DNA from: a virus
DNA length: 64,000 nucleotides
Direction: 5' to 3' (one strand)
Virus record (IMG/VR): IMGVR_UViG_3300029983_000007
Coordinates: 124,001-188,000 of that record
A program made the position numbers and the translations under genes. A model generated the notes under the pieces. That model worked only from the letters and a program-made list of their open reading frames with translations. It did no database searches and was not told where the DNA came from. Below, in pieces: positions 1 to 64,000 of this stretch; the first letter of the stretch is position 1; every line of letters begins with the position of its first letter.

Positions 1-1775
1 ATTGTCATAACTTTATACCCTTGCGTATTAAGCCAATCAACTAAAATTTGCCATCCTTTATTACTATCTTTACAAGGATAATGCCAATGTTTAGAGTTCG
101 CAGTTGAGAATTGCCCAATACAAATATATTTTTCTTTAATTGGTCTAACGCCTTCAGGAATTTCAATCTTTGGTATTATTTCTTCATATTCTAATCCAAG
201 AATATCACTTGCTGTTTTTTGTAATGGTATGGTTTTATAATCAATCGGATTTTTATTACTATCAAATGGTGAATACCATCCAATTTTATATTTAGCATAT
301 AAATTTTCTGTGTTTGCTTTTCCTGGATCAACAAATGTTATTTCTGGGTATTGTTTTATAAACCAACTATTCCAAAATGTTGAGCACTGAATATTACAAT
401 TATGTTTTTTTCTAAATTCTTCTACATATGGAAACCATGCTAATGTATCTCCAATTGATTTACTTTCTATTGTTATTAAAACATTTCTATTTGTTAAATC
501 AAAATCATGTGTAATTAATTCGTTATTATGAAATATATTAATTTTATACTCCTTATAACATTCATTATTTGTACGACACCAATTATTGTTATTTAATGTT
601 TTTTTGTATATAATTTCTTTTGTATTTTTATCTATTATTTCAACATCAAACTCAGATTTTACATCTCCAAGAATTTCTACATTTGCACCGTTAATAAAAC
701 TAATATTATAATCATATTGTGGTTCTATTAATTTTTGAATTGTTTTATTAAGATTAAGTGTGTCATTATATTCTGTTGTTAATCTTGATTCAAATGTTAC
801 ATTATTATCTATTCTTTTAATATTAAAATTATCCAAAATTCTTTTAGAATCTTTATCAACATTCATTGTTAAATATTTAATATTTTTGCATGAATCATAA
901 GTATCTAAATATGTATTAAGATTATTTAAATAAATAGGCATATTATATGATGTTGCTTCTTTAACAGCTAACGGGTTCAACTCTAATATAGAAGAATGAA
1001 TTAACAAATCAGATGCTTGGTAAAATGTATCAACGTCACTTCTTTCTCCATGTATTATACAATTAATTGGTTTATTATTTAACAAAGGTTTCCAATAATC
1101 TTCAAAATTTTCTGCTTGATTACCAACAAAGTGAAATTGTATTTTATAGTCTTTTAATTTTTCAGCTATTTCAAATACATATCCTTGATTTTTTCCTTTT
1201 GTGAATAACCCAACATTTAAAACATGAAAATACTCAGAATCAAATTTTAATTCGTCAATAGCTAATCCTTTATTTGCTATTAATTTTTCAGATGGATATT
1301 CAATAATAGAAGATGGAATATTGAATTTGTTATATTGTAGTTGTGAATATTTTGATACAAATAAAAATTTATCTGGGAAATATTTTTTTTTGCTAATATC
1401 AAAAGTTGAAGTATGAGTAGTTTCTATTATTTTATATGGTCTGTCATTTCTATATAACCAATTTATATGCTCATTTCTCATTCCAAAAATAAATATTTCT
1501 GGTATTTCTTCCATATGAATAATATCAGGATTGATATTATTAATTATATCTTCAAACAAATCACGCTTTGTTTCATTTTCATTATCTCCAAGCGAAATGA
1601 ATTTATCTCCTAATAACTCAATAAGTCTATTCCTCTGCACAACAAAACTCCAAGAAATTTGTCTATATTCAATAAGATATACATCATTTGTTTTTATTAA
1701 ATATTCTACTCTTTTAAGAGCTACCATCGGAAGTCCTCCTGTAGATCCGTGAGGAATTATTATAAGTATTTTCAT
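1..1775 (-). CDS. Heptosyltransferase-like glycosyltransferase, 3' end off window
   Basis: The reading frame opens at an ATG at 1775 and runs without a stop off the left edge, so about 591 residues are visible and the C-terminus is missing. The first half looks like a GT-B glycosyltransferase: MKILIIIPHGSTGG start, then LNVGLFTKGKNQGY near residue 200 and a donor-site-like HSSILELNPLAVKEA segment. The second half (from about residue 430) has IESKSIGDTLAWFPYVEEF, then CSTFWN, YKIGWY and PLQKTASDILGLEY. This order matches the autotransporter O-heptosyltransferase family (Aah/TibC). The substrate in a phage is unknown; it could glycosylate a virion or host surface protein. Separated from the next gene by a terminator hairpin. 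The family call is fairly firm, the sugar is not. Confidence 0.72.
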   Translation of the reverse strand, partial: MKILIIIPHGSTGGLPMVALKRVEYLIKTNDVYLIEYRQISWSFVVQRNRLIELLGDKFISLGDNENETKRDLFEDIINNINPDIIHMEEIPEIFIFGMRNEHINWLYRNDRPYKIIETTHTSTFDISKKKYFPDKFLFVSKYSQLQYNKFNIPSSIIEYPSEKLIANKGLAIDELKFDSEYFHVLNVGLFTKGKNQGYVFEIAEKLKDYKIQFHFVGNQAENFEDYWKPLLNNKPINCIIHGERSDVDTFYQASDLLIHSSILELNPLAVKEATSYNMPIYLNNLNTYLDTYDSCKNIKYLTMNVDKDSKRILDNFNIKRIDNNVTFESRLTTEYNDTLNLNKTIQKLIEPQYDYNISFINGANVEILGDVKSEFDVEIIDKNTKEIIYKKTLNNNNWCRTNNECYKEYKINIFHNNELITHDFDLTNRNVLITIESKSIGDTLAWFPYVEEFRKKHNCNIQCSTFWNSWFIKQYPEITFVDPGKANTENLYAKYKIGWYSPFDSNKNPIDYKTIPLQKTASDILGLEYEEIIPKIEIPEGVRPIKEKYICIGQFSTANSKHWHYPCKDSNKGWQILVDWLNTQGYKVMT

Positions 1776-1834
1776 TGTACATTATTTATTTTTAATTTTT
1801 ATTCTAACTTTTATGATAAGTTTATAATTTTAAT

Positions 1835-1872
1835 AAAAAAAGCATCATTGACAAATCAATGATGCTTTTTTT
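1835..1872 (-). terminator. Terminator hairpin after NAD synthetase
   Basis: A perfect 17-bp stem with a 4-base loop (core GCATCATTGA/TCAATGATGC) is flanked by A7 and T7, so it can terminate in either direction. It sits 15 bases past the NAD synthetase stop codon and upstream of the glycosyltransferase start. Confidence 0.85.
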
Positions 1873-1886
1873 AAAAATTTAATATA

Positions 1887-3653
1887 TTAATCAATTGAAA
1901 CGTTATTAACAGGCTTGTATTTGTTAATTAATGTTTCTCTATTACTAAATCCTCTGCTTCTTGGACTCATGATAACAATAGGAGAACTTTGAGCAGCTTT
2001 ATAAACTGAAATTTTCATTTTACTAACAGCAAAATTTACTTGCTCATTCCATTGTTTGATATCATATTTATAAACTTCCTCCATTTTAGGGAAATAGTCA
2101 ATATTTAATGAATGATTTTTATAATCTAAAATCAAATCATCTCGTGTTTTTCTATCTCTAATTAAAGATGCACATATTCCACTTTGCACCCAATAATCAA
2201 TAGGATCTTCATTTGCATCAGGTAATTCTGCTGCAGGTTTAAATTTACCATTATATAAATCAAAAGGTACAATCTCATCTTTATACAATTCTGTGTTTAT
2301 ATAATCTGACAATTCATACAATTCAACTTTTGTCAAATCACCAATAATAGCATGAACACCAATTGATCCAATATCATGAAATGAAGCCCAGCCAAGAACT
2401 ATTTCAGTGTGATTTCCAGTTGATACAATACCACTTTTAAATCTGTGAGTATCTTCTAATCCTAACACAGTTCTTAGTACAGCATGAATTGATGCTTTAC
2501 CTGTATCACTTAATTCAGGTGAATCACTCATATGAATTTTATCAACTTCTAATATTTCATTGACTGTTGATTGAATAGGTTGCCAGTATGTATTTGTTCC
2601 TAATTTTTCGTCTAATTGAGTTACATAATCTTTTGATTTAGTATTCAATGAAGATGGATTAGATATAAATATTGTATGTTCTTTACCCATAGCACGATAA
2701 ACTAATGCTGCTACAATAGATGAATCAAGTCCTCCTGACACATGAACTTGAGCATTTTCAATTCCTGATAATTTGAAAAATTCTTTTTGTTCAAATAGAA
2801 TTGCATCAGTAATTTCTTTATATTTACTATCATCGCTACCTACTATTGGTTCACTTTTTTTTAGTCTGAATGTTTCAGTTGTTTCTTTAAATTTAGGTAG
2901 TTCTTTAACTAATCTACCATAACTATTATAGACAAGAGAACCTCCATCGTAAATTATAATATTTTTAACAATATCTCCACAACCAACAGAATTTAATGAT
3001 ACTACTGGAACCATATTATTTTTTGCAATTTTAGAAAATAAATTTTTTCTGATTTTTTGCTTACCATAATAAAAATATGATTGATTAGGTATAATTAAAA
3101 TTTCTGCCCCCATATTAACCATTTCTTGTGGTATGTCTCTATGATGGTTCATAAACCAAGAATCTTCACAAATTGGTATTCCTATGATAGTTTTACCTGC
3201 ATTTGGTAAGTAAACTTCAAAAACTTTAGTTTCAGTTCCTTCTGTGAAATATTTTCTATCTTCATGATGATCTGTATCTGCTAACAATTGTTTATCATAG
3301 GTACGAATTCCATCTTTATCAATTACCGCTACTGAATTTTTCAATATAGGAAATCCATTTCTGTTATTACCATGTGATGAAACGAATCCAACAATAATAA
3401 TACCATGTAATCCTATTTCTTTTCTGAATTTTTGAATTTCTTTCAATTTTGTGATTTGATCACGAATGAAATCTTCTCTATCCCAAAGAGAACCACAACA
3501 ATAACCACTAATAGCAGTTTCTGGGAAAACTGATATATCTACAAAATTTTTACTATCTAATTTTAAACAATCCATAATTTTTTGGGTATTTCCAATTAAA
3601 TCACCAGTGACTGTATTAATCTGATGTAACGAAATATTTGCATTTTCAATCAT
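1887..3653 (-). CDS. nadE: Glutamine-dependent NAD+ synthetase
   Basis: 588 residues, full length for the two-domain enzyme that amidates deamido-NAD using glutamine and ATP. The N-terminal nitrilase-type glutaminase shows its catalytic triad in context: Glu in FPETAISGY, Lys in YDKQLLAD and Cys in IPICEDSW. The C-terminal synthetase has the ATP P-loop SGGLDSS near residue 306, then STGNHTE and PAAELPDANEDPIDYW. Own promoter at 3681-3712 and terminator at 1835-1872, so it is a single-gene unit. Phage NAD biosynthesis genes are known from other large phages and can offset NAD-depleting defence. An NAD-consuming ADP-ribosyltransferase lies at 16446, but a functional link is inference. Confidence 0.96.
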   Translation of the reverse strand: MIENANISLHQINTVTGDLIGNTQKIMDCLKLDSKNFVDISVFPETAISGYCCGSLWDREDFIRDQITKLKEIQKFRKEIGLHGIIIVGFVSSHGNNRNGFPILKNSVAVIDKDGIRTYDKQLLADTDHHEDRKYFTEGTETKVFEVYLPNAGKTIIGIPICEDSWFMNHHRDIPQEMVNMGAEILIIPNQSYFYYGKQKIRKNLFSKIAKNNMVPVVSLNSVGCGDIVKNIIIYDGGSLVYNSYGRLVKELPKFKETTETFRLKKSEPIVGSDDSKYKEITDAILFEQKEFFKLSGIENAQVHVSGGLDSSIVAALVYRAMGKEHTIFISNPSSLNTKSKDYVTQLDEKLGTNTYWQPIQSTVNEILEVDKIHMSDSPELSDTGKASIHAVLRTVLGLEDTHRFKSGIVSTGNHTEIVLGWASFHDIGSIGVHAIIGDLTKVELYELSDYINTELYKDEIVPFDLYNGKFKPAAELPDANEDPIDYWVQSGICASLIRDRKTRDDLILDYKNHSLNIDYFPKMEEVYKYDIKQWNEQVNFAVSKMKISVYKAAQSSPIVIMSPRSRGFSNRETLINKYKPVNNVSID

Positions 3654-3680
3654 AATATGTGAATGTTTTTAATTTTACTA

Positions 3681-3712
3681 CAAAAATACATATAATAATT
3701 GACATAAACAAA
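3681..3712 (-). promoter_or_regulatory. Bacteroidota-type promoter of nadE
   Basis: On the minus strand TTTG (3712-3709) is followed by exactly 20 bp and TATTTTTG (3688-3681), fitting the -33 TTTG / -7 TAnnTTTG consensus of Bacteroidota primary-sigma promoters. The start codon is 28 bases downstream of the -7 box. Confidence 0.65.
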
Positions 3713-3737
3713 AAATTCATAATATAATTATGAATTT
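3713..3737 (-). terminator. Hairpin between tail adhesin and nadE
   Basis: An 11-bp perfect stem (AAATTCATAAT/ATTATGAATTT) with a 3-base loop abuts the nadE -33 box. It may terminate transcripts of the tail genes arriving from the right, or act as an operator because of its position. It lacks a strong U-tract. Confidence 0.4.
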
Positions 3738-3794
3738 AATCGAGTAATTAAATATAGTTGTGAAATCTTTTATTATTTTTATTTAATGTGTTAT

Positions 3795-6428
3795 TTACAC
3801 TCTTATCAAACGAAGAGGACAACCAAAAGTTTTTAACACTGCAATAGTAGCATTCGTATTAGAATTATAATTTAAATCCATAGCACCACCATTTATAGAA
3901 GCAGTTTCAAAAATAGTCCAAATTAATGATCTGTTATTTAGTGCTTGATTATTAGATGCCCTATAGCCAGTGCCTAATGCACTAAAACCACTACTATTAT
4001 CAGCATTCGTATTTGGAGTTAACCAATAAGTTAGTCCTTCTTTCTTTAGTTTTCCACCTACAACACCAATTCCACCTAAATAAGTACTAAGAGTATTATA
4101 ATTAGCTATATCTGGAACTTTCCAACCCCAAGGAGTTGATGGATTAGCAGCATTATAGTAATCTATGTCCATTTGTAATAATTTAACAGCAAACCAATTA
4201 TATAATTTACCGTATACAGCTCCAATAGCAGCATCATTATTATAATAACACCACATAGCTGCTGCTTTAACTGCTGCATAAGTTTTCTGTTCTACTGTGC
4301 CTGTGGTTTGTGCATAAATAGCATCATACAATTCTTGGGAATTTGACCAACCAACTTCTTGGAGAGATATATTATCTATAGAACCTAAAAATCCACTGGT
4401 ACTATTTATACCTATACTAGTAGATGTAGAAGTAACGTATAGATATCCAGTATATATACCAATACTTGTCTTTAAACCAGTAGGACTACCAAATAAAAGT
4501 TGAACATTTCCACTAATTATATTCTTTATTTCGTATGAGTACTTATACCAAGTATTAATTTTAATTACCATGCCTTGATAGATATAAATTCCATTTGTTG
4601 CTGAATCAATATCTATAAATCCTGATGTATTCCAAGTAGCAATACCCCCATTTAATATCCAATTATTTAAGTTAGTATCAAATCCTCCATTAACAACTTT
4701 TTCAACACTTACATTAGGTTGAACATTATTAATCAAATTACCCCGTGGTGTACATGTCATCTCACAATTAGAAGATTGCCATTGTTGAGTACCAATCGTT
4801 ACATTAGGTATTTCAGGATATAAATTCTTAATAAAATTTGACTCTGCTAAAACTTGCGTAGATGTTAATGCTTGTGAACGTATAATATGAGCTGCTATAG
4901 AACCTTTAAATGGCGTTTGATTAGTAATAGCCGTCATCAAACAACTAAAATTAATAGAAGTTATAACTATTGGTAAAGTTTCAAATAATGTACCATTAAT
5001 ATAAATATCTAGTGTATTATCACCTTTAGCAACTATAGTAATTATTGTATTTTTACCTATTAGAAAATCAACCTTTTTTAATGTTGCTGTTACTTGGGAC
5101 AGTGTATTTCTTATCTTTAAAGTTCCTGATAAATTATCAAATCCAAACAAACTTCCACTACTACTATTGTCACTAGCATAAAAATTGGAAGTAGGTTCCC
5201 TTGATGTTGTAACATTAACTAAAGTAGTCATACTCCAAGCATCCGTAGCGGAAAAACTAATTATTGGATGAATTAAATAATTCTGAGATCCGCTAGGATT
5301 CTTAATATATGGATTTTCATTTGGAGCAATAGTTCCAAGATAAAATGGATATGAAGAACCCCCAACACTAGATAAATCTAAAGGATCACCTGATAATACT
5401 TCTTTAATTGATACATTATCGATACTTAAAGTAGTAGTTCCAACAGCCATTAACCATAATGTTATGCTTGTAGCTACAAAAACCTCTGAAAATATACCAT
5501 TAGTTTTTCTTTGCGTTCCTACTCCAGTACTCGAATTTAACAGAATAGCACCTAATACATAATTAGAAATTTCAAATACTAATTTATATTGTTTTCCAAC
5601 AGTTAATATAGTACTCTGAGTTATATTTATTCCTGATGCTACGTTTAAAAAATTAGCAGTTCCTCCACTAATAGTAATACCTGCTCCTTTACTCCAAACT
5701 GTATCAGTATCAAATCCACCGTTAACGACTTTTTCAACAGTATCTAAAACCTCTGTTCCTTGTGAAGTAATAGAGTAAAGTTTTTTAATATTATTTGATG
5801 TATTAGCAATACTCCCCCCAACACCAAGCCAACCCAGTTTAATAGAATCGTACATATTATTTAACTTACACATTTTAATGTAAGAAGTTGTATTAACTTC
5901 CAATAATTCCCTAACTGAAATATTTTTAAAACTTGCTGATAATCCTAAAGTTGTTGTACTTATAACAAACCCTATGTATAAAACAGTTGAAGTTGAAGTA
6001 AAAATCATTGACGTACTGGAACTTGAAAGTAAAGTGTTATTTACAATAAGATGACTTAATGAGGAGTTTAAAGAAATACGATAAACTGCACTTGTATCGC
6101 CATACAAAAAATCAAAAGATACCTTATACTTTTTTCCTACTTTAGTATTAAAGGCTTGATAGAAATAGCCATAATTATTTGAACCATTGGTAATTTTTAA
6201 ATAACTTGCATCTAAACTTAAAATTGAGGCGTTACCTGTAACCCACCCTTCTATACTACTTCCACCACCATTGGTTACTAACTCAGGTCCGAAATTAGTG
6301 TTATCCCCTAACACTCCACCATCCGCTACAACCCTATCTTTATAGGTATTAAATAGAGATAATGCAGAATTATAAAAATTCCACATTACTCTACCTGCCA
6401 TTGCTAGTTGTTCTCTAAATAAACTCAT
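3795..6428 (-). CDS. Tail fibre tip/adhesin with FISUMP and jelly-roll-like domains
   Basis: 877 residues. At least two internal copies of a carbohydrate-binding-like module begin VVNGGFDT and end SIDN(V/I)S(I/L)(K/Q)EV (about residues 230-345 and 575-690); a related segment lies near residues 50-175. A concanavalin/LamG-like stretch lies at about 360-540, followed by NVTIGTQQWQSSNCEMTC, which is the start of a FISUMP (Fibrobacter succinogenes major paralogous) domain. That domain resumes after a module insertion as AAMWCYYNNDAAIGAVYGKLYNWFAV-type sequence and ends GCPLRLIRV. Last gene of the tail block, 3 bases after the large fibre gene, so probably the receptor-binding tip. No signal peptide. 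The exact receptor is unknown. Confidence 0.75.
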   Translation of the reverse strand: MSLFREQLAMAGRVMWNFYNSALSLFNTYKDRVVADGGVLGDNTNFGPELVTNGGGSSIEGWVTGNASILSLDASYLKITNGSNNYGYFYQAFNTKVGKKYKVSFDFLYGDTSAVYRISLNSSLSHLIVNNTLLSSSSTSMIFTSTSTVLYIGFVISTTTLGLSASFKNISVRELLEVNTTSYIKMCKLNNMYDSIKLGWLGVGGSIANTSNNIKKLYSITSQGTEVLDTVEKVVNGGFDTDTVWSKGAGITISGGTANFLNVASGINITQSTILTVGKQYKLVFEISNYVLGAILLNSSTGVGTQRKTNGIFSEVFVATSITLWLMAVGTTTLSIDNVSIKEVLSGDPLDLSSVGGSSYPFYLGTIAPNENPYIKNPSGSQNYLIHPIISFSATDAWSMTTLVNVTTSREPTSNFYASDNSSSGSLFGFDNLSGTLKIRNTLSQVTATLKKVDFLIGKNTIITIVAKGDNTLDIYINGTLFETLPIVITSINFSCLMTAITNQTPFKGSIAAHIIRSQALTSTQVLAESNFIKNLYPEIPNVTIGTQQWQSSNCEMTCTPRGNLINNVQPNVSVEKVVNGGFDTNLNNWILNGGIATWNTSGFIDIDSATNGIYIYQGMVIKINTWYKYSYEIKNIISGNVQLLFGSPTGLKTSIGIYTGYLYVTSTSTSIGINSTSGFLGSIDNISLQEVGWSNSQELYDAIYAQTTGTVEQKTYAAVKAAAMWCYYNNDAAIGAVYGKLYNWFAVKLLQMDIDYYNAANPSTPWGWKVPDIANYNTLSTYLGGIGVVGGKLKKEGLTYWLTPNTNADNSSGFSALGTGYRASNNQALNNRSLIWTIFETASINGGAMDLNYNSNTNATIAVLKTFGCPLRLIRV

Positions 6429-6431
6429 AAA

Positions 6432-9400
6432 TTACATCCCCCACCATAAATAAATTTGTCCTGCACTACGTATCTCACATTGTAAATAATTAGTACTTAG
6501 TGGTACGTAGTCACTTTGTAATGCTCCATAAATCCAATTACTTGTATACCCACTAAATATAGAAGTTGCTAATGTTCCCCCTGTCATAATAACCTTAAAG
6601 GGTTTTTTGATAATTGGATTCATTATAGTAAGAGCTTGATTAGTTCCCATAGTAACAGAGAACTCCTCTCCTGTAGTCATATCTATATTGAATCCTGGTA
6701 GAGCTACTGTTGTTATCGGCTGATTATATAATCCAACTATATTTCCATTGGCATCTACTTTAAACAAAGTTACCCATGTACCACTTCCTTTGGTGGCATT
6801 AGCTACAGTACACTTTTCAAACAATACAGTACTCATTTGATTAGAGTGTCGTATGTCACCTATTGCATCACCTACAGCTGTAGTTATTGATTGGTATACA
6901 TAACGGAGAGCTAAGTCGCGATAATTTCCTAATGTATTATTATTTATCTCTATAATCCCAGTTGTATTTTTTTGAAATGACTGAGTAGAATCGGTCATAG
7001 ACAACTTCGAATATATAATAACATTACTAGAAGTATTTATATAAAAGGAGTTAATACCCGATGTAGGAGAAAAAAACATAGCGTTACCAGAACCATCAAA
7101 TGAAAACCACTTATTATATACACCAAACCCAAATCCATTGTAATTAATACTAAAAGGACTACCAACAGTGATTGAAGTTGCACTAATATAAGTAGCAATA
7201 ATACGCTCCTCTGAATTGATTATAATTTTTGCACCAATCATTGCAGCACTAAATGCCGTACCGACACCAGTAATATTTACCCCACTTGTTGAAACAGTTC
7301 CAGTATTAATCCAAGGTGTAGTATGATAAATTATACCACCATTTTGAGAGACATAAGGAGTTATATCTGAACTACCATCAGCTTTTAAAAATTGATTTGA
7401 TGTGCCTCCAGATTTTATAAATGAATTAGAAATTGTATTTCCACTGGCGTCCACCTTAAACAAGTTTACCCATGTACCATTACCTTTCTCCACATTAGCA
7501 ACAGTACACTTTTCAAACAATATAGTACTTGCTTGATTAGACTGTCGTATATCACCGATTGAATCACCTGTTGATGTGCCTATTGATTGATAGACATAAC
7601 GAAGAGCCAAGTCACGATAATTTCCAGAGGTTCCATTATCAATAGATAATACACCAGCCAACGACCTAGAAAAAGAAGTATCTAATTGATACCCATAAAA
7701 CAATCTACCCGTTGATATATAAGCCACTGAGTTACTAGTTATACTAAAACTATTTCCGTTATTATAGCTACTAATAGTAAAAGATCCATCAGCACTTAAC
7801 TTCAATATTCGATTGTACACCGAGAACATAATACCATTATAATTAACGCTAAAAGCTAAATTAACAGTAATAGAAGTTGCACTAACATAGTTTACAATAA
7901 TACGTTCCTCTGAATTAATTATAATTTTTGCTCCAACCATTCCAGAAGTAAAGGCTGTACCTACACCAGTAATATTTACCCCACTTGTTGAAACTGTTCC
8001 TATGTTAATCCAAGGAGTAGTGTGATAAATCACACCACCATTTTGAGAGACATAAGGAGTTATATCTGAACTACCATCAGCTTTTAAAAATTGATTTGAT
8101 GTGCCTCCAGTTTTTATAAATGAGCCAGAAGTTAAGTTATTATTTCCTAAATTTACATTAGATGTTGCTCCTGTATATGTAACATAATTATTTGTAATAT
8201 TTTGAGTTAATATAGTAATTAAATTATTTAAAAAAGTGTCTCCTGATATTCTATCAAATGTTTCTCCTGTTAATAAGTTATAATTTTGTGTCGAAACAGG
8301 CAAATCAATTGGATCAACAGTTTCAAATCTTGTTGTACCAGAATTCCAATATGCCAAATAATTATTTATAGGATTTTCTTCTCTAGTAGAAAGTGGTTGT
8401 TCAAATCCAACATCTCCAACTCTAGCAACTCCAAATTTATCAAAAACTAATCTTCCATTATTTACACCATCGTAATTAATTGCTTCAATTCCAGTATATT
8501 CATTATTAGACAATCCAACTGTAGCCCCACTTCTTAGAAGAATATAATCTTTTGTTGTATATATTTGTTCTGAGTGTGTTTCATATGTTGAGCCAGATTG
8601 GGTAATATTACCATCAATATGTAATGTTCCACCGTTATCAGTATACACAAAAGGATTTGAACCATTTGGTTGATATAGTTGATAGTGAGTATGTCCAGTA
8701 TTAGACTTAGAATTTAATTGAATTTGAACATTAAATGTTATACCTGTTAAATAACCAATATTTACTTTTTCTATATCAGTTACATATTTTTTATTTTCAG
8801 AATCATTTATATCAGCAGTAGTAGCATCTTCTCCATTGATTATTAATCCTTTATAATCATATGTTATTTTAGTCCTAGTTGAACCAGTTATTGAATTGTT
8901 TGATGATAAAAATCCAACATGTCCTGAATTATCATAATCTAAATTACTTAATGATGAGTGATTTGTTACTGGAGTAGATACGAATACAGACGAAAATGCA
9001 GATTCAATACTAGTAGATGCTGATGCATTTTTTTGTACTATGATTTTACCAATTAAAAAACAAATTGTACTAATAAAAATAGGAACGGTTGGAGGTTGAG
9101 ATGATTTTGCTTCAGATTCAGTAACACAATCAGATGAATTTAATAATATAATTATTTCATTGTCAACTGATGATAATTGTCTATACACCCAATTAACAAC
9201 ATAATGTGTATCAGCAACTTCATTTAAATTCGCTCCATTATCATAATATAAATTATTATATTGAGTCACTCCCGTAGTTGTCCAAGTACCACCTGAATGA
9301 TACCATAATGTACAATTATTTATTGAAGATGAAGAAAATGACAGTGAAGTTCTAACTACACCGTTCCATGCTTTACCACTATCAATATTTATAATTCTTT

Positions 9401-10928
9401 CATTTGATTCACTAATAGACAATCCTGATTCCCAAGCAAAACGCTGAGTTTTTAAAAATCTAAGGTGAGTTTTATCAGGTAATCCATTACCTAAACTATT
9501 CCAATCTAAAAAACTTAAAATATTATTATCTCTATATATTGTTGAGATTGCAGTTGTATTAGACCAATTTACAGTACCTTGGTTTTCAATCGTATATATA
9601 GGTAATCCATTATTATAATTTACGCATAATGTACTAGAAACTTGATTTGTAGGAGTTAATGTTGATCCTGATATTGTATAATTATTTATATTTCCTGTAA
9701 AATCAATCGTTGAATATAGCATACAAACACAACTTCCAACTGTTATTGTTCCGTTGTAGTTATCTGTTATTATTGGATGTGTTATTAATCCAGAATAAGG
9801 ATGAGATGGAACTATCCAATCTCCATCTCCATTGAAATAATTATAATTATCACCTGACAATTTAGGTACAAATCCATGTTTACTTGTAGATACGTTATTT
9901 ATAATATTATCAGATATTACAATATTAGTATCTGTGTCACCAGCAATTCTATTTATAGTTTCGCCAGATATTAAATTATTTAAAAAGGTGTCTCCTGATA
10001 TTCTATTATAAGTTTCTCCGCTGATAGATAAGTTTGTTTGGTATGATATTGGTAAATCAATTGGATTAATAGTTTCAAATCTTGTTGTACCAGAATTCCA
10101 AATTGATAAATATTTATCTGTAGGAGTTTCTTCTCTGGTTGATAATGGTTGCTCGTAGCCAACATCACCAACCCTAGCAACTCCAAATTTATCGAAAGCT
10201 AATCTACCGTTATTTAATCCATCATATCTAATAACTTCTAAACCAGCGTATTCAGAATTAGATAATCCAGATGTGGATTCACTTCTTAATAATATGTAGT
10301 CATTATTTGTATATATTTGTCCAAAATGTGCGTCATTAGTTATTCCAGATTGAATAATATTTCCATCAATATGAAATGTTCCTGTATTATCAGTATATAC
10401 GAATGGATTTGTATTGTTTGGCTGATATAATTTATTATGATTGTGTCCACTATTTGAATAAATAGTAGAATCTAGTGAGCCATCGGCCTTTAAAAATTGT
10501 GTTTCTGTTCCTCCAATTATTGATATATCTCCAGATAGATTAATATTTCCTTTCACATCTAATGTTAATCCGTCAAATGTTAATCCGCTATTAGCATATG
10601 CTCCATTTGTAGTGCCATCAGATTTTAATATTCTATTATTACTATAATTTGTTACTGTATTAAATCCTGTTCCTGAACTTCCTGATGTACCATCTATTCC
10701 TGATGTTCCTGACGATCCTGACGATCCTGATGTTCCTGATGTTCCTGACGATCCTGATGTTCCTGATGTACCATCTATTCCTGATGTACCATCTATTCCT
10801 GATGTACCATCTGTACCTGATGTTGATGTCTTGCCAGATTCTACAATAGAATCCACTGTATATTTTAATTCATTTAATTTTCTTCTTACGTTTCCGCCTT
10901 CTTCATAATCTAATATCCATTCGGTCAT
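6432..10928 (-). CDS. Large tail fibre protein with collagen-like repeats
   Basis: 1498 residues. After a short N-terminal part there is a collagen-like Gly-rich tract (GTDGTSG, GIDGTSG, GTSGSSG units, about residues 36-86). Modules follow that occur twice: one around FVYTDN...FHIDGNI...ARVGDVG(Y/F)EQPLSTREE, and one around SNQFLKADGSSDITPYVSQNGG. The GTSG units and FLKADGS motifs are typical of phage fibres of Bacteroidota and T4-like viruses. It ends VIMTGGT...YLQCEIRSAGQIYLWWGM, reminiscent of a C-terminal trimer head. Coupled to the adhesin gene by a 3-base gap. Internal duplication suggests fibre-length variation by recombination. Confidence 0.8.
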   Translation of the reverse strand: MTEWILDYEEGGNVRRKLNELKYTVDSIVESGKTSTSGTDGTSGIDGTSGIDGTSGTSGSSGTSGTSGSSGSSGTSGIDGTSGSSGTGFNTVTNYSNNRILKSDGTTNGAYANSGLTFDGLTLDVKGNINLSGDISIIGGTETQFLKADGSLDSTIYSNSGHNHNKLYQPNNTNPFVYTDNTGTFHIDGNIIQSGITNDAHFGQIYTNNDYILLRSESTSGLSNSEYAGLEVIRYDGLNNGRLAFDKFGVARVGDVGYEQPLSTREETPTDKYLSIWNSGTTRFETINPIDLPISYQTNLSISGETYNRISGDTFLNNLISGETINRIAGDTDTNIVISDNIINNVSTSKHGFVPKLSGDNYNYFNGDGDWIVPSHPYSGLITHPIITDNYNGTITVGSCVCMLYSTIDFTGNINNYTISGSTLTPTNQVSSTLCVNYNNGLPIYTIENQGTVNWSNTTAISTIYRDNNILSFLDWNSLGNGLPDKTHLRFLKTQRFAWESGLSISESNERIINIDSGKAWNGVVRTSLSFSSSSINNCTLWYHSGGTWTTTGVTQYNNLYYDNGANLNEVADTHYVVNWVYRQLSSVDNEIIILLNSSDCVTESEAKSSQPPTVPIFISTICFLIGKIIVQKNASASTSIESAFSSVFVSTPVTNHSSLSNLDYDNSGHVGFLSSNNSITGSTRTKITYDYKGLIINGEDATTADINDSENKKYVTDIEKVNIGYLTGITFNVQIQLNSKSNTGHTHYQLYQPNGSNPFVYTDNGGTLHIDGNITQSGSTYETHSEQIYTTKDYILLRSGATVGLSNNEYTGIEAINYDGVNNGRLVFDKFGVARVGDVGFEQPLSTREENPINNYLAYWNSGTTRFETVDPIDLPVSTQNYNLLTGETFDRISGDTFLNNLITILTQNITNNYVTYTGATSNVNLGNNNLTSGSFIKTGGTSNQFLKADGSSDITPYVSQNGGVIYHTTPWINIGTVSTSGVNITGVGTAFTSGMVGAKIIINSEERIIVNYVSATSITVNLAFSVNYNGIMFSVYNRILKLSADGSFTISSYNNGNSFSITSNSVAYISTGRLFYGYQLDTSFSRSLAGVLSIDNGTSGNYRDLALRYVYQSIGTSTGDSIGDIRQSNQASTILFEKCTVANVEKGNGTWVNLFKVDASGNTISNSFIKSGGTSNQFLKADGSSDITPYVSQNGGIIYHTTPWINTGTVSTSGVNITGVGTAFSAAMIGAKIIINSEERIIATYISATSITVGSPFSINYNGFGFGVYNKWFSFDGSGNAMFFSPTSGINSFYINTSSNVIIYSKLSMTDSTQSFQKNTTGIIEINNNTLGNYRDLALRYVYQSITTAVGDAIGDIRHSNQMSTVLFEKCTVANATKGSGTWVTLFKVDANGNIVGLYNQPITTVALPGFNIDMTTGEEFSVTMGTNQALTIMNPIIKKPFKVIMTGGTLATSIFSGYTSNWIYGALQSDYVPLSTNYLQCEIRSAGQIYLWWGM
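6740..8110 (-). repeat. Imperfect tandem duplication with 699-bp period in fibre gene
   Basis: Two adjacent units of 699 bp (233 codons, in frame) encode the SNQFLKADGSSDITPYVSQNGG...ITGVGTAF module and the RDLALRYVYQSI module. A 77-bp block is identical between the units (7335-7411 and 8034-8110). The rest has diverged by substitutions. Confidence 0.85.
10670..10823 (-). repeat. Collagen-like GTSG-coding minisatellite
   Basis: Reiterated 9- to 12-base units encode Gly-Thr-Ser-Gly, Gly-Ile-Asp-Gly and Gly-Ser-Ser-Gly in the fibre protein. The near-identical units make this a likely site of copy-number change. Confidence 0.85.
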
Positions 10929-10984
10929 ATACTAAGTATTTTTTGTTTGCGTAATTTCATTTAATATATATAAAAAAATAAAAT

Positions 10985-12211
10985 TTAATTTTTATGTATA
11001 ATAGGATGGTCTAGCCATTTAGTTGAATCTATCCATACTTTATTATCTTGCCAATATCCTTCTGAATAAATACTAATATCATAAATAATAAACAGCATAA
11101 CATAATAAACTATTTCATTTCCTATGCTATTTTTTAACGATATTTTTATACAATAATATCCAGGATAAATAATTTCTGGATATACAATATTATTATAATC
11201 TATAAATTTAGATCCTACTATTAAAATATTTGACTTATATTTATTAATTTCCTTATCAGTGTAATCTATTACATAATCTATTAAAATATTTATAATATCT
11301 AAATTAGTTATAATGTTTTTATCAAAATCATTAAGATTTAGTGTGAATCCACTACCGATATAAATTCCATCTGTTATTCCAGTCGCTATAGAAAAATCCA
11401 TAGTATTTCCTGTTAAACTTGATGTTAATATGTTAGTATCGAATATAATATTAGGAGGAGAATCATTAACTATAATATTATAAATATAACTTGATTTAGT
11501 AATGCCTACTGATCCAGAAACTAAAATGTGAATATAATAAACTCCGTATTTATTTATGCCATTAATTTTTTTAGCAGAACCTTCTTCATATAAATTGAAT
11601 ATTATATTATCTAATGATATTTTTTCACCAAAGCATTCAGTTATTCCACTAATAAACAAATATTTTAAACTATCTAATGTCCATCCAGATATTCCATTGT
11701 GATATAAATGTAAATATGCATCGTGTGGTTCATTATTACCTCCTCCAATCCAAGTTGTGCCACTTATAGGATAATTATAATATATAATAGGAGATATTAC
11801 ATTTGATTTTGTTTTTGTTGTTGTTGTTGTAGTTATATTTTTTATTGTTGTAGTTGTAGTTGTAGTTGTCTCTAAACTTTTAACTATATTCATAATAATA
11901 TATTGTTCAATATCAGTATTATATGAAAATTTAACACAATAATATCCTATTTTAGTAATATTATCAAATATTTGTTCATCATTAACGATTAATGTAGTTA
12001 ATTGATATTTATTTATATCTCCATCTATATAATCTATTAAATTATTTATAATATCAACTCTATTGATCGTGTTATTATCAAAATTACCAATAATCAATGT
12101 AAATCCACTATTTATATCAATATTTGATACAATATCTGAGCTTGAACCAGAAAAATAATTAGTGTTACCAGTTAAGCTATATAATATATATGGATTGTAA
12201 ATAATATTCAT
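10985..12211 (-). CDS. Tail-associated protein with duplicated domain and Thr-rich linker
   Basis: 408 residues, function not recognised. Two copies of a domain with the pattern GFTL(I/N)xxxFDxNxIxxxDIINxLIDY...INKY (about residues 35-110 and 290-375) are separated by a poly-threonine linker near residues 115-135. It ends GYWQDNKVWIDSTKW. Frequent SG(T/S)T turns and its place between the large fibre and two other structural-type genes suggest a virion component. No signal peptide or membrane segment is visible. Confidence 0.6.
   Translation of the reverse strand: MNIIYNPYILYSLTGNTNYFSGSSSDIVSNIDINSGFTLIIGNFDNNTINRVDIINNLIDYIDGDINKYQLTTLIVNDEQIFDNITKIGYYCVKFSYNTDIEQYIIMNIVKSLETTTTTTTTIKNITTTTTTKTKSNVISPIIYYNYPISGTTWIGGGNNEPHDAYLHLYHNGISGWTLDSLKYLFISGITECFGEKISLDNIIFNLYEEGSAKKINGINKYGVYYIHILVSGSVGITKSSYIYNIIVNDSPPNIIFDTNILTSSLTGNTMDFSIATGITDGIYIGSGFTLNLNDFDKNIITNLDIINILIDYVIDYTDKEINKYKSNILIVGSKFIDYNNIVYPEIIYPGYYCIKISLKNSIGNEIVYYVMLFIIYDISIYSEGYWQDNKVWIDSTKWLDHPIIHKN
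11811..11870 (-). repeat. Thr-codon microsatellite
   Basis: Runs of ACA/ACT threonine codons (TGT/AGT on the plus strand) encode the poly-Thr linker of the tail-associated protein. Such tracts slip easily. Confidence 0.75.
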
Positions 12212-12228
12212 GTTATATCAATTTAATT

Positions 12229-13098
12229 TTAGCAATCCATAACAACTCCATTTTTATACGTACAATCAGAAGTCAAATATATGCAAAAATTATTCTTATA
12301 TGAATTATATGCAAAAATCATTCTACAATATGCTTGTTCGTAATCATATTTGGTTAAAAACTTAATAGTGTAGTAAGTTGTTAAAGTACCTAAATATATA
12401 TAATATTTTGAAGTATCTGAACTTAATGATATAATAGTAGTATATGGTATGTGATATTTCAAATTCGTATATCCAGTACCAATTGACGAAACTACCCCGC
12501 TAATGATAAATTCCGTTGAGCCTGTTTGTCCAGTAGAATAATAGCAATCTACTTGATTAGTTATAATATCATTATAATATAAATTTGATATAGTTACAGC
12601 ACTACTTGGCTGAGGAGTAGGTGGCAAATTAATATTTGCTTGTAGAACATCTATTGCAACATCATAATCTGATGGATTATTCAAATAAATTTTTCCTATT
12701 TTATTTAGAATAGAACCATTTAAGAGTAGTAATCTACCAATTGGATATGTTGTTCCTGAATCAGAATCATAATAATAATTTATATTATATGTGTTTTGTT
12801 CATAGTAATAATAAGGATCATATGAACTTTCATTCACATTACTATAATTACCATTATATATAACTTTTATTAATAAAAATGTAGATTCTTCGATATCACC
12901 ATAATTTAATAAAAAATCTTCAGTGTATGCAGGTAGTATCAATCTTGCATTATAACATGATTCATAAAAAATTTCAATATCACTAAGACTTAAAACAGAA
13001 GATGTTTGAGGTCCGTCTGATGTTCTAAAATCTCTATTACAATTTTTTATTTCTCTTTTTGTTTGAGTACTAAGTATATTTGTTGTTATTTTAGCCAC
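12229..13098 (-). CDS. Structural-type paralog A (GTG start)
   Basis: About 289 residues, paralogous to the next gene. Shared features are a start of the type AKITTNxL, then xxGPxxxSxLSLxDIxIxYES, a DPYYxYE...YNINYxxxxxxxxPxxRLLxxxGS block and NPxDYDVxxDVLxA. An ATG at 13143 would add 15 residues and overlap the upstream gene by 35 bases. The alignment to the paralog, which starts MAIITPNSL, favours the GTG at 13098. Unknown function; location within the tail block suggests a virion or tail accessory protein. Confidence 0.6.
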   Translation of the reverse strand: MAKITTNILSTQTKREIKNCNRDFRTSDGPQTSSVLSLSDIEIFYESCYNARLILPAYTEDFLLNYGDIEESTFLLIKVIYNGNYSNVNESSYDPYYYYEQNTYNINYYYDSDSGTTYPIGRLLLLNGSILNKIGKIYLNNPSDYDVAIDVLQANINLPPTPQPSSAVTISNLYYNDIITNQVDCYYSTGQTGSTEFIISGVVSSIGTGYTNLKYHIPYTTIISLSSDTSKYYIYLGTLTTYYTIKFLTKYDYEQAYCRMIFAYNSYKNNFCIYLTSDCTYKNGVVMDC

Positions 13099-13108
13099 TA
13101 TATTTATA

Positions 13109-13882
13109 TTATATTTTATCCCAGTTACCAGCACTGGCATCAATTAATCTTAAAACATCAAATTGATTAAGAAATTGATATGAACTTGAATAATCTATTG
13201 TTTGAGTACTTTCAGGTATAATAGTTATAACTCCATTTAATATATTTTTTATAGTTAATATATTACCAGTTCCTGTAGATGATGGTAAATATAATGAATA
13301 TGTAGAGCCAGAATCTGTTGTTCCTGAACATCTTATATATTCATCTGATGTTGTTCCAGTATAAGTACTTGATATATCTTTTATATCATAATGTATTTGA
13401 TAATCAGGTGATATATTTGTTTCATCATCAAATTCAGAATCTACTGTCGCATGTAATACATCCAATACCACATCATAATCCAGTGGATTTGTTACATATA
13501 TTTGTGGTATTCTTTCTTCTGATGAGCCTGTCATTATTAATAATCTATTTAATGGTCTTAAAATTGGATCATTTTCAAAGTGATAATTTATATTATATTT
13601 TATTTCCTCATATTTATAATATGGATCAGTCAAACTATCATAAGTTACTTTTATCATTAAAAAAGTAACAGCTTTACCAATAAATCCATATAGTAATTTA
13701 TTAGATTCTCCTGCTTTTAAAACTATTCTTGATCTGTATTGTGATTCATATGGAATAGCTAAATCTTCTAAACTTAATTTGCTAATGATGTTCGGACCTT
13801 CAACCGCAATAAATGAGCAATTCCAATTTTTTATTGTTTTCTCTGTTGTGTTAATAAGAGAATTAGGTGTTATTATGGCCAT
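13109..13882 (-). CDS. Structural-type paralog B
   Basis: 257 residues, sharing with the downstream neighbour the segments described there, notably NPLDYDVVLDVLHATVD near residue 140. The C-terminal third (TGTGNILTIKNILNGVITIIPES) looks like a beta-structured tail-fibre domain of the 'trimeric, T4-like' kind, but this is only an impression. First gene of the leftward tail operon, with a TATATATA-type promoter candidate just upstream and a divergent structural gene at 13957. Confidence 0.6.
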   Translation of the reverse strand: MAIITPNSLINTTEKTIKNWNCSFIAVEGPNIISKLSLEDLAIPYESQYRSRIVLKAGESNKLLYGFIGKAVTFLMIKVTYDSLTDPYYKYEEIKYNINYHFENDPILRPLNRLLIMTGSSEERIPQIYVTNPLDYDVVLDVLHATVDSEFDDETNISPDYQIHYDIKDISSTYTGTTSDEYIRCSGTTDSGSTYSLYLPSSTGTGNILTIKNILNGVITIIPESTQTIDYSSSYQFLNQFDVLRLIDASAGNWDKI

Positions 13883-13897
13883 AATTGTGTTTTCTTT

Positions 13898-13910
13898 TAT
13901 ATATAAAATT
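13898..13910 (-). promoter_or_regulatory. Candidate phage-type promoter, leftward
   Basis: Minus-strand ATTTTATATATAA lies 16 bases before the ATG of the leftward tail operon. It resembles the recurrent TATTTATATATA element seen before several first-in-operon genes. Confidence 0.4.
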
Positions 13911-13921
13911 TAGCATCCTAA

Positions 13922-13934
13922 AATTTATATATAA
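13922..13934 (+). promoter_or_regulatory. Candidate phage-type promoter, rightward
   Basis: AATTTATATATAA lies 22 bases before the ATG at 13957. With the leftward copy it forms a divergent pair in a 74-base intergenic region. Confidence 0.4.
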
Positions 13935-13956
13935 TGTAAATATAAAATAATTAAAC

Positions 13957-16449
13957 ATGAAATATATTTATACTCCTAAATTTGATGGTACATTTACAAT
14001 GAGTTGGATAAGTACTACTGATTCTCCTGCTTATGAATCACATAATGTACGTGATTCTGTGCAATTTTCTATTTATGAACCATTGAAAAGTATATCATCA
14101 ATTACAAACATAAAATCTACTATACTAGGAGAAACAACTGAACATTATTTCAAACCATATTTTTCTTATAGTAACATAAGAAGTGGAGTTAGTTACAGTG
14201 AATCTATTCCTATTACTGGAATTACTCAAGATTATTGTCCTTTAAATTATTTATATTTAAATCTATCTTATTATAGGATTGATGAAAATATAGATACTAT
14301 ACCTTCACTGACAATAAATTCTATTGTAATTGAGGGTACTTATGATATTGAACAAACTGATACTATTGTTGATATTCCAGATTCTGGATCAACATCAGGA
14401 GGTTATTTAATAATTAAGCCTAAAAATATTTATAAAGTATTTAAATTAACAGGTTACGAAATATATGGAGTGAATACTAATAATTTAGAAATTAAATATA
14501 GATTTACTCAGGATAATGGTAGAACATATACATCATGGGAAAATTTAACAACAGAAAATATATCAACAGTAAAAATAAATCCAATAAGATTTGCTCAAGT
14601 TGAATATTCTGTTCATAAAAAAATAAATGGAATAGTATCTAAAGTTTATGATATTATATTATTAGGAGATTTTCAAAATATTAATAAAAATTATCTTAAA
14701 CTTAACAGATATGGAGTCAGAGAAGATTGTTCTGTTTTATATCCATCACTAAATACTGGAACAACAATTGATTATACTGATAATTCAAATTCTGTGTGTT
14801 TAAGTGGTATTACAACATATCAAACTGGAGGGTCAATAGATTATAATAGAGATTGGATAACAAAAGGATTGAGCTGTTATTTATCAGGAAATGTAATACC
14901 AAGCCTAAGTTCTCAAGCAAATAGTCCAGGTTTAAATTCTACTCAGACAGCGGCAGAATCAGGTATATTTAATCCATATGCTGGATCAATAAAGATTGGT
15001 AATTGGTATGCTTATTTAGCAAGTACAGTTGGCAAAATATTTGGATGGACAGTTGATTATCATTTGACAGATCCAGACGGAAAAGGAATTGATAGTATTC
15101 TTCATGAGTATCAATTATATAACATAGTAGATACACAAAAAATTAAAATAATAGTACCTGAAAATACATTTCCAGATAATCAAGTTCAAGTTAATGAATA
15201 TATGTTAGATATGATGGACACATTTCAAGTTATTATATTAAAAGATGAGTTTCATAATGCGTTTGGAATTGAAAAAAGACCATCACAAAAAGATATCATA
15301 TTTTTTTGTCAGGCAAATCGTATGTATAGAGTAAAAAGTGCTCAAGTAAAAAGAGATGTTATGTATATGGGAATTTATTATAATGTTGTACTTGAAAAAT
15401 ACGAAAAACTTGCAAATGAAAAAAACGTATCAAACAAATCAAAAAATCTTATAGAATCATTGACAAATAATAATACAATTGATTCATTATTTGGAGTAGA
15501 AATAAGAGAACAAGAAGATAAAATTGTAAGTAAACAATTAAAGCCAATTACACATGAAGTTTATAGATTAAATGTAAATCCAAAATTAGATATAATAAAA
15601 AAGGATATCTACAATTCTTTAAAAGATATAAAAATCGCAGATAGCTATTATAATTTAACATCATTACAATCTGGGATCACAGCAGTATCATATACATATA
15701 AAGATTCTAATTTAAAAGTTACTGACAATAGATCATTTAATGTATGGTTTAATTTTAATAATAGTTATGATTTAAATAAATCTATTGATGAAAATACTTT
15801 TATTTCTTATAATATTAACAACAGTAGTTATTTTGAATTTTTGAATAACTATGATTCAATTAATAGCAAAGGCTATAAATTATCATATTCAAATAATCAA
15901 ATATTATTAAATATAAATGATATAGATTATAGTTTGACTGCAACTGGTTTAACTACAAATGTTTGGTATGGATTAACTGTAAATTTAGATAATAGACAAA
16001 GAACTATAAGTTTAGATTTATTCAAAAGAAGATATAATTATAAAATAACTATGTTTACACATGATTATAAGAGTGTAATTGTAGACAACACAAACATAAA
16101 TGAAATAACACTTTACAAATCAAAAGGATATAGACCAGTCAAAAACACAGAAATTGCGATTAAGTTACCTGATAAAAGTTTATATAAACTTGCATCAATA
16201 AAATATGTTGATGGATATAATGATGTAGTTGTTCCATTAAATACATTCAGTATTGATAAAATAATAACAATAAATTCATCAGATATTAAATTAACAAATA
16301 TTAGAATATATGATGATGTGATACCAGAAGATTCTAAATCTAATTTATTATTACAGAGAGTTGTACAAGATTCAAATAATTTGATATTAGCAGATAATGC
16401 TACTAAAAAATTGTTCACTAAAAATATTTATAACAATAGATGGGAATGA
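13957..16449 (+). CDS. Large virion structural protein, probably tail/baseplate
   Basis: 830 residues, no family recognised with certainty. It is rich in beta-type sequence in its first 400 residues. A central charged helical part contains DMMDTFQVIILKDEFHNAFG and FFCQANRMYRVKSAQ. A concanavalin/LamG-like domain lies near residues 590-690 (FNVWFNFNN...WYGLTVNLDNRQRTISLDLF). Transcribed divergently from the fibre operon and translationally coupled to the ADP-ribosyltransferase gene (ATGA overlap at 16446). Baseplate or tail-hub-associated protein is my best guess from length, composition and context. Confidence 0.55.
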   Translation: MKYIYTPKFDGTFTMSWISTTDSPAYESHNVRDSVQFSIYEPLKSISSITNIKSTILGETTEHYFKPYFSYSNIRSGVSYSESIPITGITQDYCPLNYLYLNLSYYRIDENIDTIPSLTINSIVIEGTYDIEQTDTIVDIPDSGSTSGGYLIIKPKNIYKVFKLTGYEIYGVNTNNLEIKYRFTQDNGRTYTSWENLTTENISTVKINPIRFAQVEYSVHKKINGIVSKVYDIILLGDFQNINKNYLKLNRYGVREDCSVLYPSLNTGTTIDYTDNSNSVCLSGITTYQTGGSIDYNRDWITKGLSCYLSGNVIPSLSSQANSPGLNSTQTAAESGIFNPYAGSIKIGNWYAYLASTVGKIFGWTVDYHLTDPDGKGIDSILHEYQLYNIVDTQKIKIIVPENTFPDNQVQVNEYMLDMMDTFQVIILKDEFHNAFGIEKRPSQKDIIFFCQANRMYRVKSAQVKRDVMYMGIYYNVVLEKYEKLANEKNVSNKSKNLIESLTNNNTIDSLFGVEIREQEDKIVSKQLKPITHEVYRLNVNPKLDIIKKDIYNSLKDIKIADSYYNLTSLQSGITAVSYTYKDSNLKVTDNRSFNVWFNFNNSYDLNKSIDENTFISYNINNSSYFEFLNNYDSINSKGYKLSYSNNQILLNINDIDYSLTATGLTTNVWYGLTVNLDNRQRTISLDLFKRRYNYKITMFTHDYKSVIVDNTNINEITLYKSKGYRPVKNTEIAIKLPDKSLYKLASIKYVDGYNDVVVPLNTFSIDKIITINSSDIKLTNIRIYDDVIPEDSKSNLLLQRVVQDSNNLILADNATKKLFTKNIYNNRWE

Positions 16450-17306
16450 AATATATTAAGAAATATGAAATAGTAGATTATAAAGAAACAGATTTTGATG
16501 ATATAGATGAATATGATGGTTTTTTATATGCATATTCAGATAAACCGTTAAATAAAAAAAATGTTAATAAAGCTATAATATTTCCATATAATAGAGCTGA
16601 CGCATCAGATACCGCCAGTGAATATATCTATCAAATCAAATTAAAGAATCCGATATATAAAAAAACAAGACTTATTGATATGATAGATGACGATGATATT
16701 TTCAATGGAGGAAATATTATCAAAGATGATCATTCTAAATATTCTGGCTATTTCTTAAAGAATTGTTTTAATGATTGGCAAATTTATATAGAAGATGTAA
16801 ATGATATAATAAGTTTTAAACTTGTTGGCGGATTTGTGATGTACGATAAAAATAAGACTAACAGATTAAAAATAAAATATTCTGATGAAACTGATAGTTG
16901 GCTATATTTATATATCTCAGGGTCATTAAGATTACCAAAATTAACACAAAAAATAATAGATGAGTTGAAGCAATTCAGACCTACTGAATCAATAAAAATT
17001 TATAAAGGAATAGAAGAAGTTCAAATTGTACATTCATCAAAAGTAGATTATCCTTATAAAAAAGGACAAAGAATAGAATCATTTTTTAATTATCCAACTT
17101 CTTGGACTACTAACATATTAACAGCTATTAGATTTATTGATGACGAACCATCAACACCTCCATTTGTTGCATCTATGATAGTATCACCAGATGATATATT
17201 AGTTGATGTACAGATGTTACCGAAGAAATACTACCATACTAATCAAAGAGAAATTATAATGCTACCAGGTACATACGAATACAAATTAGTATGGGAAGTA
17301 AAATAA
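16446..17306 (+). CDS. Probable ADP-ribosyltransferase with head-targeting-like N-terminus
   Basis: 286 residues from the ATG at 16446, which overlaps the upstream stop (ATGA). The C-terminal 100 residues follow the ADP-ribosyltransferase (R-S-E) order: IYKGIEEVQI near 185 (Lys where Arg is usual), SWTTNILTAIRF near 219 in place of the STS motif, and NQREIIMLPGTYEYKLV near 266-282. The last matches the ExE/QxE catalytic loop, so the signature is QxE as in C3-like enzymes. The protein begins MKYIKKYE, like the N-tag of the small-protein family in this window; it has no KFN C-tag. T4 Alt is a head-packaged ADP-ribosyltransferase injected with the DNA, and a similar role is inferred here. The atypical Lys lowers certainty. 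Confidence 0.6.
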   Translation: MKYIKKYEIVDYKETDFDDIDEYDGFLYAYSDKPLNKKNVNKAIIFPYNRADASDTASEYIYQIKLKNPIYKKTRLIDMIDDDDIFNGGNIIKDDHSKYSGYFLKNCFNDWQIYIEDVNDIISFKLVGGFVMYDKNKTNRLKIKYSDETDSWLYLYISGSLRLPKLTQKIIDELKQFRPTESIKIYKGIEEVQIVHSSKVDYPYKKGQRIESFFNYPTSWTTNILTAIRFIDDEPSTPPFVASMIVSPDDILVDVQMLPKKYYHTNQREIIMLPGTYEYKLVWEVK

Positions 17307-17334
17307 AAAAGAACCTTAATTAAGGTTCTTTTAT
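17305..17334. terminator. Bidirectional terminator
   Basis: Stem GAACCTTA/TAAGGTTC with a 2-base loop, flanked by A6 and T4, sits between two convergent genes and overlaps the stop of the ADP-ribosyltransferase gene. Confidence 0.8.
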
Positions 17335-17335
17335 T

Positions 17336-17821
17336 TTAATTTTCAATCATCTTTTTGATGTCTTTTGATAGATAATATCTAATTTTTTTATCCTTAATTT
17401 TAAATTCATACGCTTCAAATGTTTTTATTTGTTGTTGTAAATTACAAATAAAATTATTCAAATCTGCTATTGATTCTGTATATACTGGATCTGAATCCCA
17501 ATAATCAGGAAATCTTTTCTTAAAACTTTCTAATTCATTTTCTACAATTCTGACAGACAAATAAACATTCTTATCAAATATGTTTGATTTTATACTTATC
17601 ATATCTTTCATATGAACAGTAAATCTATGTACTAGATTATCTGTTTCTATTGTTTTTAGAAGCCCTATTGCATAAGCATCATTCTCAGAAATGACTATTG
17701 GCTTATTTTCTTTTACAATTGCTTGTATTTCTTGCTCATTTTTATCTTTAAGAACAAATCGCTTGTAGTCTGACCATAAGCAACGTCTAAAAATATCATC
17801 AATTGTTAATGTAATAATCAT
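17336..17821 (-). CDS. Hypothetical protein, 161 aa
   Basis: Not recognised. A compact mixed alpha/beta sequence begins MIITLTIDDIFRRC and contains HRFTVHMKDMISIKSNIFD. A helical, charged C-terminal third ends KDIKKMIEN. No signal peptide, membrane segment or tag. Monocistronic, convergent with the ADP-ribosyltransferase gene and sharing its terminator. Confidence 0.65.
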   Translation of the reverse strand: MIITLTIDDIFRRCLWSDYKRFVLKDKNEQEIQAIVKENKPIVISENDAYAIGLLKTIETDNLVHRFTVHMKDMISIKSNIFDKNVYLSVRIVENELESFKKRFPDYWDSDPVYTESIADLNNFICNLQQQIKTFEAYEFKIKDKKIRYYLSKDIKKMIEN

Positions 17822-17966
17822 ATAATATTTATGTTTTTTTTTTGTATTAATAAATTATATGACTATTAATTTTTTTTGTTTAATTTTTTTTAATATATAC
17901 AATTAAATATCAAAGAATTTAGTACCTTTACAACGTCTAATAAAAATATATTAAAGTATTCATATT

Positions 17967-18722
17967 ATGAAATTTATAAAACATTATAATGAAGGTTACA
18001 ACATGACAGAAAAAATAACTGATATTAGAGAGTTTTTTTCAAATTTAAAACTGATAACATATCACTTTGAAGATTATCACATTTTCAATAAATTCAAAAA
18101 TGATATTGAAAAAGAACTAAATACAACATGTGGTATGTCATTTTTTGGCTTTACAATTAATGGAAGATTTTTTGATCCAATTATAGATACAGTAACCGTT
18201 GAATTACACAAAATGTTTGATATAATTGTCAATAATGATTATCAAGGCATATATGATGGATGTAATGAAAGAAAATTCGGTGGCAATAGATTTGAATATT
18301 ATGAAAGAAACACAAAATATTATTTATATTTAGAAAATCACATATCAAAGGTAATTTCAAGTAATGTTAATGATGATAGATTTACACCTTATTATGATAT
18401 TAGATTCAGAACAAGAATTTTCACAAACAGTGACAAAATAGAGGAAGAAAAAGAAACAAAAATAATTAATGATATCATAGATAAATATAATCTTAAAGAA
18501 AAATACGAGATTTTAATAGATAGTAGTGGTAGTAGACGTGAAATAAGAATAATTAGAAAAAATAGAATAATATTGAATTCCAAACAGAAAAAAGAAATTG
18601 AAAAAGCTAAATTATTTGGATTACAGAAATATGAAGAATTAAAAGAAAGAATTCCAGCACAGATAGAATATAATATTCTTATGGACAATATAATTAAAAA
18701 TAAAAATAAATTTAATTTGTGA
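17967..18722 (+). CDS. Tagged small protein (MKFIKHYNE...KFNL)
   Basis: 251 residues. N-tag variant MKFIKHYNE, C-tag NKNKFNL. The body is a mixed alpha/beta domain followed by a long basic helix (about 195-240, SKQKKEIEKAKLFGLQKYEE). Body function not recognised. A weak TACCTTTA box lies 37 bases upstream. First of three rightward tagged genes; its TGA overlaps the GTG of the next gene. Predicted, by the tag, to be a head-internal or otherwise targeted protein. Confidence 0.7.
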   Translation: MKFIKHYNEGYNMTEKITDIREFFSNLKLITYHFEDYHIFNKFKNDIEKELNTTCGMSFFGFTINGRFFDPIIDTVTVELHKMFDIIVNNDYQGIYDGCNERKFGGNRFEYYERNTKYYLYLENHISKVISSNVNDDRFTPYYDIRFRTRIFTNSDKIEEEKETKIINDIIDKYNLKEKYEILIDSSGSRREIRIIRKNRIILNSKQKKEIEKAKLFGLQKYEELKERIPAQIEYNILMDNIIKNKNKFNL

Positions 18723-19540
18723 AAAATTACAATCAATATATCAAAGAATCTAATATGACTAAACTCACTCAACCAAGTGATGAGGAAATTAAAGACGCTG
18801 AAAAAATATTAGCAGAAGGAAAAGATCCTGATTCAAATATGAAAGATGTTGGTTGTTTTTATATAGATGTATCGGGCAAATATTCAGTTTATTATACTTT
18901 TTGGAGATGGAATCCAAAATCTGCAAATTGCTATTATATATGTAATCTAAGTACTGACTTTGTGACAGCAGTTAAAAAAGCTGCTAAAGCTTCAGGTAGA
19001 ATTCCAGTTGTTATTGATAGATTCGGTACATATGCTGGACTATTTCAAGCAGAAAAAAATAAAATATTATCATTCGGTAAATATCGTGGTCAAACAATAG
19101 GAGAAATATTCGTAACTGATCCTCAATATATTGTATATTTATCAAAAGATTTTCATGGTAATGCAGAGATGGCAAAAGAAATTCAAGATTATAAAAATTT
19201 ATTTTTTGAAACTTTAACTAAGAAAAATCAAGAAGAAAGTACTAGCAAATATATAGGAGAAGTAGGAACTAAAATTACAATAAAAGCTACAGTTTATAAT
19301 TTTAATGTGAATCAGAGTGCATTTGGACCACAATACACTGCGAAATTAACTGATGATGATGGAAATAGATATATAGCTTATAATATTGGCAGAACTCTTA
19401 GAAAAAATGATGTTGTATATATGACAGCAAAAGTAAAAGAGCATAAAGAAATAGTAGGAATTAAATTTACTTCTATATACTATTGTAAGATAACTAATGT
19501 ATTCAACTTAGATGATGATATGGCAAAATTCAATTTATAA
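18719..19540 (+). CDS. Tagged protein with exonuclease-X-C-terminus-like and OB-like domains
   Basis: 273 residues from a GTG start overlapping the previous stop (GTGA). The start MKNYNQYIKES is the member closest to the T4 internal-protein targeting sequence MKTYQEFIAE, and it contains an I-x-E site of the kind cut by the T4 prohead protease. Around residues 120-155, FGKYRGQTIGEIFVTDPQYI matches the small domain found at the C-terminus of exonuclease X and in related phage proteins. Residues 178-265 (VGTKITIKATVYNF...TAKLTDDDGNRYIAYNIG) look like an OB fold. It ends MAKFNL. A nucleic-acid-related role is plausible. An internal ATG after the tag (SNMTK) is an alternative start. Confidence 0.7.
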   Translation: MKNYNQYIKESNMTKLTQPSDEEIKDAEKILAEGKDPDSNMKDVGCFYIDVSGKYSVYYTFWRWNPKSANCYYICNLSTDFVTAVKKAAKASGRIPVVIDRFGTYAGLFQAEKNKILSFGKYRGQTIGEIFVTDPQYIVYLSKDFHGNAEMAKEIQDYKNLFFETLTKKNQEESTSKYIGEVGTKITIKATVYNFNVNQSAFGPQYTAKLTDDDGNRYIAYNIGRTLRKNDVVYMTAKVKEHKEIVGIKFTSIYYCKITNVFNLDDDMAKFNL

Positions 19541-19542
19541 TT

Positions 19543-19965
19543 ATGTTAATGTACGAAAGTTTTTTAGATTTTTTTAATAAAAAATCAAGTCCTTCTATTA
19601 AATTAGCAATATCAATAGTTTCTTTATTTAATTCAATTGATAATAATTTAAAATGTTATTATATAAAAAATAATAATTTAATATCAATAAAAAATAACAA
19701 TGAAATATTATTAACTATAATGTTTTATAAAATAAAAGTGAATGATAGTTATTATTTTGATGCTATTAAATTTGAAGAGTTAAATTTAGAAAAATATAAA
19801 AATATTAAAGATTTTATGATAGATGTTCTTGATGTTGGTGATATTATAACATTTAAACATATTGATATAAAAGAAAATGATATTCCTAATATCATAGATA
19901 ATTTAACCAAAGAAAATTATGATGATTTCTTAATTCAAATGAGTGCAAACAAATTCAACATATAA
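19543..19965 (+). CDS. Tagged small protein (MYESFLDFF...NKFNI)
   Basis: 140 residues beginning MLMYESFLDFFNKK, a divergent N-tag, and ending SANKFNI. The body is an alpha/beta domain of unknown function. The codons of the C-tag (AAA TTC AAC ATA) differ from those in other members. Last gene of a three-gene rightward run, closed by the hairpin at 19966. Confidence 0.68.
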   Translation: MLMYESFLDFFNKKSSPSIKLAISIVSLFNSIDNNLKCYYIKNNNLISIKNNNEILLTIMFYKIKVNDSYYFDAIKFEELNLEKYKNIKDFMIDVLDVGDIITFKHIDIKENDIPNIIDNLTKENYDDFLIQMSANKFNI

Positions 19966-20219
19966 AAAAAGACTGTCAAATGACAGTCTTTTTCTTTTAA
20001 TCTACCAATTTTACCCTTTCTATCATCAAATCTTTTTTCAAGATCAATTAAATGATAACTCCATTTGTTAGGAAAATCTAATAATCTTAAGTTTAATTTT
20101 TGCACATCTTTGTGTACTTCAGTTAATTTAGCTTCAATCAATATTGATGGAGCTTCGTAACCATTACGGTTTACGATTTCGACTCTCCAAAGTCGAGTTT
20201 TAGATATTGTTTTCATCAT
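19935..20219 (-). CDS. Hypothetical protein, 94 aa
   Basis: Not recognised. Begins MMKTISKTRLWRVEIV; the core contains EAPSILIEAKLTEVHKDVQ and a charged LEKRFDDRKGKIG stretch. The last 18 residues are encoded across the terminator hairpin and into the convergent tagged gene (31-base overlap). The coding look of the first 75 residues supports a real gene; the tail is less certain. Confidence 0.5.
   Translation of the reverse strand: MMKTISKTRLWRVEIVNRNGYEAPSILIEAKLTEVHKDVQKLNLRLLDFPNKWSYHLIDLEKRFDDRKGKIGRLKEKDCHLTVFFYMLNLFALI
19966..19993. terminator. Bidirectional terminator
   Basis: Stem AAAAAGACTGTCA/TGACAGTCTTTTT with a 2-base loop directly after the stop of the tagged gene. The opposing small gene reads through it, so its last codons may be part of the hairpin. 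Confidence 0.85.
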
Positions 20220-20292
20220 CGTTAATGATGGCGATTGGTGGAGAATGTAAATTAATTTTCATAAGTAATATATCTAATTTTTTAAATAAAGT

Positions 20293-20793
20293 TTATTTCT
20301 TTATTGACATTGCAATATCATAGTACCTACGAGGATTGTTACATTCTAATTCAATTGCTAATTTTAAAAATTCTGTTGCAACTCCAGTATTATTAGGATA
20401 ACCAGTTTGAGATTTTTTGTAATCTCTAATAAATTTTCTTAATTTATTATCATCATCAGAATAAATTTCTTTGAAATCTTTCTTTTCTTTGACACTAAAT
20501 GATGATCCATCAATGAAATATTTTAAATATTTCAAAAAGTGATTATGGCTAAAAACTTCATAATCTGTTTCACATCCATTATAATAAAACATTTTATACC
20601 TAGATTTTTTTGTACCAATATTGTAATCTTCATTAAAAAAAAATTCTAATCTATTACTAGGTATTCTATTTTTATTATACATGAGATAAAATAATTTTCT
20701 TGTCATATCTCCATTATTAACACCATTTGGTATTTTTGATTCATTCCATTCTATGCTATCATATAAAAATTGTTCTTGATCCGTTAATATCAT
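20293..20793 (-). CDS. Hypothetical protein, 166 aa
   Basis: Not recognised. Hydrophilic, mostly helical, with EFFFNEDYNIGTKKSRYK and a C-terminal ELECNNPRRYYDIAMSIKK. No tag, signal or membrane segment. Monocistronic and leftward. Confidence 0.65.
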   Translation of the reverse strand: MILTDQEQFLYDSIEWNESKIPNGVNNGDMTRKLFYLMYNKNRIPSNRLEFFFNEDYNIGTKKSRYKMFYYNGCETDYEVFSHNHFLKYLKYFIDGSSFSVKEKKDFKEIYSDDDNKLRKFIRDYKKSQTGYPNNTGVATEFLKLAIELECNNPRRYYDIAMSIKK

Positions 20794-20880
20794 ATTGTTT
20801 TTGTTTTTTATAGTTTAAAATATTTGAGTTGTTTATTTTATAATACCATACCAATAGATTGTAAATTTAGGACTACAATA

Positions 20881-20893
20881 TATTTATATATAG
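20881..20893 (+). promoter_or_regulatory. Candidate phage-type promoter
   Basis: TATTTATATATAG ends 15 bases before the GTG start of the endonuclease gene at 20909. It shares a 12-mer with elements before other endonuclease cassettes at 43305, 55414 and 63656. Confidence 0.4.
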
Positions 20894-20908
20894 AATAAAA
20901 ATATTAAT

Positions 20909-21984
20909 GTGATAATAGATAAATTGTATAATATTAGTATAGGTTCTAAAAATTTTAATCATTTCAAAAAATTAAATTATAATTGTAAAGTTGGTGAAAC
21001 AATAGAAGTGAATTCAATAGATTTGATGAGTAATTGTAAAGTAATTGTTAATGCGAAATGTGATATTTGTGGGACAGAAACATCATTGGAATATAGATCA
21101 TATTTAAAAAATGTTAGTAAATATCCTATATATTGCTGTAGTACATCATGTTCAAAAATAAAAGAAGATAAAACAAAAAAGGAAATATATGGTGAAGAAT
21201 TTCAGAAAATAAGAGTCCAAAACATGAAGAAAACAAATAAGAAGAGATATGGAAATGAATGCTCATCTCAGATATTTAGAAATGAAAAAAATCAAGAAAC
21301 TTTTATAACTGAATTAAAAGAATTATATAAAAATAATGACTTTGATTATTCAAAAGTAAATTATATTAATAATTATACTAAAGTAGAAATAATATGTAAA
21401 GATCACGGCTCATTTGAAATAATACCTAATGCGTTATTAATAGGACAAGGATGTAAAAAATGTAATAAAGAAAGAATAAAAAATCAAGAATAAAAATATA
21501 TTTAGATAAATCAAATATTACACACAACAATAAATATGATTATTCTAAAGTTGATTATAATATACAAACAGAAAAAGTAACAATTATTTGTCCAATTCAT
21601 GGAGAATTTAAACAAATGATAAATCAACATTCAACTGGTCGTGGTTGCAAAAAATGTGGATATATTAACGTTAGATTAAAAAAATTGGAAATTATAGAAT
21701 CTAATTTTAAAAAAGGTTATCAAATAACTCCATATTTTAATCCTAATGCTTGTAAATTATTTGATGAAATTAGTAAAAAAGAAAATATATACATTCAACA
21801 TGCAATGAATGGAGGCGAATATCGTATAAAAGAATTAGGATATTGGATTGATGGATATGATATGAAAAATAATGTTGTATATGAATATGATGAAAAGGAA
21901 CATTTCATTAAAGGAATATTAAAGGAGAAAGATGTAGATAGACAAAAAGAAATTGAAAATTTTTTAGGTTGTACATTCATATGA
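20909..21984 (+). pseudogene. Homing-endonuclease-like gene with a -1 frameshift
   Basis: The first frame starts at a GTG (20909) and stops at 21493. A second frame, open from at least 21481 to 21984, continues the same protein. The N-terminus has a CxxC zinc-ribbon (CDICGTE). Two tandem DUF723-like units follow, (D/Y)DYSKV(N/D)Y...IIC..HG.F...GCKKC, the second split by the shift. The C-terminus is Vsr-like: DGYDMKNNVVYEYDEKEHF and VDRQKEIENFLGCTFI. The break is at an A6 run (21478-21483), and A AAA AAT is in slippery register, so a sequencing error, decay or programmed frameshifting are all possible. Joined product would be about 357 residues. Adjacent to the uvsW 3' end. Confidence 0.7.
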
Positions 21985-22020
21985 ATTAAAGATTAAACTA
22001 TAGTTTAATCTTTAATTCAT
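21981..22020. terminator. 40-bp perfect palindrome between convergent genes
   Basis: Twenty bases ATGAATTAAAGATTAAACTA are followed directly by their exact reverse complement. It covers the stop codons of the endonuclease gene and of uvsW and encodes the last residues of UvsW. Probably a bidirectional terminator, though it lacks U-tracts. Confidence 0.6.
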
Positions 22021-23554
22021 CATATTTATATTGTTGTTTTTTATATAGTTCATCTCTTCTTGATTCATATTGTTTCCATAATATCGTTTTATATTCAGGA
22101 TGAAATATATCTACTAAATCAAAAACTATTAATTTAGTTTTTAATTTGTGTAGACGAAGACCACGCCCAATTGACTGTAATACTACCTGTCCGCTACGAA
22201 AACTATCTAGAAATATTATATTGTTTATAGCTTTTATCGACACACCTGTACTTAGTGTTCCGTAGCTGGCTACTAATATTTTAGGATTACCTGTAGTATC
22301 TTCCATTATTTTTTTTATATATTCTCTCTTTTCAGTACTTACACTACCGTCAATGAAAAACACATCTTTACCAATACAATTATCCTTTAAATGATTAAAT
22401 ATCTCAGTTCCATATGTAATAGTATGAAATAGTAATAATGAATTAGATTTAAATTTATCTGTCAAATTTTTAACAAAAGTCTTTCTTTTAGCTGAATTAT
22501 GAATGTATTCACGTTCCAGATCATACGCACGGCGCCCATCACTTTTCTTAACATTATAAACTCCTTCAGCAAACTTATGATTATCATGATGTAACATAAT
22601 AACTTTTATTTTAAGTTCAGCTATCAATCCTTTATCCATAAGTTTTTTTGCATTAATAGTTATAAGTTTAGGACCTAATAAAGATTGTATAGTCAATATC
22701 TCAACAGATGAATCAGAAGGATATGTACCTGACATTCCTGCCCGTATTTTAGCAATACCAAAAGTTTTTGTTAATATAGATTGAATTGTTGCAGCCTTCG
22801 CTGTATGAGCCTCATCACAAAAAACAATTTCAAATTGTGAAAACCAATCTTTTGGATATTTTTCTAATGATTGATAAGTGCCAATATATACATTAGGTAA
22901 TTTTTCTCCTTCTCTATATTTTCTTGGTTTATCACTCATAACTTCATCTATACGAATATCTAATGGAGTTTTATTATCATTATTAAAACCGTAGTTATAG
23001 TCATTCAAATCATTATAAAATTGAGTAACTAAACTTATACTTGGTACAATTAATAAAACCTTAGCCTTAGGATTTACTTTTTTTAAGTAATAAAAAAGTA
23101 ATGTACCAAATACTAATGATTTACCACCTGCAGTAGCAATTTCAATTAATCCGTATTGATGTTTTAATAATTGAAATATTGCATCTACTTGATGTTCATA
23201 AGGCATAAATGGTTTACCATCAGGAGTTTTATGATCTTTATAAAAATCATCAATAAATTCTTGTAATTTTTCTTTTGATATGTCTTTATTGCGTGGAAAT
23301 TGGTATTGATTTTCTATTATAAATTTGTAACCATACTCTTTGCAGCATTTATAAATTTCACCCCATAAACCGAAGTTAATCACGCCATCTGAGAAATAGC
23401 TAATTCCGCCATCCCAAACGCCGAGCTTAAACCTTTTCATAAAACGGTAATTATTAACTTTTCTTGTTAAGTATAATTTAAGTTGATTATATTCACCTTT
23501 TGTTGATTCAGTTAGAATTAATTTTGAATTATCTTTGTTTAGTTTAAATTTCAT
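21998..23554 (-). CDS. uvsW: UvsW-type recombination helicase
   Basis: 518 residues, close to T4 UvsW in length. SF2 motifs in order: Walker A IATAGGKS near 140, DEAH (FCDEAHTAKA) near 245, motif III SGTYPSD near 275, and motif VI QSIGRGLRLHK near 475. The N-terminal domain (YNQLKLYLTRKVNNYRFMKRF, VWDGGISYF) is also of UvsW type. In T4 the enzyme unwinds branched DNA and R-loops during recombination-dependent replication. Last gene of a leftward block with the two tiny genes and uvsY. No intact neighbour depends on it downstream, where the 40-bp palindrome closes the unit. Confidence 0.93.
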   Translation of the reverse strand: MKFKLNKDNSKLILTESTKGEYNQLKLYLTRKVNNYRFMKRFKLGVWDGGISYFSDGVINFGLWGEIYKCCKEYGYKFIIENQYQFPRNKDISKEKLQEFIDDFYKDHKTPDGKPFMPYEHQVDAIFQLLKHQYGLIEIATAGGKSLVFGTLLFYYLKKVNPKAKVLLIVPSISLVTQFYNDLNDYNYGFNNDNKTPLDIRIDEVMSDKPRKYREGEKLPNVYIGTYQSLEKYPKDWFSQFEIVFCDEAHTAKAATIQSILTKTFGIAKIRAGMSGTYPSDSSVEILTIQSLLGPKLITINAKKLMDKGLIAELKIKVIMLHHDNHKFAEGVYNVKKSDGRRAYDLEREYIHNSAKRKTFVKNLTDKFKSNSLLLFHTITYGTEIFNHLKDNCIGKDVFFIDGSVSTEKREYIKKIMEDTTGNPKILVASYGTLSTGVSIKAINNIIFLDSFRSGQVVLQSIGRGLRLHKLKTKLIVFDLVDIFHPEYKTILWKQYESRRDELYKKQQYKYDELKIKL

Positions 23555-23729
23555 TTAATGCCTTTAATTTTTCTTTTCTTATGATAGAATTTGCTTTATT
23601 GTAATAATCTTGATAATATTCTTTATTTGTTATGAAAAATTCACTTATATGATATTTATTAGTTTTGATTCCAAATTTATAAGCTAATTCATCAATATAA
23701 ATTTTATATGCCAACTCATCTAATATCAT
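23544..23729 (-). CDS. Small protein between uvsY and uvsW (uvsY.-2 position)
   Basis: 61 residues. Overlaps uvsW by 11 bases and the upstream gene by 14. The first half contains a short internal repeat, DELAYKI and DELAYKFG. It ends IIRKEKLKALNEI, a member of the basic RKxKLxxL C-terminal motif group. Function unknown. The position equals that of one of the two small T4 genes between uvsY and uvsW. Confidence 0.6.
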   Translation of the reverse strand: MILDELAYKIYIDELAYKFGIKTNKYHISEFFITNKEYYQDYYNKANSIIRKEKLKALNEI

Positions 23730-23952
23730 TTATCAATTCTAATTTCTTTTTTCTAATTTGTATAATACAAACACTATTAATATGTTTATTAATAATATTA
23801 GTTAACAATTCAATAGATATTATATCATTTACATCATAAATATACTCAGAATCATCTAAATGAGTTATTATAACTCTAGGTTTCCAAGTTGCTTCAGCTA
23901 TCATTGATGCTGATTTAATTCCATATTTTTTTAATTCTTCGTCGCTTAACAT
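23716..23952 (-). CDS. Small protein downstream of uvsY (uvsY.-1 position)
   Basis: 78 residues, starting MLSDEELKKYGIKSASMIAEATW and containing VIITHLDDSEYIYDVNDIIS. The end QIRKKKLELINDIR carries the RKxKLxxL C-terminal motif. Its start overlaps the uvsY stop by one base, so it is coupled to uvsY. Function unknown. Confidence 0.62.
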   Translation of the reverse strand: MLSDEELKKYGIKSASMIAEATWKPRVIITHLDDSEYIYDVNDIISIELLTNIINKHINSVCIIQIRKKKLELINDIR

Positions 23953-24410
23953 TATTTATATCCTCCTAAAATATTTGCAAGTTCAATTTTAGCTTTAACA
24001 GAATAGTTTATTGATTCTAAATTTTTAGATGTATCTCTTAAAAAATTAACATGTTCATCTAATTCATTTATAAAACATTGATAATCAGACAAATCAGCTT
24101 CAATCAATCTTAATTTTTCTGTACCAGAAGTTTTAACTTGGTATGATGTTGCATAGAATTCAAATTTATCTTTTGTTAGTACTTTCATTTTTTGAACAAG
24201 TTTATGTATTTTTACACTATAATTTTTTATTTCTTCTACTACCATTTGTCTTTGACTTATTGCTTCAGCTTGAATATCTGCGATATTCATCAAATTATCA
24301 TGTATTAATCTACCTGTCAATTTATTTACAATTGCAATCCATTGTTTACTAGATTCTAACATCTTTTTTTGTAATTTTTGACGTGAATCTAAATCTTCGT
24401 TTTCAGACAT
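23952..24410 (-). CDS. uvsY: UvsY-like recombination mediator
   Basis: 152 residues from the ATG at 24410 (MSENEDLDSRQ). A longer frame to 24497 would run into the 3' end of the upstream gene. Almost all helical: ESSKQWIAIVNKL at the start, FEFYATSYQVKTSG in the middle, then LSDYQCFINELDEHVNFLRDT and INYSVKAKIELANI. The pattern Fxx-Y-T/S-sugar-like loop, acidic helix and final N-x-x-x-K-I-helix resembles UvsY, which loads UvsX recombinase on gp32-coated single strands. The gene order uvsY, two tiny genes, uvsW is that of T4, which is the stronger part of the evidence. UvsX is not in the window. Confidence 0.65.
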   Translation of the reverse strand: MSENEDLDSRQKLQKKMLESSKQWIAIVNKLTGRLIHDNLMNIADIQAEAISQRQMVVEEIKNYSVKIHKLVQKMKVLTKDKFEFYATSYQVKTSGTEKLRLIEADLSDYQCFINELDEHVNFLRDTSKNLESINYSVKAKIELANILGGYK

Positions 24411-24459
24411 AGTTATTACTTTATTTTTATTTTTATGTATTATAAATAACTGGTATAGT

Positions 24460-25194
24460 TTAAATTTTTGTGAAATTAAGATCAAAATAATAGTCAAAAT
24501 TATATTGGCTAGATGGTTTATTTTGATTATACAACAGAGTTATGTTATTAAAATTGTAAGGATCATAACCTTGTACACTAACATTGGTTAGATTTTCAGT
24601 TTTATACACATCAGGATTAAATTTTGGATTATATTGTAATATAATATTATTATAAATAGTTTGGTTTGTTATACTATAATAACTCACATAAAATTGTACA
24701 GAATCTAATCTATATCTACTGAATATATTACTATTTATATATTCATATATAGCATTATTTATATCATTTGAATAGATATCGTCTTGTCTTATAATTTTAA
24801 ATACTCTTTGTTCTTTTATTTTGAAAAATAAATAATCTTTTAATATTTGAGAGCCATTAATATTTATTTGCCATCTTGTATTATTATTCTTATCTGATTC
24901 TGTTTGACTATATGGTATAATTACTTGATTATTATCTTTTAAATCTGATAAATTTTCATTAAAATTAACTTCCCATCCATCAGGTATTGTATTGATGTCA
25001 TAGTATTGATATCCATTATTCCCATTGGTTGTATCATTTACAATTTGACTAAATTTTATAGCGTCATCATTAATTGAGATTTTATCTTCTGTATAAATTA
25101 TTTTACCACCAAAAAAAGTTCTTAATTCTGTTTGATTCATTGTACCTGGTATAGAGTTTACAGAAAATTTCTTTAATATCAAATTGCTTTTCAC
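24460..25194 (-). CDS. Structural-type protein, 244 aa
   Basis: Not recognised. Beta-rich, Asn/Tyr-rich sequence like the tail proteins of this phage, with FFGGKIIYTEDKISIND near residue 30 and YYSITNQTIYNNIILQYNP near 175. Ends YYFDLNFTKI. In T4 the neighbour of uvsY is baseplate gene 25, but no gp25 similarity is evident here. Virion role is inferred from composition and context only. Confidence 0.5.
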   Translation of the reverse strand: MKSNLILKKFSVNSIPGTMNQTELRTFFGGKIIYTEDKISINDDAIKFSQIVNDTTNGNNGYQYYDINTIPDGWEVNFNENLSDLKDNNQVIIPYSQTESDKNNNTRWQININGSQILKDYLFFKIKEQRVFKIIRQDDIYSNDINNAIYEYINSNIFSRYRLDSVQFYVSYYSITNQTIYNNIILQYNPKFNPDVYKTENLTNVSVQGYDPYNFNNITLLYNQNKPSSQYNFDYYFDLNFTKI

Positions 25195-25210
25195 TATTTA
25201 TTGATTTTTT

Positions 25211-25558
25211 TTATAAGTTAAATTTGTTAGCAACGAATTCAGATTCATCTACATTGATAACTCCTCCAAATTTATAACCTTTTTCATCCATCCATTTATC
25301 ATTTATACCTCCATTATAATACTCATATCCCCATTTTTTAAGAGGTTCATATTCTGGATGATAAACAATATACATATAATTTCTTCTATAATCTTTTATT
25401 GTTAATACATTTTCCAATGCATAATTAACATAATTTTGAATTCTGTCTTTAGGACAATTGAGTTTTTTTAAAGAATTTTTGAATCTTTTATCAGTTGGTA
25501 CTAGCCAGTATGTTGTTTCATTGTATAATTCATCTTCAAAGAATTTTAAGTATTTCAT
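25211..25558 (-). CDS. Tagged protein, tandem family member 1
   Basis: 115 residues. N-tag MKYLKFFED, C-tag VANKFNL. The body contains YWLVPTDKRFKNSLKKLNCPKDRI, a tyrosine-rich middle and YKFGGVINVDESEFVANKF. It aligns over its whole length with the next two genes, so the three arose by tandem duplication. Function of the body unknown. It is the last of the trio and is not followed by another tagged gene, which shows the C-tag is not merely a junction sequence. Confidence 0.75.
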   Translation of the reverse strand: MKYLKFFEDELYNETTYWLVPTDKRFKNSLKKLNCPKDRIQNYVNYALENVLTIKDYRRNYMYIVYHPEYEPLKKWGYEYYNGGINDKWMDEKGYKFGGVINVDESEFVANKFNL

Positions 25559-25560
25559 TA

Positions 25561-25890
25561 TTATATATTAAATTTGTTAGCAACTAATTCAGATTCATCT
25601 ATGTTTACTGTACCCATAAATTTAAATTTATTTTCGTTGTAATAATCATCAGTCATTTTATTTCTATATTCATTCCAACCCCATTTAAAATCTACATTAG
25701 AATTATAATTGGTTTCGTCATAGCCAATAAATACATATTTATGTTCTTTTAAACTGCTACTATCTAAAAAACCCCTTATTTTTCTATCAGTACAATTTAT
25801 TTGTTTTAATGATGTTACAAATCTATCATCAGTTGGAAGCAACCAATACATTTTTTTGCTATTTTTTTCAAATTGCTTAATATATTTCAT
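25561..25890 (-). CDS. Tagged protein, tandem family member 2
   Basis: 109 residues. N-tag MKYIKQFEKN, C-tag VANKFNI. Shares YWLLPTDDRFVTSLKQINC, a WGWNEYRNKMTDDYY segment and FMGTVNIDESELVANKF with its neighbours. Two bases separate it from member 1, and it overlaps the stop/start boundary of member 3 by one base, so the trio is translationally coupled. Confidence 0.75.
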   Translation of the reverse strand: MKYIKQFEKNSKKMYWLLPTDDRFVTSLKQINCTDRKIRGFLDSSSLKEHKYVFIGYDETNYNSNVDFKWGWNEYRNKMTDDYYNENKFKFMGTVNIDESELVANKFNI

Positions 25891-26231
25891 TATATGTTAA
25901 ATTTATTTGCTTCTAATTCATATTCATTCATATTTACTGTACCCATAAATTTATAATTATTAATTTCATAAAAATTATCAGTCAGATTATCTTCATATTC
26001 TGTCCAACCCCATTTATCATCTTCAACATTACCTCGATTTGGATTATATCCAATAAATATATATTTTGAATTAATACTCCTATTACTCAAAAAACCTTTA
26101 ATTCTATTTTCGCTACACTTTATTTGTCTCAAAGAGTCTTCAAATCTTTCATCAGTTGACATTAGCCAATGTCTACATGAATCATATAAATTAGAGTCAA
26201 AAACATCTTCAAATATTTTAATATACTTCAT
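25890..26231 (-). CDS. Tagged protein, tandem family member 3
   Basis: 113 residues. N-tag MKYIKIFEDV, C-tag EANKFNI. The shared body shows HWLMSTDERFEDSLRQIKC, WGWTEYEDNLTDNFY and FMGTVNMNEYELEANKF. Its ATG overlaps the TGA of the upstream homing-endonuclease gene (ATGA at 26228-26231), so the endonuclease sits inside this operon. Confidence 0.75.
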   Translation of the reverse strand: MKYIKIFEDVFDSNLYDSCRHWLMSTDERFEDSLRQIKCSENRIKGFLSNRSINSKYIFIGYNPNRGNVEDDKWGWTEYEDNLTDNFYEINNYKFMGTVNMNEYELEANKFNI

Positions 26232-27868
26232 ATTTTAAATTTTAGGTTACCAGAGTCGTATATTCTGTATATTTTTCTATCAATCATAATTTGATGTTCA
26301 GTTTTATTTTTATCAAAACCTTGCTTGACTAATAAATCTTTTCTGAAGTTAAATCTATGATGTCTGATTCCGTCAATTATATAGTAATAATTTGGTTGTG
26401 TTTTTCCGTCATATTTAAATCCAAGAGTTTCATATAATTTACCTTGACTAAAACTTCTATCAGCGTATGTGGATATTTCATTTGGTTTATAATTTTTCAT
26501 GAAATATTTAAATAATCTTGATGCACCGCCAACAACGTTAGTATTTAATTTATTACAGAAACGTAATAGTTCATATTCACCTTTATTTGTTGATTTTTTA
26601 CCCATTGCTATACGTCTATTACCGAAAGTCATCAGACTAACTAATTCATCATTATAAAATAATCCAATTTTAACTTTTGATCCGACAAATCCTTGAATGT
26701 GATTGGTATCAAGAAATTCTCTAACCAACTTATTGTCAATTATTTCTTTAATTTCGCATTTTCTCGCATATAATTTAATAGTATTTTTACCTAATTTATT
26801 TAATATTATTGATTTAACGATTTCTTGTTTATATAACCAATCATCTTCCCATATATGAATTAATTGTATTCCTTGTTTTTCACACAACTCAGTTTTATTT
26901 AAATGATAATTATTTTCTTTGTGCAATTCATTATGCCAATATACTCCATTGAATTCAAACGCTATTTTTAAATCTGGTATATAAATATCTAATTCATATG
27001 GATTTAAAATAGTTCTATCATTGTATATTATATTAATCTTACAATTGTTTTTTATAAAAATGTGTAATTGAGTTTCATATCCACTATTTGAAAATGATCC
27101 AATTGGATTACATACAGTACAAATAACAGTCTTAGAAATTTTCCTATTATATAAAATATTAGCTACAATATTAAAATTGTGATTTTTTTTACAATCACAT
27201 TTAAATGTATAAATATTATCAATCAATGATATAATATTATTATTTTCATATAATTTTAATATTTTTTTAGTCCTATTTTTTTTTATTTTATCTTTTATTT
27301 CTAAAAATGAAAATGGATTATCAAACCCATGATTTTTTAAATTTGTTTCTTTTATTTTTTCTTTTATTTTTTCTGACTGCATTAGAATACCATTAAATCT
27401 GTCATTCATTGTGTTTTTGAATTTTAATTTAATTTCATTTGATTGCATAGGATTTAATACCTTATAATTATTGAAAGTGGTTTTTTCTTTTTTTAATTTA
27501 ATATCATTTAATTTAGAAACGTTATCAACTCCATATTTTTCTAAACAAGTTCTTTTTGATTTTACTGAATTATTATAATTTTCAACTCCATATTTTTCTA
27601 AGTTGGTTTTTTTAGATTTAAAATTGAAGCATTTTTTACAAGTGTAAATATCATATTTTGATATATTTTTATTATATTTTTGATAAGTTATGATTTTTTC
27701 ATTGTCACAAATGTCACATTTTACCAACAATTTAACCGCACTATTGATTGGTAATTGTGATATCAGTATTTCAATATTATCTCCACTTGATATGTTATTA
27801 TACCATTTTTTATAGTGAGATATTGTTTTATTACTAACTTTTATGTTTATTGTATTTTCTACTATCAT
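26228..27868 (-). CDS. Homing endonuclease, Vsr-like, with GNAT-like C-terminus
   Basis: 546 residues. N-terminal zinc ribbon (VKCDICDNEK...YTCKKC, about 50-80); then reiterated (T/K)xLEKYGVxNxxxS units (about 85-200); a second ribbon (CDCKKNH...CTVCNP); and a Vsr/PD-(D/E)xK-type nuclease (ELDIYIPDLKIAFEFNGVYW, then GIQLIHIWEDDW). The final 200 residues have an acetyltransferase-like look (IGLFYNDELVSLMTFGNRR, VVGGASRLFKYF, LGFKYDG). Homologous throughout to the 45687 gene. Inserted in the tagged-gene operon; its last codons KFKI and TGA merge into the next start. Free-standing homing endonuclease of the Hef-like kind. Confidence 0.85.
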   Translation of the reverse strand: MIVENTINIKVSNKTISHYKKWYNNISSGDNIEILISQLPINSAVKLLVKCDICDNEKIITYQKYNKNISKYDIYTCKKCFNFKSKKTNLEKYGVENYNNSVKSKRTCLEKYGVDNVSKLNDIKLKKEKTTFNNYKVLNPMQSNEIKLKFKNTMNDRFNGILMQSEKIKEKIKETNLKNHGFDNPFSFLEIKDKIKKNRTKKILKLYENNNIISLIDNIYTFKCDCKKNHNFNIVANILYNRKISKTVICTVCNPIGSFSNSGYETQLHIFIKNNCKINIIYNDRTILNPYELDIYIPDLKIAFEFNGVYWHNELHKENNYHLNKTELCEKQGIQLIHIWEDDWLYKQEIVKSIILNKLGKNTIKLYARKCEIKEIIDNKLVREFLDTNHIQGFVGSKVKIGLFYNDELVSLMTFGNRRIAMGKKSTNKGEYELLRFCNKLNTNVVGGASRLFKYFMKNYKPNEISTYADRSFSQGKLYETLGFKYDGKTQPNYYYIIDGIRHHRFNFRKDLLVKQGFDKNKTEHQIMIDRKIYRIYDSGNLKFKI

Positions 27869-27926
27869 TTTATAAATATTAATTTATGTTTGTTATTAAT
27901 TATAAAAATTTATTCATGTTTTGTTT

Positions 27927-30900
27927 TTATTCATATTTTGTTTTTATAGGATCTATTATATATTCAACATGAGAATAATTAGAAAATACATTATTATTCA
28001 TGTTTTGGTCAATATTAGTTATAACATAAAAATCTTTATCCCATGATGAATTGAATATAAATCTTGAACTAAATTCATATCCATATTCATCTACCATTGG
28101 ATAAATTGATAAATCTGTATCAATATTTTTTAATTTTAATGGAGAAGATATTGGATTAACTTTTGAATATATTAATTCTTCTATTCTTCCAAAGTTTTCG
28201 TATGTAGTATCAAATTTATAATTCGAATTCCATGATTTTATTGTATCACCAGATAAATAAAGAGATACATTATTAAAAATTGATATATTATTAAATATTG
28301 GTTCATATGAGCCGTTGTATCTATAAATTGAATTTGTTGATGATACACCATTTGATGTGTTCATTATAGTTTCATTATTATTCAAATACATAGTTCTTGC
28401 TAAAGGATCAGTTACATTATATTTTTGTTTTTTATTATTGTCATAATAAATTTGATATTTATCATAAATGTTTGCTGATGGTCCTTTTATTGCGTTTTTA
28501 ATATATGAATTTTTACTAGTTTCTAATAATTTAGGATCATTCAAAGTGAAAATAAAAGGTGGATAATTATGAATCCAATCTGATACATTTTTCATTGTAC
28601 CTCCGGTTATATTCATAGGAAAAGTATATCCAGATTGTCCATGTGAATTTACGTAATAATATGTTATACCAGAATCAAATTCTGATAGAGTATTCATATC
28701 ATCAAATGCATCAAATATATTTGATGCTACAATTAAAGATGGATCAAAATCAGTAACATTTGCAGGATAAGATAAACTATGTCCTTCCAATGTTTTAGAA
28801 TTATACAATCCAAATTTTTCTCCAAAAACAGCAACATTGTTTATATTTATGTACTCTTGTTGAATTGGAATTTTAACATTAATTATAATTAAAAAATTCT
28901 TAAATTTTTCATTTAAAATTACATGAATTGAATTTGATGAAATATCTATTACGTTATTATTAGATAATCCGTTTTCATATGTTGAATTATATACACCATC
29001 AGTATAATATTCATATACATCATTAAGAATTATTGAAAATTTATAATTATTGAAATTTTTACTATTATCTGCTACAATATTTGTTATTTTTCCATTAATA
29101 TCTCTTGATATATTTGATACATTTAATGCATTTATATTTAATCCTTTAAATAAGGTATTGGATGCACTATAATTATCACCTGATTGTAATGTTGAGTATT
29201 TTAATGTTTGCTTAACGTAATCTATATCATCAATAGTAAAATTTGATTTGTTTTTGAAAAAATAATCAAAATAATCAAAGTCAGAATTTAAATATAAATC
29301 TAAGTTGAATTTTTTACTAAAGCTTTCCATAAAATCAACTTCAATATTAGTAGTTTGATTTAGATATTTAACTGTATTGCCTGTATTACCTGAGAAAAAA
29401 TTACCTATTCTATAAAAATAATCTAAGTTCTTTTCAACTTCATTTGGCTTTAAACTAAATACATTGCAAGTAGAATTGAATGTATCACCAATATTAAATG
29501 AATTATTTAGTTTATAAGGATAATCACAATTAGAATTTGAGCCAGCAAATCCCCATTTTACTACTGATGGATTTTTTCTCCATATTTTAGTTAAATTATT
29601 AAATGATATTTCATAGAGTTCATCATCTGAAACATATTCAGATGAAACATTCATTACTTGATATTGTCCATCTTCTCCTCTTGGATGTGTCATATATGAT
29701 TTAGTTAATGAAGACGTATCAGTATAATCCACAGCATATAGTTTTTGTTCATCTGTTGAAGTATATGTATCTTTTTCATAATCGAAATCTGCAAAATGCG
29801 TATTGACTCTATTAAAATCAAAATCTTTAATATCACTAAATTTTACTCTATAAACAGGATAAACTATTGGTTTATTTCCATATGTATATATTTCCTTTTT
29901 TATATAATATGTACTATCTTTTCCGCCTTTCCAATATTCCAATCCTGTTGAATATGAATTTATCGCATAATCACTTTGTATAAAATAATTACCGTTTTTA
30001 TTTTTTAAAACATGATATATTCCATCTATTTGAATTAAGTATAAATCTGCATACATTGATTCTATAGAATTTCCTGAATAATATGGATCTATGTTGAAGT
30101 TTGATGTATAACCAGATATATGATTAGTCACACCAGAAGGATTATTAATAACATTACATTTATAATTATAACCATTTGTATAATTAATATTACAAGTTCT
30201 ATCATTAGAAACATTGAAAGTATAACCACTCATATCAATATTACTAACTATTCTATATGTATTAACACCTTTGTTATTTACTCTTATAACGTTATAAAAT
30301 TCATTATCATAATCAGAACCAGTAAGTTGAACCCAATATTTCTTATCTAAAAAGAATCCTTCAACAAAAGGAGATTCACGACTTTCTATAAATGTGTTAC
30401 CTGACATATGTCCAAATATATTATTTTTCAAAGTGAATCCACTTTTCAATTCAGGAGTGACATATGATGTTAAATTAGTTATTAGTTCTAATTTATCAGC
30501 ATAAAAACCATAATATCTATTTATAGAATAATTATTTATATTTATAGGATTAGCAGGTACGTCATCAAATAAAAATTTCAAATTTAATATATGTGGAAAT
30601 ATTAAATTATTATTTTCAAAAGATTTAATAATTTCATTTTCAAGTTTAAAATGTGGCTGCTCATATTTTAGTATAGATTGTAAGAAATTAGATTTATTTA
30701 CATAACTACCATTTTTATAATCAATACCATAAAATTTTGAATATTCATATTGTCTAAAATCTAAATCAAATGATCTTTCTGGAAATGATGTATTATTTTT
30801 AAAATTGTCATAAAAAAATAATCCTAAATTTGTATTATATCTCATATCTATTAAAGATACACATTTCCATTTATCTACTATTTGAGTATGAAAGTTATCT

Positions 30901-31361
30901 TTATTTAATTTACTTGCACCTAAATCATCATCTTCTGTTTCATAAGGTGCTGCGCCATCAACTCTTAATATAACAAATCCATCAGGTAAATTATCTTTTC
31001 TTATGAATAATGGAGCTAAATATTCAAAATTCTCATTATACCAATTATCTTCTACAGATTTTGCTCCACTCCAATAAATATCATCAAATTGTTTATTATA
31101 TTTATCAAATACATTAGTAACATCTGAATCATATTTTACATCAAATGCTAATTGTGATGATAAACCATCATAATAATTTACTATTTGATTTTCATATAAT
31201 TTATTTTTAGAAATAGGATAATGTTTATATTTTTGATTAGATAACTGAGTATTAGTATCAAATGACTCTAAATATAGTTTATAATCAGAACTAACAACTA
31301 ATTTTATATTAGTTGTTAGTGCTGGATTAGTTCTTAATAATTGAAAACTGTTATTTATCAT
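27927..31361 (-). CDS. Large virion protein, probably tail/baseplate
   Basis: 1144 residues. Begins MINNSFQLLRTNPALTTN and has a well-conserved-looking N-terminal region (WSGAKSVEDNWYNENFEYLAPLFIRK, DGFVILRVDGAAP). Long beta-rich, Asn/Tyr/Ser-rich segments with many SGNT and SGYT turns follow. No signal peptide, membrane segment or enzyme motif. Next to a second large structural gene (30-base gap), forming a leftward two-gene unit. I infer a baseplate or tail structural role; no named T4 protein could be assigned. Confidence 0.6.
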   Translation of the reverse strand: MINNSFQLLRTNPALTTNIKLVVSSDYKLYLESFDTNTQLSNQKYKHYPISKNKLYENQIVNYYDGLSSQLAFDVKYDSDVTNVFDKYNKQFDDIYWSGAKSVEDNWYNENFEYLAPLFIRKDNLPDGFVILRVDGAAPYETEDDDLGASKLNKDNFHTQIVDKWKCVSLIDMRYNTNLGLFFYDNFKNNTSFPERSFDLDFRQYEYSKFYGIDYKNGSYVNKSNFLQSILKYEQPHFKLENEIIKSFENNNLIFPHILNLKFLFDDVPANPININNYSINRYYGFYADKLELITNLTSYVTPELKSGFTLKNNIFGHMSGNTFIESRESPFVEGFFLDKKYWVQLTGSDYDNEFYNVIRVNNKGVNTYRIVSNIDMSGYTFNVSNDRTCNINYTNGYNYKCNVINNPSGVTNHISGYTSNFNIDPYYSGNSIESMYADLYLIQIDGIYHVLKNKNGNYFIQSDYAINSYSTGLEYWKGGKDSTYYIKKEIYTYGNKPIVYPVYRVKFSDIKDFDFNRVNTHFADFDYEKDTYTSTDEQKLYAVDYTDTSSLTKSYMTHPRGEDGQYQVMNVSSEYVSDDELYEISFNNLTKIWRKNPSVVKWGFAGSNSNCDYPYKLNNSFNIGDTFNSTCNVFSLKPNEVEKNLDYFYRIGNFFSGNTGNTVKYLNQTTNIEVDFMESFSKKFNLDLYLNSDFDYFDYFFKNKSNFTIDDIDYVKQTLKYSTLQSGDNYSASNTLFKGLNINALNVSNISRDINGKITNIVADNSKNFNNYKFSIILNDVYEYYTDGVYNSTYENGLSNNNVIDISSNSIHVILNEKFKNFLIIINVKIPIQQEYININNVAVFGEKFGLYNSKTLEGHSLSYPANVTDFDPSLIVASNIFDAFDDMNTLSEFDSGITYYYVNSHGQSGYTFPMNITGGTMKNVSDWIHNYPPFIFTLNDPKLLETSKNSYIKNAIKGPSANIYDKYQIYYDNNKKQKYNVTDPLARTMYLNNNETIMNTSNGVSSTNSIYRYNGSYEPIFNNISIFNNVSLYLSGDTIKSWNSNYKFDTTYENFGRIEELIYSKVNPISSPLKLKNIDTDLSIYPMVDEYGYEFSSRFIFNSSWDKDFYVITNIDQNMNNNVFSNYSHVEYIIDPIKTKYE

Positions 31362-31391
31362 TTTTAATATATTTTTTATAATTTATTACAT

Positions 31392-34300
31392 TTAATTTAC
31401 ACTACTTCTTAATGACGAAGTTTTGTTTCTAAATACGTTAAATATAATTTCAAATTCAAATGGTCTGCTTAAACTTTCAGATTCAACAAATATTCTTAAT
31501 TTTCTTGTAACAGATGGTGATGTAGACAAATTGGTAGGAAATGTAACTGTTTCATTTGTACCTCCTGATAATTTGAAAAATATTTTAATTGGTAATATAA
31601 ATTTGTTATTAGAATTTATTAATTTTACTCCACTATTATCTGAATAAACAAAATCTTTAATATTATCAATATATGGATGAATTGTAACAGGAAAATCTGT
31701 TTCATAATCATTATCAGATGACCAAGTAATTCCAGTCCAATTGATATCATTAAATATATTTATCGGATCAGAATATGTACCTCCTGAATTTGGAACTGTT
31801 GTACCAGTCAATCCAACATTCCAGTTTTTGGAATATAAAACTTGACCTAATCCAGTAGAATTATATGTTTTACCTGAATTGTATATAGCATTTGTTCCTG
31901 ATGTATCAGAAATCCAAACAAATTGATTATCTACTTGTGTTCTAAGAAGATCATCAGAATCAATATAAGATGCTAATGAACCATTTGAATATTGATGATT
32001 ATAGAATCTATTATCTCCAGTAATATCAGGTACATATTTTCTATATGAAAGTAATCCTAATTGAGAAGCTTTAGATATATTATCAAATTCTAAATAATAT
32101 TCACTTGTAGAATAAATATTATTATAATATGTTCTTGTATTATTAGATATCTCAGCATAATTTTCACATATAACCTTTTGAGTTACAGATGCTCCGTTTC
32201 TTATAATAATACTATTAGAATTTTGATAAAGACTAATTGAAAGTTCACCTTTAGCATTTGAAACAATTTCTTCAAGAGCAGTAATTCTATCTGTTAATAA
32301 TTTCAAATAATCATTTAACATTATAATATTACCAGAACTATCTTTAACAGATGTTCCTACATTTACATCAGTGTGAGCAACATATAAATCATTCACATAA
32401 TATGATTGTTGTAAATGTGTTGTCAATCCTTTTGAATTGAAGTCACTTTCTATTTGTGAATATATTTGTTCGTTTTGTGCTGATTGTAGAATAGTAGAAT
32501 TTTCATTACCTACCTGAGCAAGATTAGTTGGAAAATCAATTGTCATAATATCTGACCAATCAGAAACAATAAGAGAGTCTGGAAATCCAACTTCTGATAC
32601 AGATTTAATTCTAATTTCAACTGTTTCATTTGGTTGTAGTGAAATGTCTAATTGATTTACTTTTGGAGAATTTGCGTCAGATACATTTTCAACATCCCAT
32701 GTCCATGCATCTAAAGCTCTATTGTATGTTCTTTTTCTTGCCTCTGTCATATATTGATTCCAATTAGAGAAATAACCAGTTTCAGTTACATTTTGAGTTG
32801 TTACACTTGGATTAAGATATGCTTTAGTTTGATCTGTAATATCACCAGTAGATGTAGAATTTGTATATATTGTTTCCGTTATATTCAAATTGAAGCCTTC
32901 TGTTGTAGGTTCAGAACCTCCAGTAGCTTTGTATCTATATTGAACAATGAACTGAACTACTTCTTGCTTTTGTTGTTCCCCTACTGTATTTATAATTACA
33001 GGTTCAGGAACACTCCAAAAACCTCTAACTCTAAATTTTGCTGTTACGCTTGAAATAGAACCAGTGTTTTCTGCATTGATTTGACTAACAATTGATGTGT
33101 ATGATTTAGTTAGTGATGATTGTTGACTTATTAACGTGCTTAGTTTATTTTGACTTGCTTGTTTATCTGAAGTAGATTTGTATTGTTTTGTACTAAGCTC
33201 TTTATTTTGTTCAACTATAGCATCGCTTAATTGTTCTAATTGTGATTTTATAGATACCTTTTGAGTATTTAAATTTTGAATTTTTGCAGAATCTGCTGTA
33301 TCAGTTAAATGTTTATTTATTTGTATAACTTTAAAATTACTAGATACCAAATTTGGTATATTTGGAGTGACACCAAATTTACTAGGAATATTTTTAGAAA
33401 TTAAATCTTTTAATATCGAACCATAATCAAATACAGTGTCACTATAAAATTTAGTCATTGAAACTGTACTATTAGTATCTAAGACTAAATTGTTACTATA
33501 AAAAGATGTACCATAAGACCATGTTGAAGATACAACATTTGCATCAGTATTAATAGGTTTAATAAATACAACATTATATTCGTCGTATCCAATAGATATT
33601 TTTATTGTTTTAGATGGTAATACAGGACTATATATCTTCAATCCTTGTGTTAGTATTGGTACTGGTTCAAGTCCCTCCACTCTCTCTAAAATAACTCTAT
33701 AATTACTTTTAGCTGTACTAACTTCTTTAATATACCATAATGTAGATGAATCTTTTTTATTTATTATCAATTCATCTCCAACTGATAATTGTCTGGTGTT
33801 ACCAGTATAATCATAATATGTTATTGAGCCTAATACATACCACATTTTATTATTAATTGTATCATTATCAATACCTACAACATCAAATATTCCATGATAT
33901 TGAAGTTTATCATAATCTAATTCAAATATTTGTTCATCATAAGGTTGATTTTTATGAAAAACTCCAGTGTTTTTAACATTAGTGTACCATGAAGTTAAAT
34001 CATCTATAAAAACATCATTTCTGTTTAAGAAATTAGTTTCAAAATCAGATTTTGAATTTGCTCCATCAGATGTCAAATTACCATATTGATCTTTTTGAAA
34101 ATTTATAATATATCTACGTGATAATACTTTTTTAACTTTCTGATCAATTTTATCAGTTAAATCAAGTTGTATTGCAAGCATAGGATCATAAAGTGATTCA
34201 AAAAATGAATTATTTATTGATGTGAATTTTTTGATACTATCTAAACTATCAATAGGACTAGGTTCACTATTCAAATCATCTACATATATCCTTCTCATTG

Positions 34301-34571
34301 TTGTACCATCAGATACATAAGCTGTACTATCTGCTAATCCTGCTAATTTTTGAATATTTCTATTTGCAATATCTAACTCATTTTTTAATTGTCCAACTGT
34401 TGGAAATTGATATGATGATGTTGTTCCATCTGTATTCATTAAGTTAACGTTAACAACAGAATTTCTACTTGTTACAACATCAGTTAATTTTGTCATAACT
34501 TCCATAGAATTCTTATTTAATACAGCCATTTGTTCAGCTAACGATACCATGCTGTTTTGTTGATTTATCAT
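31392..34571 (-). CDS. Large baseplate/tail protein with FN3-like and coiled-coil parts
   Basis: 1059 residues. Residues about 430-500 form a coiled coil (LNTQKVSIKSQLEQLSDAIV and following). Residues about 510-690 look like a fibronectin type III domain (VTAKFRVRGFWSVPEPV, QFIVQYRYKATGGSEP, EIRIKSVSEVGFPDS, SDWSDIMTI). The C-terminal 250 residues are beta-rich with LTGTTVPNSGGTYSDP. The N-terminal helix MINQQNSMVSLAEQMAVLNK resembles the start of virion assembly proteins. A CTATATATAAA element lies about 22 bases upstream of the ATG. Baseplate-associated role inferred. Confidence 0.6.
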   Translation of the reverse strand: MINQQNSMVSLAEQMAVLNKNSMEVMTKLTDVVTSRNSVVNVNLMNTDGTTSSYQFPTVGQLKNELDIANRNIQKLAGLADSTAYVSDGTTMRRIYVDDLNSEPSPIDSLDSIKKFTSINNSFFESLYDPMLAIQLDLTDKIDQKVKKVLSRRYIINFQKDQYGNLTSDGANSKSDFETNFLNRNDVFIDDLTSWYTNVKNTGVFHKNQPYDEQIFELDYDKLQYHGIFDVVGIDNDTINNKMWYVLGSITYYDYTGNTRQLSVGDELIINKKDSSTLWYIKEVSTAKSNYRVILERVEGLEPVPILTQGLKIYSPVLPSKTIKISIGYDEYNVVFIKPINTDANVVSSTWSYGTSFYSNNLVLDTNSTVSMTKFYSDTVFDYGSILKDLISKNIPSKFGVTPNIPNLVSSNFKVIQINKHLTDTADSAKIQNLNTQKVSIKSQLEQLSDAIVEQNKELSTKQYKSTSDKQASQNKLSTLISQQSSLTKSYTSIVSQINAENTGSISSVTAKFRVRGFWSVPEPVIINTVGEQQKQEVVQFIVQYRYKATGGSEPTTEGFNLNITETIYTNSTSTGDITDQTKAYLNPSVTTQNVTETGYFSNWNQYMTEARKRTYNRALDAWTWDVENVSDANSPKVNQLDISLQPNETVEIRIKSVSEVGFPDSLIVSDWSDIMTIDFPTNLAQVGNENSTILQSAQNEQIYSQIESDFNSKGLTTHLQQSYYVNDLYVAHTDVNVGTSVKDSSGNIIMLNDYLKLLTDRITALEEIVSNAKGELSISLYQNSNSIIIRNGASVTQKVICENYAEISNNTRTYYNNIYSTSEYYLEFDNISKASQLGLLSYRKYVPDITGDNRFYNHQYSNGSLASYIDSDDLLRTQVDNQFVWISDTSGTNAIYNSGKTYNSTGLGQVLYSKNWNVGLTGTTVPNSGGTYSDPINIFNDINWTGITWSSDNDYETDFPVTIHPYIDNIKDFVYSDNSGVKLINSNNKFILPIKIFFKLSGGTNETVTFPTNLSTSPSVTRKLRIFVESESLSRPFEFEIIFNVFRNKTSSLRSSVN

Positions 34572-34662
34572 GTTTAATAATTTAATTTTTATCTATATAT
34601 AAAAAAATTCTATTTCATATGAAATAAAATAATGCAAGATCATGATATATATTACTATATAA

Positions 34663-35286
34663 TTATATATTATATTTTTCCGAATTTATAATAGCATCTT
34701 CAGCTCCTTTATAATATTTTTTCAATTCCTTTGGTACCCCGTATTTTACTAACATTATATCTTTATCTATTGAATCTTTAATGATATCTATAAACCCTTT
34801 ATCTTTAGATTCAAGAATTTTCATGAAATTTTTTATATGTTCAATGATAGGATATAATTTTAACATAAGATGATAATTACATTCTTTAGTTGCTCTTATC
34901 ATGTTTTTAGTATGCATTTCACTATCTCCTGAATTACCTGAAATATAATAATTGAATTTTCCAAATTTATTCTCTAAACAATTTCCACGATATCTAATAA
35001 TAATACTCATAGCATACATATTTCGCCATCTAACTTTAATATTAGTTAGAAGTCCTCTAATTTTAACATATCCGTTATCATCTCTTTCATGGTTGAAGAA
35101 CATAATGTTTCTTTCTAATTCCATGTCAGCAACCTTTAAATTATTTTTGTATAGTTTTTCTAAATCTTTTTTGGTAGGAGTTAATAACTTAGCCATATCA
35201 TCTGATATGTATAATATATTATTACTAATATAAAATGGTTGTTGATCAATAATATTATCATTCTCAAAATATCTTAGGTATTTCAT
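34663..35286 (-). CDS. Tagged small protein (MKYLRYFEN...KYNI)
   Basis: 207 residues. N-tag MKYLRYFEND, C-tag NSEKYNI (Tyr variant). The body includes KLLTPTKKDLEKLYKNNLKVADMELERN and a central WRNMYAMSIIIRYRG. Not recognised. Last gene of the tagged operon running from 38319; its start overlaps the previous stop (ATGA). Confidence 0.72.
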   Translation of the reverse strand: MKYLRYFENDNIIDQQPFYISNNILYISDDMAKLLTPTKKDLEKLYKNNLKVADMELERNIMFFNHERDDNGYVKIRGLLTNIKVRWRNMYAMSIIIRYRGNCLENKFGKFNYYISGNSGDSEMHTKNMIRATKECNYHLMLKLYPIIEHIKNFMKILESKDKGFIDIIKDSIDKDIMLVKYGVPKELKKYYKGAEDAIINSEKYNI

Positions 35287-35633
35287 ATGTTAAATTTTTT
35301 AGATTTTGATATTTCTGGATGTTCTTTATTTAGCCATTTTTTATATTCAATTAGATTACTATATGGTAATTTAGTATCATAACAACGAAGTTCAGTTATA
35401 GAATCTGGTAATATAGGTAACTCAGATAAATTATAATTATGTGAACATTTTAAATGTTTTAATGTTGATGGTAATTTAGGTAATTTAGTTAAATTGTTAT
35501 TATTGCAATATAATGTTATTAAAGTGCTTGGCAATTTAGGTAATTCTGTTAACCCTTGTCCTGAATAATCTAATGTGGTTATCTTTCCATTTATACCTTG
35601 TTCTATCTTTTCAAAATATTTTAAGTATTTCAT
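35283..35633 (-). CDS. Tagged leucine-rich-repeat protein
   Basis: 116 residues. N-tag MKYLKYFEKI, C-tag KSKKFNI. The body consists of about four short leucine-rich repeats with the spacing LP.LPSTL..L.C..N.L (GLTELPKLPSTLITLYC, NLTKLPKLPSTLKHLKC, NLSELPILPDSITELRC). These resemble the N-terminal LRR of IpaH/SspH-type bacterial effectors. No E3-ligase domain follows. A protein-protein interaction role is likely. If the tag directs packaging into the head, this would be an injected LRR protein. Coupled on both sides by ATGA overlaps. Confidence 0.82.
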   Translation of the reverse strand: MKYLKYFEKIEQGINGKITTLDYSGQGLTELPKLPSTLITLYCNNNNLTKLPKLPSTLKHLKCSHNYNLSELPILPDSITELRCYDTKLPYSNLIEYKKWLNKEHPEISKSKKFNI

Positions 35634-35950
35634 ATGTTAAATTTATTTGTGTTAGTTTTTAAAACAAAATCTTTTGATTCAGTATTATTCAATTTTCTTA
35701 TTATAAATATCGGTCTAACTTCATCAAGCACTTTATCATTATAAAATAACAATTTATATGTTACAATATAATGATCTTCATGTTCGTCATCTTTGTAATC
35801 ATTTACCTGAATTATTATAGCATGGTCATCATCAATTCCATTAGTAGCATAACTAAAATAATAATCTTTTATTAAAGGTAAATCTACTAAAACATAATCA
35901 CCTATTTCATATTCTTCTTCATTATATTCAAATTTTTTCAAGTATTTCAT
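35630..35950 (-). CDS. Tagged small protein (MKYLKKFEY...NKFNI)
   Basis: 106 residues. N-tag MKYLKKFEYN, C-tag NTNKFNI. The body begins EIGDYVLVDLPLIKD and contains DDHAIIIQVNDYKDDEHEDHYIVTYKL-type beta strands, like a small SH3/barrel fold. Function unknown. ATGA overlaps on both sides. Confidence 0.75.
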   Translation of the reverse strand: MKYLKKFEYNEEEYEIGDYVLVDLPLIKDYYFSYATNGIDDDHAIIIQVNDYKDDEHEDHYIVTYKLLFYNDKVLDEVRPIFIIRKLNNTESKDFVLKTNTNKFNI

Positions 35951-36276
35951 ATATTAAATTTATTTGAGTGTTTTTCTATTTCTACTTCTTCTAATTCTTT
36001 CTTTGATAGTTTAATATCACCATTATATTTATAATATTTATATGTATTATCATTTAATGATGCGTCCCAATATACATTATCATTTTTTATTTCCATTACA
36101 ATATATAATACACTATCAAAAATATCAGAATCAGAAAAAAAATAAATAATACTATCTATTGTTTTATCAGGACATCCAATTTTTTTCAAAGATTTTTTAA
36201 TAATAATAGGATCATAAATAACTGACCAATATTCACCATAATCATTATTGGACTCAAATTTCTTTAAGTATTTCAT
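35947..36276 (-). CDS. Tagged small protein (MKYLKKFES...NKFNI)
   Basis: 109 residues. N-tag MKYLKKFESN, C-tag HSNKFNI. The segment IKKSLKKIGCPDKTIDSI resembles the LKKLNCPKDRI helix of the 25.2-26.2 kb trio, so it may be a distant member of that family. ATGA overlaps on both sides. Confidence 0.73.
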   Translation of the reverse strand: MKYLKKFESNNDYGEYWSVIYDPIIIKKSLKKIGCPDKTIDSIIYFFSDSDIFDSVLYIVMEIKNDNVYWDASLNDNTYKYYKYNGDIKLSKKELEEVEIEKHSNKFNI

Positions 36277-36971
36277 TTTACAATTAGTATAAATTTTATA
36301 GGATCACCTTCATCATCAACACTACATTCAACTTTATTTCTCCACATTTTTTTAGATGTCCAATTATCCAACGTTCTGAATAGACGATTCATATTTATAT
36401 CATCATCTGTGAATTGATCTCTTGTTATATAAATAATCACTTTATTGTCAGATATTTCTACTTTTGTTTTCTTCTTACCTTTATAAAAATTTTCACAATC
36501 TTGTTTTATCTTTGATAGTATAGGTAATTTTTTAGAGTCAGTGTTTTGTATAATCTTATTGACAAATTGCATTGATTTATATTTAGATATTGAACCAAAG
36601 AAGTCTTTTGTAAACATAAATTCTCCAACAACATAACTTCTTTGAGTATCTAAATCTAAGAAGCCATATCTCAATATAGAATTTTCTTTTATACCAAAAA
36701 AGAATGCTAATTTATTATCTTTTATTTGTAGTAGTATATCATATGCCGATGCTAATGAATGTTTATATTTAAAAATATCAACATAATCTTCTATTCCTGT
36801 TATAGTTTCAGTAGAGAAAAATACGTGATATTTGTATAATTTTCTATATGTATCATTTGAAATGAAATGATAGTCATGATTTGATACTATCTGAAGATAA
36901 GTTAAGAATGAGTGCTTACCAGATAATGTATATGTTTCATTTAGTGAATATTTTTGAAATTTTGTTATCAT
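36273..36971 (-). CDS. Small protein with MITKF-type N-tag, no C-tag
   Basis: 232 residues. Starts MITKFQKYSLNE, a second N-tag type with an L-x-E site at residues 10-12, but ends FILIVK rather than KFN(I/L). The body is alpha/beta with GKHSFLTYLQIVSNHDYHF and a basic FYKGKKKTKVEIS segment. Not recognised. Two bases after the previous stop, ATGA overlap with the next start. Confidence 0.65.
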   Translation of the reverse strand: MITKFQKYSLNETYTLSGKHSFLTYLQIVSNHDYHFISNDTYRKLYKYHVFFSTETITGIEDYVDIFKYKHSLASAYDILLQIKDNKLAFFFGIKENSILRYGFLDLDTQRSYVVGEFMFTKDFFGSISKYKSMQFVNKIIQNTDSKKLPILSKIKQDCENFYKGKKKTKVEISDNKVIIYITRDQFTDDDINMNRLFRTLDNWTSKKMWRNKVECSVDDEGDPIKFILIVK

Positions 36972-36973
36972 TA

Positions 36974-37291
36974 TTATATGTTAAATTTTTGTGCTGCTAA
37001 AAATGCTAATAATTCTTCTTTGCTTTCTGCCCAATACATAATTTTTGATATCGAATAATAACCATTATATGAACTATCATCAAATTTTATATATTTGGAT
37101 GTATATGATTCAACATGAGGCATATATACTCTGCCTATTATAATATCGTCACCAGATCTTTTATAATTAAAATAATGATTATCTAATATAACATAGTCTT
37201 TATCTTCTGGGTAGTCATTTTTATCAAGATTCGCATTATTACTAACACTTCTTTCGTGTACTTCTTCAAATAATTTAAAATCTGTTATCAT
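36974..37291 (-). CDS. Tagged small protein (MITDFKLFEE...QKFNI)
   Basis: 105 residues from the ATG at 37291, which overlaps the previous stop (ATGA). An upstream start at 37345 would lie inside the neighbour and bury the tag. N-tag MITDFKLFEEVHE, C-tag AAQKFNI. The body has YVILDNHYFNYKRSGDDIIIGR and a WAESKEELLAFLAAQKF helix. Unknown function. Confidence 0.72.
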   Translation of the reverse strand: MITDFKLFEEVHERSVSNNANLDKNDYPEDKDYVILDNHYFNYKRSGDDIIIGRVYMPHVESYTSKYIKFDDSSYNGYYSISKIMYWAESKEELLAFLAAQKFNI

Positions 37292-37611
37292 ATATTGTAT
37301 TTGTTTGCAATAAAAGATGCCGCTAATAAATCTAAATCTAAGCAATCATCAAGATTATCTGAACTATATATAGCATGTTCTCTTACTTCTGAATATGAAA
37401 ACTCATATTTCTGTTTGTCTATTCTTGTTACTCTGTTATAATCATATTCACTTGGATCATTATAATACTTATATAACCGTGTCATATGAACAAAGTGTTC
37501 ATCAATACTATTAACTTCCAATATTATAATACAAGTTTTCATTTTCCATAATACATATTTCTTTATGTTTAGTATATCTTCGTTGTTTTCAAATTTTTTA
37601 ATATATTTCAT
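37288..37611 (-). CDS. Tagged small protein (MKYIKKFEN...NKYNI)
   Basis: 107 residues. N-tag MKYIKKFENN, C-tag IANKYNI. The body starts VLWKMKTCIIILEVNSIDEHF, a beta-rich domain, and ends in LDDCLDLDLLAASFIANKY. Function unknown. ATGA overlaps on both sides. Confidence 0.74.
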   Translation of the reverse strand: MKYIKKFENNEDILNIKKYVLWKMKTCIIILEVNSIDEHFVHMTRLYKYYNDPSEYDYNRVTRIDKQKYEFSYSEVREHAIYSSDNLDDCLDLDLLAASFIANKYNI

Positions 37612-37976
37612 AGATTAAACTTTTTTGAATTTTTTATAGTCATAATTTGATTATATTCAGTTGGATATGTCTCTTTCAAATAATCATAAATTTCTGTCAT
37701 TTGCTCAATTGTTAAATTATTAATAAATCCTACCTGATATGTATCTGTTATTGTAAAATCTTCAATTTCTGCAAATAAATCATTACCAGAAAAATCATTT
37801 TTTATATGAACGTTTTTAATAATATTATTTTTGCTATAATATATTTTTTTATCTATTATGTCAACGCTACCACCTATTAAATCAACTAAATTAAATATTT
37901 CTATAGTTAATAATAGTCTTGTTCTACCGTTAGTGAATTCTTCGTTTAATTTATAATTATCGAATTTTGTTATCAT
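37608..37976 (-). CDS. Tagged small protein (MITKFDNYKLNE...KKFNL)
   Basis: 122 residues from the ATG at 37976. The longer frame would need a TTG at 37991. N-tag MITKFDNYKLNE matches MITKFQKYSLNE of the gene at 36273. C-tag NSKKFNL. The body is alpha/beta, with LLLTIEIFNLVDLIGGSVDII and a helix TIEQMTEIYDYLKETYPTEY. Unknown function. Overlaps the 3' end of the upstream gene by 20 bases. Confidence 0.72.
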   Translation of the reverse strand: MITKFDNYKLNEEFTNGRTRLLLTIEIFNLVDLIGGSVDIIDKKIYYSKNNIIKNVHIKNDFSGNDLFAEIEDFTITDTYQVGFINNLTIEQMTEIYDYLKETYPTEYNQIMTIKNSKKFNL

Positions 37977-38319
37977 AGTTGAATTTTTCAAATGTTTTTA
38001 TATGTTTATTCTCTCCCATTAAAGTATTAGGTACATTCTGTGTATCAGTTTGATTAAAAACGTTATTTTTAGTCTGAACTTTGAACTTATCATAAAGTGT
38101 TTTAGCTATTTTATTAATGTCTAAATCATTCATTGTTGCTTGATTGATATAATTACTTATTTCACTTCTTATTTCATCAGACTGATTGAATATTTCATCA
38201 TTGAATGTTTGAACTTCACTTTTCTTAATTTCCTTATCTTGGGAAATCAATCTCTTAATTTCTTCTTGAACCAAATCAAAATATTTTTTTACTAAATCTT
38301 CATTTCTTGTATCAATCAT
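37957..38319 (-). CDS. Helical protein with an internal tag-like segment, first gene of operon
   Basis: 120 residues, acidic and helical (LVKKYFDLVQEEIKRLISQDKEI, then DEIRSEISNYINQ). Near its end it contains KHIKTFEKFNYDNK, which looks like an N-tag (MKHIKTFE type) embedded at the C-terminus. It may be a remnant of an overprinted or fused tagged gene. Not recognised otherwise. A TATTTATATATAA element precedes it at 38349-38337. Confidence 0.62.
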   Translation of the reverse strand: MIDTRNEDLVKKYFDLVQEEIKRLISQDKEIKKSEVQTFNDEIFNQSDEIRSEISNYINQATMNDLDINKIAKTLYDKFKVQTKNNVFNQTDTQNVPNTLMGENKHIKTFEKFNYDNKIR

Positions 38320-38336
38320 AATAGACTGTTTTTTCT

Positions 38337-38349
38337 TTATATATAAATA
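38337..38349 (-). promoter_or_regulatory. Candidate phage-type promoter of the tagged operon
   Basis: Minus-strand TATTTATATATAA, 17 bases upstream of the ATG at 38319, is identical to the element at 63656-63668 before a regulator/endonuclease cassette. Confidence 0.48.
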
Positions 38350-38383
38350 AAAAAAAACTTAAAACTTTTTTAATAATAGAATT

Positions 38384-39517
38384 ATGATGAAATTTTTAAT
38401 TATAATATCATTAGTAATATTGATACCATGTATATTATTTATACTATATGTGTTATTTACTGAAATATATTCAAAATATATTAGCAGGAGAAATTTTATA
38501 ATTCTTAAAAAAAATATTACATCATTAAATAAAAATGTTAAAGAATTAAAAAATATAATTGTAGATTTGCCTTGTGCGTTATTGAGTAGTTATAATGAAT
38601 CAGTGAGTAATAAAATAACAGATGATATTGTAACAATCGAATATTATAGAAAATTACAATGTGTTTATGATTCATTGATTGAATATAAGAAAATTATTAA
38701 TAGTATTAACAATTCAATATTATTAATATCTAATAGCAAATCTGACATTCTTAATTATATACAATATAATTATCCTTATTGTGAAAATTATATTAAAGAA
38801 GAATTGAATAAATTTTTAACTGAAATTAATATTGATAATAGTAAGGATTATACTAAAAGTAGAATGCATAGGTTGATTAATGAGCAGAAAATATTAGACA
38901 ATAAATTGAATATGTTTTTAAATAAAATAGTAAAGATTAATAACATAATAACAGATTATAAAAATATAAATATTAAAATATCAGAACTGAATAACTTAAA
39001 TTTATTGTGGCTTAAAAATAAAAAAAAATTAGAATCTATTAAAGTTGGAAATAGATATAATTCTCTTATTAAGCCTGATTTTAACTATTATGTTGATAAT
39101 ATGAAAAACAATTTGGAGTTAAGCTTGAAATATTTAAATGATGAAGATTTAAATAATTCATTGTTATGTTATGGTTATTGTTCTACTAGCGTTTCATTAT
39201 TAACAAAAACATATGATTCTATGTCAAAATTGCTGTTGGATTATAATAATAGTAATAAGTATATTAAATTAAACAGCAAATGTATAATTAATATACGAAC
39301 AAAAATTGATGATATTATATTTAAGTTAGGTGTTAAAAATTCTAATAGAATACTTTATGACGAATATAAAAATGATATATTAATTTATAAAAACCTTCTA
39401 AATTTTGATAAAATTTCTGCATCAGAAAAACATAAAGATATTGTTAAGAATCTTGAAAAATTATTAATCAATATAGAAATTGAAATTGCACTATATTATA
39501 AAAACAAAAAAATGTAG
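38384..39517 (+). CDS. Membrane-anchored coiled-coil protein
   Basis: 377 residues. A single hydrophobic N-terminal segment (residues about 3-27, FLIIISLVILIPCILFILYV) is followed by a short basic stretch and a long helical, Asn/Lys-rich region with coiled-coil character to the end. Topology is probably inner-membrane with the bulk on one side. No family recognised; EzrA-like septum proteins have a similar outline, but I see no specific match. Monocistronic, divergent from the tagged operon, ended by the hairpin at 39506. Confidence 0.65.
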   Translation: MMKFLIIISLVILIPCILFILYVLFTEIYSKYISRRNFIILKKNITSLNKNVKELKNIIVDLPCALLSSYNESVSNKITDDIVTIEYYRKLQCVYDSLIEYKKIINSINNSILLISNSKSDILNYIQYNYPYCENYIKEELNKFLTEINIDNSKDYTKSRMHRLINEQKILDNKLNMFLNKIVKINNIITDYKNINIKISELNNLNLLWLKNKKKLESIKVGNRYNSLIKPDFNYYVDNMKNNLELSLKYLNDEDLNNSLLCYGYCSTSVSLLTKTYDSMSKLLLDYNNSNKYIKLNSKCIINIRTKIDDIIFKLGVKNSNRILYDEYKNDILIYKNLLNFDKISASEKHKDIVKNLEKLLINIEIEIALYYKNKKM

Positions 39518-39534
39518 ATTTCTCTACATTTTTT
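39506..39534. terminator. Bidirectional terminator
   Basis: Stem AAAAAATGTAGA/TCTACATTTTTT with a TTTC loop lies between two convergent genes and overlaps the last codons of the membrane protein. Confidence 0.85.
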
Positions 39535-39535
39535 A

Positions 39536-40303
39536 TTATTTATAATCTTTAGGTGTTACTATTTTAATGTTTTTGTTATAATATATAATATATAAATTAT
39601 TATAGAAAGTGTGTGTTATTAATTCATTATAGTAATATTCTTTTATTTTATCTATATCTCCTCTGATATTAGCAGTACCATTTAGAAATTGTTTTATTTC
39701 TATTTTACCTAAATCTTGCCATGCACCAACTTTATTTTCTACTTCTTTACATTTTTCATTGAAAATTAAATTATAAAATGTTTCAAATTGTCCAGAATCT
39801 TTACCAAAGCTTATTTTTATGAATTTTTTATCAAAATTATAAACATCTACATTAGTGTAACTTCTAGTGTGTATATATGATTTGAAATCCTTATCATTGA
39901 GATTATATCTTTCTTTGAATTTGAACCATTCAATAACCTCAATTATGTTATCATTTTCAAGTTGAGGTAATTTAGCTCTATCATCAAATTTTAATGAAAA
40001 TATACTTTTAATTAATTCAAAAATTTTATCATCAGGCTTAATTTTAGAAAAATGTGAACTTATTACGTTATCTGCCTCTGAATAATTTTTTATTTTATAT
40101 GAATCAGAATAAAAACTCTGAGGAACATCTACTCTTAATGTATTATATTTTTGTATTAGTTTCTCAATTTTATTTTTGTGAAACCTATCTTGATTTTGTA
40201 CATAACCAAATCCTTGATCATATAATGCACTAAATATTGTATCTAAATCCTTTTCTGAATTTATTTGAGGAACTTTGAATTCTTCTTCTTTATTATTTTC
40301 CAT
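39536..40303 (-). CDS. Hypothetical protein, 255 aa
   Basis: Not recognised. Hydrophilic, with an acidic N-terminus MENNKEEEFKVPQINSEKDL, YDQGFGYVQNQDRFHKNKIE and a C-terminal YNELITHTFYNNLYIIYYNKN. No tag, signal peptide or membrane span. Divergent from the tagged pair at 40356. Confidence 0.62.
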   Translation of the reverse strand: MENNKEEEFKVPQINSEKDLDTIFSALYDQGFGYVQNQDRFHKNKIEKLIQKYNTLRVDVPQSFYSDSYKIKNYSEADNVISSHFSKIKPDDKIFELIKSIFSLKFDDRAKLPQLENDNIIEVIEWFKFKERYNLNDKDFKSYIHTRSYTNVDVYNFDKKFIKISFGKDSGQFETFYNLIFNEKCKEVENKVGAWQDLGKIEIKQFLNGTANIRGDIDKIKEYYYNELITHTFYNNLYIIYYNKNIKIVTPKDYK

Positions 40304-40355
40304 AAAAATTGATTCTCATTTTTTTATATATATTAATAAATGATATTCAAATTTT

Positions 40356-40748
40356 ATGTTAGATAAATATTTAGATTTTATAAATGAAAATTTCAATATA
40401 ACTGAAGGTTATGTTAATCATCCATCTGTTGTGTATTGGAGTGAAAATGCTGATAGCTTGTTAAACGATAATTGGTTTGATATTTCTGTTAATAGATATA
40501 GTCCTCCTGTATATATCATTAAATTTAGAGTAGGAGATAATGATAAGGATCAATATAATTATTATAATGTGGTGATTGAAAAAGGAACAACAGATACTTA
40601 TTATATGGAAAATCCTGAACCTTTTATTGAAAAATTTAAAACAGAATTTTTAAAACATCCATTAGATTATATTGACAACATGAAATATGATCCTAAAGCA
40701 TTAGGTGATTTGGGTCATATTAGAAATTCATCTAAATTCAATCTATAA
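40356..40748 (+). CDS. Tagged small protein (MLDKYLDFINE...SKFNL)
   Basis: 130 residues. The start MLDKYLDFINE fits the N-tag pattern with an I-x-E site. C-tag NSSKFNL. The body has VVYWSENADSLLNDNWFDIS and VYIIKFRVGDNDKDQYNYYN. Function unknown. One base separates it from the next tagged gene. Confidence 0.7.
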   Translation: MLDKYLDFINENFNITEGYVNHPSVVYWSENADSLLNDNWFDISVNRYSPPVYIIKFRVGDNDKDQYNYYNVVIEKGTTDTYYMENPEPFIEKFKTEFLKHPLDYIDNMKYDPKALGDLGHIRNSSKFNL

Positions 40749-40749
40749 T

Positions 40750-40980
40750 ATGAAAATAGAAAGATTTAATGAAGATCATGAATTTGATGTTAAACTAAAT
40801 GAATTAAACAATAAACTTTATAGTATAATTTTCAATGAATTAGAACTTGAGAGTGTTCAATATACTGATGATGTGCAAATATCATATGATAGTGTACGTA
40901 ATGCATGTGATAAAATTATATCATATTTTGGAGGTGAGTTCTTATTATCTGCACTTGATACTAAAAAATTTAATTTATAA
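40750..40980 (+). CDS. Tagged small protein (MKIERFNED...KKFNL)
   Basis: 76 residues from the ATG at 40750, directly after the previous stop. Starts MKIERFNEDHE, ends DTKKFNL. The body is a short helix, DVKLNELNNKLYSIIFNELE, and a second one near the end. An in-frame upstream start would overlap the neighbour. Closed by a terminator immediately downstream, so the C-tag here is not followed by another tagged gene. Confidence 0.7.
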   Translation: MKIERFNEDHEFDVKLNELNNKLYSIIFNELELESVQYTDDVQISYDSVRNACDKIISYFGGEFLLSALDTKKFNL

Positions 40981-41008
40981 AAAAAGTTCAGATTTCTCTG
41001 AACTTTTT
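40981..41008. terminator. Bidirectional terminator
   Basis: Stem AAAAAGTTCAGA/TCTGAACTTTTT with a TTTC loop between the tagged pair and the convergent thymidylate synthase gene. Same loop as the hairpin at 39506. Confidence 0.87.
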
Positions 41009-41009
41009 C

Positions 41010-41837
41010 TTATATAGCTAACTCCAACGGAGATTTTATTTTTTCTATTCCTTCAATTCCAATTATTTCAAAATCATTTATAGTATAATCATAGAAATTT
41101 TTATTCTCTTTTAATATTAATTGTGGTTGAATTTCTAATGGTGTTCTTTCTAATAATTCTTCTAAAGCATCAAAATGTCTATCATATACATGAAGATTTT
41201 GTGTTAAATGACAAAATTTACCAACATTATATCCTAGATGTCCAGCAATCATCATTTGAAATGCCGTATACTGACATTTGTTTATTGCGCCAGCAGTTAA
41301 ATAATCATTGGATCTTTGTGTTAATGTCATATCTAAATAATATTCATTGTTTATTTTTCTAACTGACCATAATGTTTCATATGCACAAGGAAATAAACCT
41401 GGATTTTTAAATTCATCATATTGATACATATTAATAATATGACGACGACCAAATGGATCATTTTTTAATCCTTCTAATAATTTATTCATTAAGTCATATT
41501 TTTTAATAGTATGTCCATACCTATTTCCAATTGTTAAATCTCCAATATTCCACTCGTCCCACCATTTTATTCCAATATCATGGGCTACATCTAATGAGCT
41601 TGTTTGATTTTGATATATCCAAAATATTTCTTTTATTCCAGTTTTTATTGCTGTGTTTCTCAATGTTGGAATTGGAAATTCGCCTTTTGAAATATCATAT
41701 TCCTCAAATACTTGAGTTATAAATTTTGTATAAGCCTCTGTACCATCTTTATATCTTGGTCTTGGATTCTCATCAAAACAACCTTCAGTTTTGATTTTAT
41801 TTAAATTTTCTATGTAATATTTATCTGCTTTATTCAT
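41010..41837 (-). CDS. thyA: Thymidylate synthase
   Basis: 275 residues, full length. Converts dUMP to dTMP with methylenetetrahydrofolate. The catalytic Cys is in LFPCAYETLWSV near residue 151, the variant seen in a Gram-positive and phage subgroup instead of PCH. GRRHIINMYQY carries the phosphate-binding arginines, followed by TLTQRSNDYLTAGAINKCQY and the nucleotide-binding HVYDRH. The Asn in GAINKCQY favours dUMP over dCMP. Supports phage DNA synthesis in an AT-rich genome. 16 bases downstream of the Dam gene in the same leftward unit. Confidence 0.92.
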   Translation of the reverse strand: MNKADKYYIENLNKIKTEGCFDENPRPRYKDGTEAYTKFITQVFEEYDISKGEFPIPTLRNTAIKTGIKEIFWIYQNQTSSLDVAHDIGIKWWDEWNIGDLTIGNRYGHTIKKYDLMNKLLEGLKNDPFGRRHIINMYQYDEFKNPGLFPCAYETLWSVRKINNEYYLDMTLTQRSNDYLTAGAINKCQYTAFQMMIAGHLGYNVGKFCHLTQNLHVYDRHFDALEELLERTPLEIQPQLILKENKNFYDYTINDFEIIGIEGIEKIKSPLELAI

Positions 41838-41853
41838 TTTGTTATTTGCGTTT

Positions 41854-42690
41854 TTAAAAATTCATATATAATGACTCATAAATCATTGAGTCATTGCTAT
41901 TTCCTGTTACTCTTCTGAATGATGAATTACCAGATTTCAAATATTCATGATTAGTATAATTTATAGGTATTTCTATTGTGAAATCATTGCCATCTTTAAT
42001 TTTGCCATCATATGATAATATATATGTAAATTCGTTATTATTTATCCAATTGAAGAAACCATTAGTATCAAAATTACCAAAATACATACCTTTTGTTGCA
42101 TTGTAAGGTGGATCTAAATAGAAAAAATCATCTTTATTGGTATTTTTATATTCATCAAATGAACAATGTTTAAATGTGACATTATTATTGTTTAATAAAT
42201 CTGATGCGCCTAATACAATATCATAAAAAGATTTAGGATTTATGCCTGGCCTTGTAAAGTGACAACTGCTATTAAATTTTCCACTATTGTTATACCTTGG
42301 CATACCATTTGTAGTGGTTCTCATTATGAACATAAAATCTATTGGATTATGTTCTATATTATATCTACTTCTTATTAATTCAAAAAAATCCTTCCTGTGT
42401 TGAATATCTGAATAATTAAACTCAGTCCATAATTCAGTATATCCTTTCATTAACTCTACTGGTTTTTCTTTTATGAAATTCCATAGATTAATTAAATCTT
42501 CATTTAAGTCTGAACATTGAAATTTGTAAAATTTAGATTTATCATCTCTATTTAACAGCTCAATTAAAACAGATGATGAATCACAGAATGGTTCATAATA
42601 TGTTTCAAATGATTTATTAGGTATTTTATTGCAAATGTTTTCAGATTGTGATCTTTTAGATCCACTCCATTTTATTATTTGTTTATTCAT
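41854..42690 (-). CDS. dam: Dam-type DNA adenine N6-methyltransferase
   Basis: 278 residues, D12-class. The N-terminal KWSGSKR motif is followed by the cofactor loop YYEPFCDSSSVLIELL near residue 33. The catalytic DPPY in FFYLDPPYNATKG is near residue 194, with CHFTRPGINPKSFYD between them. The usual FxGxGS of motif I is PFCDSSS here, a tolerated variant. Likely methylates the phage DNA against restriction or marks it. Recognition site not predictable. Overlaps the upstream gene by 8 bases. Confidence 0.9.
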   Translation of the reverse strand: MNKQIIKWSGSKRSQSENICNKIPNKSFETYYEPFCDSSSVLIELLNRDDKSKFYKFQCSDLNEDLINLWNFIKEKPVELMKGYTELWTEFNYSDIQHRKDFFELIRSRYNIEHNPIDFMFIMRTTTNGMPRYNNSGKFNSSCHFTRPGINPKSFYDIVLGASDLLNNNNVTFKHCSFDEYKNTNKDDFFYLDPPYNATKGMYFGNFDTNGFFNWINNNEFTYILSYDGKIKDGNDFTIEIPINYTNHEYLKSGNSSFRRVTGNSNDSMIYESLYMNF

Positions 42691-43033
42691 TGTTGTCTTC
42701 TAGTAATCTCAATTTTAATTCTCTTAATAATCTATTCCAATATGGCTTAATTTCATCATAGTGTATATCTTTTATTACTGTGTTAATTTCCTTTATTGTA
42801 TTATAAGATTCAATAGGTAATGTGTAACCAGCTATTGGATAAATAATTTCAATATTACTATCACCTATTTGTATAGGTAAATATAGTTCACGTATAATAT
42901 AATTTTCTTTTAATTCTTCATCTGAAGATATATTTGTATTTATAATGTAATTTTGTATTATTTCTTCTGACTGATATCTTGTTAATCCTGATACATTTAT
43001 TTTGTATACCATTATTAATAGTTCCTTTTTCAT
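42683..43033 (-). CDS. Hypothetical protein, 116 aa
   Basis: Starts MKKELLIMVYKINVSGLTRYQSEEIIQNYI; an inner ATG (MVYKINVSG) at 43012 is also possible. IYPIAGYTLPIESYNTIKE lies in the middle. Ends RELKLRLLEDNNE, loosely like the basic C-terminal motif group. One base downstream of the preceding small gene and 8-base overlap with dam, so co-expressed. Not recognised. Confidence 0.6.
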   Translation of the reverse strand: MKKELLIMVYKINVSGLTRYQSEEIIQNYIINTNISSDEELKENYIIRELYLPIQIGDSNIEIIYPIAGYTLPIESYNTIKEINTVIKDIHYDEIKPYWNRLLRELKLRLLEDNNE

Positions 43034-43034
43034 A

Positions 43035-43214
43035 TTATAATTTATTTAATTTTTCTAATTTATCTTTTCTTGTGACTGTATCTACAATTAGAACGGTGCC
43101 TTCTGCACATTTTATTTTATCAATTATACATTTACAATTTTTTAATTCTATATTTATTTCATCTAAATCTTTTTGCTTACTATAATATCCTCCTATTAAA
43201 ATTGCTTTCATCAT
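43035..43214 (-). CDS. Small protein with RKxKLxxL C-terminus
   Basis: 59 residues (58 from the second ATG). MMKAILIGGYYSKQKD start, then a Cys-containing middle (LKNCKCIIDKIKC) and a C-terminus TRKDKLEKLNKL that fits the basic C-terminal motif. Coupled to the next gene by a 1-base gap. First gene of the leftward unit with dam and thyA. Function unknown. Confidence 0.62.
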   Translation of the reverse strand: MMKAILIGGYYSKQKDLDEINIELKNCKCIIDKIKCAEGTVLIVDTVTRKDKLEKLNKL

Positions 43215-43270
43215 AATTCATCTATTTTTTTTTAAATTATAGTCATTAAATATATTATAGTTTAATTAAA

Positions 43271-43300
43271 AATATACAAAAATATACAAAAATATACAAC
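43271..43300 (+). repeat. Three 10-bp direct repeats upstream of HTH gene
   Basis: AATATACAAA occurs three times in tandem (last copy ends AAC), one helical turn apart. It lies 22 bases before the small HTH gene and between divergent units. It could be the binding array of that protein or of a phage regulator. Confidence 0.6.
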
Positions 43301-43304
43301 TAAA

Positions 43305-43317
43305 TATTTATATATAG
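43305..43317 (+). promoter_or_regulatory. Candidate phage-type promoter
   Basis: TATTTATATATAG, only 4 bases before the ATG at 43322. If it is a -10 element the message would be nearly leaderless, so the spacing is unusual. Confidence 0.35.
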
Positions 43318-43321
43318 TGGT

Positions 43322-43450
43322 ATGAAAGCAAAAGAAATATTAGATAAATATAAAATAAGTAGAAATACTTTATGTAATTGGGTTAAAAAAGGATTGATTG
43401 AAGTAGATAAAACTCCATCTGGTAGATATATTTACATAGATGGAAAATAA
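43322..43450 (+). CDS. Mini HTH protein (MerR/IS607-resolvase-like)
   Basis: 42 residues. MKAKEILDKYKISRNTLCNW followed by VKKGLIEVDKTPSGRYIYIDGK. This is the helix-turn-helix plus wing found at the N-terminus of MerR-type and IS607-type serine-recombinase proteins, here alone. 14 bases before the endonuclease gene at 43465 and after three 10-bp repeats. Probably a DNA-binding partner or regulator of the endonuclease. Confidence 0.7.
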   Translation: MKAKEILDKYKISRNTLCNWVKKGLIEVDKTPSGRYIYIDGK

Positions 43451-43464
43451 CGACGACGATAAAT

Positions 43465-44394
43465 ATGAAATTCACAACTGAAGATTTTGTTATAAAATCA
43501 AAAGATGCTCATGGAGATAAATATGATTATAGTTTAGTAAATTATATAAATAAAAGAAGTAAAGTTAATATAATTTGTCCAATTCATGGAGAATTTGAAC
43601 AAATTGCATATTATCATTATTATTTTAAACAAGGCTGTCAAAAATGTAAAGTAAATAAGCAATTGACAACTGAAGAATTTATAGAAAGAGCAAAATTAAT
43701 ACATGAAGATAAATATGATTATAGTTTAGTAAACTATATAAATGCATATACTAAAGTTGATATTATTTGTAAAAAACATGGAATTTTTTCAATTCGTCCT
43801 GCTGATCATATTAATAATAAGAAAATTAATTGTAGTATGTGTAGTTTAGGATATAAAAAAAATAATAAAATTACAACTGAAGAATTTATTAAACATGCTA
43901 ATGATGTTCATCATTATAAATATAATTATTCAAAAACAAATTATAAAAATTCAAAATGTAAAATAACAATAATTTGTGAAAAGCATGGTGAATTTGAACA
44001 AAATGCTTCAAGTCATATATCAGGTAAAGGTTGTCCTAATTGTAATACAAGTTTAGGCGAAAATAAAATAGAGAATTATTTAAAAAATAATAATATTGCT
44101 ATTGAAAAACAAAAAAAATTTGAATTATGTAAAAATATTAATTATTTGCCTTTTGATTTTTATTTAACTGATTTTAATATTTGTATTGAGTACGACGGTA
44201 TTCAGCATTTTGAAGTAATTGAATATTTTGGAGGTGAAAATAGTTTAAAAGAAAATAAAATAAGAGATAATATAAAAAATGAATATTGTAAAAATAACAA
44301 TATTCATTTAATTAGAATCTCTTATAAAGAAAAAATAGAAGAAAAATTAAATCACGAATTAGCTAATTTTTTAAATAATTCAGATCTTTTTTGA
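43465..44394 (+). CDS. Homing-endonuclease-like protein with three DUF723-type repeats
   Basis: 309 residues. Three tandem units of about 65 residues follow T(T/E)EEFI.(R/H)A..xH..KYDYSxVNY...I.C..HGxF...GC.KC (about 1-65, 66-132, 135-200). These are zinc-finger-like DNA-binding units. The C-terminal nuclease shows NYLPFDFYLTDFNICIEYDG, then IQHFEVIEYFGG and NNIHLIRISYKEK, a Vsr/very-short-patch-repair-like fold. Ends by overlapping the convergent glycosyltransferase gene by 43 bases. Forms a module with the mini HTH gene. Confidence 0.82.
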   Translation: MKFTTEDFVIKSKDAHGDKYDYSLVNYINKRSKVNIICPIHGEFEQIAYYHYYFKQGCQKCKVNKQLTTEEFIERAKLIHEDKYDYSLVNYINAYTKVDIICKKHGIFSIRPADHINNKKINCSMCSLGYKKNNKITTEEFIKHANDVHHYKYNYSKTNYKNSKCKITIICEKHGEFEQNASSHISGKGCPNCNTSLGENKIENYLKNNNIAIEKQKKFELCKNINYLPFDFYLTDFNICIEYDGIQHFEVIEYFGGENSLKENKIRDNIKNEYCKNNNIHLIRISYKEKIEEKLNHELANFLNNSDLF

Positions 44395-45572
44395 TTTGTT
44401 ATACCAATTTCGTAATTATCTCTTATATGTTCAAATAAATTTTCTCCATGCTCTTTTATTTTTTCTGGATTATCAACGTAATATTGCATAATCTCTTTCC
44501 AACGTAATGGACTATCTTTATCTTCATCAACTAAGAATCCTTTTTGTTTTCCATCAATTTTACCTTCAATGTCATCAATTGTGTAAGGACCGTAATTACT
44601 ACATATAATTGGACAATGATGAGCTCCAGCTTCTACTACTTTCAATTGACTTTTTACCATATTAAAAGAATTGTGACCCTTTAATGGAGTTATAACTACA
44701 TCTGCATCATTGTACATTGTACCGTATAATAATATTGGTTTAGTGAAACGTCTTTGGTAAAACTCATCTTTAAATTCATCATTGACTCCATAGTTATCTC
44801 TTCCATTGTCATCTCCTTGTCTGAGCCATGTGTTATATTTACCATTTAAAATATATCTATAATTATTTGTAAATATTGATTCAAAAAATGTCCATGGACT
44901 TCTATTTATATTATCCTTTATTATTCCATTAGGAGTAGACATACGCAAATCAAATCCACACATAAACATTTGAGAATTTTTTATGAATGATTTGTCTAAT
45001 TTTTCAAAAGATGTTTTTAATAATCTTAAATCTACAAGGTGTGTTATTCCACCTCCCCATAAAAATCTAACTTTATCTGAAGGCTTTTTATTTGAACACC
45101 ATTGTTGCTCTTTTAAGTTGACAGAATTTGGAGCTATTAATATATTGCTATTAAACTCTCTAATTTTATCTGCTAAAATTTCAGTTGTGGTTGTTATTGC
45201 ATCAGCATCACGAAGTTGCTGTTCTATAATAGATTGAGAATTATTTTGCTTCCATAGCCTATAATTAGGGTGGTCATTAGATAAAATCCAATAGTCATCT
45301 ACATCATATACTTTTTTTATATTGTGCTTTTTAATGATAGCATCAAACACATCTTTAGCTCTTGGTTCAGGAAAAGGAATTGGTTTATTGAATACTATAA
45401 TCTTATATTGACTTAGAAAATTCTCATCAAATAATGGTAGTGTACTATCCATAAATAATCTAATATCTACTTGGATATCAGGATCATTGAAGCATGAGTA
45501 TGGTGATAACAATCTCCACATACCAACACCATCGCAATCTGAGTTAAGAACTAAAACTTTAAATTTGTTCAT
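44352..45572 (-). CDS. GT-B glycosyltransferase
   Basis: 406 residues. N-terminal Rossmann half: VLVLNSDCDGVGMWRLLSPY, then KKVYDVDDYWILSNDHPNY and DADAITTTTEILADKIREF. C-terminal half: IAPNSVNLKEQQW, FLWGGGITHLVDL, ADVVITPLKGHNSFN and KVVEAGAHHCPIIC, where the E of VEAGA matches the donor-binding E of GT4-type enzymes. Sugar and acceptor unknown; could modify DNA, virion or host surface. The 3' end overlaps the endonuclease gene. Unlike the gene at the left edge, it has no heptosyltransferase-type C-terminal domain. Confidence 0.82.
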   Translation of the reverse strand: MNKFKVLVLNSDCDGVGMWRLLSPYSCFNDPDIQVDIRLFMDSTLPLFDENFLSQYKIIVFNKPIPFPEPRAKDVFDAIIKKHNIKKVYDVDDYWILSNDHPNYRLWKQNNSQSIIEQQLRDADAITTTTEILADKIREFNSNILIAPNSVNLKEQQWCSNKKPSDKVRFLWGGGITHLVDLRLLKTSFEKLDKSFIKNSQMFMCGFDLRMSTPNGIIKDNINRSPWTFFESIFTNNYRYILNGKYNTWLRQGDDNGRDNYGVNDEFKDEFYQRRFTKPILLYGTMYNDADVVITPLKGHNSFNMVKSQLKVVEAGAHHCPIICSNYGPYTIDDIEGKIDGKQKGFLVDEDKDSPLRWKEIMQYYVDNPEKIKEHGENLFEHIRDNYEIGITNQKRSELFKKLANS

Positions 45573-45678
45573 TTAATTAATATTATTATTTTTTGTGTAA
45601 TATTATAATAAAAAGTTGGATATTGATGATTTGTGATATTAAACTTTTTATATATGTTATTATAAAATAAAAAAAATG

Positions 45679-45705
45679 AAAAGTTTATGTTAATAACAAA
45701 AGAAA
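45679..45705 (+). repeat. 27-bp direct repeat, left copy
   Basis: AAAAGTTTATGTTAATAAC plus AAAAGAAA, identical to 47559-47585, 1880 bp away. The copy contains the ATG of the homing-endonuclease gene. Confidence 0.85.
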
Positions 45706-47573
45706 TTGAAATTTTCAATAAAATTATACCTATATCTGAATTGTCTTTACATAGTCATAAAAAAATTGTGGTTAAATGTGATAATTGTGATACTATTAAA
45801 GAGATTACATATCAATCTTATAATAATTCAACTAATAATAATTCAACTGATTATTATTGTCATAATAAGGAATGCATTAATAAAAAAAGAATAATATCAA
45901 CAAGAGAAAAATATGGTGTTGATAATGTTTCTCAATTAAAAATGATAAAAGATAAAAAAATACAAACATGTTTAGATAATTTTGGTGTTAAATTTCCAAC
46001 TCAATCAGATAAAGTAAAATCGAAAAGTAAAAATACAAATTTAGAGAAATATGGAGTAGAATGGCAAACTCAATCTAATAATTTTAAAGAAAAAAGTAAA
46101 ATTACAAATTTAGAAAGATATGGAACTGAAAGCGCAATGCAATCTGATATAATTAAAAATAAGGTTAAAAATACTTGTTTAATTAAATATGATGTAGATT
46201 CATATATGAAAACATATGATTTTAAAAATAAATCTATAATCACAAATTTGAAAAATTTTGGAGTAAAATATCCATCTCAAAATAATCAGATTCAAGATAA
46301 AATAAAAAAAACTAATATTATAAGATATGGTGTAGAAAGACCAACTCAAAATGAAAAAATAAAAATAAAAATAAAAAATTCATATCAGTATAATTTTGGT
46401 GTAAATAATATTAAAAATGTAAAAAATTTGAAAGATAAATTACAAAAAACTAATTTATACAGATATAATACTGATTTTTATTCTCAGTCTGAACAATATA
46501 AAAAAATAGTTAAAAATAGAAAAATTATTTTATTATCCAAAAAATACAACTTAAAAATTGAAGATATAGTAGATGATAATATTGTATTGGTTTGTGATAA
46601 ATGTGATAATAAATTTGTCGCTACATATCAACAATTATACAATAGATTTCTTTATAATACTCCTTTGTGTACTATTTGTAATCCGATTGAATCTTTGTCT
46701 TATGTTGAAACAGAATTTCAAGAATTTATTTCAAAAAATTATAATGGAAAAATATTTTTAAACAATAGAAAAATAATTAAGCCTAATGAATTAGATGTTT
46801 ATTTACCTGAATTAAATTTAGCGTTTGAATTTAATGGATTATATTGGCATTCCGAACGTTATAAAGATGATAATTATCATTTAATAAAAACTGAAATGTG
46901 TGAAAAATTAGATATACAATTGTTGCATATTTGGGAAGATGATTGGAATTTCAAAAAAGATATAGTAAAATCAATAATATTAAATAAATTAGGTAAAAAT
47001 AGTAATAAAATATATGCCAGAAAATGTAAAATAAAAGAAATAAGTGATACTAAATTACTTAGACATTTTCTTGATACTAATCATATTCAAGGTTATATAA
47101 ATTCAAAAATTAATATAGGTTTATTTTATAATGATGAATTATTTAGCCTGATGACTTTTGGTAGCAAACGAAAGATTATGAATTCTTTGTCCAATGATGA
47201 TGAATTTGAAATCTATAGATTTTGTAATAAATTGAATACTAATATTATAGGTGGAGCTAGTAAATTGTTTTCTTTTTTTATTAAAAATTATAATTTTTCA
47301 AAAATCATAAGCTATTCTGATAGATCATATTTTAATGGTAATAATTATTTAAAATTAGGATTTAAATTTTATAGTAATACGTCTCCAAATTATTATTATA
47401 CAATAAAAGGTAAAAGAGAATATAGATTTAAATTTAGAAAAGATATATTAATTAAGGAAGGTTATGATTCTAATAAGACTGAACAACAAATTATGTTAGA
47501 TAGAAATATTTTTAGAATATATAATTCTGGTAATTTGAAATTTATATATGAAAAAAGAAAAAGTTTATGTTAA
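45687..47573 (+). CDS. Homing endonuclease, Vsr-like, with GNAT-like C-terminus
   Basis: 628 residues. N-terminal ribbon (VKCDNCD...YCHNKEC, about 28-65). About nine reiterated TNLEKYGVxxxTQSxxxKxK units fill residues 70-270. A second ribbon (VCDKCDNKF...CTICNP) is followed by a nuclease with ELDVYLPELNLAFEFNG, LYWHSERYK and HIWEDDWNF. Last comes the GLFYNDELFSLMTFG and GGASKLFSFF C-terminal domain shared with the 26228 gene. It starts inside one 27-bp repeat and stops (KSLC) inside the other. Stand-alone, no tag, inserted between a glycosyltransferase and envelope genes. Confidence 0.87.
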   Translation: MLITKEIEIFNKIIPISELSLHSHKKIVVKCDNCDTIKEITYQSYNNSTNNNSTDYYCHNKECINKKRIISTREKYGVDNVSQLKMIKDKKIQTCLDNFGVKFPTQSDKVKSKSKNTNLEKYGVEWQTQSNNFKEKSKITNLERYGTESAMQSDIIKNKVKNTCLIKYDVDSYMKTYDFKNKSIITNLKNFGVKYPSQNNQIQDKIKKTNIIRYGVERPTQNEKIKIKIKNSYQYNFGVNNIKNVKNLKDKLQKTNLYRYNTDFYSQSEQYKKIVKNRKIILLSKKYNLKIEDIVDDNIVLVCDKCDNKFVATYQQLYNRFLYNTPLCTICNPIESLSYVETEFQEFISKNYNGKIFLNNRKIIKPNELDVYLPELNLAFEFNGLYWHSERYKDDNYHLIKTEMCEKLDIQLLHIWEDDWNFKKDIVKSIILNKLGKNSNKIYARKCKIKEISDTKLLRHFLDTNHIQGYINSKINIGLFYNDELFSLMTFGSKRKIMNSLSNDDEFEIYRFCNKLNTNIIGGASKLFSFFIKNYNFSKIISYSDRSYFNGNNYLKLGFKFYSNTSPNYYYTIKGKREYRFKFRKDILIKEGYDSNKTEQQIMLDRNIFRIYNSGNLKFIYEKRKSLC

Positions 47574-47585
47574 TAACAAAAGAAA
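47559..47585 (+). repeat. 27-bp direct repeat, right copy
   Basis: Identical to 45679-45705. It contains the stop codon of the homing-endonuclease gene in a different frame from the one used for the start codon in the left copy. Confidence 0.85.
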
Positions 47586-47614
47586 CAAAAATATAATATA
47601 AATATATTAACATG

Positions 47615-47646
47615 TTTGGTAGTTAATAAAAATGGTATTATCTTTG
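47615..47646 (+). promoter_or_regulatory. Bacteroidota-type promoter of the envelope operon
   Basis: TTTG (47615-47618), 20-bp spacer and TATCTTTG (47639-47646) fit the -33/-7 consensus of Bacteroidota. The start codon of the first envelope gene is 84 bases downstream, leaving a long leader of about 75 bases. Confidence 0.75.
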
Positions 47647-47729
47647 TCTTAAGTTTTAAATGTAGTATAATATTTTAAACTTTGTAGCATAGTATATAAA
47701 AATTATATTTATAAAAAACAGTAGAAAAT

Positions 47730-48446
47730 ATGAAAACTTACAAAACTATCTTTTTATTTGCTTCACTTATTGTTATAATGATACTTAGTTATTTAAATTT
47801 TAATTTGGAACATAATGAAATAACATCTAATTATGATGTTACAAATTACAATTCTGATATTAAAACTTATACTTTTTCATCAGGTGAAAATAAAACTTAT
47901 CACTCAAATGACAACTATTCAGATAATACAGATTTCATGACTAATGATTTTGGTATAGAATCAACTAATGAATCTTATCGTAATTCAATTGAAAATATTT
48001 CAACAAATCATTCTTTAAATAGTAATTATTCTGATTATAAAGAGTCATCATATTCTCACAATTCAAATAATATGAATTCTAATAATATTTCAATTCCTAT
48101 TATTAGTTCACATAGTTCACATAGTTCACCAAAAAATGTTGGCTCTGAATATTCTGAAAATTTAACATCAGTGAGTACAACAACAAGTCCAGAAATAGAT
48201 GCTGTAAATTATGCTAATGGTCCTTCAAAATGTGAACCTGTGAAATGTGGTCATAATGTGTGGATTGATGGATATTGGGAATATCATCATCATCATCATA
48301 AAACATGGATTTGTGGATATTGGAAATGGATAGATGAAGATTGTAATCCATCAGTTCCAGTTGGAGATGGTACTTTAATATTAATATCATTATTGATAAT
48401 TTATGCTCCTATAAAAATTATAAAATTTAAAAAAACAAGCAATTAA
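47730..48446 (+). CDS. Exported Ser/Asn-rich protein with C-terminal sorting-like anchor
   Basis: 238 residues. N-terminal signal/anchor (YKTIFLFASLIVIMILSYL, residues 4-22). A long low-complexity Ser/Asn-rich region (about 35-155) and a Trp-rich segment with a His run (VWIDGYWEYHHHHHK, ICGYWKWID) follow. The C-terminus has PVGDG, a hydrophobic stretch and a basic tail (IKFKKTSN). This tripartite end resembles C-terminal sorting/anchoring signals of Bacteroidota surface proteins. Three bases before the OmpA-family gene, so an envelope pair. Function unknown. Confidence 0.65.
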   Translation: MKTYKTIFLFASLIVIMILSYLNFNLEHNEITSNYDVTNYNSDIKTYTFSSGENKTYHSNDNYSDNTDFMTNDFGIESTNESYRNSIENISTNHSLNSNYSDYKESSYSHNSNNMNSNNISIPIISSHSSHSSPKNVGSEYSENLTSVSTTTSPEIDAVNYANGPSKCEPVKCGHNVWIDGYWEYHHHHHKTWICGYWKWIDEDCNPSVPVGDGTLILISLLIIYAPIKIIKFKKTSN

Positions 48447-48449
48447 AAA

Positions 48450-49676
48450 ATGAAAAAACTTTTATTATTAATATTTTTGATGACATCATTTTCAATTTTT
48501 TCAGAAAATGATAGTAACAAATTGTCGATTTCTGCTGATTGTGGATTGAATGTGTTTGATGGCGATGTTAATCAGACATATAAAGATATATTTCCAACAT
48601 CACTTTCTAATATTACTTATGGCGTTGAATTAGATTACTCTTTGACTCGTATTGGAGGAATATCTATTGATTATTTTTATGTGCCTTTTATTTCTAATGT
48701 TGGTGATTATTTGTCAATTAGAACTAAATTTGATAATATTAATTTAAATGGATATATTAATTTCACAAATCTTATATATCCTGATAAAAATTATAAGTTA
48801 TTGGTGATAGGATATGCTGGTGTTGGATTTTCAAAGTATAATTTTGATACAAAATTTATACCATTAGATAAAAATAATCATTTGAATCAAGCAACAATTT
48901 ATGGTACTCTTCAAAATCAATCAACGCCAATTAAATATGGATTAGCTGCAACTTTTCCTATCTCATTCTCTATTGAATATCCAATAACAAGTAATTTTAA
49001 CCTTGGTTGTAAAGTTCGTTATGTATATACAAATAAAGATAATCTTGAAGGACTTTTATATCAATATGCAGTTGTTGATAATAATGTTGTTTCTCCTATT
49101 CCTACTGTATATAAAGGTGTTTCTGATGATGGTATTGGTATGTGTACTTTATTTTTAAGATATAATTTCAAATCAAAGAAATCTAAATTCATTGAGATTA
49201 AAAAAGATATAGAAAGTAAATTTGAAGATAAAAATTGTTGTGGTAATACATACATAACAAATAATTATATAAATTCTAATATTTATAATGGCTGTAAAAA
49301 TTGTAATGATAGTTTAACATATGTTAAAAATAATGGAATAAATGATAATTTTGTAAATAGAATTCCAAGTGTTTACTTTGATTTCAATAAATACAATTTA
49401 GATAATGAATCATTAAAAACTATTAGTCACATAGCAGAAATCATGCACAAATATCCTAATTATAGTGTTGAAATTAGAGGTTATTGTGATTATATGGGTA
49501 ATGTACCATACAATGAAACATTGAGCTTAAACAGAGTAAATATGGTTAAAAATGTATTAATTAATAAATATAATATTTCAGAATATCATATTATTGCAAA
49601 TGGATTAGGTAAGATTGATATACCAAAGATGAAGTATAGAATTAATAGACGTTGTGATTTCTTCTTATTTAGATAA
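48450..49676 (+). CDS. OmpA-family outer-membrane protein
   Basis: 408 residues. Signal peptide MKKLLLLIFLMTSFSIFS. A beta-barrel-like region (about 20-250) has alternating aromatic residues and GYAGVGFSKYNFD. A Cys-containing linker (CCGNTYITNNYIN, CKNCND) leads to an OmpA C-terminal peptidoglycan-binding domain at about 305-405: VYFDFNKYNLD, VEIRGYCDYMGN, NETLSLNRVNMV and NGLGKID. The usual RA of the motif is RV here. An intact OM protein gene is unusual for a phage. It may alter the surface or the receptor during infection, which is inference. Ended by the hairpin at 49681. Confidence 0.9.
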   Translation: MKKLLLLIFLMTSFSIFSENDSNKLSISADCGLNVFDGDVNQTYKDIFPTSLSNITYGVELDYSLTRIGGISIDYFYVPFISNVGDYLSIRTKFDNINLNGYINFTNLIYPDKNYKLLVIGYAGVGFSKYNFDTKFIPLDKNNHLNQATIYGTLQNQSTPIKYGLAATFPISFSIEYPITSNFNLGCKVRYVYTNKDNLEGLLYQYAVVDNNVVSPIPTVYKGVSDDGIGMCTLFLRYNFKSKKSKFIEIKKDIESKFEDKNCCGNTYITNNYINSNIYNGCKNCNDSLTYVKNNGINDNFVNRIPSVYFDFNKYNLDNESLKTISHIAEIMHKYPNYSVEIRGYCDYMGNVPYNETLSLNRVNMVKNVLINKYNISEYHIIANGLGKIDIPKMKYRINRRCDFFLFR

Positions 49677-49680
49677 AAAA

Positions 49681-49720
49681 TTAAAAAATTTCATCATTAA
49701 AAATGATGAAATTTTTTAAT
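49681..49720 (+). terminator. Terminator of the envelope pair
   Basis: Stem TTAAAAAATTTCATCATT/AATGATGAAATTTTTTAA with a short A-rich loop, 5 bases after the OmpA-family stop codon, followed by T8. Confidence 0.87.
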
Positions 49721-49734
49721 TCAATTTTTTTTAT

Positions 49735-49742
49735 TATCTTTG
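49735..49742 (+). promoter_or_regulatory. TAnnTTTG promoter box
   Basis: TATCTTTG right after the terminator and 21 bases before the ATG at 49764. No clear TTTG at -33. It supports 49764, not the TTG at 49740, as the start of the next gene. Confidence 0.6.
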
Positions 49743-49763
49743 TATTATATAAAAAAATTAAAT

Positions 49764-50204
49764 ATGGAAATTAAAGAAAATAGATTATTAAAATTGAAAA
49801 TGATAACTGCTATTAATTTAATTCGTAGCGAGTTAAAACTAAGAAATTTAGATTTCACTAATAATGTTGGATTATTTGAGATAACAATTAAAGGAAATAG
49901 TTTTTTTGCTGAAATTGATGGAGGTGAAGAAATACAATGTTGGATTAGAATATCTAAAGATAATTATTTTGATTTGTGTGAAAATGGTATAAATATTTCA
50001 GATTTTATAAAAAACCTGACTATCATAATTTCTAATTTTGAGAAATTTTATAAATTAAAAGAAAATATTGATAATGAACTGTATAAGTTAAGATATAATT
50101 TTGAAAAGTGTGTTGGTGAATCTGGTATTAATAATGTAGTTGTTAACGATGATTTTTTTGATGATATGATATTTGAGAATTTAATAACTTGTTATGAAAT
50201 TTGA
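49764..50204 (+). CDS. Hypothetical protein, 146 aa
   Basis: Start chosen at the ATG (MEIKENRLLK) because an upstream TTG would fall in the promoter. Alpha/beta, with GLFEITIKGNSFFAEIDGGEEIQCWIRI-type strands, then helices and an acidic end (VVNDDFFDDMIFENL). Not recognised. 11-base overlap with the following membrane gene. First gene of an eight-gene rightward unit. Confidence 0.65.
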   Translation: MEIKENRLLKLKMITAINLIRSELKLRNLDFTNNVGLFEITIKGNSFFAEIDGGEEIQCWIRISKDNYFDLCENGINISDFIKNLTIIISNFEKFYKLKENIDNELYKLRYNFEKCVGESGINNVVVNDDFFDDMIFENLITCYEI

Positions 50205-50697
50205 AATTATGATAAATAATAATTGGTTATTTGGTATAATGATATCTGATTTCATAATTTATAATCTGACTATATTGATATTATATGGTTTTTTGACATC
50301 CATATCAGTAAGTTATTATTCATTGCCTGAAAAATTTAGAAATGTAATATTCTTACTATTTTGTTGGAGTTATGCAATGCCTGCTATGATTATGTCAAAT
50401 ACTCCTTTGATGTTTTTTTCTGGATTTTTTATATGTGGGGTAGGAATTTTTAGTGATTTTAGAATTTCAAAATATGATTCTAATATGCATCAAGTGTCAG
50501 CAGCTTTGGCTATAACATTCAGTCAATTATCTATTCTTTTAGAATTTAATCAATGGCAAGTAAATATAGTATTCTTAATACTTGGCGGTATATTATTTGC
50601 TTTAACGACAAAATTTAAACAATGGATGACAATATTAGAAATAATATCATTTTTGTGTATAGCATATGTCTTATTTCAATCCAGAATTAATACCTAA
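50194..50697 (+). CDS. Multipass membrane protein, 167 aa
   Basis: Four to five hydrophobic segments (IIYNLTILILYGFLTSISV, VIFLLFCWSYAMPAMIM, MFFSGFFICGVGIFSDF, and two near 125-160). No family recognised. Inner-membrane location likely. Part of a run of membrane and small soluble genes at 49.7-52.9 kb. Confidence 0.68.
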   Translation: MKFEIMINNNWLFGIMISDFIIYNLTILILYGFLTSISVSYYSLPEKFRNVIFLLFCWSYAMPAMIMSNTPLMFFSGFFICGVGIFSDFRISKYDSNMHQVSAALAITFSQLSILLEFNQWQVNIVFLILGGILFALTTKFKQWMTILEIISFLCIAYVLFQSRINT

Positions 50698-50712
50698 TAA
50701 ATATCAATAATT

Positions 50713-50994
50713 ATGAAAGGAATATCAAGAAATTTTTATATGACATTAGTTGTCATTCAGATTGCATTTGTGTTCTTATGGTATGCAAATTTCAATTTGC
50801 TTTATATTCTATCTTGGATAGGAAAAGGAAGTGATTATAATCCTTTGAAGTTGTTTTTACCATTGATTGTTTATGGAGTAATTAGAATATTATATTGGTT
50901 TGCTGATCCTCTATCTGAATTATTTTCTATTATACTTAGATGGGTAGTTATTATTGGAGTTTTTTATCTTTTTTTCTGGCTTTTTCTTAAATAA
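50713..50994 (+). CDS. Small membrane protein, 93 aa
   Basis: Three hydrophobic segments (MTLVVIQIAFVFLWYANFN, LFLPLIVYGVIRILYWF and WVVIIGVFYLFFWLFLK). No motif. Five bases before the first of three tandem paralogs. Confidence 0.66.
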   Translation: MKGISRNFYMTLVVIQIAFVFLWYANFNLLYILSWIGKGSDYNPLKLFLPLIVYGVIRILYWFADPLSELFSIILRWVVIIGVFYLFFWLFLK

Positions 50995-50999
50995 TTAAA

Positions 51000-51335
51000 A
51001 TGAAGATATTGGATAAATTTTCACATTTTATAAAAAAAACGTATTATTATTTTAAGTGGGGTAGTGTACTTTATCCTATTTCTAATAAATTAGATTTTTT
51101 ATTGGTGTATTTGGAAAAATTTGAAATTGTTTCTATAGAAATATCAAATTATGAGTGTGTAATTGTATTTGGAGATTATTCGAAATTAATTTTTTGGAAT
51201 GCAAATAGATGGTATGGATGGATGAATTCAGGACAAATGTATTTTAGTAATGGAAAATCAATTAAATGGTCAAGTAAATCACCATCTTGTGAGGTTTTAT
51301 ATAAATATAGAAAATTGATAAATAATAATAAATAA
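51000..51335 (+). CDS. Tandem paralog 1 (RWYGWMNSGQ family)
   Basis: 111 residues. LDFLLVYLEKFEIVSIE, then SKLIFWNANRWYGWMNSGQM, YFSNGKSIKWSSKSPS. Soluble alpha/beta with conserved Trp residues. Aligns along its length with the next two genes. Ends KYRKLINNNK without the basic C-terminal tail of the others. Function unknown. Confidence 0.7.
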   Translation: MKILDKFSHFIKKTYYYFKWGSVLYPISNKLDFLLVYLEKFEIVSIEISNYECVIVFGDYSKLIFWNANRWYGWMNSGQMYFSNGKSIKWSSKSPSCEVLYKYRKLINNNK

Positions 51336-51772
51336 TGATAAAATTTAAAAAAATTTTTAAAAAAATTTTTAAAAAAATAGTAAGACCATTTGAATTGTTT
51401 TATTATAATATTAGTTGGGGTATGAGATTAAATAGACTGGATAAGAATTTAGATATTTTGTTAATATATTTAAAATCTGTCAAAATTGAGTTGATTCAAT
51501 TAAATGAATATAATTGTATAATAAAATTTACTGATAATTCAGAACTAACTTTTTGGACTGCAAATAGGTGGTATGGATTTATGAATTCAGGACAAATGAA
51601 TTTTAGTAATGGTAAATCAATTTCATGGTCAAGTAAATCTCCATCTTATGAAGTGCTACATGAATATAAGAAATTAATTAAAAAACACGAAAAATCAACA
51701 AAGGTAGATTTTTATGAATATTTGCCTATAAAATTACTCAGAAAAGAAAAATTAAAAAAAATTAAATTATGA
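51335..51772 (+). CDS. Tandem paralog 2 (RWYGFMNSGQ family)
   Basis: 145 residues. The start IKFKKIFKKIFKKI is an amphipathic basic helix encoded by a short direct repeat. The core TFWTANRWYGFMNSGQMNF and KSPSYEVLHEYKKL matches paralog 1. The extra C-terminus PIKLLRKEKLKKIKL fits the RKxKLxxL motif. Its final 40 bases before the end are identical to those of paralog 3. Confidence 0.7.
   Translation: MIKFKKIFKKIFKKIVRPFELFYYNISWGMRLNRLDKNLDILLIYLKSVKIELIQLNEYNCIIKFTDNSELTFWTANRWYGFMNSGQMNFSNGKSISWSSKSPSYEVLHEYKKLIKKHEKSTKVDFYEYLPIKLLRKEKLKKIKL
51725..51764 (+). repeat. 40-bp direct repeat, copy 1 (paralog 2 tail)
   Basis: Exact 40-bp match to 52144-52183, coding for PIKLLRKEKLKKI. The flanking coding sequences of the two paralogs differ at many sites. 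Confidence 0.9.
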
Positions 51773-52191
51773 ATAAATTACTAAAAAGTATATATTATCG
51801 TATTTTATGGTTCAAATTGAGATCTCATAAATGTTATGATGCTCTTGATATTTTGACTATATATTTAAAAAATGTAGAAATATCCAAAATTACACTTGAT
51901 AGATCTAATTATAAAATATTTTTTTTAGATGGATCAAGATTAAAATTTAGTAATTGTGATAGATGGCCTGGCTGGATGTCCAATGGAGATATGACATTTC
52001 ATAATGGTAAAATTATGTCATGGTATGATAAATCACCATCATATGAAACATTATTTAAATTTAAAAATTTTATATTGAATTATGAAAAAAAAGAAGCAAA
52101 AAGGATACTATATGAGGAAAAAATAAAATTTGATGATTGTTTACCTATAAAATTACTCAGAAAAGAAAAATTAAAAAAAATTACAAAATAA
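51769..52191 (+). CDS. Tandem paralog 3 (RWPGWMSNGD family)
   Basis: 140 residues. Core DRWPGWMSNGDMTFHNGK and KSPSYETLFKFKNF, the most divergent of the three. The C-terminus PIKLLRKEKLKKITK is shared with paralog 2 down to the DNA sequence. Overlaps paralog 2 by 4 bases and the next gene by 1. Function unknown. Confidence 0.7.
   Translation: MNKLLKSIYYRILWFKLRSHKCYDALDILTIYLKNVEISKITLDRSNYKIFFLDGSRLKFSNCDRWPGWMSNGDMTFHNGKIMSWYDKSPSYETLFKFKNFILNYEKKEAKRILYEEKIKFDDCLPIKLLRKEKLKKITK
52144..52183 (+). repeat. 40-bp direct repeat, copy 2 (paralog 3 tail)
   Basis: Exact copy of 51725-51764, 419 bp away, at the end of paralog 3. Confidence 0.9.
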
Positions 52192-52709
52192 TGGGATTAG
52201 CTATATCATATTTTAGTAGAATTAAATTAAAAGATAATGCAGATATTGAAGATGATGAATATTATATTGAAAATGATAAATATTTCATGTATCAATTAGG
52301 TTCATTAAAGAATGGTCAAAGTTGTGAAAAAACATTTGAATCTGTACAAGGACATTTTAGTGCTGGTTCATATTCTGGTTATGGTGTTTGGAGAAAAAAT
52401 TTAATAGAAATGCTAGGTTATGTTTGTATTCAGGATGTTTGTAATGATTTTGATACTAATATTAGATTGATTAAATTAAAAGAAATTGAAACTGGTAATA
52501 AAATAAGAATTAAACCATTTTATGAGATTATTTGTTTCAGTGATTGTGACGGAGCTATAGGTCCTGAGGTATCAAAAAAATTATATGAAGATTTTGTAGA
52601 GTTTGATAATATTGCAAGTATGCAAGGTGATTATTTTTATGAATTATATTCTAATTTTAAAACTGCATTTGAAGTAGCATCAGATAATGGAGCTGTTTTT
52701 TTTTATTAA
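52191..52709 (+). CDS. Hypothetical protein, 172 aa
   Basis: Starts MGLAISYFSRIKLKDNADIE at the ATG overlapping the previous TAA. Contains QGHFSAGSYSGYGVWRKNL, CFSDCDGAIGPEVSKKLYED and FKTAFEVASDNGAVFFY. The middle motif looks like an acidic metal site, but no family is certain. Such sequences occur as stand-alone hypothetical proteins in bacteria and phages. Part of the 49.7-52.9 kb unit. Confidence 0.68.
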   Translation: MGLAISYFSRIKLKDNADIEDDEYYIENDKYFMYQLGSLKNGQSCEKTFESVQGHFSAGSYSGYGVWRKNLIEMLGYVCIQDVCNDFDTNIRLIKLKEIETGNKIRIKPFYEIICFSDCDGAIGPEVSKKLYEDFVEFDNIASMQGDYFYELYSNFKTAFEVASDNGAVFFY

Positions 52710-52754
52710 AAATAAACAAAACACAAAAAACTTATTACAAATAACAAAAAACGT

Positions 52755-52919
52755 ATGGCACATATTTTAGGATTTATTATTTTAATAGTGATAACAATTT
52801 TAGTTGGTAATGATGCAGAGAAAAGAGGAATGAGTGGATTTGGATGGGGTGCTGGAGTGTTCTTTTTGATGATAATCTTTCTACCTTTGTATTTTATAGT
52901 TAGAAAACCACTGTTATAA
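52755..52919 (+). CDS. Two-span membrane protein, 54 aa
   Basis: MAHILGFIILIVITILVGN, a polar loop NDAEKRGMSGFGWG and FFLMIIFLPLYFIVRKP. A TAA stop is followed directly by the terminator. Short, but hydrophobicity and position support it. Function unknown. Confidence 0.62.
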   Translation: MAHILGFIILIVITILVGNDAEKRGMSGFGWGAGVFFLMIIFLPLYFIVRKPLL

Positions 52920-52920
52920 A

Positions 52921-52949
52921 AAAAAGAGAGATTTTAAATCTCTCTTTTT
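52921..52949. terminator. Bidirectional terminator
   Basis: Palindromic AAAAAGAGAGATTT and its complement with almost no loop, T-rich beyond. Closes the 49.7-52.9 kb unit and also holds the last codons of the convergent tagged gene. Confidence 0.82.
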
Positions 52950-53272
52950 TGTTTTTTTATTAAATGAAGTTCATCTAACCATTGTATAAATTTTAATCTA
53001 TCTTCAGGTATACCTCTAAAAAATTTGCCACCAATGTTGATATATGATTTATTTTCTTTGCTATATCTTAAAATTTCAAAATAACCAATATCTTCGTCTT
53101 CGTCATATTCTAATGTAATTTTAATTGTTGAAAATTTTTTACCTGGATAAACAAATTTGTGTTCATCCCACAATGAGTTCCAAGCTTTTCCAACCTGTGA
53201 ATATGTCATCTTATATTGTTTAATTTCTTTGTCTGTGTATTGCTCAGATTCAAATGTTTTTAAGTGCTTCAT
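52934..53272 (-). CDS. Small protein with MKHLKTFE N-tag
   Basis: 112 residues. N-tag MKHLKTFESEQ. The body shows TYSQVGKAWNSLWDEHKF and a beta hairpin DIGYFEILRYSKENKSYINI. The end LIKKQKREI lacks KFN(I/L) and only loosely resembles the basic motif. Its C-terminal codons lie in the terminator. Function unknown. Confidence 0.68.
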   Translation of the reverse strand: MKHLKTFESEQYTDKEIKQYKMTYSQVGKAWNSLWDEHKFVYPGKKFSTIKITLEYDEDEDIGYFEILRYSKENKSYINIGGKFFRGIPEDRLKFIQWLDELHLIKKQKREI

Positions 53273-53289
53273 GTTATTATATATTAAAA

Positions 53290-55194
53290 TTATTTTATTT
53301 TTTTCTTTAATGAATCAAGTTCTTGTAACCACATATCAGTTTCAGTAGTAGATAATATTTTATCTATCTCAATTTTTATTTTTTCGTAAGTGTCTTTTAA
53401 CTCAGATAATTTTTCTGTTGATAAACTAATTAATGATATATTAATTAAATAATCATAACTATCTTTATACATTTCAATTTTGTTATTTTCAATCTGTGAT
53501 ATTATTTTTTCTTTTGTTTTATTTTCAAAAATTATATCTTTTTTTAATACACAATTGATAAATTTCATTTTATTTATAATATACTTTTTCTGCTCTTCAA
53601 ATTTGTATAATATATTTTTCTTTCTCAAATTATAAAAATTTGTTCTTATTTTAACAAAATCATCAATTATATCATATTGATCTTTATAAAAATATATTTT
53701 ACCTTCTTCATTGAACAAATTCATATTATTAATACTTATATAAGAATCAAGATTGAATTTTTTAATTATCATTTCATCTGTTAATTCACTCAATATATCT
53801 TCTGATATAGTAATTACAATGTTTATGCTATCATCTGTACAATAATTATCATAATCTTTGATGTATTTTTCATCTATGAGTTTATCTAAATATTCAAAGT
53901 ATTTATCATTCCACATCATTATTGGTAATTCTAAAATGCTTAGTTTATTTTTGCCTAATTTCTTAAATATTCCTCTTGATATATATCTTTTATTATTTAA
54001 ATCAGGAATAATTTCACCTTTGAATCCATTATACCAAGGTATTAACTCTATGTTTTTCTTACTCTTTTTCAAATAATTTTGAATATATGTTATTACATCA
54101 GTAGGATTGAATGATGGTATGTTAGTTGACCAACCAGTACCTATACCTTCAGCATTATTTATTAATATCATAGGTATTATTGGTATATAATTTTTTGGCT
54201 CTATTTTGTATCCATCATCAATAAGATATTCTAATAAATCATCATCTTCTGATTTGAATATATATTTAGTTATTTCGTTTAATTTGGTGAATATATATCT
54301 AGGAGCAGATGCGTCTTTTCCTCCTTTTAATCTGGATCCAAATTGTCCTACTGGTTCCAACAGATTTAAGTTGTTTGATCCTATGAAATTTTGAGACATT
54401 GAAATTATTGCTTGTTCTAAAGATGTTGATCCATTATGATATGCTGATAAACTTATAATATCACCACATAATTGGCTTACTTTAATTTCATTTTTAAAAT
54501 TCTTTTTTAGTAAAGTGTAAAGTATTTTTCTTTGAGATGGTTTTAATCCATCTATCATTGATGGTATTGATCTTATATTATCCGCCATACTAAACTCTAT
54601 GAATTCATTATTGAAAAACGAGTCATATGTTTGTTTTGTTTTAAATTTATCAAAATCTACATTAGACTTATAATTTAATAACCATTCTTTCCTATCCTCT
54701 ACTCTTTTTTTGTTGAATGCCAAATCTATCATATCTCTTTCTTTGATTATATCAGATGAGTTGAATTTTATTAAATGCTTATTTAAATCTTTAAAAAATA
54801 ATTTAATCTCAAATGGCTCCAAAGTACCAAGACCTTTTAACCATTTTAAGTGCCATTCAGAATATTCTGTTTTGCTTTTCCATTTTTGATAATCATATGT
54901 ATTATAAAAATATTGTGTTTTACCCTTTTTTGTAGCTTTTACTACTGGGGTAATAAATTGATATAAAAACTCAAGTTGTAATAATTCGGGCCAGTATTTA
55001 TCAAAAAAATTTAGTAGAAGCCCAGATATGTGAGAACCGTCACAATTATGAACCAATATATTATCTATTTTATTTTTAGATATAAAAAACGAATTATCAT
55101 CTTCTACTTTAATGTCATACATTATAGTATCTTTGCTTTCTTTTTTTATTTCATCAATATTTAATATTTCATAATCATTTAGATTTATTTTCAT
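53290..55194 (-). CDS. Topoisomerase II, C-terminal fragment with split-intein C-half
   Basis: 634 residues. Residues 1-50 are the C-terminal half of a split intein: YDIKVEDDNSFFI (block F) and DNILVHN followed by Cys51 (block G). Residue 51 on is CDGSHISGLLLNFF, the second half of the TOPRIM DxDxDG site. Then WLKGLGT, DGLKPSQRKILYTLLK and the cleavage domain with the catalytic Tyr in ASAPRYIFTKL (residue 300; 758 after splicing), ending with a helical gate region and DMWLQELDSLKKK. Spliced to the 56462-58264 product it gives a 1092-residue single-chain enzyme of eukaryote-like type IIA, whereas T4 uses separate gp39 and gp52. Essential for DNA topology in replication. Confidence 0.93.
   Translation of the reverse strand: MKINLNDYEILNIDEIKKESKDTIMYDIKVEDDNSFFISKNKIDNILVHNCDGSHISGLLLNFFDKYWPELLQLEFLYQFITPVVKATKKGKTQYFYNTYDYQKWKSKTEYSEWHLKWLKGLGTLEPFEIKLFFKDLNKHLIKFNSSDIIKERDMIDLAFNKKRVEDRKEWLLNYKSNVDFDKFKTKQTYDSFFNNEFIEFSMADNIRSIPSMIDGLKPSQRKILYTLLKKNFKNEIKVSQLCGDIISLSAYHNGSTSLEQAIISMSQNFIGSNNLNLLEPVGQFGSRLKGGKDASAPRYIFTKLNEITKYIFKSEDDDLLEYLIDDGYKIEPKNYIPIIPMILINNAEGIGTGWSTNIPSFNPTDVITYIQNYLKKSKKNIELIPWYNGFKGEIIPDLNNKRYISRGIFKKLGKNKLSILELPIMMWNDKYFEYLDKLIDEKYIKDYDNYCTDDSINIVITISEDILSELTDEMIIKKFNLDSYISINNMNLFNEEGKIYFYKDQYDIIDDFVKIRTNFYNLRKKNILYKFEEQKKYIINKMKFINCVLKKDIIFENKTKEKIISQIENNKIEMYKDSYDYLINISLISLSTEKLSELKDTYEKIKIEIDKILSTTETDMWLQELDSLKKKIK
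55045..55194 (-). other. Split intein, C-terminal half
   Basis: 50 codons at the start of the topoisomerase C-fragment gene. The conserved C-terminal His-Asn followed by +1 Cys is present (LVHN then C). Confidence 0.9.
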
Positions 55195-55345
55195 CTTTAT
55201 TCATATCTTTTTTTATTAAGTGCTCAATATATTTTGATTTGTTTATATTATTATCTTCACAAATTTCATCTAATATATTATCTAATTCAATATTTATAGA
55301 TACTGATAATGTTTTCTTTTTGTCTGTTATTGTTGGTCTTCCCAT
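55175..55345 (-). CDS. Ribbon-helix-helix protein, leftward
   Basis: 56 residues. MGRPTITDKKKTLSVSINIE is the strand, followed by two helices LDNILDEICEDNNINK and SKYIEHLIKKDM. RHH (CopG/Arc-like) fold. Overlaps the start of the topoisomerase C-fragment gene by 20 bases, so it could be co-transcribed with it. Divergent from a second RHH gene at 55445. The sequence SKYIE(H/Y)LI is shared by all four RHH genes of the window except for minor changes. Confidence 0.75.
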   Translation of the reverse strand: MGRPTITDKKKTLSVSINIELDNILDEICEDNNINKSKYIEHLIKKDMNKDENKSK

Positions 55346-55358
55346 TGTGTTTTTGTTT

Positions 55359-55370
55359 TTATATATAAAA
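55359..55370 (-). promoter_or_regulatory. Candidate phage-type promoter, leftward
   Basis: Minus-strand TTTTATATATAA, 13 bases before the leftward RHH start codon. Faces the element at 55414 in a 99-base divergent region that may be the RHH operator. Confidence 0.38.
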
Positions 55371-55413
55371 TATTAACTAATTTGTTTGAAAATAGATAAA
55401 AATGAAACTTTTT

Positions 55414-55426
55414 TATTTATATATAC
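55414..55426 (+). promoter_or_regulatory. Candidate phage-type promoter, rightward
   Basis: TATTTATATATAC, 18 bases before the ATG of the rightward RHH gene. Confidence 0.42.
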
Positions 55427-55444
55427 TATAAAAATGCTAAGAAT

Positions 55445-55606
55445 ATGAAAAAACCAATCACAAAAAGAAAAGTTTCTATCTCAATAAATAGTGAAGTATA
55501 TAATTATATTGAAGATAGATTTGAAAATAAATCTAAATATATTGAATATTTAATATATCAAGATATATTAAAATGTGGCAAATTAAAAAAAGATATAATA
55601 TTATGA
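55445..55606 (+). CDS. Ribbon-helix-helix protein, rightward
   Basis: 53 residues: KRKVSISINSEVYNYIEDRF, then ENKSKYIEYLIYQDIL. RHH fold without the GRP start of the leftward one. Its TGA overlaps the ATG of the HNH endonuclease (ATGA at 55603). The counterpart in the cassette at the right edge (63689) has the same FENKSKYIEHLIYKD core. Confidence 0.75.
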   Translation: MKKPITKRKVSISINSEVYNYIEDRFENKSKYIEYLIYQDILKCGKLKKDIIL

Positions 55607-56430
55607 TATTAGATACTGAAATATTATTTAATGTGAGTAATAAAAATAAAGCACATTTGATATGCAAAGGTTATGATGTGACTCACAAAGATGTTATAAT
55701 TAAAGTTGAAGATTTGCCTACATATAGTCATTATAAAATAAAAGTAAAATGCGATATATGTGGAACTGAAAAATATTTAGGAAATCATAAATATATGAAA
55801 AACACAAGACTTAATACTAAAGATTATTGTTGTTGTCAAAAATGTGGAGTTAATAAATTACTTGATACATTTAAAGAAAATTACGGGTGTATAAGTAGTC
55901 AACATCCTAATATCAAATTAAAGCAAGAGAAAACAAATATCGAAAGATATGGTAGTAAATCTTGTCAATCAAATAAAGAAATTAAACAAAAATCATATGA
56001 TACTATGATAAAAAAATATGGTGTAAAATATTCATTACAGAATAATGAAATAAAAAAAAAGTTTATGTTAAAAATAGATGATACTGTTAAAAAAACTAAT
56101 ATTACAAAAGTTCAAAGAGGAGTAATGGTAGATTATGATAATTTTAGTTCATTTAAAGATTATAGAAAATTAGTTGATATAGAAACAAGAAGAAACAAAA
56201 AACTATTATATGAAGAATGGAATGGACTTGATTTTTATGATAATGAATATATTGGTGAAAATTTAAATTTAAATTATAGAGATAAATTATATCCATCTAT
56301 AGATCATAAAATATCAATATTGAATGGATTTTTAGATGATATTGATCCTTATAGTATTGGTAATATTACGAATTTGTGTATAACAACAAGAACAAATAAC
56401 TCAAAGAAGAATTCTAAAAATGTGTTCTAA
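55603..56430 (+). CDS. HNH-type homing endonuclease in the topoisomerase gap
   Basis: 275 residues from the ATG overlapping the RHH stop; an upstream frame start at 55573 lies inside the RHH gene. N-terminal ribbon (VKCDICGTEKY...CCCQKCG, about 50-90); two TNIERYGSKS/TMIKKYGVKY units (about 115-160); and an HNH-like C-terminus with LYPSIDHKISILNGF, then IGNITNLCITTRTNNSKKN. Lies between the two intein halves of the topoisomerase on the opposite strand, the arrangement of 'fractured genes'. It probably once targeted the intein site. Confidence 0.82.
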   Translation: MILDTEILFNVSNKNKAHLICKGYDVTHKDVIIKVEDLPTYSHYKIKVKCDICGTEKYLGNHKYMKNTRLNTKDYCCCQKCGVNKLLDTFKENYGCISSQHPNIKLKQEKTNIERYGSKSCQSNKEIKQKSYDTMIKKYGVKYSLQNNEIKKKFMLKIDDTVKKTNITKVQRGVMVDYDNFSSFKDYRKLVDIETRRNKKLLYEEWNGLDFYDNEYIGENLNLNYRDKLYPSIDHKISILNGFLDDIDPYSIGNITNLCITTRTNNSKKNSKNVF

Positions 56431-56442
56431 ATATTATTAAAT

Positions 56443-56476
56443 AAAAGAAAGAGATAAATAATTATCTCTTTCTTTT
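56443..56476. terminator. Bidirectional terminator
   Basis: 14-bp stem AAAAGAAAGAGATA/TATCTCTTTCTTTT, 6-base loop, between the convergent endonuclease and topoisomerase N-fragment genes. It contains the last codons of the intein half. Confidence 0.82.
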
Positions 56477-58264
56477 TAATATTTTATCAGTAATTAATAT
56501 TTCTTTGACTTTTACTAATATAATTTCATTGTTTCTTAATATTGGAATCTCATGATTTTCACTAAATGTATATTCATATCCATTGATATTTAATTTTATT
56601 ATATTAGTCTTGTGAGTTTCAATTATATTGAGTATTTTTTTCCATTCATTGTTGTGTGTTAAAACTTCATCGTCATAATTAATATCTTTTATTGCTACAT
56701 ATCCTCTTTTAGTTAGAACTAACGTATTTTCTTCTATACAATCAGCATCTGTCATCATTATAACTTTACCGTATCTTAATGTTCTTGTTGATGTGTATTG
56801 TTTACCAAATTCTAATCCTAATATTTTTATAATTGAAGTAATTTCATCGTTTTCTCTCATTTTTTGTATAGAAACATCCCTTACATTCAATGGTTTACCC
56901 TTAAGAGGGTATATTCCATAATAGTCATTTCCAACAACTGATAATCCTGCACGAGCTGTTGATTTTGCTGAATCTCCTTCAGTTAGTATTAATCCACATT
57001 TCATGCTATGTGGTTGCTTACCTGCCATATTAGCATCATCAAGCTTCGCTATTTTAACTTTAATTTTCTGATTATTCTGAGTTGATTTCTTAGCATCTTG
57101 TAATTCTTTGAATGATGCAAAATTTACTATGTCATTTTTTATTTGAGATGACATAAGTTTTTTGATAAATGAATCTGAAACAGTTACATCTTTGATGATT
57201 TCAGTTATCATTCTTGTAGTTAGATTTTCTTTTGTTTGTGTTTCAAATGATGGATTAGGAATTTTACAACTAAGAAATAAAAATAAATGATTTTTGATCA
57301 TTGATTGTTTAACGCTTGTTGATTTTATTTTATCATCAAGTGATTTGGTGATTTGATTAGTTATGTAATTAACATGAGTACCTCCAATATGAGTAGATAT
57401 TCCATTTACCATTGATACTTGTTGAAACATATCATTAGGTGTGCGTGCTATACCGACTTCCCAGTTCTCATTTATTTTTTCGTAGAAGAACTCTTCATCA
57501 TCATTGATAAACATCTTCATGTAATCTTTAAATGACTTGATAGGTATTAATACATCATTATAGTAGACTTTAACTCCAGTGCTATAAGCTGCAATGTCAA
57601 TAGCTCGTTTTAAAAATATTGATTGAATTTCATCTGTTATTTCAGTTAGATTAAATTTTTCAAAATCTGGATAATATGTAATTTTTGTGTAATTTTTGTC
57701 TGATGTAGTTATTTTTGGCTTAGTTTTATCAGACATATTATTGGTGAATGTTTGAATGTATTTATGCTTACCATCTGCAGTTTCAATTGTAAATTTCTTT
57801 GAGAATATGTTAGTTGTTTTTATTCCAATTCCATGTGTACCACCAACCATCCTTTTATCATCGTCCGTGAAATTCTCCCCCGTGAGCAAATTTCCGAAAA
57901 TCAACTCACACACATAAATTTTATGTTCTTTGTGCATAACAATAGGTACTCCTGGTCCGTCGTTTTCAATTGTTATGTGGTCTTTATCTACGTTTATCTT
58001 GATGTATTTGACTTGACCATCTGTTCTGATGTAATGATCTGATGCATTGGTTAATGCTTCATCGAATAGTTTAATAAATCCTGCATTATAATTTACTTCT
58101 TTATATACAAATTTGTTGTCTTTAATTTCATTAATATCTTCAAATACATACATTTTGGTTGGTTCAGTATATATATTTCCAATATACATTCCTGGTTTTT
58201 TTAATACGTGTTCAATTGGTGTTAATTTCTTATATCTATCCTCTATTGTTTTTTTATTCATCAA
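56462..58264 (-). CDS. Topoisomerase II, N-terminal fragment with split-intein N-half
   Basis: 600 residues. GHKL ATPase: FDEALTNASDH near 70, NDGPGVPI near 105 and GGTHGIGIKTTNIFS near 140. A transducer domain with QTKENLTTRM follows. TOPRIM starts with LILTEGDSAKST (429) and continues through PLKGKPLNVRDV to VIMMTDAD at 508. The extein ends there, and residues 509-600 are an intein N-half beginning CIEENTLVLTKRGYVAI. Its missing part, CDGSHI, is at the start of the fragment at 53290. The spacing of EGDSAKS...LNVR resembles eukaryotic topoisomerase II more than gyrase. Inactive unless spliced with its partner, because the metal site is cut. Confidence 0.94.
   Translation of the reverse strand: MMNKKTIEDRYKKLTPIEHVLKKPGMYIGNIYTEPTKMYVFEDINEIKDNKFVYKEVNYNAGFIKLFDEALTNASDHYIRTDGQVKYIKINVDKDHITIENDGPGVPIVMHKEHKIYVCELIFGNLLTGENFTDDDKRMVGGTHGIGIKTTNIFSKKFTIETADGKHKYIQTFTNNMSDKTKPKITTSDKNYTKITYYPDFEKFNLTEITDEIQSIFLKRAIDIAAYSTGVKVYYNDVLIPIKSFKDYMKMFINDDEEFFYEKINENWEVGIARTPNDMFQQVSMVNGISTHIGGTHVNYITNQITKSLDDKIKSTSVKQSMIKNHLFLFLSCKIPNPSFETQTKENLTTRMITEIIKDVTVSDSFIKKLMSSQIKNDIVNFASFKELQDAKKSTQNNQKIKVKIAKLDDANMAGKQPHSMKCGLILTEGDSAKSTARAGLSVVGNDYYGIYPLKGKPLNVRDVSIQKMRENDEITSIIKILGLEFGKQYTSTRTLRYGKVIMMTDADCIEENTLVLTKRGYVAIKDINYDDEVLTHNNEWKKILNIIETHKTNIIKLNINGYEYTFSENHEIPILRNNEIILVKVKEILITDKILKRKR
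56465..56740 (-). other. Split intein, N-terminal half
   Basis: 92 codons. Cys1 (CIEENTLVLT, block A), VAIKDINYDDEVLT, then block B-like YTFSENHEIPIL. No endonuclease domain inside. Together with the 50-residue C half it makes a mini-intein of 142 residues. Confidence 0.92.
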
Positions 58265-58372
58265 ATTTTAATTAATTTTTACATTGTATATATCTTAAAA
58301 ATTATGTAAAGTTTTGATTTATAATATAAAGAGTGAAAATATGATGATTTACAATGATATATATGTTAAAAA

Positions 58373-58687
58373 TTAAATATTATTTAATTTTTCTATCTTC
58401 AATTTTCTACATATTTTTTGATGGTATGATTCTATAAATTTTTCAAAATCTTCAAAATTTAGAAATTCTTGTTTAAGTTCAACATGAGGATAAGGTGCTG
58501 TACTATATATGTTTTTATGAAAACATATTACTTCATTAGAGTATTCATCCATATATGAATTTATGTTTATATAGCCACCATTTTCTCTTATGATATAATA
58601 ATTTGAACATCTAAGTTTATAGCCAATTGATGTTATAAGTTTTAATACACGGTCATCAATGTAATCTTTGCTTAAATGATCATTCAT
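58373..58687 (-). CDS. Tandem paralog with basic C-terminus, 104 aa
   Basis: DRVLKLITSIGYKLRCSNYYIIRENGGYININ-type start, then QEFLNFEDFEKFIESYHQKI and end CRKLKIEKLNNI. Aligns with the next gene throughout. Coupled by ATGA overlap. Function unknown; belongs to the C-terminal RKxKLxxL group. Confidence 0.68.
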   Translation of the reverse strand: MNDHLSKDYIDDRVLKLITSIGYKLRCSNYYIIRENGGYININSYMDEYSNEVICFHKNIYSTAPYPHVELKQEFLNFEDFEKFIESYHQKICRKLKIEKLNNI

Positions 58688-58983
58688 AATAAGTTTTTTA
58701 ATTTTAGTTTTCTGAATATTCTTTTATGATATTCTTTTATGAATGTTTCAAAATTTTTAAAATTTAAAAATTCTTTTGAATAAACTTTGATTTCATTTGC
58801 TATTTGGTAATATTTACTGAATGATATAATTTTATCACCATCATTTAGTACATAAAAATTTATATTTATATATCCATTTTCTTCAAATAACGTAAATTTA
58901 TCAAATCTATTTTTATAACCTATAGACTCAATTAATTTGATGCATTTTTTGTCGTAATATTCTCTATATCTAAAATCAATCAT
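58684..58983 (-). CDS. Tandem paralog with basic C-terminus, 99 aa
   Basis: KCIKLIESIGYKNRFDKFTLF, GYININFYVL and KEFLNFKNFETFIKEYHKRI are shared with the gene at 58373; ends FRKLKLKNLL. No known domain. First gene of its leftward pair. Confidence 0.68.
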   Translation of the reverse strand: MIDFRYREYYDKKCIKLIESIGYKNRFDKFTLFEENGYININFYVLNDGDKIISFSKYYQIANEIKVYSKEFLNFKNFETFIKEYHKRIFRKLKLKNLL

Positions 58984-59114
58984 GTGATGTTATTATGCTT
59001 ATAATTAAAAATTTATATATTATTATTTTGATGACATGTTTTTGATATTTGTTAAATAAATGACTAAAATATATAATAAATATGTTTTTATTTTTTTTAT
59101 TGAAATAGTTTATT

Positions 59115-59122
59115 TACTTTTG
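59115..59122 (+). promoter_or_regulatory. TAnnTTTG box, upstream
   Basis: TACTTTTG 112 bases before the ATG at 59234. No good -33 box seen. Confidence 0.3.
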
Positions 59123-59192
59123 TGAAGTAATTGAATTATAATAATATTTATAATAATATTATTAATTAGTTTTTAATTTAAATTATTATGTA

Positions 59193-59200
59193 TATCTTTG
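59193..59200 (+). promoter_or_regulatory. TAnnTTTG promoter box
   Basis: TATCTTTG, then GTAT as at 49735, 33 bases before the ATG at 59234. Confidence 0.58.
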
Positions 59201-59233
59201 TATTGTAATATAAAAACTTAATAATGAATTTTT

Positions 59234-59431
59234 ATGAATGAACTAAAAATTGCAAAAATATTAAAACACACTATGATATTAGAATATGTGTGTGAAAAAA
59301 ATAAAACTAAAATAACTTCAATAATTGAAAATCCTGAAATAAGTGATGGACAATATTATGAGGACTGGCATTATAAGTATATTAAAATAAAATGTGAATC
59401 TTGTGGTGAATTACATAAATTTGAAATTTAA
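59234..59431 (+). CDS. Hypothetical protein, 65 aa
   Basis: MNELKIAKILKHTMILEYVC start; a single CxxC near the end (IKCESCGELHKFEI) suggests half a zinc-binding site. Not recognised. First gene of a four-gene rightward unit with three further genes to 60474. Confidence 0.6.
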   Translation: MNELKIAKILKHTMILEYVCEKNKTKITSIIENPEISDGQYYEDWHYKYIKIKCESCGELHKFEI

Positions 59432-59458
59432 TTATTTAATTATTTAATTGTATAAAAA

Positions 59459-59947
59459 ATGAACTTAAAAGAAAAAATTGAAATTAGGAAAGCTTATTTT
59501 AAAGCTAAGAAACAAAAATTCCGTCGTGATACACAAAGGTTGGCTATCAAATTTTTTAAGTTTTTTTCTATTAGCAATAATAGAATTGATCAAGTCAACA
59601 ACAGTGAAAATGAAGTAATAAGTTTTTGTAGACGACTTATTAGAAATCAAGAAACTGTTTTGTCAATGACTCCAACAACACACAAAAGGATAATTGAAAA
59701 CAAGAAAACTGGTACCTATATTATAATTAGGAATATGCAAGTTCTGGTTTATCATAAAGGAACTGCATTTCCTCCAACTTTAATTTCCGATAAAAAATAT
59801 CAATATCTTTTAGAAATATTTGATGATAAAAAAGAAACAATTGAACAAGATAAAGAAAATGATATTCAAAATGAAGTAAAGCATTCATTTAAAAAAATCT
59901 ATGATTCTTTGGTTGAACTTGATAATATTGAAAACTCTATAAAATAA
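59459..59947 (+). CDS. Hypothetical protein, 162 aa
   Basis: Basic N-terminus (KAYFKAKKQKFRRDTQRLAIKFFKFF) could bind nucleic acid or a membrane. Then CRRLIRNQETVLSMTPTTHKR, TYIIIRNMQVLVYHKGTAFP and a coiled, acidic C-terminus. Not recognised. Confidence 0.63.
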   Translation: MNLKEKIEIRKAYFKAKKQKFRRDTQRLAIKFFKFFSISNNRIDQVNNSENEVISFCRRLIRNQETVLSMTPTTHKRIIENKKTGTYIIIRNMQVLVYHKGTAFPPTLISDKKYQYLLEIFDDKKETIEQDKENDIQNEVKHSFKKIYDSLVELDNIENSIK

Positions 59948-59952
59948 TAAAA

Positions 59953-60255
59953 ATGAAAAAGATTAATAAAAATAAGTTCAAGACTTTATATTATACTGGA
60001 TTGGGTATGTATTCTGCTGTAGCATTTTGTGTTATTATTGTTGTTGTATCTGTTATTACATTTGCTTATAACAAAATTGAAGATAAGCATAAAGCTGAAA
60101 TTGATGCTGCTTCTTATAAAACAGAAATTCCATTAGTTAAGAAGATTATTTATGATACTATTCCAGTGTATGATACAATAAGACCTGTACCTCACTACAG
60201 AACAAAGACTTTTTCTCCTATTATTACAAATAAAGAATTGAAAGATAGCTTATAA
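59953..60255 (+). CDS. Single-span membrane protein, 100 aa
   Basis: Hydrophobic segment at about 20-38 (AVAFCVIIVVVSVITFAYN) after a basic start. The soluble part has IPLVKKIIYDTIPVYDTIRP. Five bases after the preceding stop. Function unknown. Confidence 0.6.
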   Translation: MKKINKNKFKTLYYTGLGMYSAVAFCVIIVVVSVITFAYNKIEDKHKAEIDAASYKTEIPLVKKIIYDTIPVYDTIRPVPHYRTKTFSPIITNKELKDSL

Positions 60256-60273
60256 TTTTTAAATCTAAATTAC

Positions 60274-60474
60274 ATGAAAAAGATAACATTTAATAGAGTG
60301 ATTATAACGTTAGTTTGCATTACTTATTTAATTACTGCTATATTATTTATTTTAGCATTTCCTTTATCAGGTAAAGACAATCAAGTGTATCTAGATTATA
60401 CTGTAATATTTGGTATGATTGTACCTGTAATTTTAGCAGCAATTTTTTTAATTTGTACAATTTGGACAGATTAA
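60274..60474 (+). CDS. Two-span membrane protein, 66 aa
   Basis: VIITLVCITYLITAILFIL and VIFGMIVPVILAAIFLICT as membrane segments, with a short polar loop SGKDNQVYLDY. Last gene of the unit, before terminator hairpins. Confidence 0.6.
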   Translation: MKKITFNRVIITLVCITYLITAILFILAFPLSGKDNQVYLDYTVIFGMIVPVILAAIFLICTIWTD

Positions 60475-60502
60475 TAATGTAACATTATTTGATAATTTTA
60501 TT

Positions 60503-60532
60503 AAAAAAGTCAGGCTTAGACCTGACTTTTTT
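60503..60532 (+). terminator. Terminator, rightward
   Basis: Stem AAAAAGTCAGG/CCTGACTTTTT with a 6-base loop after the four-gene membrane unit. Confidence 0.82.
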
Positions 60533-60540
60533 AATTTTTT

Positions 60541-60562
60541 GTCAGGACTAAGCTTGACTTTT
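60541..60562 (-). terminator. Terminator, leftward
   Basis: A sister hairpin GTCAGG...CTTGAC (one G-T pair) that borders the stop of the leftward operon. Its sequence resembles the adjacent rightward terminator, so the two may have arisen by inverted duplication. Confidence 0.6.
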
Positions 60563-60757
60563 TATTATGTTATCTAACTTTTTCTTTCTTTCAATTCGTA
60601 AATCATACTTATCAAAATCTTTTGTGTATTTATCAATATTACACCAATTGTCGTTTTCGTATATGTATAATGAATAATTGTTTTTATTATAATATAAATC
60701 TCCTTCAATTGGATTATCGGAAAGTTCTGATATTTTATCGTAATTGAATATAGGCAT
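60548..60757 (-). CDS. Small protein with basic C-terminus, 69 aa
   Basis: MPIFNYDKISELSDNPIEGD start, then YYNKNNYSLYIYENDNWCNID, the look of a short virion-type beta domain. Ends RIERKKKLDNIIKSQA, with the RKxKLxxL-like motif. Last gene of the 63.4-60.5 kb leftward operon. Unknown function. Confidence 0.6.
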   Translation of the reverse strand: MPIFNYDKISELSDNPIEGDLYYNKNNYSLYIYENDNWCNIDKYTKDFDKYDLRIERKKKLDNIIKSQA

Positions 60758-61043
60758 TTTCTATCTCTTTTAACTTTATTAGTTTTGATATTCTATCAAA
60801 TCTATTTATGTTTATTTTTAAATCCTCATGAGTATACATAGTTCTTATGTAAACATCAACAATTGGATATTCACAATTGACTCTATAATTCAATATTTTT
60901 GAACTGTTAATATATTCATTTGTTAAATATTTTGAAATGTCATACATTAATTGAGCATCTTTAAATTTTGGATTTAACACTAAATTGTTAACTAAATTAT
61001 TTAGATTTTCTGTTATCTCATCGTACATTTTTTTATCTTCCAT
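60735..61043 (-). CDS. Hypothetical protein, 102 aa
   Basis: Helical start MEDKKMYDEITENLNNLVNN, then DAQLMYDISKYLTNEYIN. Ends RISKLIKLKEIENAYIQLR, only weakly like the basic motif. Overlaps both neighbours (23 and 11 bases). Not recognised. Confidence 0.58.
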   Translation of the reverse strand: MEDKKMYDEITENLNNLVNNLVLNPKFKDAQLMYDISKYLTNEYINSSKILNYRVNCEYPIVDVYIRTMYTHEDLKININRFDRISKLIKLKEIENAYIQLR

Positions 61044-61569
61044 TTAATGATATTAATTTTAATCTTCTTTTTTCTGTTTTAATTCTTTCTGGTAGATTTA
61101 TTATAGTTTTTTCATAATCAACTCCTTCTTTTCTTCTATTAAATTTTCCAGTTATCATATCTATACCTGATTTTTTATTTATTAATTCATTATAGAAAAA
61201 AATTTCATTGTTTTTGAAATTTTCTATTTTGCTACAACCTTTGATTGGATTTGATATATTGTCAAATACTAATTTACCATCTATGTAAAATTTGTATATA
61301 GTTGTGTTGTTTATGTAACAATCATGTGCAACATTATATCTAGTGTGAGCTGGACCATAAAGATTGTGTAGCTTACCATGTTTTAAATGGTACTCATAAC
61401 CATCAAATAATATATGAGTAATATCCTTCAAATTGAACTCTATGTACTCATATAAGTCATAAAATGACTTAAAATCTTTTTTATATAATCTACCTGTGAC
61501 GGCATCTATAGATAAAAAAGATTCAAAGTCAATCTTACATTCAACATCTAAAAATTTATACATTATCAT
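61033..61569 (-). CDS. Protein with LHNLYGPA motif and basic C-terminus, 178 aa
   Basis: The segment EYHLKHGKLHNLYGPAHTRYN resembles the 'G.LHN.dGPA' unit seen in several phage hypothetical proteins. IYKFYIDGKLVFDN follows. Ends KTEKRRLKLISLNGR with the RKxKLxxL-like motif. Function unknown. Confidence 0.62.
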   Translation of the reverse strand: MIMYKFLDVECKIDFESFLSIDAVTGRLYKKDFKSFYDLYEYIEFNLKDITHILFDGYEYHLKHGKLHNLYGPAHTRYNVAHDCYINNTTIYKFYIDGKLVFDNISNPIKGCSKIENFKNNEIFFYNELINKKSGIDMITGKFNRRKEGVDYEKTIINLPERIKTEKRRLKLISLNGR

Positions 61570-61816
61570 GTGATAACAATTTATTTAATTTTTGTTTTCT
61601 GATTTCTTTTTCAGTGTAGAAATAATCAGGAAAATTCCAACGAACATTTGAACGTCCTTTTTCTTTAGAGAAAACTTCAAATCCTGCATCATCTGACATC
61701 ATAACATGATATTCTACTATTTTAGATATCTCATAATAATGATCTTTGTATATACATGAATCTGATGTTGTTAATGATTTTTTACAAAGATACTTTTTAT
61801 TGAGCAGGTATTTCAT
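61556..61816 (-). CDS. Barrel-type small protein, cluster paralog 1
   Basis: 86 residues. KKYLCKKSLTTSDSCIYKDHYYEI, DDAGFEVFS and FPDYFYTEKEIRKQKLNKLL. Matches the order of the other cluster paralogs: (K/Y)YxCxKxx, a Y-(E/R/T)-(V/I) strand, then xxxYFxxxxxxRKxKLxKL. Overlaps its neighbour by 20 bases. Unknown function, probably an SH3-like beta barrel plus a C-terminal tag. Confidence 0.65.
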   Translation of the reverse strand: MKYLLNKKYLCKKSLTTSDSCIYKDHYYEISKIVEYHVMMSDDAGFEVFSKEKGRSNVRWNFPDYFYTEKEIRKQKLNKLLSHDNV

Positions 61817-62063
61817 AATTTAATTTATTTAATTTATCTTTTCTTTCATCTTTTATTGTTCCAAAGTATTCATAAAAATAATCATAATGCATATTATTCT
61901 CTAATGAGAATACTATATTACCAATATCATTAGTCATTATTACTTCACCATGATGCTGATATATAACTCTGTATTTTTTGCCTTTTTCAAAATAGGTTCT
62001 ATTATTCATTATAGATATTATTGGTTTTTTACAATAATATAAATCATCAATCTTTGGATTCAT
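61797..62063 (-). CDS. Barrel-type small protein, cluster paralog 2
   Basis: 88 residues. DDLYYCKKPIISIMNNRTYF, GKKYRVIYQHHGEVIMTNDIGNIVF-like strands, YFYEYFGTIKDERKDKLNKLNY. Same layout as its cluster relatives at 61556, 62497 and 62802, with the basic motif five residues from the end. Confidence 0.65.
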   Translation of the reverse strand: MNPKIDDLYYCKKPIISIMNNRTYFEKGKKYRVIYQHHGEVIMTNDIGNIVFSLENNMHYDYFYEYFGTIKDERKDKLNKLNYEIPAQ

Positions 62064-62346
62064 TATCTAAATCACTTTTTAAATAATTAGCTAATCTTTG
62101 AATTTTATATGCATCATCAGGATTAAAAATAAATTCATCAAATGCTCCATATTTGCACCTATATCCAAATATATATTTAACTCCGTGTTTTAATCTACTC
62201 CAAAATGAACCTCTATTTAAAAGTACATGAGCATAGCACATTGGATAACTTTTACCAGTTTCATTTGTATCTTCATCATATAAGAACACAATTTGATGAT
62301 CTGTTGAATGACAACTACAAATTAATATATCTTCTTTCTTTTTCAT
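62047..62346 (-). CDS. Cysteine/histidine-containing hypothetical protein, 99 aa
   Basis: MKKKEDILICSCHSTDHQIVF start with a CxCxxxxH group, then YPMCYAHVLLNRGSFWSRL and YRCKYGAFDEFIFNPDDA. Could bind a metal. No basic C-terminal motif. Lies between cluster paralogs. Its start overlaps the previous stop (TGA at 62345-62343). Confidence 0.62.
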   Translation of the reverse strand: MKKKEDILICSCHSTDHQIVFLYDEDTNETGKSYPMCYAHVLLNRGSFWSRLKHGVKYIFGYRCKYGAFDEFIFNPDDAYKIQRLANYLKSDLDNESKD

Positions 62347-62513
62347 AATTTAATATTTTTTTTTAATAATTCTTCTAACTCGTTTATAGTATTTTCACAT
62401 AATATAGTTTGTTCTCTTACTCTAAATCCTCTTGTCCACGAGTATTTTTTGTCTGTTAAATGTAATTGTTCTTTTCTTAATTCAATTAATCTATTTTCAA
62501 TCAATTCTTCCAT
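62343..62513 (-). CDS. Small helical protein, 56 aa
   Basis: MEELIENRLIELRKEQLHLT, a DKKYSWTRGFRVREQ turn and TILCENTINELEELLKKN. Two long helices suggest a coiled coil. TGA overlaps the next ATG. A 17-base overlap with the preceding gene. Function unknown. Confidence 0.6.
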   Translation of the reverse strand: MEELIENRLIELRKEQLHLTDKKYSWTRGFRVREQTILCENTINELEELLKKNIKL

Positions 62514-62811
62514 TATTTAATTTTTCTAATTTTCTTTTTCTATATCCTTGATGATCACTAAAATATTCAGAAAATAGATTGTTTTTTCTATCTGTTTCAA
62601 GCCAAAATGCATACTTATCATCATCAGTATAATTTATTGATATTATAACTTCATCTGATTTGCTATCATTGTACATAGTTTTAGTAGCAGATTTTGTGTG
62701 ATTAACAGTGTATATGTTATTTTCTTTGAATATTAATTTTTCATCAGATTTTCTATATACATCTTTTGTACAATAAACTTTATCTCCTGCGTTTAGTATT
62801 TTTACTGACAT
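62497..62811 (-). CDS. Barrel-type small protein, cluster paralog 3
   Basis: 104 residues. GDKVYCTKDVYRKSDEKLIF, KENNIYTVNHT, LFSEYFSDHQGYRKRKLEKLNN. Aligns with the gene at 62802 over most of its length. The C-terminal motif is the most typical one in the group. Confidence 0.68.
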   Translation of the reverse strand: MSVKILNAGDKVYCTKDVYRKSDEKLIFKENNIYTVNHTKSATKTMYNDSKSDEVIISINYTDDDKYAFWLETDRKNNLFSEYFSDHQGYRKRKLEKLNNGRID

Positions 62812-63077
62812 TCTATAAATAATTTTTCTAATTTCATTTTTCTATATTCTTTTATGCTCATAAAATATTCATAATAATTCCATCCATATGCATTTTTTAG
62901 ATTAAGAGTATAAAAAAACCCATTACTTTCAATTGAAACTAAACTTTCTATACCTTTCTGCTTATACACAAAATGAACAATGTATACATTGTTCATTTTC
63001 ATGACTAATGTATTATCAAAATCATAAAAATCATTTATGCAATAAACTTTATCTCCTTGCTTTGGTATTAACTTCAT
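62802..63077 (-). CDS. Barrel-type small protein, cluster paralog 4
   Basis: 91 residues. PKQGDKVYCINDFYDFDNTL, MNNVYIVHFVYKQ, NYYEYFMSIKEYRKMKLEKLF. Shares GDKVYC and YEYF...YRKxKLEKL with its neighbour. Function unknown. Confidence 0.68.
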   Translation of the reverse strand: MKLIPKQGDKVYCINDFYDFDNTLVMKMNNVYIVHFVYKQKGIESLVSIESNGFFYTLNLKNAYGWNYYEYFMSIKEYRKMKLEKLFIECQ

Positions 63078-63400
63078 TGTTTCAATATATTTAATAATTT
63101 TCTTTTTCTTTTTTTACTAATCCATTTATTTCTATTAAAATCAAATACATTTTTTATAATATTGTCACTTGGATTATTTGTGACAGTTTTGCATTCTTTT
63201 AAATCAATCCAACAATGTGATATTCCATCTTCTGAAACATAACCATAAAAACCAGGTAGATAACAACGAGTATCATGATCTGGTATATCATATTCAGTAA
63301 TCAATTTAAATTCTTGAACCTTACCAATAGGTTCAACTGTTGAATTGAATGTAAAGTGAATAATATTACAATCTTTTATCCATTCTTCTATTTCTGTCAT
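63074..63400 (-). CDS. Hypothetical protein with basic C-terminus, 108 aa
   Basis: Starts MTEIEEWIKDCNIIHFTFN; YDIPDHDTRCYLPGFYGYVSED and SHCWIDLKECKTV in the middle. Ends WISKKRKRKLLNILKQ, a variant of the basic motif. First gene of the 63.4-60.5 kb operon. ATGA overlap with the next gene. Confidence 0.62.
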   Translation of the reverse strand: MTEIEEWIKDCNIIHFTFNSTVEPIGKVQEFKLITEYDIPDHDTRCYLPGFYGYVSEDGISHCWIDLKECKTVTNNPSDNIIKNVFDFNRNKWISKKRKRKLLNILKQ

Positions 63401-63432
63401 ACTATATAAAGTTAATTAAAAATAATGAGATT

Positions 63433-63609
63433 TTACTCATTATTATCATTTTTTTTGTTATCTTTGTTTATTAAGTATGTAATATATTCTGATTTTGATA
63501 AATTATTTTCAATTAAATAAGTTTCTAATTTTTCATTTAACTCTTTGTCAATAGTAATACTCATCGTTGTTTTTTTATTTTCCTTTTTTGGTCTACCTAC
63601 GTCTGACAT
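63433..63609 (-). CDS. Ribbon-helix-helix protein, leftward, second cassette
   Basis: 58 residues. MSDVGRPKKENKKTTMSITI, then DKELNEKLETYLIENNLSKSEYITYLINKD. The GRP start and helices parallel the leftward RHH at 55175. Divergent from the RHH gene at 63689 across 79 bases. Confidence 0.75.
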   Translation of the reverse strand: MSDVGRPKKENKKTTMSITIDKELNEKLETYLIENNLSKSEYITYLINKDNKKNDNNE

Positions 63610-63655
63610 ATTGTTTTTTATTTTTATAGTAAAATAGAAAAAAATGGTTTATTTT

Positions 63656-63668
63656 TATTTATATATAA
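63656..63668 (+). promoter_or_regulatory. Candidate phage-type promoter, second cassette
   Basis: TATTTATATATAA, 20 bases before the ATG of the rightward RHH gene. Corresponds in place and sequence to 55414-55426 of the first cassette. Confidence 0.45.
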
Positions 63669-63688
63669 CAATAAAATAACAATTTAAT

Positions 63689-63853
63689 ATGAAGAAAATT
63701 AAAACTAAAGTAGCAATATCAATCGCAATAGATAAAGGAATGAATGAATATCTATCAGAAAACTTTGAAAATAAGTCAAAATATATTGAGCATTTGATAT
63801 ATAAAGATTTAGTTGAAAATAATATAATAGAAGAAAATAAATATAAAATGTAA
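63689..63853 (+). CDS. Ribbon-helix-helix protein, rightward, second cassette
   Basis: 54 residues. TKVAISIAIDKGMNEYLSEN, FENKSKYIEHLIYKDLVENN. Close to the RHH at 55445. Its stop overlaps the start of the endonuclease gene (TAATG). Confidence 0.75.
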   Translation: MKKIKTKVAISIAIDKGMNEYLSENFENKSKYIEHLIYKDLVENNIIEENKYKM

Positions 63854-64000
63854 TGGGTAAAAAATCAAAAAATGATGTTTTTATTAAAAAGGCAATAGAG
63901 GTACATGGTAATAAATATGACTATAGTTTAGTAGAATATAAACATAATCAAACAAATGTTGAAATTGTGTGTAATGATTGCGGATATAAGTTTCTAAGGA
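63853..64000 (+). CDS. DUF723-repeat homing-endonuclease-like protein, 5' part only
   Basis: The first 49 codons are visible, to the window edge. MGKKSKNDVFIKKAIEVHGN, KYDYSLVEYKHNQTNVEIVC and NDCGYKFLR match the first DUF723-type unit of the 43465 protein. The nuclease domain would lie beyond the edge. Coupled to the RHH gene, so the cassette is regulator plus endonuclease, as at 55445-56430 but with a different nuclease class. Confidence 0.72.
   Translation, partial: MGKKSKNDVFIKKAIEVHGNKYDYSLVEYKHNQTNVEIVCNDCGYKFLR

Follow-up and report, generated by a model that had tools for sequence, protein, structure and literature searches.

We describe a giant phage in which topoisomerase II is encoded as two separate genes whose products, as the sequence strongly argues, would be joined by a split intein. 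We propose, with a probability of roughly 0.92, that the single type IIA topoisomerase gene of the phage has taken in a mobile split-intein cassette and that the two halves trans-splice into a single-chain Top2. The window, by which we mean the whole 64,000-nucleotide stretch analysed, spans positions 124001-188000 of a virus record 330,208 bp long and has a G+C content of 24%. On its minus strand two ORFs encode the enzyme, the coding sequence being divided exactly at the intein insertion point, where DAD of the TOPRIM metal motif would otherwise meet CDG, and a free-standing endonuclease gene lies between the halves. Genes fractured by split inteins and accompanied by free-standing endonucleases are a known kind, as outlined in PMC7090010 with reference to Dassa et al. 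2009 (NAR 37:2560).

Anatomy of the divided gene

The N-half ORF (56462..58264, minus strand) encodes 600 aa from the listed TTG start, with an ATG as the next codon at 58261, and the C-half ORF (53290..55194, minus strand) opens with an IntC ending in VHN (Table 1). The initial annotation had already described both frames with their coordinates, the MMTDAD end followed by a 92-residue IntN and the 50-residue IntC whose HN precedes CDGSHI, and these boundaries are correct to the residue; the endonuclease gene that it saw on the opposite strand is likewise present. In Pfam the N-extein matches DNA_gyraseB (3e-22), HATPase_c (9e-7) and Toprim (4e-5), and the C-extein TOPRIM_C (2e-31) and DNA_topoisoIV (4e-105).

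Table 1. Features of the divided topoisomerase locus (positions in the window)
Feature	Position	Strand	Remarks
N-extein, topoisomerase II (GHKL ATPase, transducer, first part of TOPRIM)	56741..58261	-	507 aa from the ATG; ends MMTDAD
IntN, 92 aa	56465..56740	-	C1, block A, block B with His63 (SENHEIP); Hint_2 2e-4
Hairpin, 15-bp stem	56443..56476		spans the N-half stop codon; T-runs follow on both strands
Homing endonuclease, 275 aa	55603..56430	+	phrog_12131 5e-15; start overlaps the stop of upstream RHH-a
RHH-a, 53 aa, putative ribbon-helix-helix regulator	55445..55606	+	homologues likewise placed in L004 and L008
Divergent intergenic region, 99 bp	55346..55444		probable promoter(s), judged by position only
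RHH-b, 56 aa, ribbon-helix-helix/CopG-like regulator	55175..55345	-	phrog_876 1e-8; RHH_1 0.013; homologues in L004 and L008
IntC, 50 aa	55045..55194	-	block F (MYDIKVED), block G ending HN; TIGR01443 weak, 12.5 bits
C-extein, topoisomerase II, 584 aa	53290..55044	-	starts CDGSHI; rest of TOPRIM, TOPRIM_C, breakage-reunion domain

The ORF listing starts the endonuclease at 55573, and the start adopted here is the one that overlaps the RHH-a stop in an ATGA, coupling the two genes. Besides phrog_12131 the product matches the homing-endonuclease family phrog_3339 (5e-8) and DUF7487; it has a zinc-finger-like DNA-binding N-terminus and a C-terminal HNH-like motif (IDHK..NL..NNSKK) recognised by eye. 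The fractured genes first described reportedly carry, as a rule, a Vsr-like EDxHD endonuclease; the nuclease of the window does not fit that family and is instead an HNH-type relative of phrog_12131, judging by its motif and its family matches. The nucleases of two related contigs, L003 and L004, show Vsr-like tails by eye only. No meaningful match was obtained in PDB searches with the profile of the window endonuclease or with these two nucleases, and an AlphaFold model of the former was poor (pLDDT 53, below 50 in the nuclease domain) and was set aside.

RHH-a, in its window copy, has no match in Pfam or PHROG, and RHH-b overlaps the start of IntC by 20 bp. From its position, the 99-bp region between them probably holds the promoter or promoters for RHH-a with the endonuclease and for RHH-b with the C-half. 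The hairpin at the end of the N-half folds with z = -5.4, no shuffle being equally stable, and probably terminates transcription from both sides, the N-half and endonuclease genes being convergent upon it; as it lies over the N-half stop codon, the C-half probably has a promoter of its own within the cassette. Neither RHH frame nor this hairpin figured in the initial annotation. Joining of the halves at the RNA level, as by an intron, was considered and rejected: no Rfam family reached threshold in the window, the halves each have a start or stop of their own, and the gene between them runs on the other strand.

The intein halves and the predicted spliced enzyme

A profile built from the joined intein halves of four alleles matches complete Hint/intein structures (2lwy, 2e-5, positions 5-142) and also the gp41-1 split intein (7e-4), which suggests that the two halves together complete the Hint fold. 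All residues of a class 1 intein are present in the window, namely C1, the block-B His, the block-F Asp, the penultimate His, the terminal Asn and Cys+1, and they do not vary among the alleles covering them, even at IntN identities of only 36-55%. Block B has Ser/Gly where Thr is usual and block F is without the common extra His; both departures are tolerated in known inteins. The curated intein models all score the window sequence below their cut-offs (TIGR01445, 16.3 versus 24.5 bits; TIGR01443, 12.5 versus 15.6; Hint_2, 22.1 versus 28.4). For this reason the case for an intein rests on the joined profile, the conservation of the motifs and the logic of the junction. Furthermore, wherever dS is finite and unsaturated it far exceeds dN in IntN, IntC and the endonuclease alike, indicating purifying selection on all three. 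Trans-splicing of the two halves is, in our view, strongly indicated.

Joined at the junction, the exteins give a chain of 1092 aa, the length first predicted, in which DADCDGSHI is restored and whose alignment to human Top2-alpha and yeast Top2 is unbroken across the junction. The predicted product scores 824 bits (1e-246) against the human and 822 bits (1e-245) against the yeast enzyme, with weaker matches to the ASFV enzyme (297 bits), a T4-type large subunit (217 bits) and GyrB (about 157 bits), bearing out its description as eukaryote-like rather than gyrase-like. ATPase, TOPRIM and breakage-reunion domains would thus stand in one chain only once spliced. The 330-kb record holds a single gyrase-A-type domain and thus gives no hint of an intact spare enzyme. 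A tree of the ATPase-TOPRIM region unites the single-chain enzymes of phages in one clade (99/99) and places it as sister to human and yeast Top2 together with a eukaryote-like viral Top2 (90/96); T4-type enzymes with two subunits fall apart from this group, as does a gyrase on a very long branch. The eukaryotic/viral Top2 clade (Guglielmini et al. 2022, doi 10.1093/ve/veac097, as cited in PMC10458455) shares the single-chain order ATPase-TOPRIM-breakage/reunion; in contrast to eukaryotic Top2, the window enzyme has no long tail at its C-terminus, and two ORFs encode it. PMC10458455 and PMC11005426 cite the literature in which eukaryotic Top2 is traced to viruses.

Alleles of the insertion site and their cargo

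Scans of viral contigs revealed five further phage contigs with an intein in this site: L004, L005, L008 and L127, which come from other metagenomes than the window, and L088, whose contig has the N-half only. Six relatives (L002, L009, L022, L090, L092 and L093) have uninterrupted single-chain genes in which the site is empty, L022 being the 735-kb phage LR756501; its topoisomerase is 81.6% identical to that of the occupied L008. A second TOPRIM site, EGD|S, carries split inteins in L003 and in the two-subunit enzyme of L018. Cys+1 is found in 5/5 occupied alleles with the C-half present and in 1/50 distinct uninterrupted sequences, the exception being L092 (Fisher p = 1.7e-6, in a test that treats related sequences as independent); L003, with its intein at EGD|S, also has Cys at the +1 position of the DAD/CDG site. 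The initial annotation held that uninterrupted relatives lacking the junction residue would speak against active splicing. Such relatives do exist (L002, L009, L022, L090 and L093) but do not count against it, because a mobile intein predicts them and every occupied allele covering the position keeps Cys+1. The topoisomerases of Campylobacter phage and EniLVp02 gave matches running past the junction and have no intein, and one scan of genome contigs returned distant two-subunit or gyrase relatives only. The IntN profile also met inteins in further phage genes, DNA methyltransferases among them (L013-L017, L019); these are distant, lie at other sites and were discarded.

The histories of intein and host gene disagree. 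The extein tree groups L005 with L088 (98/96), the window with L004 (95/96), and L008 with L127, whereas the intein tree groups L088 with L127 (97/98). L005 and L088 are 82.8% identical in the N-extein but 36% in IntN, and the window and L008 are 56/53% identical in their exteins, 62/68% in IntN/IntC and 63% in the endonuclease. These conflicts are not what a vertically inherited insert would give and, with Cys+1 tracking the intein, demonstrate a mobile element: its presence is patchy and its phylogeny conflicts with that of the host gene.

From the alleles compared, the gap between the halves can be read as a bay for swappable cargo. Two small divergent RHH ORFs occupy it in the window, L004 and L008 and are missing from L005 and L127; RHH-a runs into the endonuclease start in the window and L008 and lies directly next to it in L004; in the window and in L004, RHH-b overlaps or adjoins the start of the C-half. 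The endonucleases of the window, L005 and L008 are homologous (63-69%), that of L004 is unrelated, and the short gap of L127 is without cargo. Between RHH-b and the C-half, L008 has in addition an R-M pair, its methyltransferase matching the D12 DNA methyltransferases (7e-17) and its restriction endonuclease the EcoRI family (5e-15).

Proposed mechanism, alternatives and known systems

In the mechanism that we propose, the N-half (extein and IntN) and the C-half (IntC and extein) would form separate transcription units, be translated separately and associate through their intein parts, with class-1 trans-splicing proceeding from a thioester at Cys1 through transfer to Cys+1 to Asn cyclisation. 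The sealing of D-A-D to C-D-G would restore the TOPRIM metal site in a eukaryote-type single-chain topoisomerase II. Splicing is likely to be obligatory for topoisomerase activity, because the break parts D-x-D from x-D-G and so the metal-binding Asp residues from one another; T4-type phages, for their part, tolerate separate topoisomerase subunits. The HNH-type homing endonuclease would cut intein-free alleles, into which the cassette would be copied, and the two divergent RHH repressors would probably tune the endonuclease and the C-half. A more tentative extension, which we put forward as possible rather than expected, is that the split intein makes an essential phage gene a protected and regulated docking bay, with the RHH pair timing C-half synthesis. 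If so, cargo as different as two unrelated endonucleases, an EcoRI-type R-M pair and RHH regulators would be hard to lose without losing topoisomerase, and the element would control when active topoisomerase exists.

Of the alternatives to a mobile cassette, the best placed, unlikely as we judge it, keeps the split intein active but domesticated, retained not as a selfish element but to regulate topoisomerase assembly through an RHH-controlled C-half promoter. The overlap of RHH-b with the C-half start, the terminator after the N-half and the conservation of the RHH pair in the window, L004 and L008 despite the different endonuclease of L004 are in its favour; the scattered occurrence of the element, the disagreement of the trees and the exchange of cargo speak, however, for a cassette that is still mobile, and L005 and L127 lack the RHH pair. 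We regard as very improbable that the intein halves are relics and that the fragments act without splicing as a non-covalent two-piece enzyme like T4 gp39/gp60. Topoisomerase subunits are separately encoded in T4-type phages, and endonuclease-driven fragmentation without splicing is known from Aeh1 nrdA and from T4 gene 39/60, where the mobE insertion fragments a phage topoisomerase gene, with no intein, into separate subunits; but here the splicing residues, Cys+1 included, are all conserved across diverged alleles, the intein halves are under purifying selection, and about 140 intein residues would otherwise sit inside the TOPRIM metal motif. That the halves reflect an assembly error or a decayed gene, as a single metagenome-derived record might suggest, has a negligible chance of being right: the same layout in independent contigs from other metagenomes (L004, L005, L008, L127) rules out an assembly artefact, all ORFs are intact, and the record has no other gyrase-A-type domain.

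The proposed trans-spliced enzyme has several partial precedents. T4 gene 39/60 and the divided gene described here are both phage topoisomerase genes fragmented in company with a homing endonuclease, the intein being found in the latter only. The Synechocystis GyrB intein is contiguous and lies in the TOPRIM domain of a bacterial gyrase near EGDSAGG; it shares the TOPRIM location, but its site is closer to the EGD|S of L003 and L018. A tblastn search of 50,697 phage records with IntN yielded no topoisomerase intein, and in the literature searched we found no prior report of topoisomerase split inteins, although one may exist. The fractured genes of Dassa et al., as outlined in the source above, are likewise broken at a split intein with an endonuclease gene between the halves, and the locus in the window differs from that outline in its single-chain topoisomerase II host, its DxDxDG site, its paired RHH genes and the R-M cargo of one allele. 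Within the literature and phage records searched, the topoisomerase II host gene, the DxDxDG site and the module of HNH-type nuclease and paired RHH genes are new, as are the exchangeable cargo with its R-M pair and the two competing intein lineages at one site.

With this gene the range of split inteins comes to include a type IIA topoisomerase; the cut falls within the catalytic metal motif, and the phage lineage concerned is the one closest to eukaryotic Top2. The occupied, empty, cargo-swapped and cargo-less alleles of one site would allow a direct test of split-intein origin, spread and cargo gain. The halves are also candidate orthogonal trans-splicing tools; they resemble the gp41-1 and IMPDH-1 split inteins in their split Hint domain, class 1 chemistry and short IntC, but are not close to them in sequence. 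The same phage carries a second gene fractured by a split intein, that for IMPDH.

IMPDH, also fractured in this phage

The phage with the split topoisomerase carries another fractured gene, that of IMPDH. Its N-side junction reads GIGGG/CFTPS..., and the C-terminal intein half passes into the C-extein as ...GIVVHN/SLCTTR (slashes mark junctions). The two ORFs are spaced by about 95 bp, and no endonuclease is present in this gap. The intein is similar to IMPDH-1, a known split intein. A cluster of several small proteins, all beginning with MKIR.GFVSNSSSSSF, surrounds the gene (L046, 61000-69000 of the phage genome).

Locations of features
Feature	Location	Context
Split IMPDH gene	G000:C1:63803-65374 = L046:2804-4375	phage genome, - strand
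EGD/S split intein	L003:1471-3594	single-chain topoisomerase
EGD/S split intein	L018:2456-4985	T4-like large subunit
EcoRI-family restriction endonuclease + D12 methyltransferase	L008:3749-5543	within topoisomerase split-intein gap
Split intein	L014:5785-7272	small phage gene of structural region
NAD synthetase	window 1887-3653	phage
Thymidylate synthase	window 41010-41837	phage
D12 DNA methyltransferase	window 41854-42690	phage

Split inteins in other viral contigs

Different split inteins occupy a second TOPRIM site, EGD/S, in contigs L003 and L018. An endonuclease gene lies directly upstream of the L003 topoisomerase on the same strand; the large-subunit halves of L018 are arranged back to back, and the locus is without an endonuclease. 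Among contigs with the intein at the window's site, the L127 allele has an empty gap, and the L004 N-half (2366-4162) reads EGISAQS in place of EGDSA at the TOPRIM motif, a change which may affect the activity of this allele. Broken endonuclease-like ORFs (L127:5215-5904) stand immediately upstream of the L127 N-half. In the L014 split intein, a nuclease-like domain is fused to the C-terminal half.

Homing endonucleases of the phage

The N-terminal part of the cassette endonuclease in the topoisomerase gap has several paralogues in the phage genome. This genome is rich in homing-endonuclease genes, located at 26228-27868, 43465-44394 and 45687-47573 of the window, with others elsewhere.

Follow-up and report, generated by a model that had tools for sequence, protein, structure and literature searches.

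A predicted ribbon-helix-helix gene pair recurs beside unrelated nucleases of viruses, including one copy between the halves of a split topoisomerase intein

Homing endonucleases are classic selfish genes of phages. The locus analysed here raises the question why a putative gene of this kind should stand beside two small ribbon-helix-helix (RHH) genes between the two halves of a topoisomerase gene. The window is a stretch of 64,000 nucleotides from the virus record IMGVR_UViG_3300029983_000007, and its relevant features are as follows.

53290..55194, minus strand: C-intein and topoisomerase C-half (Pfam)
55045..55194, minus strand: C-intein, 50 aa, ending in MYDIKVEDDNSFFISKNKIDNILVHN (splice junction; the extein C of CDGSHISG is next)
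55175..55345, minus strand: RHH-B, 56 aa, MGRP type (ORF; divergent from RHH-A)
55346..55444: divergent control region, 99 bp (sequence)
55445..55606, plus strand: RHH-A, 53 aa (ORF; leads the nuclease operon)
55603..56430, plus strand: putative homing endonuclease of the HNH type (His-Me finger, H-N-N), 275 aa (start overlaps the RHH-A stop as ATGA)
56462..58264, minus strand: topoisomerase N-half and N-intein (Pfam)
56465..56740, minus strand: N-intein, 92 aa, beginning with CIEENTLVLTKRGYVAIKDI (splice junction; Hint_2 below cut-off)
63433..63609, minus strand: RHH-B of copy 2, 58 aa
63689..63853, plus strand: RHH-A of copy 2, 54 aa
63853..64000, plus strand, continuing past the window end: nuclease of copy 2, 432 aa, phrog_559 type

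The original prediction held that the two RHH genes face each other, that the rightward one overlaps an HNH endonuclease gene by ATGA, and that this cassette fills the gap between the topoisomerase halves. The cassette does lie between the two minus-strand parts (53290-55194 and 56462-58264), and the ATGA overlap is seen in the sequence. The RHH genes are indeed a divergent pair with a 99-bp gap, but they stand back to back. The last 20 bases of RHH-B are also the first 20 of the topoisomerase C-half, both genes being on the minus strand. The nuclease ORF was listed from 55573, but its start is most likely the ATG at 55603, the one that overlaps the RHH-A stop codon, because its relatives begin at the homologous methionine. 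No group I intron or other known RNA was found in 53000-58600 at Rfam gathering scores.

Pfam searches showed that the parts flanking the cassette belong to one type II topoisomerase. The N-half contains a GyrB-like ATPase and the first part of Toprim (DNA_gyraseB, 2.7e-22; HATPase_c; Toprim), and the C-half contains the rest of Toprim and a GyrA-like part (DNA_topoisoIV, 3.6e-105; TOPRIM_C, 2.1e-31). What makes the gap, and was missed by the original prediction, is a split intein: the topoisomerase halves carry intein halves at the Toprim active site (DAD/C...VHN/C, slashes marking the junctions). The N-intein follows the topoisomerase residues ...MMTDAD, starts as C/S-type and contains CIEENTLVLTKRGYVAIKDI and F-S-E-N-H, which we take to be the block A motif and the block B histidine (TxxH-like) motif; its Hint_2 match (2.2e-4, residues 509-551) reaches 22.1 bits, below the cut-off of 28.4. 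The C-intein ends with HN before the extein C (ILVHN/CDGSH), and its match to TIGR01443 (intein_Cterm) is also below cut-off (12.5 versus 15.6 bits). The joined extein reading, MTDADCDGSHISG, agrees with the uninterrupted homologues in L138 and LR756501 (1096 and 1082 aa), which are fused and intein-free. With a split intein in the Toprim site as the cause of the gap, the two halves would be expected to be rejoined as protein by trans-splicing.

The split intein was found at the identical site in three contigs, and its N- and C-intein are the same in L140 and L141. Because each topoisomerase half carries an intein half at its broken end, the cassette occupies the usual position of an intein endonuclease. 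A free-standing nuclease gene lies between the intein halves in the window, L140 and L141, and at another site in L139. In L140 the nuclease is of Vsr type and likewise stands behind an RHH pair of this kind; in L141 it is the HNH gene. No RHH gene was found at the L141 locus, so the nuclease can do without the module. This arrangement resembles the "fractured genes" that Dassa et al. (NAR 37:2560, cited in PMC10448857) reportedly described in 2009, split inteins whose halves flank a free-standing endonuclease gene; here, too, a conserved gene is split at its active site by an intein around a free-standing homing endonuclease, but the nuclease is of HNH type and lies behind a divergent RHH pair that has a promoter region of its own.

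The window nuclease matched phrog_12131 homing endonucleases (5.4e-15) and Pfam DUF7487 (2.1e-8). D234-H235, N257 and N266 are invariant among its aligned relatives, and its model has strands at 231-235 and 258-262 and a helix at 263-269, which fits the HNH motif. It looks like an HNH (His-Me finger) homing endonuclease. Against the PDB it gave no significant match, the sequence search returning one meaningless match, and nothing significant was found by Foldseek, where an HNH colicin DNase stood at rank 4 (E 4.1). It has an N-terminal region in common with the phrog_12131/DUF7487 homing endonucleases annotated in Lactococcus phages AM1 and LW81, and differs from this set in its C-terminal HNN catalytic part and in standing free between intein halves. 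Membership in the Vsr-like (EDxHD) split-intein nuclease family was rejected, as the window nuclease has the HNN motif instead.

RHH-B matched phrog_876 transcriptional repressors (1.3e-8) and phrog_582 Arc-like repressors (3.4e-4), while its Pfam matches to RHH_1 (0.013) and RHH_3 (0.022) were both below cut-off. For RHH-A, the best PHROG match was only 0.094, and there was none in Pfam or, by sequence, among solved structures. Its AlphaFold model (mean pLDDT 85.9) has helices at 16-25 and 29-44 after a basic strand region, although this single-chain model assigns no strand ahead of the helices. The best structural match by VIA was Arc repressor (1bdv; Z 4.8 over 45 residues; Foldseek E 7.9). 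By this model, RHH-A is a predicted strand-helix-helix (ribbon-helix-helix) protein. The Arc/CopG repressors (phrog_876, phrog_582) are likewise small, basic strand-helix-helix proteins; here, the RHH genes are linked to nuclease genes and not to lysogeny or plasmid copy control. A single narrow query with the window RHH-A gave no match in 50,697 records of named phages (E 0.01), and one narrow query of bacterial and archaeal genomes gave 30 pattern matches, none of them a relative.

A neighbourhood search showed that the cassette recurs, as the original prediction had proposed. Merging identical RHH-A and nuclease proteins reduced 65 RHH-A loci on viral contigs to 55 distinct ones, among which near-identical loci remain (e.g., L094/L095 at 99.3%). 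A nuclease gene lay directly downstream of RHH-A in 49 of these, and a broken or contig-cut one in four, giving 53 of 55, so that homologous RHH genes clearly do accompany endonucleases; a divergent RHH-B-like gene was present at 42 of the 55 (profile count). The association is not chance. The nucleases are of repeat/Vsr, HNH, GIY-YIG and LAGLIDADG types, unrelated to one another. In the 330-kb record, all six strong RHH-A genes stand before a nuclease, one of which is truncated (record 211793-212356). Of eight loci inspected on new contigs from a set of 60, six had a nuclease beside RHH, and L182 and L199 did not. Of the 50 loci in which an ORF follows RHH-A, 44 have an in-frame nuclease ATG at −11 to +3 relative to the RHH-A stop codon; the lone methyltransferase starts at +14, and five gave no such ATG.

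The converse association is weak. The module was found upstream in 4 of 62 distinct Vsr-type nuclease loci (80 loci before scoring; two had no ORF and the remainder were duplicates), and an RHH gene was directly upstream in 2 of 6 loci from the HNH query, both of other RHH types. This bears on the possibility that RHH-A neutralises the nuclease as an antitoxin would, with addiction keeping the pair. Type II toxin-antitoxin operons have a comparable gene order and translational coupling, and RHH-A weakly matches the MazE antitoxin (19.4 bits versus a cut-off of 65). But most Vsr-type nucleases occur without RHH, a single RHH-A family precedes unrelated nucleases, and RHH-A has only a short tail beyond its fold. 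None of the three window proteins had a PADLOC match, by which a known defence system was also ruled out for them. We consider an addiction pair very unlikely.

Our comparison further showed that the nuclease is exchanged behind the module. Five pairs of loci show this (L055/L091, L056/L057, L086/L089, L047/L052, and, at the intein, the window compared with L140): their RHH modules are homologous but the nucleases that follow are not, and the exchange points fall between RHH-A and the nuclease. Nuclease type was shared by 25 of 54 RHH-A nearest neighbours, against a shuffled mean of 12; nuclease type is non-random on RHH-A, and exchange is therefore frequent but not free. Since the nuclease is exchangeable, what is conserved is the RHH module and not the RHH-RHH-nuclease triple: the pair and an endonuclease do recur together as predicted, but the nuclease can be swapped. 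That such a pair recurs before unrelated nucleases suggests that these selfish enzymes have a control module in common.

The RHH proteins might instead be DNA-targeting partners, which would bind the nuclease and direct or limit its cutting and not regulate its gene. RHH proteins as a class bind DNA, and the starts of RHH-A and the nuclease are strictly coupled, as would suit such partners. However, near-identical RHH-A proteins (93%, 84%) stand before unrelated nucleases and therefore leave little room for specific contact; some of the nucleases have DNA-binding repeats of their own, NUMOD3 and DUF723 among them; and L141 does without the RHH pair. Targeting thus appears highly improbable. 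The original prediction had the RHH proteins repress or guide the endonuclease; repression is the better supported, and no evidence for guiding was found.

The reading we prefer, at a probability of roughly 60%, is a split intein with a homing cassette, composed of a portable, autorepressing RHH module and an exchangeable nuclease that is made in a short pulse. The split intein interrupts the Toprim active site, with the cassette between its halves, and protein trans-splicing would rejoin the topoisomerase. In co-infecting phages the nuclease would cut those topoisomerase alleles that lack the intein, and the insert would thereby spread. Within the cassette, RHH-B, the divergent promoter region and RHH-A would form the control module of the exchangeable homing endonuclease. 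RHH-A is translationally coupled to the nuclease and would be the first product of the nuclease promoter, and RHH-B would be expressed from the opposite side of the control region. RHH-A dimers, with RHH-B, would bind this region and close the promoter, and the proposed nuclease pulse would therefore be short and limited. The topoisomerase C-half is probably transcribed from the same divergent region as the co-directional RHH-B.

The logic proposed here is that of I-TevI and other T4 intron endonucleases, where I-TevI represses its own late promoter and a DNA-binding protein limits the nuclease through an operator overlapping the nuclease promoter; there the nuclease is the repressor, whereas here separate RHH proteins, common to unrelated nucleases, are proposed (PMC2988022). 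For T4's remaining free-standing endonucleases, that paper says that translational control is not obvious and had still to be addressed (PMC2988022). No description of such an RHH-nuclease module was found in the open-access PMC papers searched, and the claim that no RHH-endonuclease pairing had been described holds to that extent. If the preferred reading is true, a two-protein control module that outlasts nuclease swaps would be a new layer of homing endonuclease biology, in which the control of a nuclease is a module that can be separated from its cutting activity. The module would tie split inteins to gene regulation, and the question why selfish nucleases hold themselves back could be put to a direct test, since the proteins are small, the operators short and matched pairs of loci exist in nature.

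The control region of the window has an A-rich block at 55389-55408 and a promoter-like element, TATATATA, at 55415-55429 for RHH-A and the nuclease; a similar element for RHH-B lies on the opposite strand near 55354-55372. TATATATA was rejected as a cassette-specific element, as it occurs ahead of other window genes too. Forty divergent regions less one duplicate gave 39, in which, once anchored, the position of the promoter-like element is conserved. Just upstream of the element for RHH-A, repeat matches rise at lag 10 (z 4.3) and lag 11 (z 5.5), and lags 8 (z 4.7) and 9 (z 3.0) are also raised. The rise at lags 10 and 11 was absent from 17 other upstream regions, a control set that wrongly included the RHH-B side of the window and copy 2. 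Thirty-eight regions were long enough and gave 30 representatives below 70% identity. Of these, five passed p<0.05 at lag 10 and five at lag 11, compared with 0, 2 and 0 at lags 12, 14 and 16 and one at lag 8, so that the 10/11-bp signal is carried by a third of the 30 regions; clear 11-bp repeats are present at L049, L058 and L071. In the window's own divergent region, repeats reach significance at neither lag 10 (p 0.49) nor lag 11 (p 0.76). The conserved block and the repeats adjoin the promoter-like element as a candidate operator, for which the evidence is partial, and weak for the window copy.

A wider form of the preferred reading makes the mobile unit a platform of RHH-B, promoter and RHH-A. 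This platform would take up homing endonucleases whatever their fold (HNH, GIY-YIG, Vsr-type, LAGLIDADG), set the timing of their expression and make cassettes that share an operator immune to one another; at the topoisomerase it would also supply the promoter of the C-half. We hold this extended form to be possible but doubtful; if it is true, losing the RHH module would cost the phage its essential split topoisomerase.

The RHH genes are kept at L067, L079 and L069, where the nuclease is broken or absent, which fits either a role beyond nuclease control or a lag in decay. This retention would also suit a resident RHH protein that represses the nuclease carried by a related cassette on its arrival, or that regulates a neighbouring phage gene, the link to nucleases then arising through common insertion sites. 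RHH-B lies near or overlaps the next ORF in many loci, and the six RHH-A copies occur together in one record, both as such a role might predict. But RHH-A is coupled to the nuclease itself, and the exchange points fall between the two; a main role in exclusion or in the control of a neighbouring gene is therefore unlikely. In favour of the preferred reading of a nuclease control module, both RHH-A and RHH-B are under purifying selection, with dN/dS of 0.08-0.25 (13 of 16 pair tests with unsaturated dS).

Our analysis located both ribbon-helix-helix (RHH) genes and the endonuclease gene, with its ATGA overlap, as originally predicted, within the window (124001-188000 of the 330,208-base virus record). 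They lie between two parts of a topoisomerase gene.

53290-55194, minus strand: right part of the topoisomerase, TOPRIM_C and DNA_topoisoIV domains
55175-55345, minus strand: RHH-B, gene present in the sequence
55445-55606, plus strand: RHH-A, gene present in the sequence
from 55603 (likely start), plus strand: nuclease gene, its start overlapping the RHH-A stop as ATGA
56462-58264, minus strand: left part of the topoisomerase, with GyrB-like domains plus the beginning of Toprim

RHH-A and RHH-B, 99 bp apart, stand back to back and point apart; they do not face each other as had been stated. The cassette does sit between the topoisomerase halves as claimed, but the gap itself, which the original prediction did not recognize as such, reads at the sequence level as a split intein. 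In the left part, MMTDAD leads into CIEENTLVLTKRGYVAIKDI..., a stretch of 92 residues that matched Hint_2 below threshold in the profile search; the first 50 residues of the right part end in ILVHN, followed by CDGSHISG.... The joined exteins read MTDADCDGSHISG, by its motif a Toprim metal-binding site. The same split intein occurs at the identical site in two other contigs, L140 and L141, and the topoisomerase is intact in contig L138 (1096 aa) and in LR756501, a phage record of 735 kb (1082 aa). Such an arrangement of split intein and free-standing nuclease was reportedly named "fractured genes" by Dassa et al., and that of the window topoisomerase is the same. Further split or interrupted inteins were seen at an EGD|S site in related topoisomerases (L139, 317-3594; L202, 2471-4988). 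In L139 the topoisomerase gene carries a different split intein; a free-standing nuclease-like ORF adjoins it, and the stretch examined showed no RHH. No such ORF was seen between the parts in L202.

RHH-B matched the phage transcriptional-repressor family phrog_876 (1.3e-8). RHH-A gave no significant match in its own profile search, and its model shows both helices of the RHH fold, with Arc as the closest structural neighbour (Z 4.8 over 45/53 residues; next 2.6; E 7.9 by Foldseek alone). The dN/dS was 0.08-0.24 in nine RHH-A pairs, one further pair being saturated, and 0.08-0.25 in four RHH-B pairs, with two further pairs saturated. The window nuclease, which matched homing endonuclease phrog_12131 (5.4e-15) and DUF7487 and had no significant match in PDB searches, is best classed as a homing endonuclease of the HNH type (HNN). 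D234, H235, N257 and N266 were invariant in a 12-row alignment; strands 231-235 and 258-262 and helix 263-269 lie within the well-predicted part of the model, where residues 181-260 have block pLDDT of 93-97.

A seven-row alignment search for RHH-A relatives found 65 viral loci, 55 of them distinct. In 50 of these, RHH-A is directly followed by an ORF of 90 aa or more, and 49 of the 50 ORFs fell into nuclease clusters. Nuclease pieces follow RHH-A in L053, C-terminal remnants in L067 and L079, and a nuclease cut by the contig end in L087. The predicted recurrence of the RHH-endonuclease neighbourhood was thus borne out among viral contigs, with a whole, broken or contig-cut nuclease after RHH-A in 53/55 distinct loci. 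The remaining downstream ORF (L061, 3989-5058) is a DNA adenine methyltransferase in the nuclease's place; L069 has no nuclease downstream of RHH-A and a similar methyltransferase 750 bp downstream.

Nuclease clusters behind RHH-A (own copies: same virus record)
Repeat or Vsr-type: 22 and two own copies; c2, L088 and L102 checked by profile; catalytic ends differ among members by eye
DUF7487-HNH: 6 and three own copies
First GIY-YIG set: 7, assigned by motif only (7/7); profile match without stated function
Second GIY-YIG set: 6 and one own copy
HNH/endonuclease VII-like: 5; of two scanned, one matches endonuclease VII, the other nothing
Single members: include LAGLIDADG (L052, 2.8e-8)

A divergent RHH-B-like gene accompanied RHH-A in 42/55 loci. 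In most of the 13 others the basic arm of RHH-A is longer, perhaps a one-protein form. Other layouts were also seen: a lone RHH-like ORF with an ATGA overlap with a GIY-YIG nuclease and no divergent partner seen (L033, 2257-3326), two tandem same-strand RHH ORFs directly before an HNH relative, the same idea in another layout (L134, 4472-4938), and an RHH-like segment within a 263-aa ORF with no adjoining nuclease seen (L032, 2186-2977). Small secreted-looking ORFs were found between RHH-A and RHH-B (L038, 4233-4904) and at the expected place of the RHH pair (L141, 5477-5863).

Comparison between loci indicated that the RHH module is a unit separate from the nuclease. L055 and L091 share 87% DNA identity over 2617-4168, RHH-B and RHH-A included, ending at the nuclease start; the nucleases behind this homologous module are GIY-YIG and Vsr-type, respectively. 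In L056 and L057, shared DNA (80%) is limited to the RHH-B-to-RHH-A stretch, L056 stopping within its nuclease. Module and flank past the nuclease are both shared in L086/L089 and L047/L052, with unrelated nucleases between them (GIY-YIG/HNH and GIY-YIG/LAGLIDADG). At the topoisomerase intein, an RHH pair stands over an HNH nuclease in the window and a Vsr-type one in L140.

No RHH was found at the split intein of L141, which is the same intein and carries a nuclease 69% identical to that of the window. From the nuclease side, an RHH-A-like gene was directly upstream in 4/62 distinct Vsr-type loci, HNH-query loci had an RHH of another type in 2/6, and a family search found many homing endonucleases outside RHH-A loci in the window's own record. 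The module is therefore an addition to some nucleases and no requirement for all. As the original prediction had held, no description of the pairing was found: among the open-access papers listed in the literature searches, none treated homing endonucleases and RHH, CopG or Arc repressors as one module, and the word "ribbon" is not used in the excerpts of PMC10448857, on phage homing endonucleases. Both autorepressing nucleases and split inteins accompanied by free-standing nucleases are already known; an RHH module common to, and exchangeable among, nucleases is new as far as could be seen.

Of 40 divergent regions collected, one was a duplicate; each of the 39 distinct regions offered a TATATA element before RHH-A as an anchor. 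On its upstream side, matching bases exceeded those of shuffles at lags 10 (z 4.3) and 11 (z 5.5), lags 8 and 9 being raised as well. Seventeen further upstream regions from the window showed no rise at lags 10/11, though the window RHH-B side and copy 2, the second such gene set, were among these controls. Among 30 regions below 70% identity, 5 each reached p<0.05 at lags 10 and 11, against 1, 0, 2 and 0 at lags 8, 12, 14 and 16. The repeat unit varies by locus (AAAAATAATTG in L049, AAAAATATGTG in L058, CTAAAATTAAT in L071), as expected if putative operators change together. The window's own divergent region had no significant repeat.

The RHH-A stop and nuclease start overlap or nearly touch in 44/50 loci. 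Together with the RHH-A-first order, this fits negative autoregulation, in which RHH-A would be made first and the nuclease second, limiting the nuclease. T4 I-TevI, according to excerpts of PMC2988022, limits itself by means of a DNA-binding part of its own that acts at a late promoter, whereas here separate RHH proteins are proposed in that repressing role. In the window RHH-B shares 20 bases with the topoisomerase C-half, and in L140 its stop adjoins the C-half start, so transcription of the C-half probably also comes from the divergent region.

DNA polymerase B of the phage is also split (L011, 5472-6953, C1:111471-112952; L013, from 4643, C1:23642 on). Its N-part and C-part lie about 87 kb apart, lack intein-like ends and both adjoin homing endonuclease genes; the two halves may come together again through helical tails at both ends. 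In the phage record a transposase-like ORF, IS5-like by eye, lies near the truncated nuclease copy (L010, 6138-7001).
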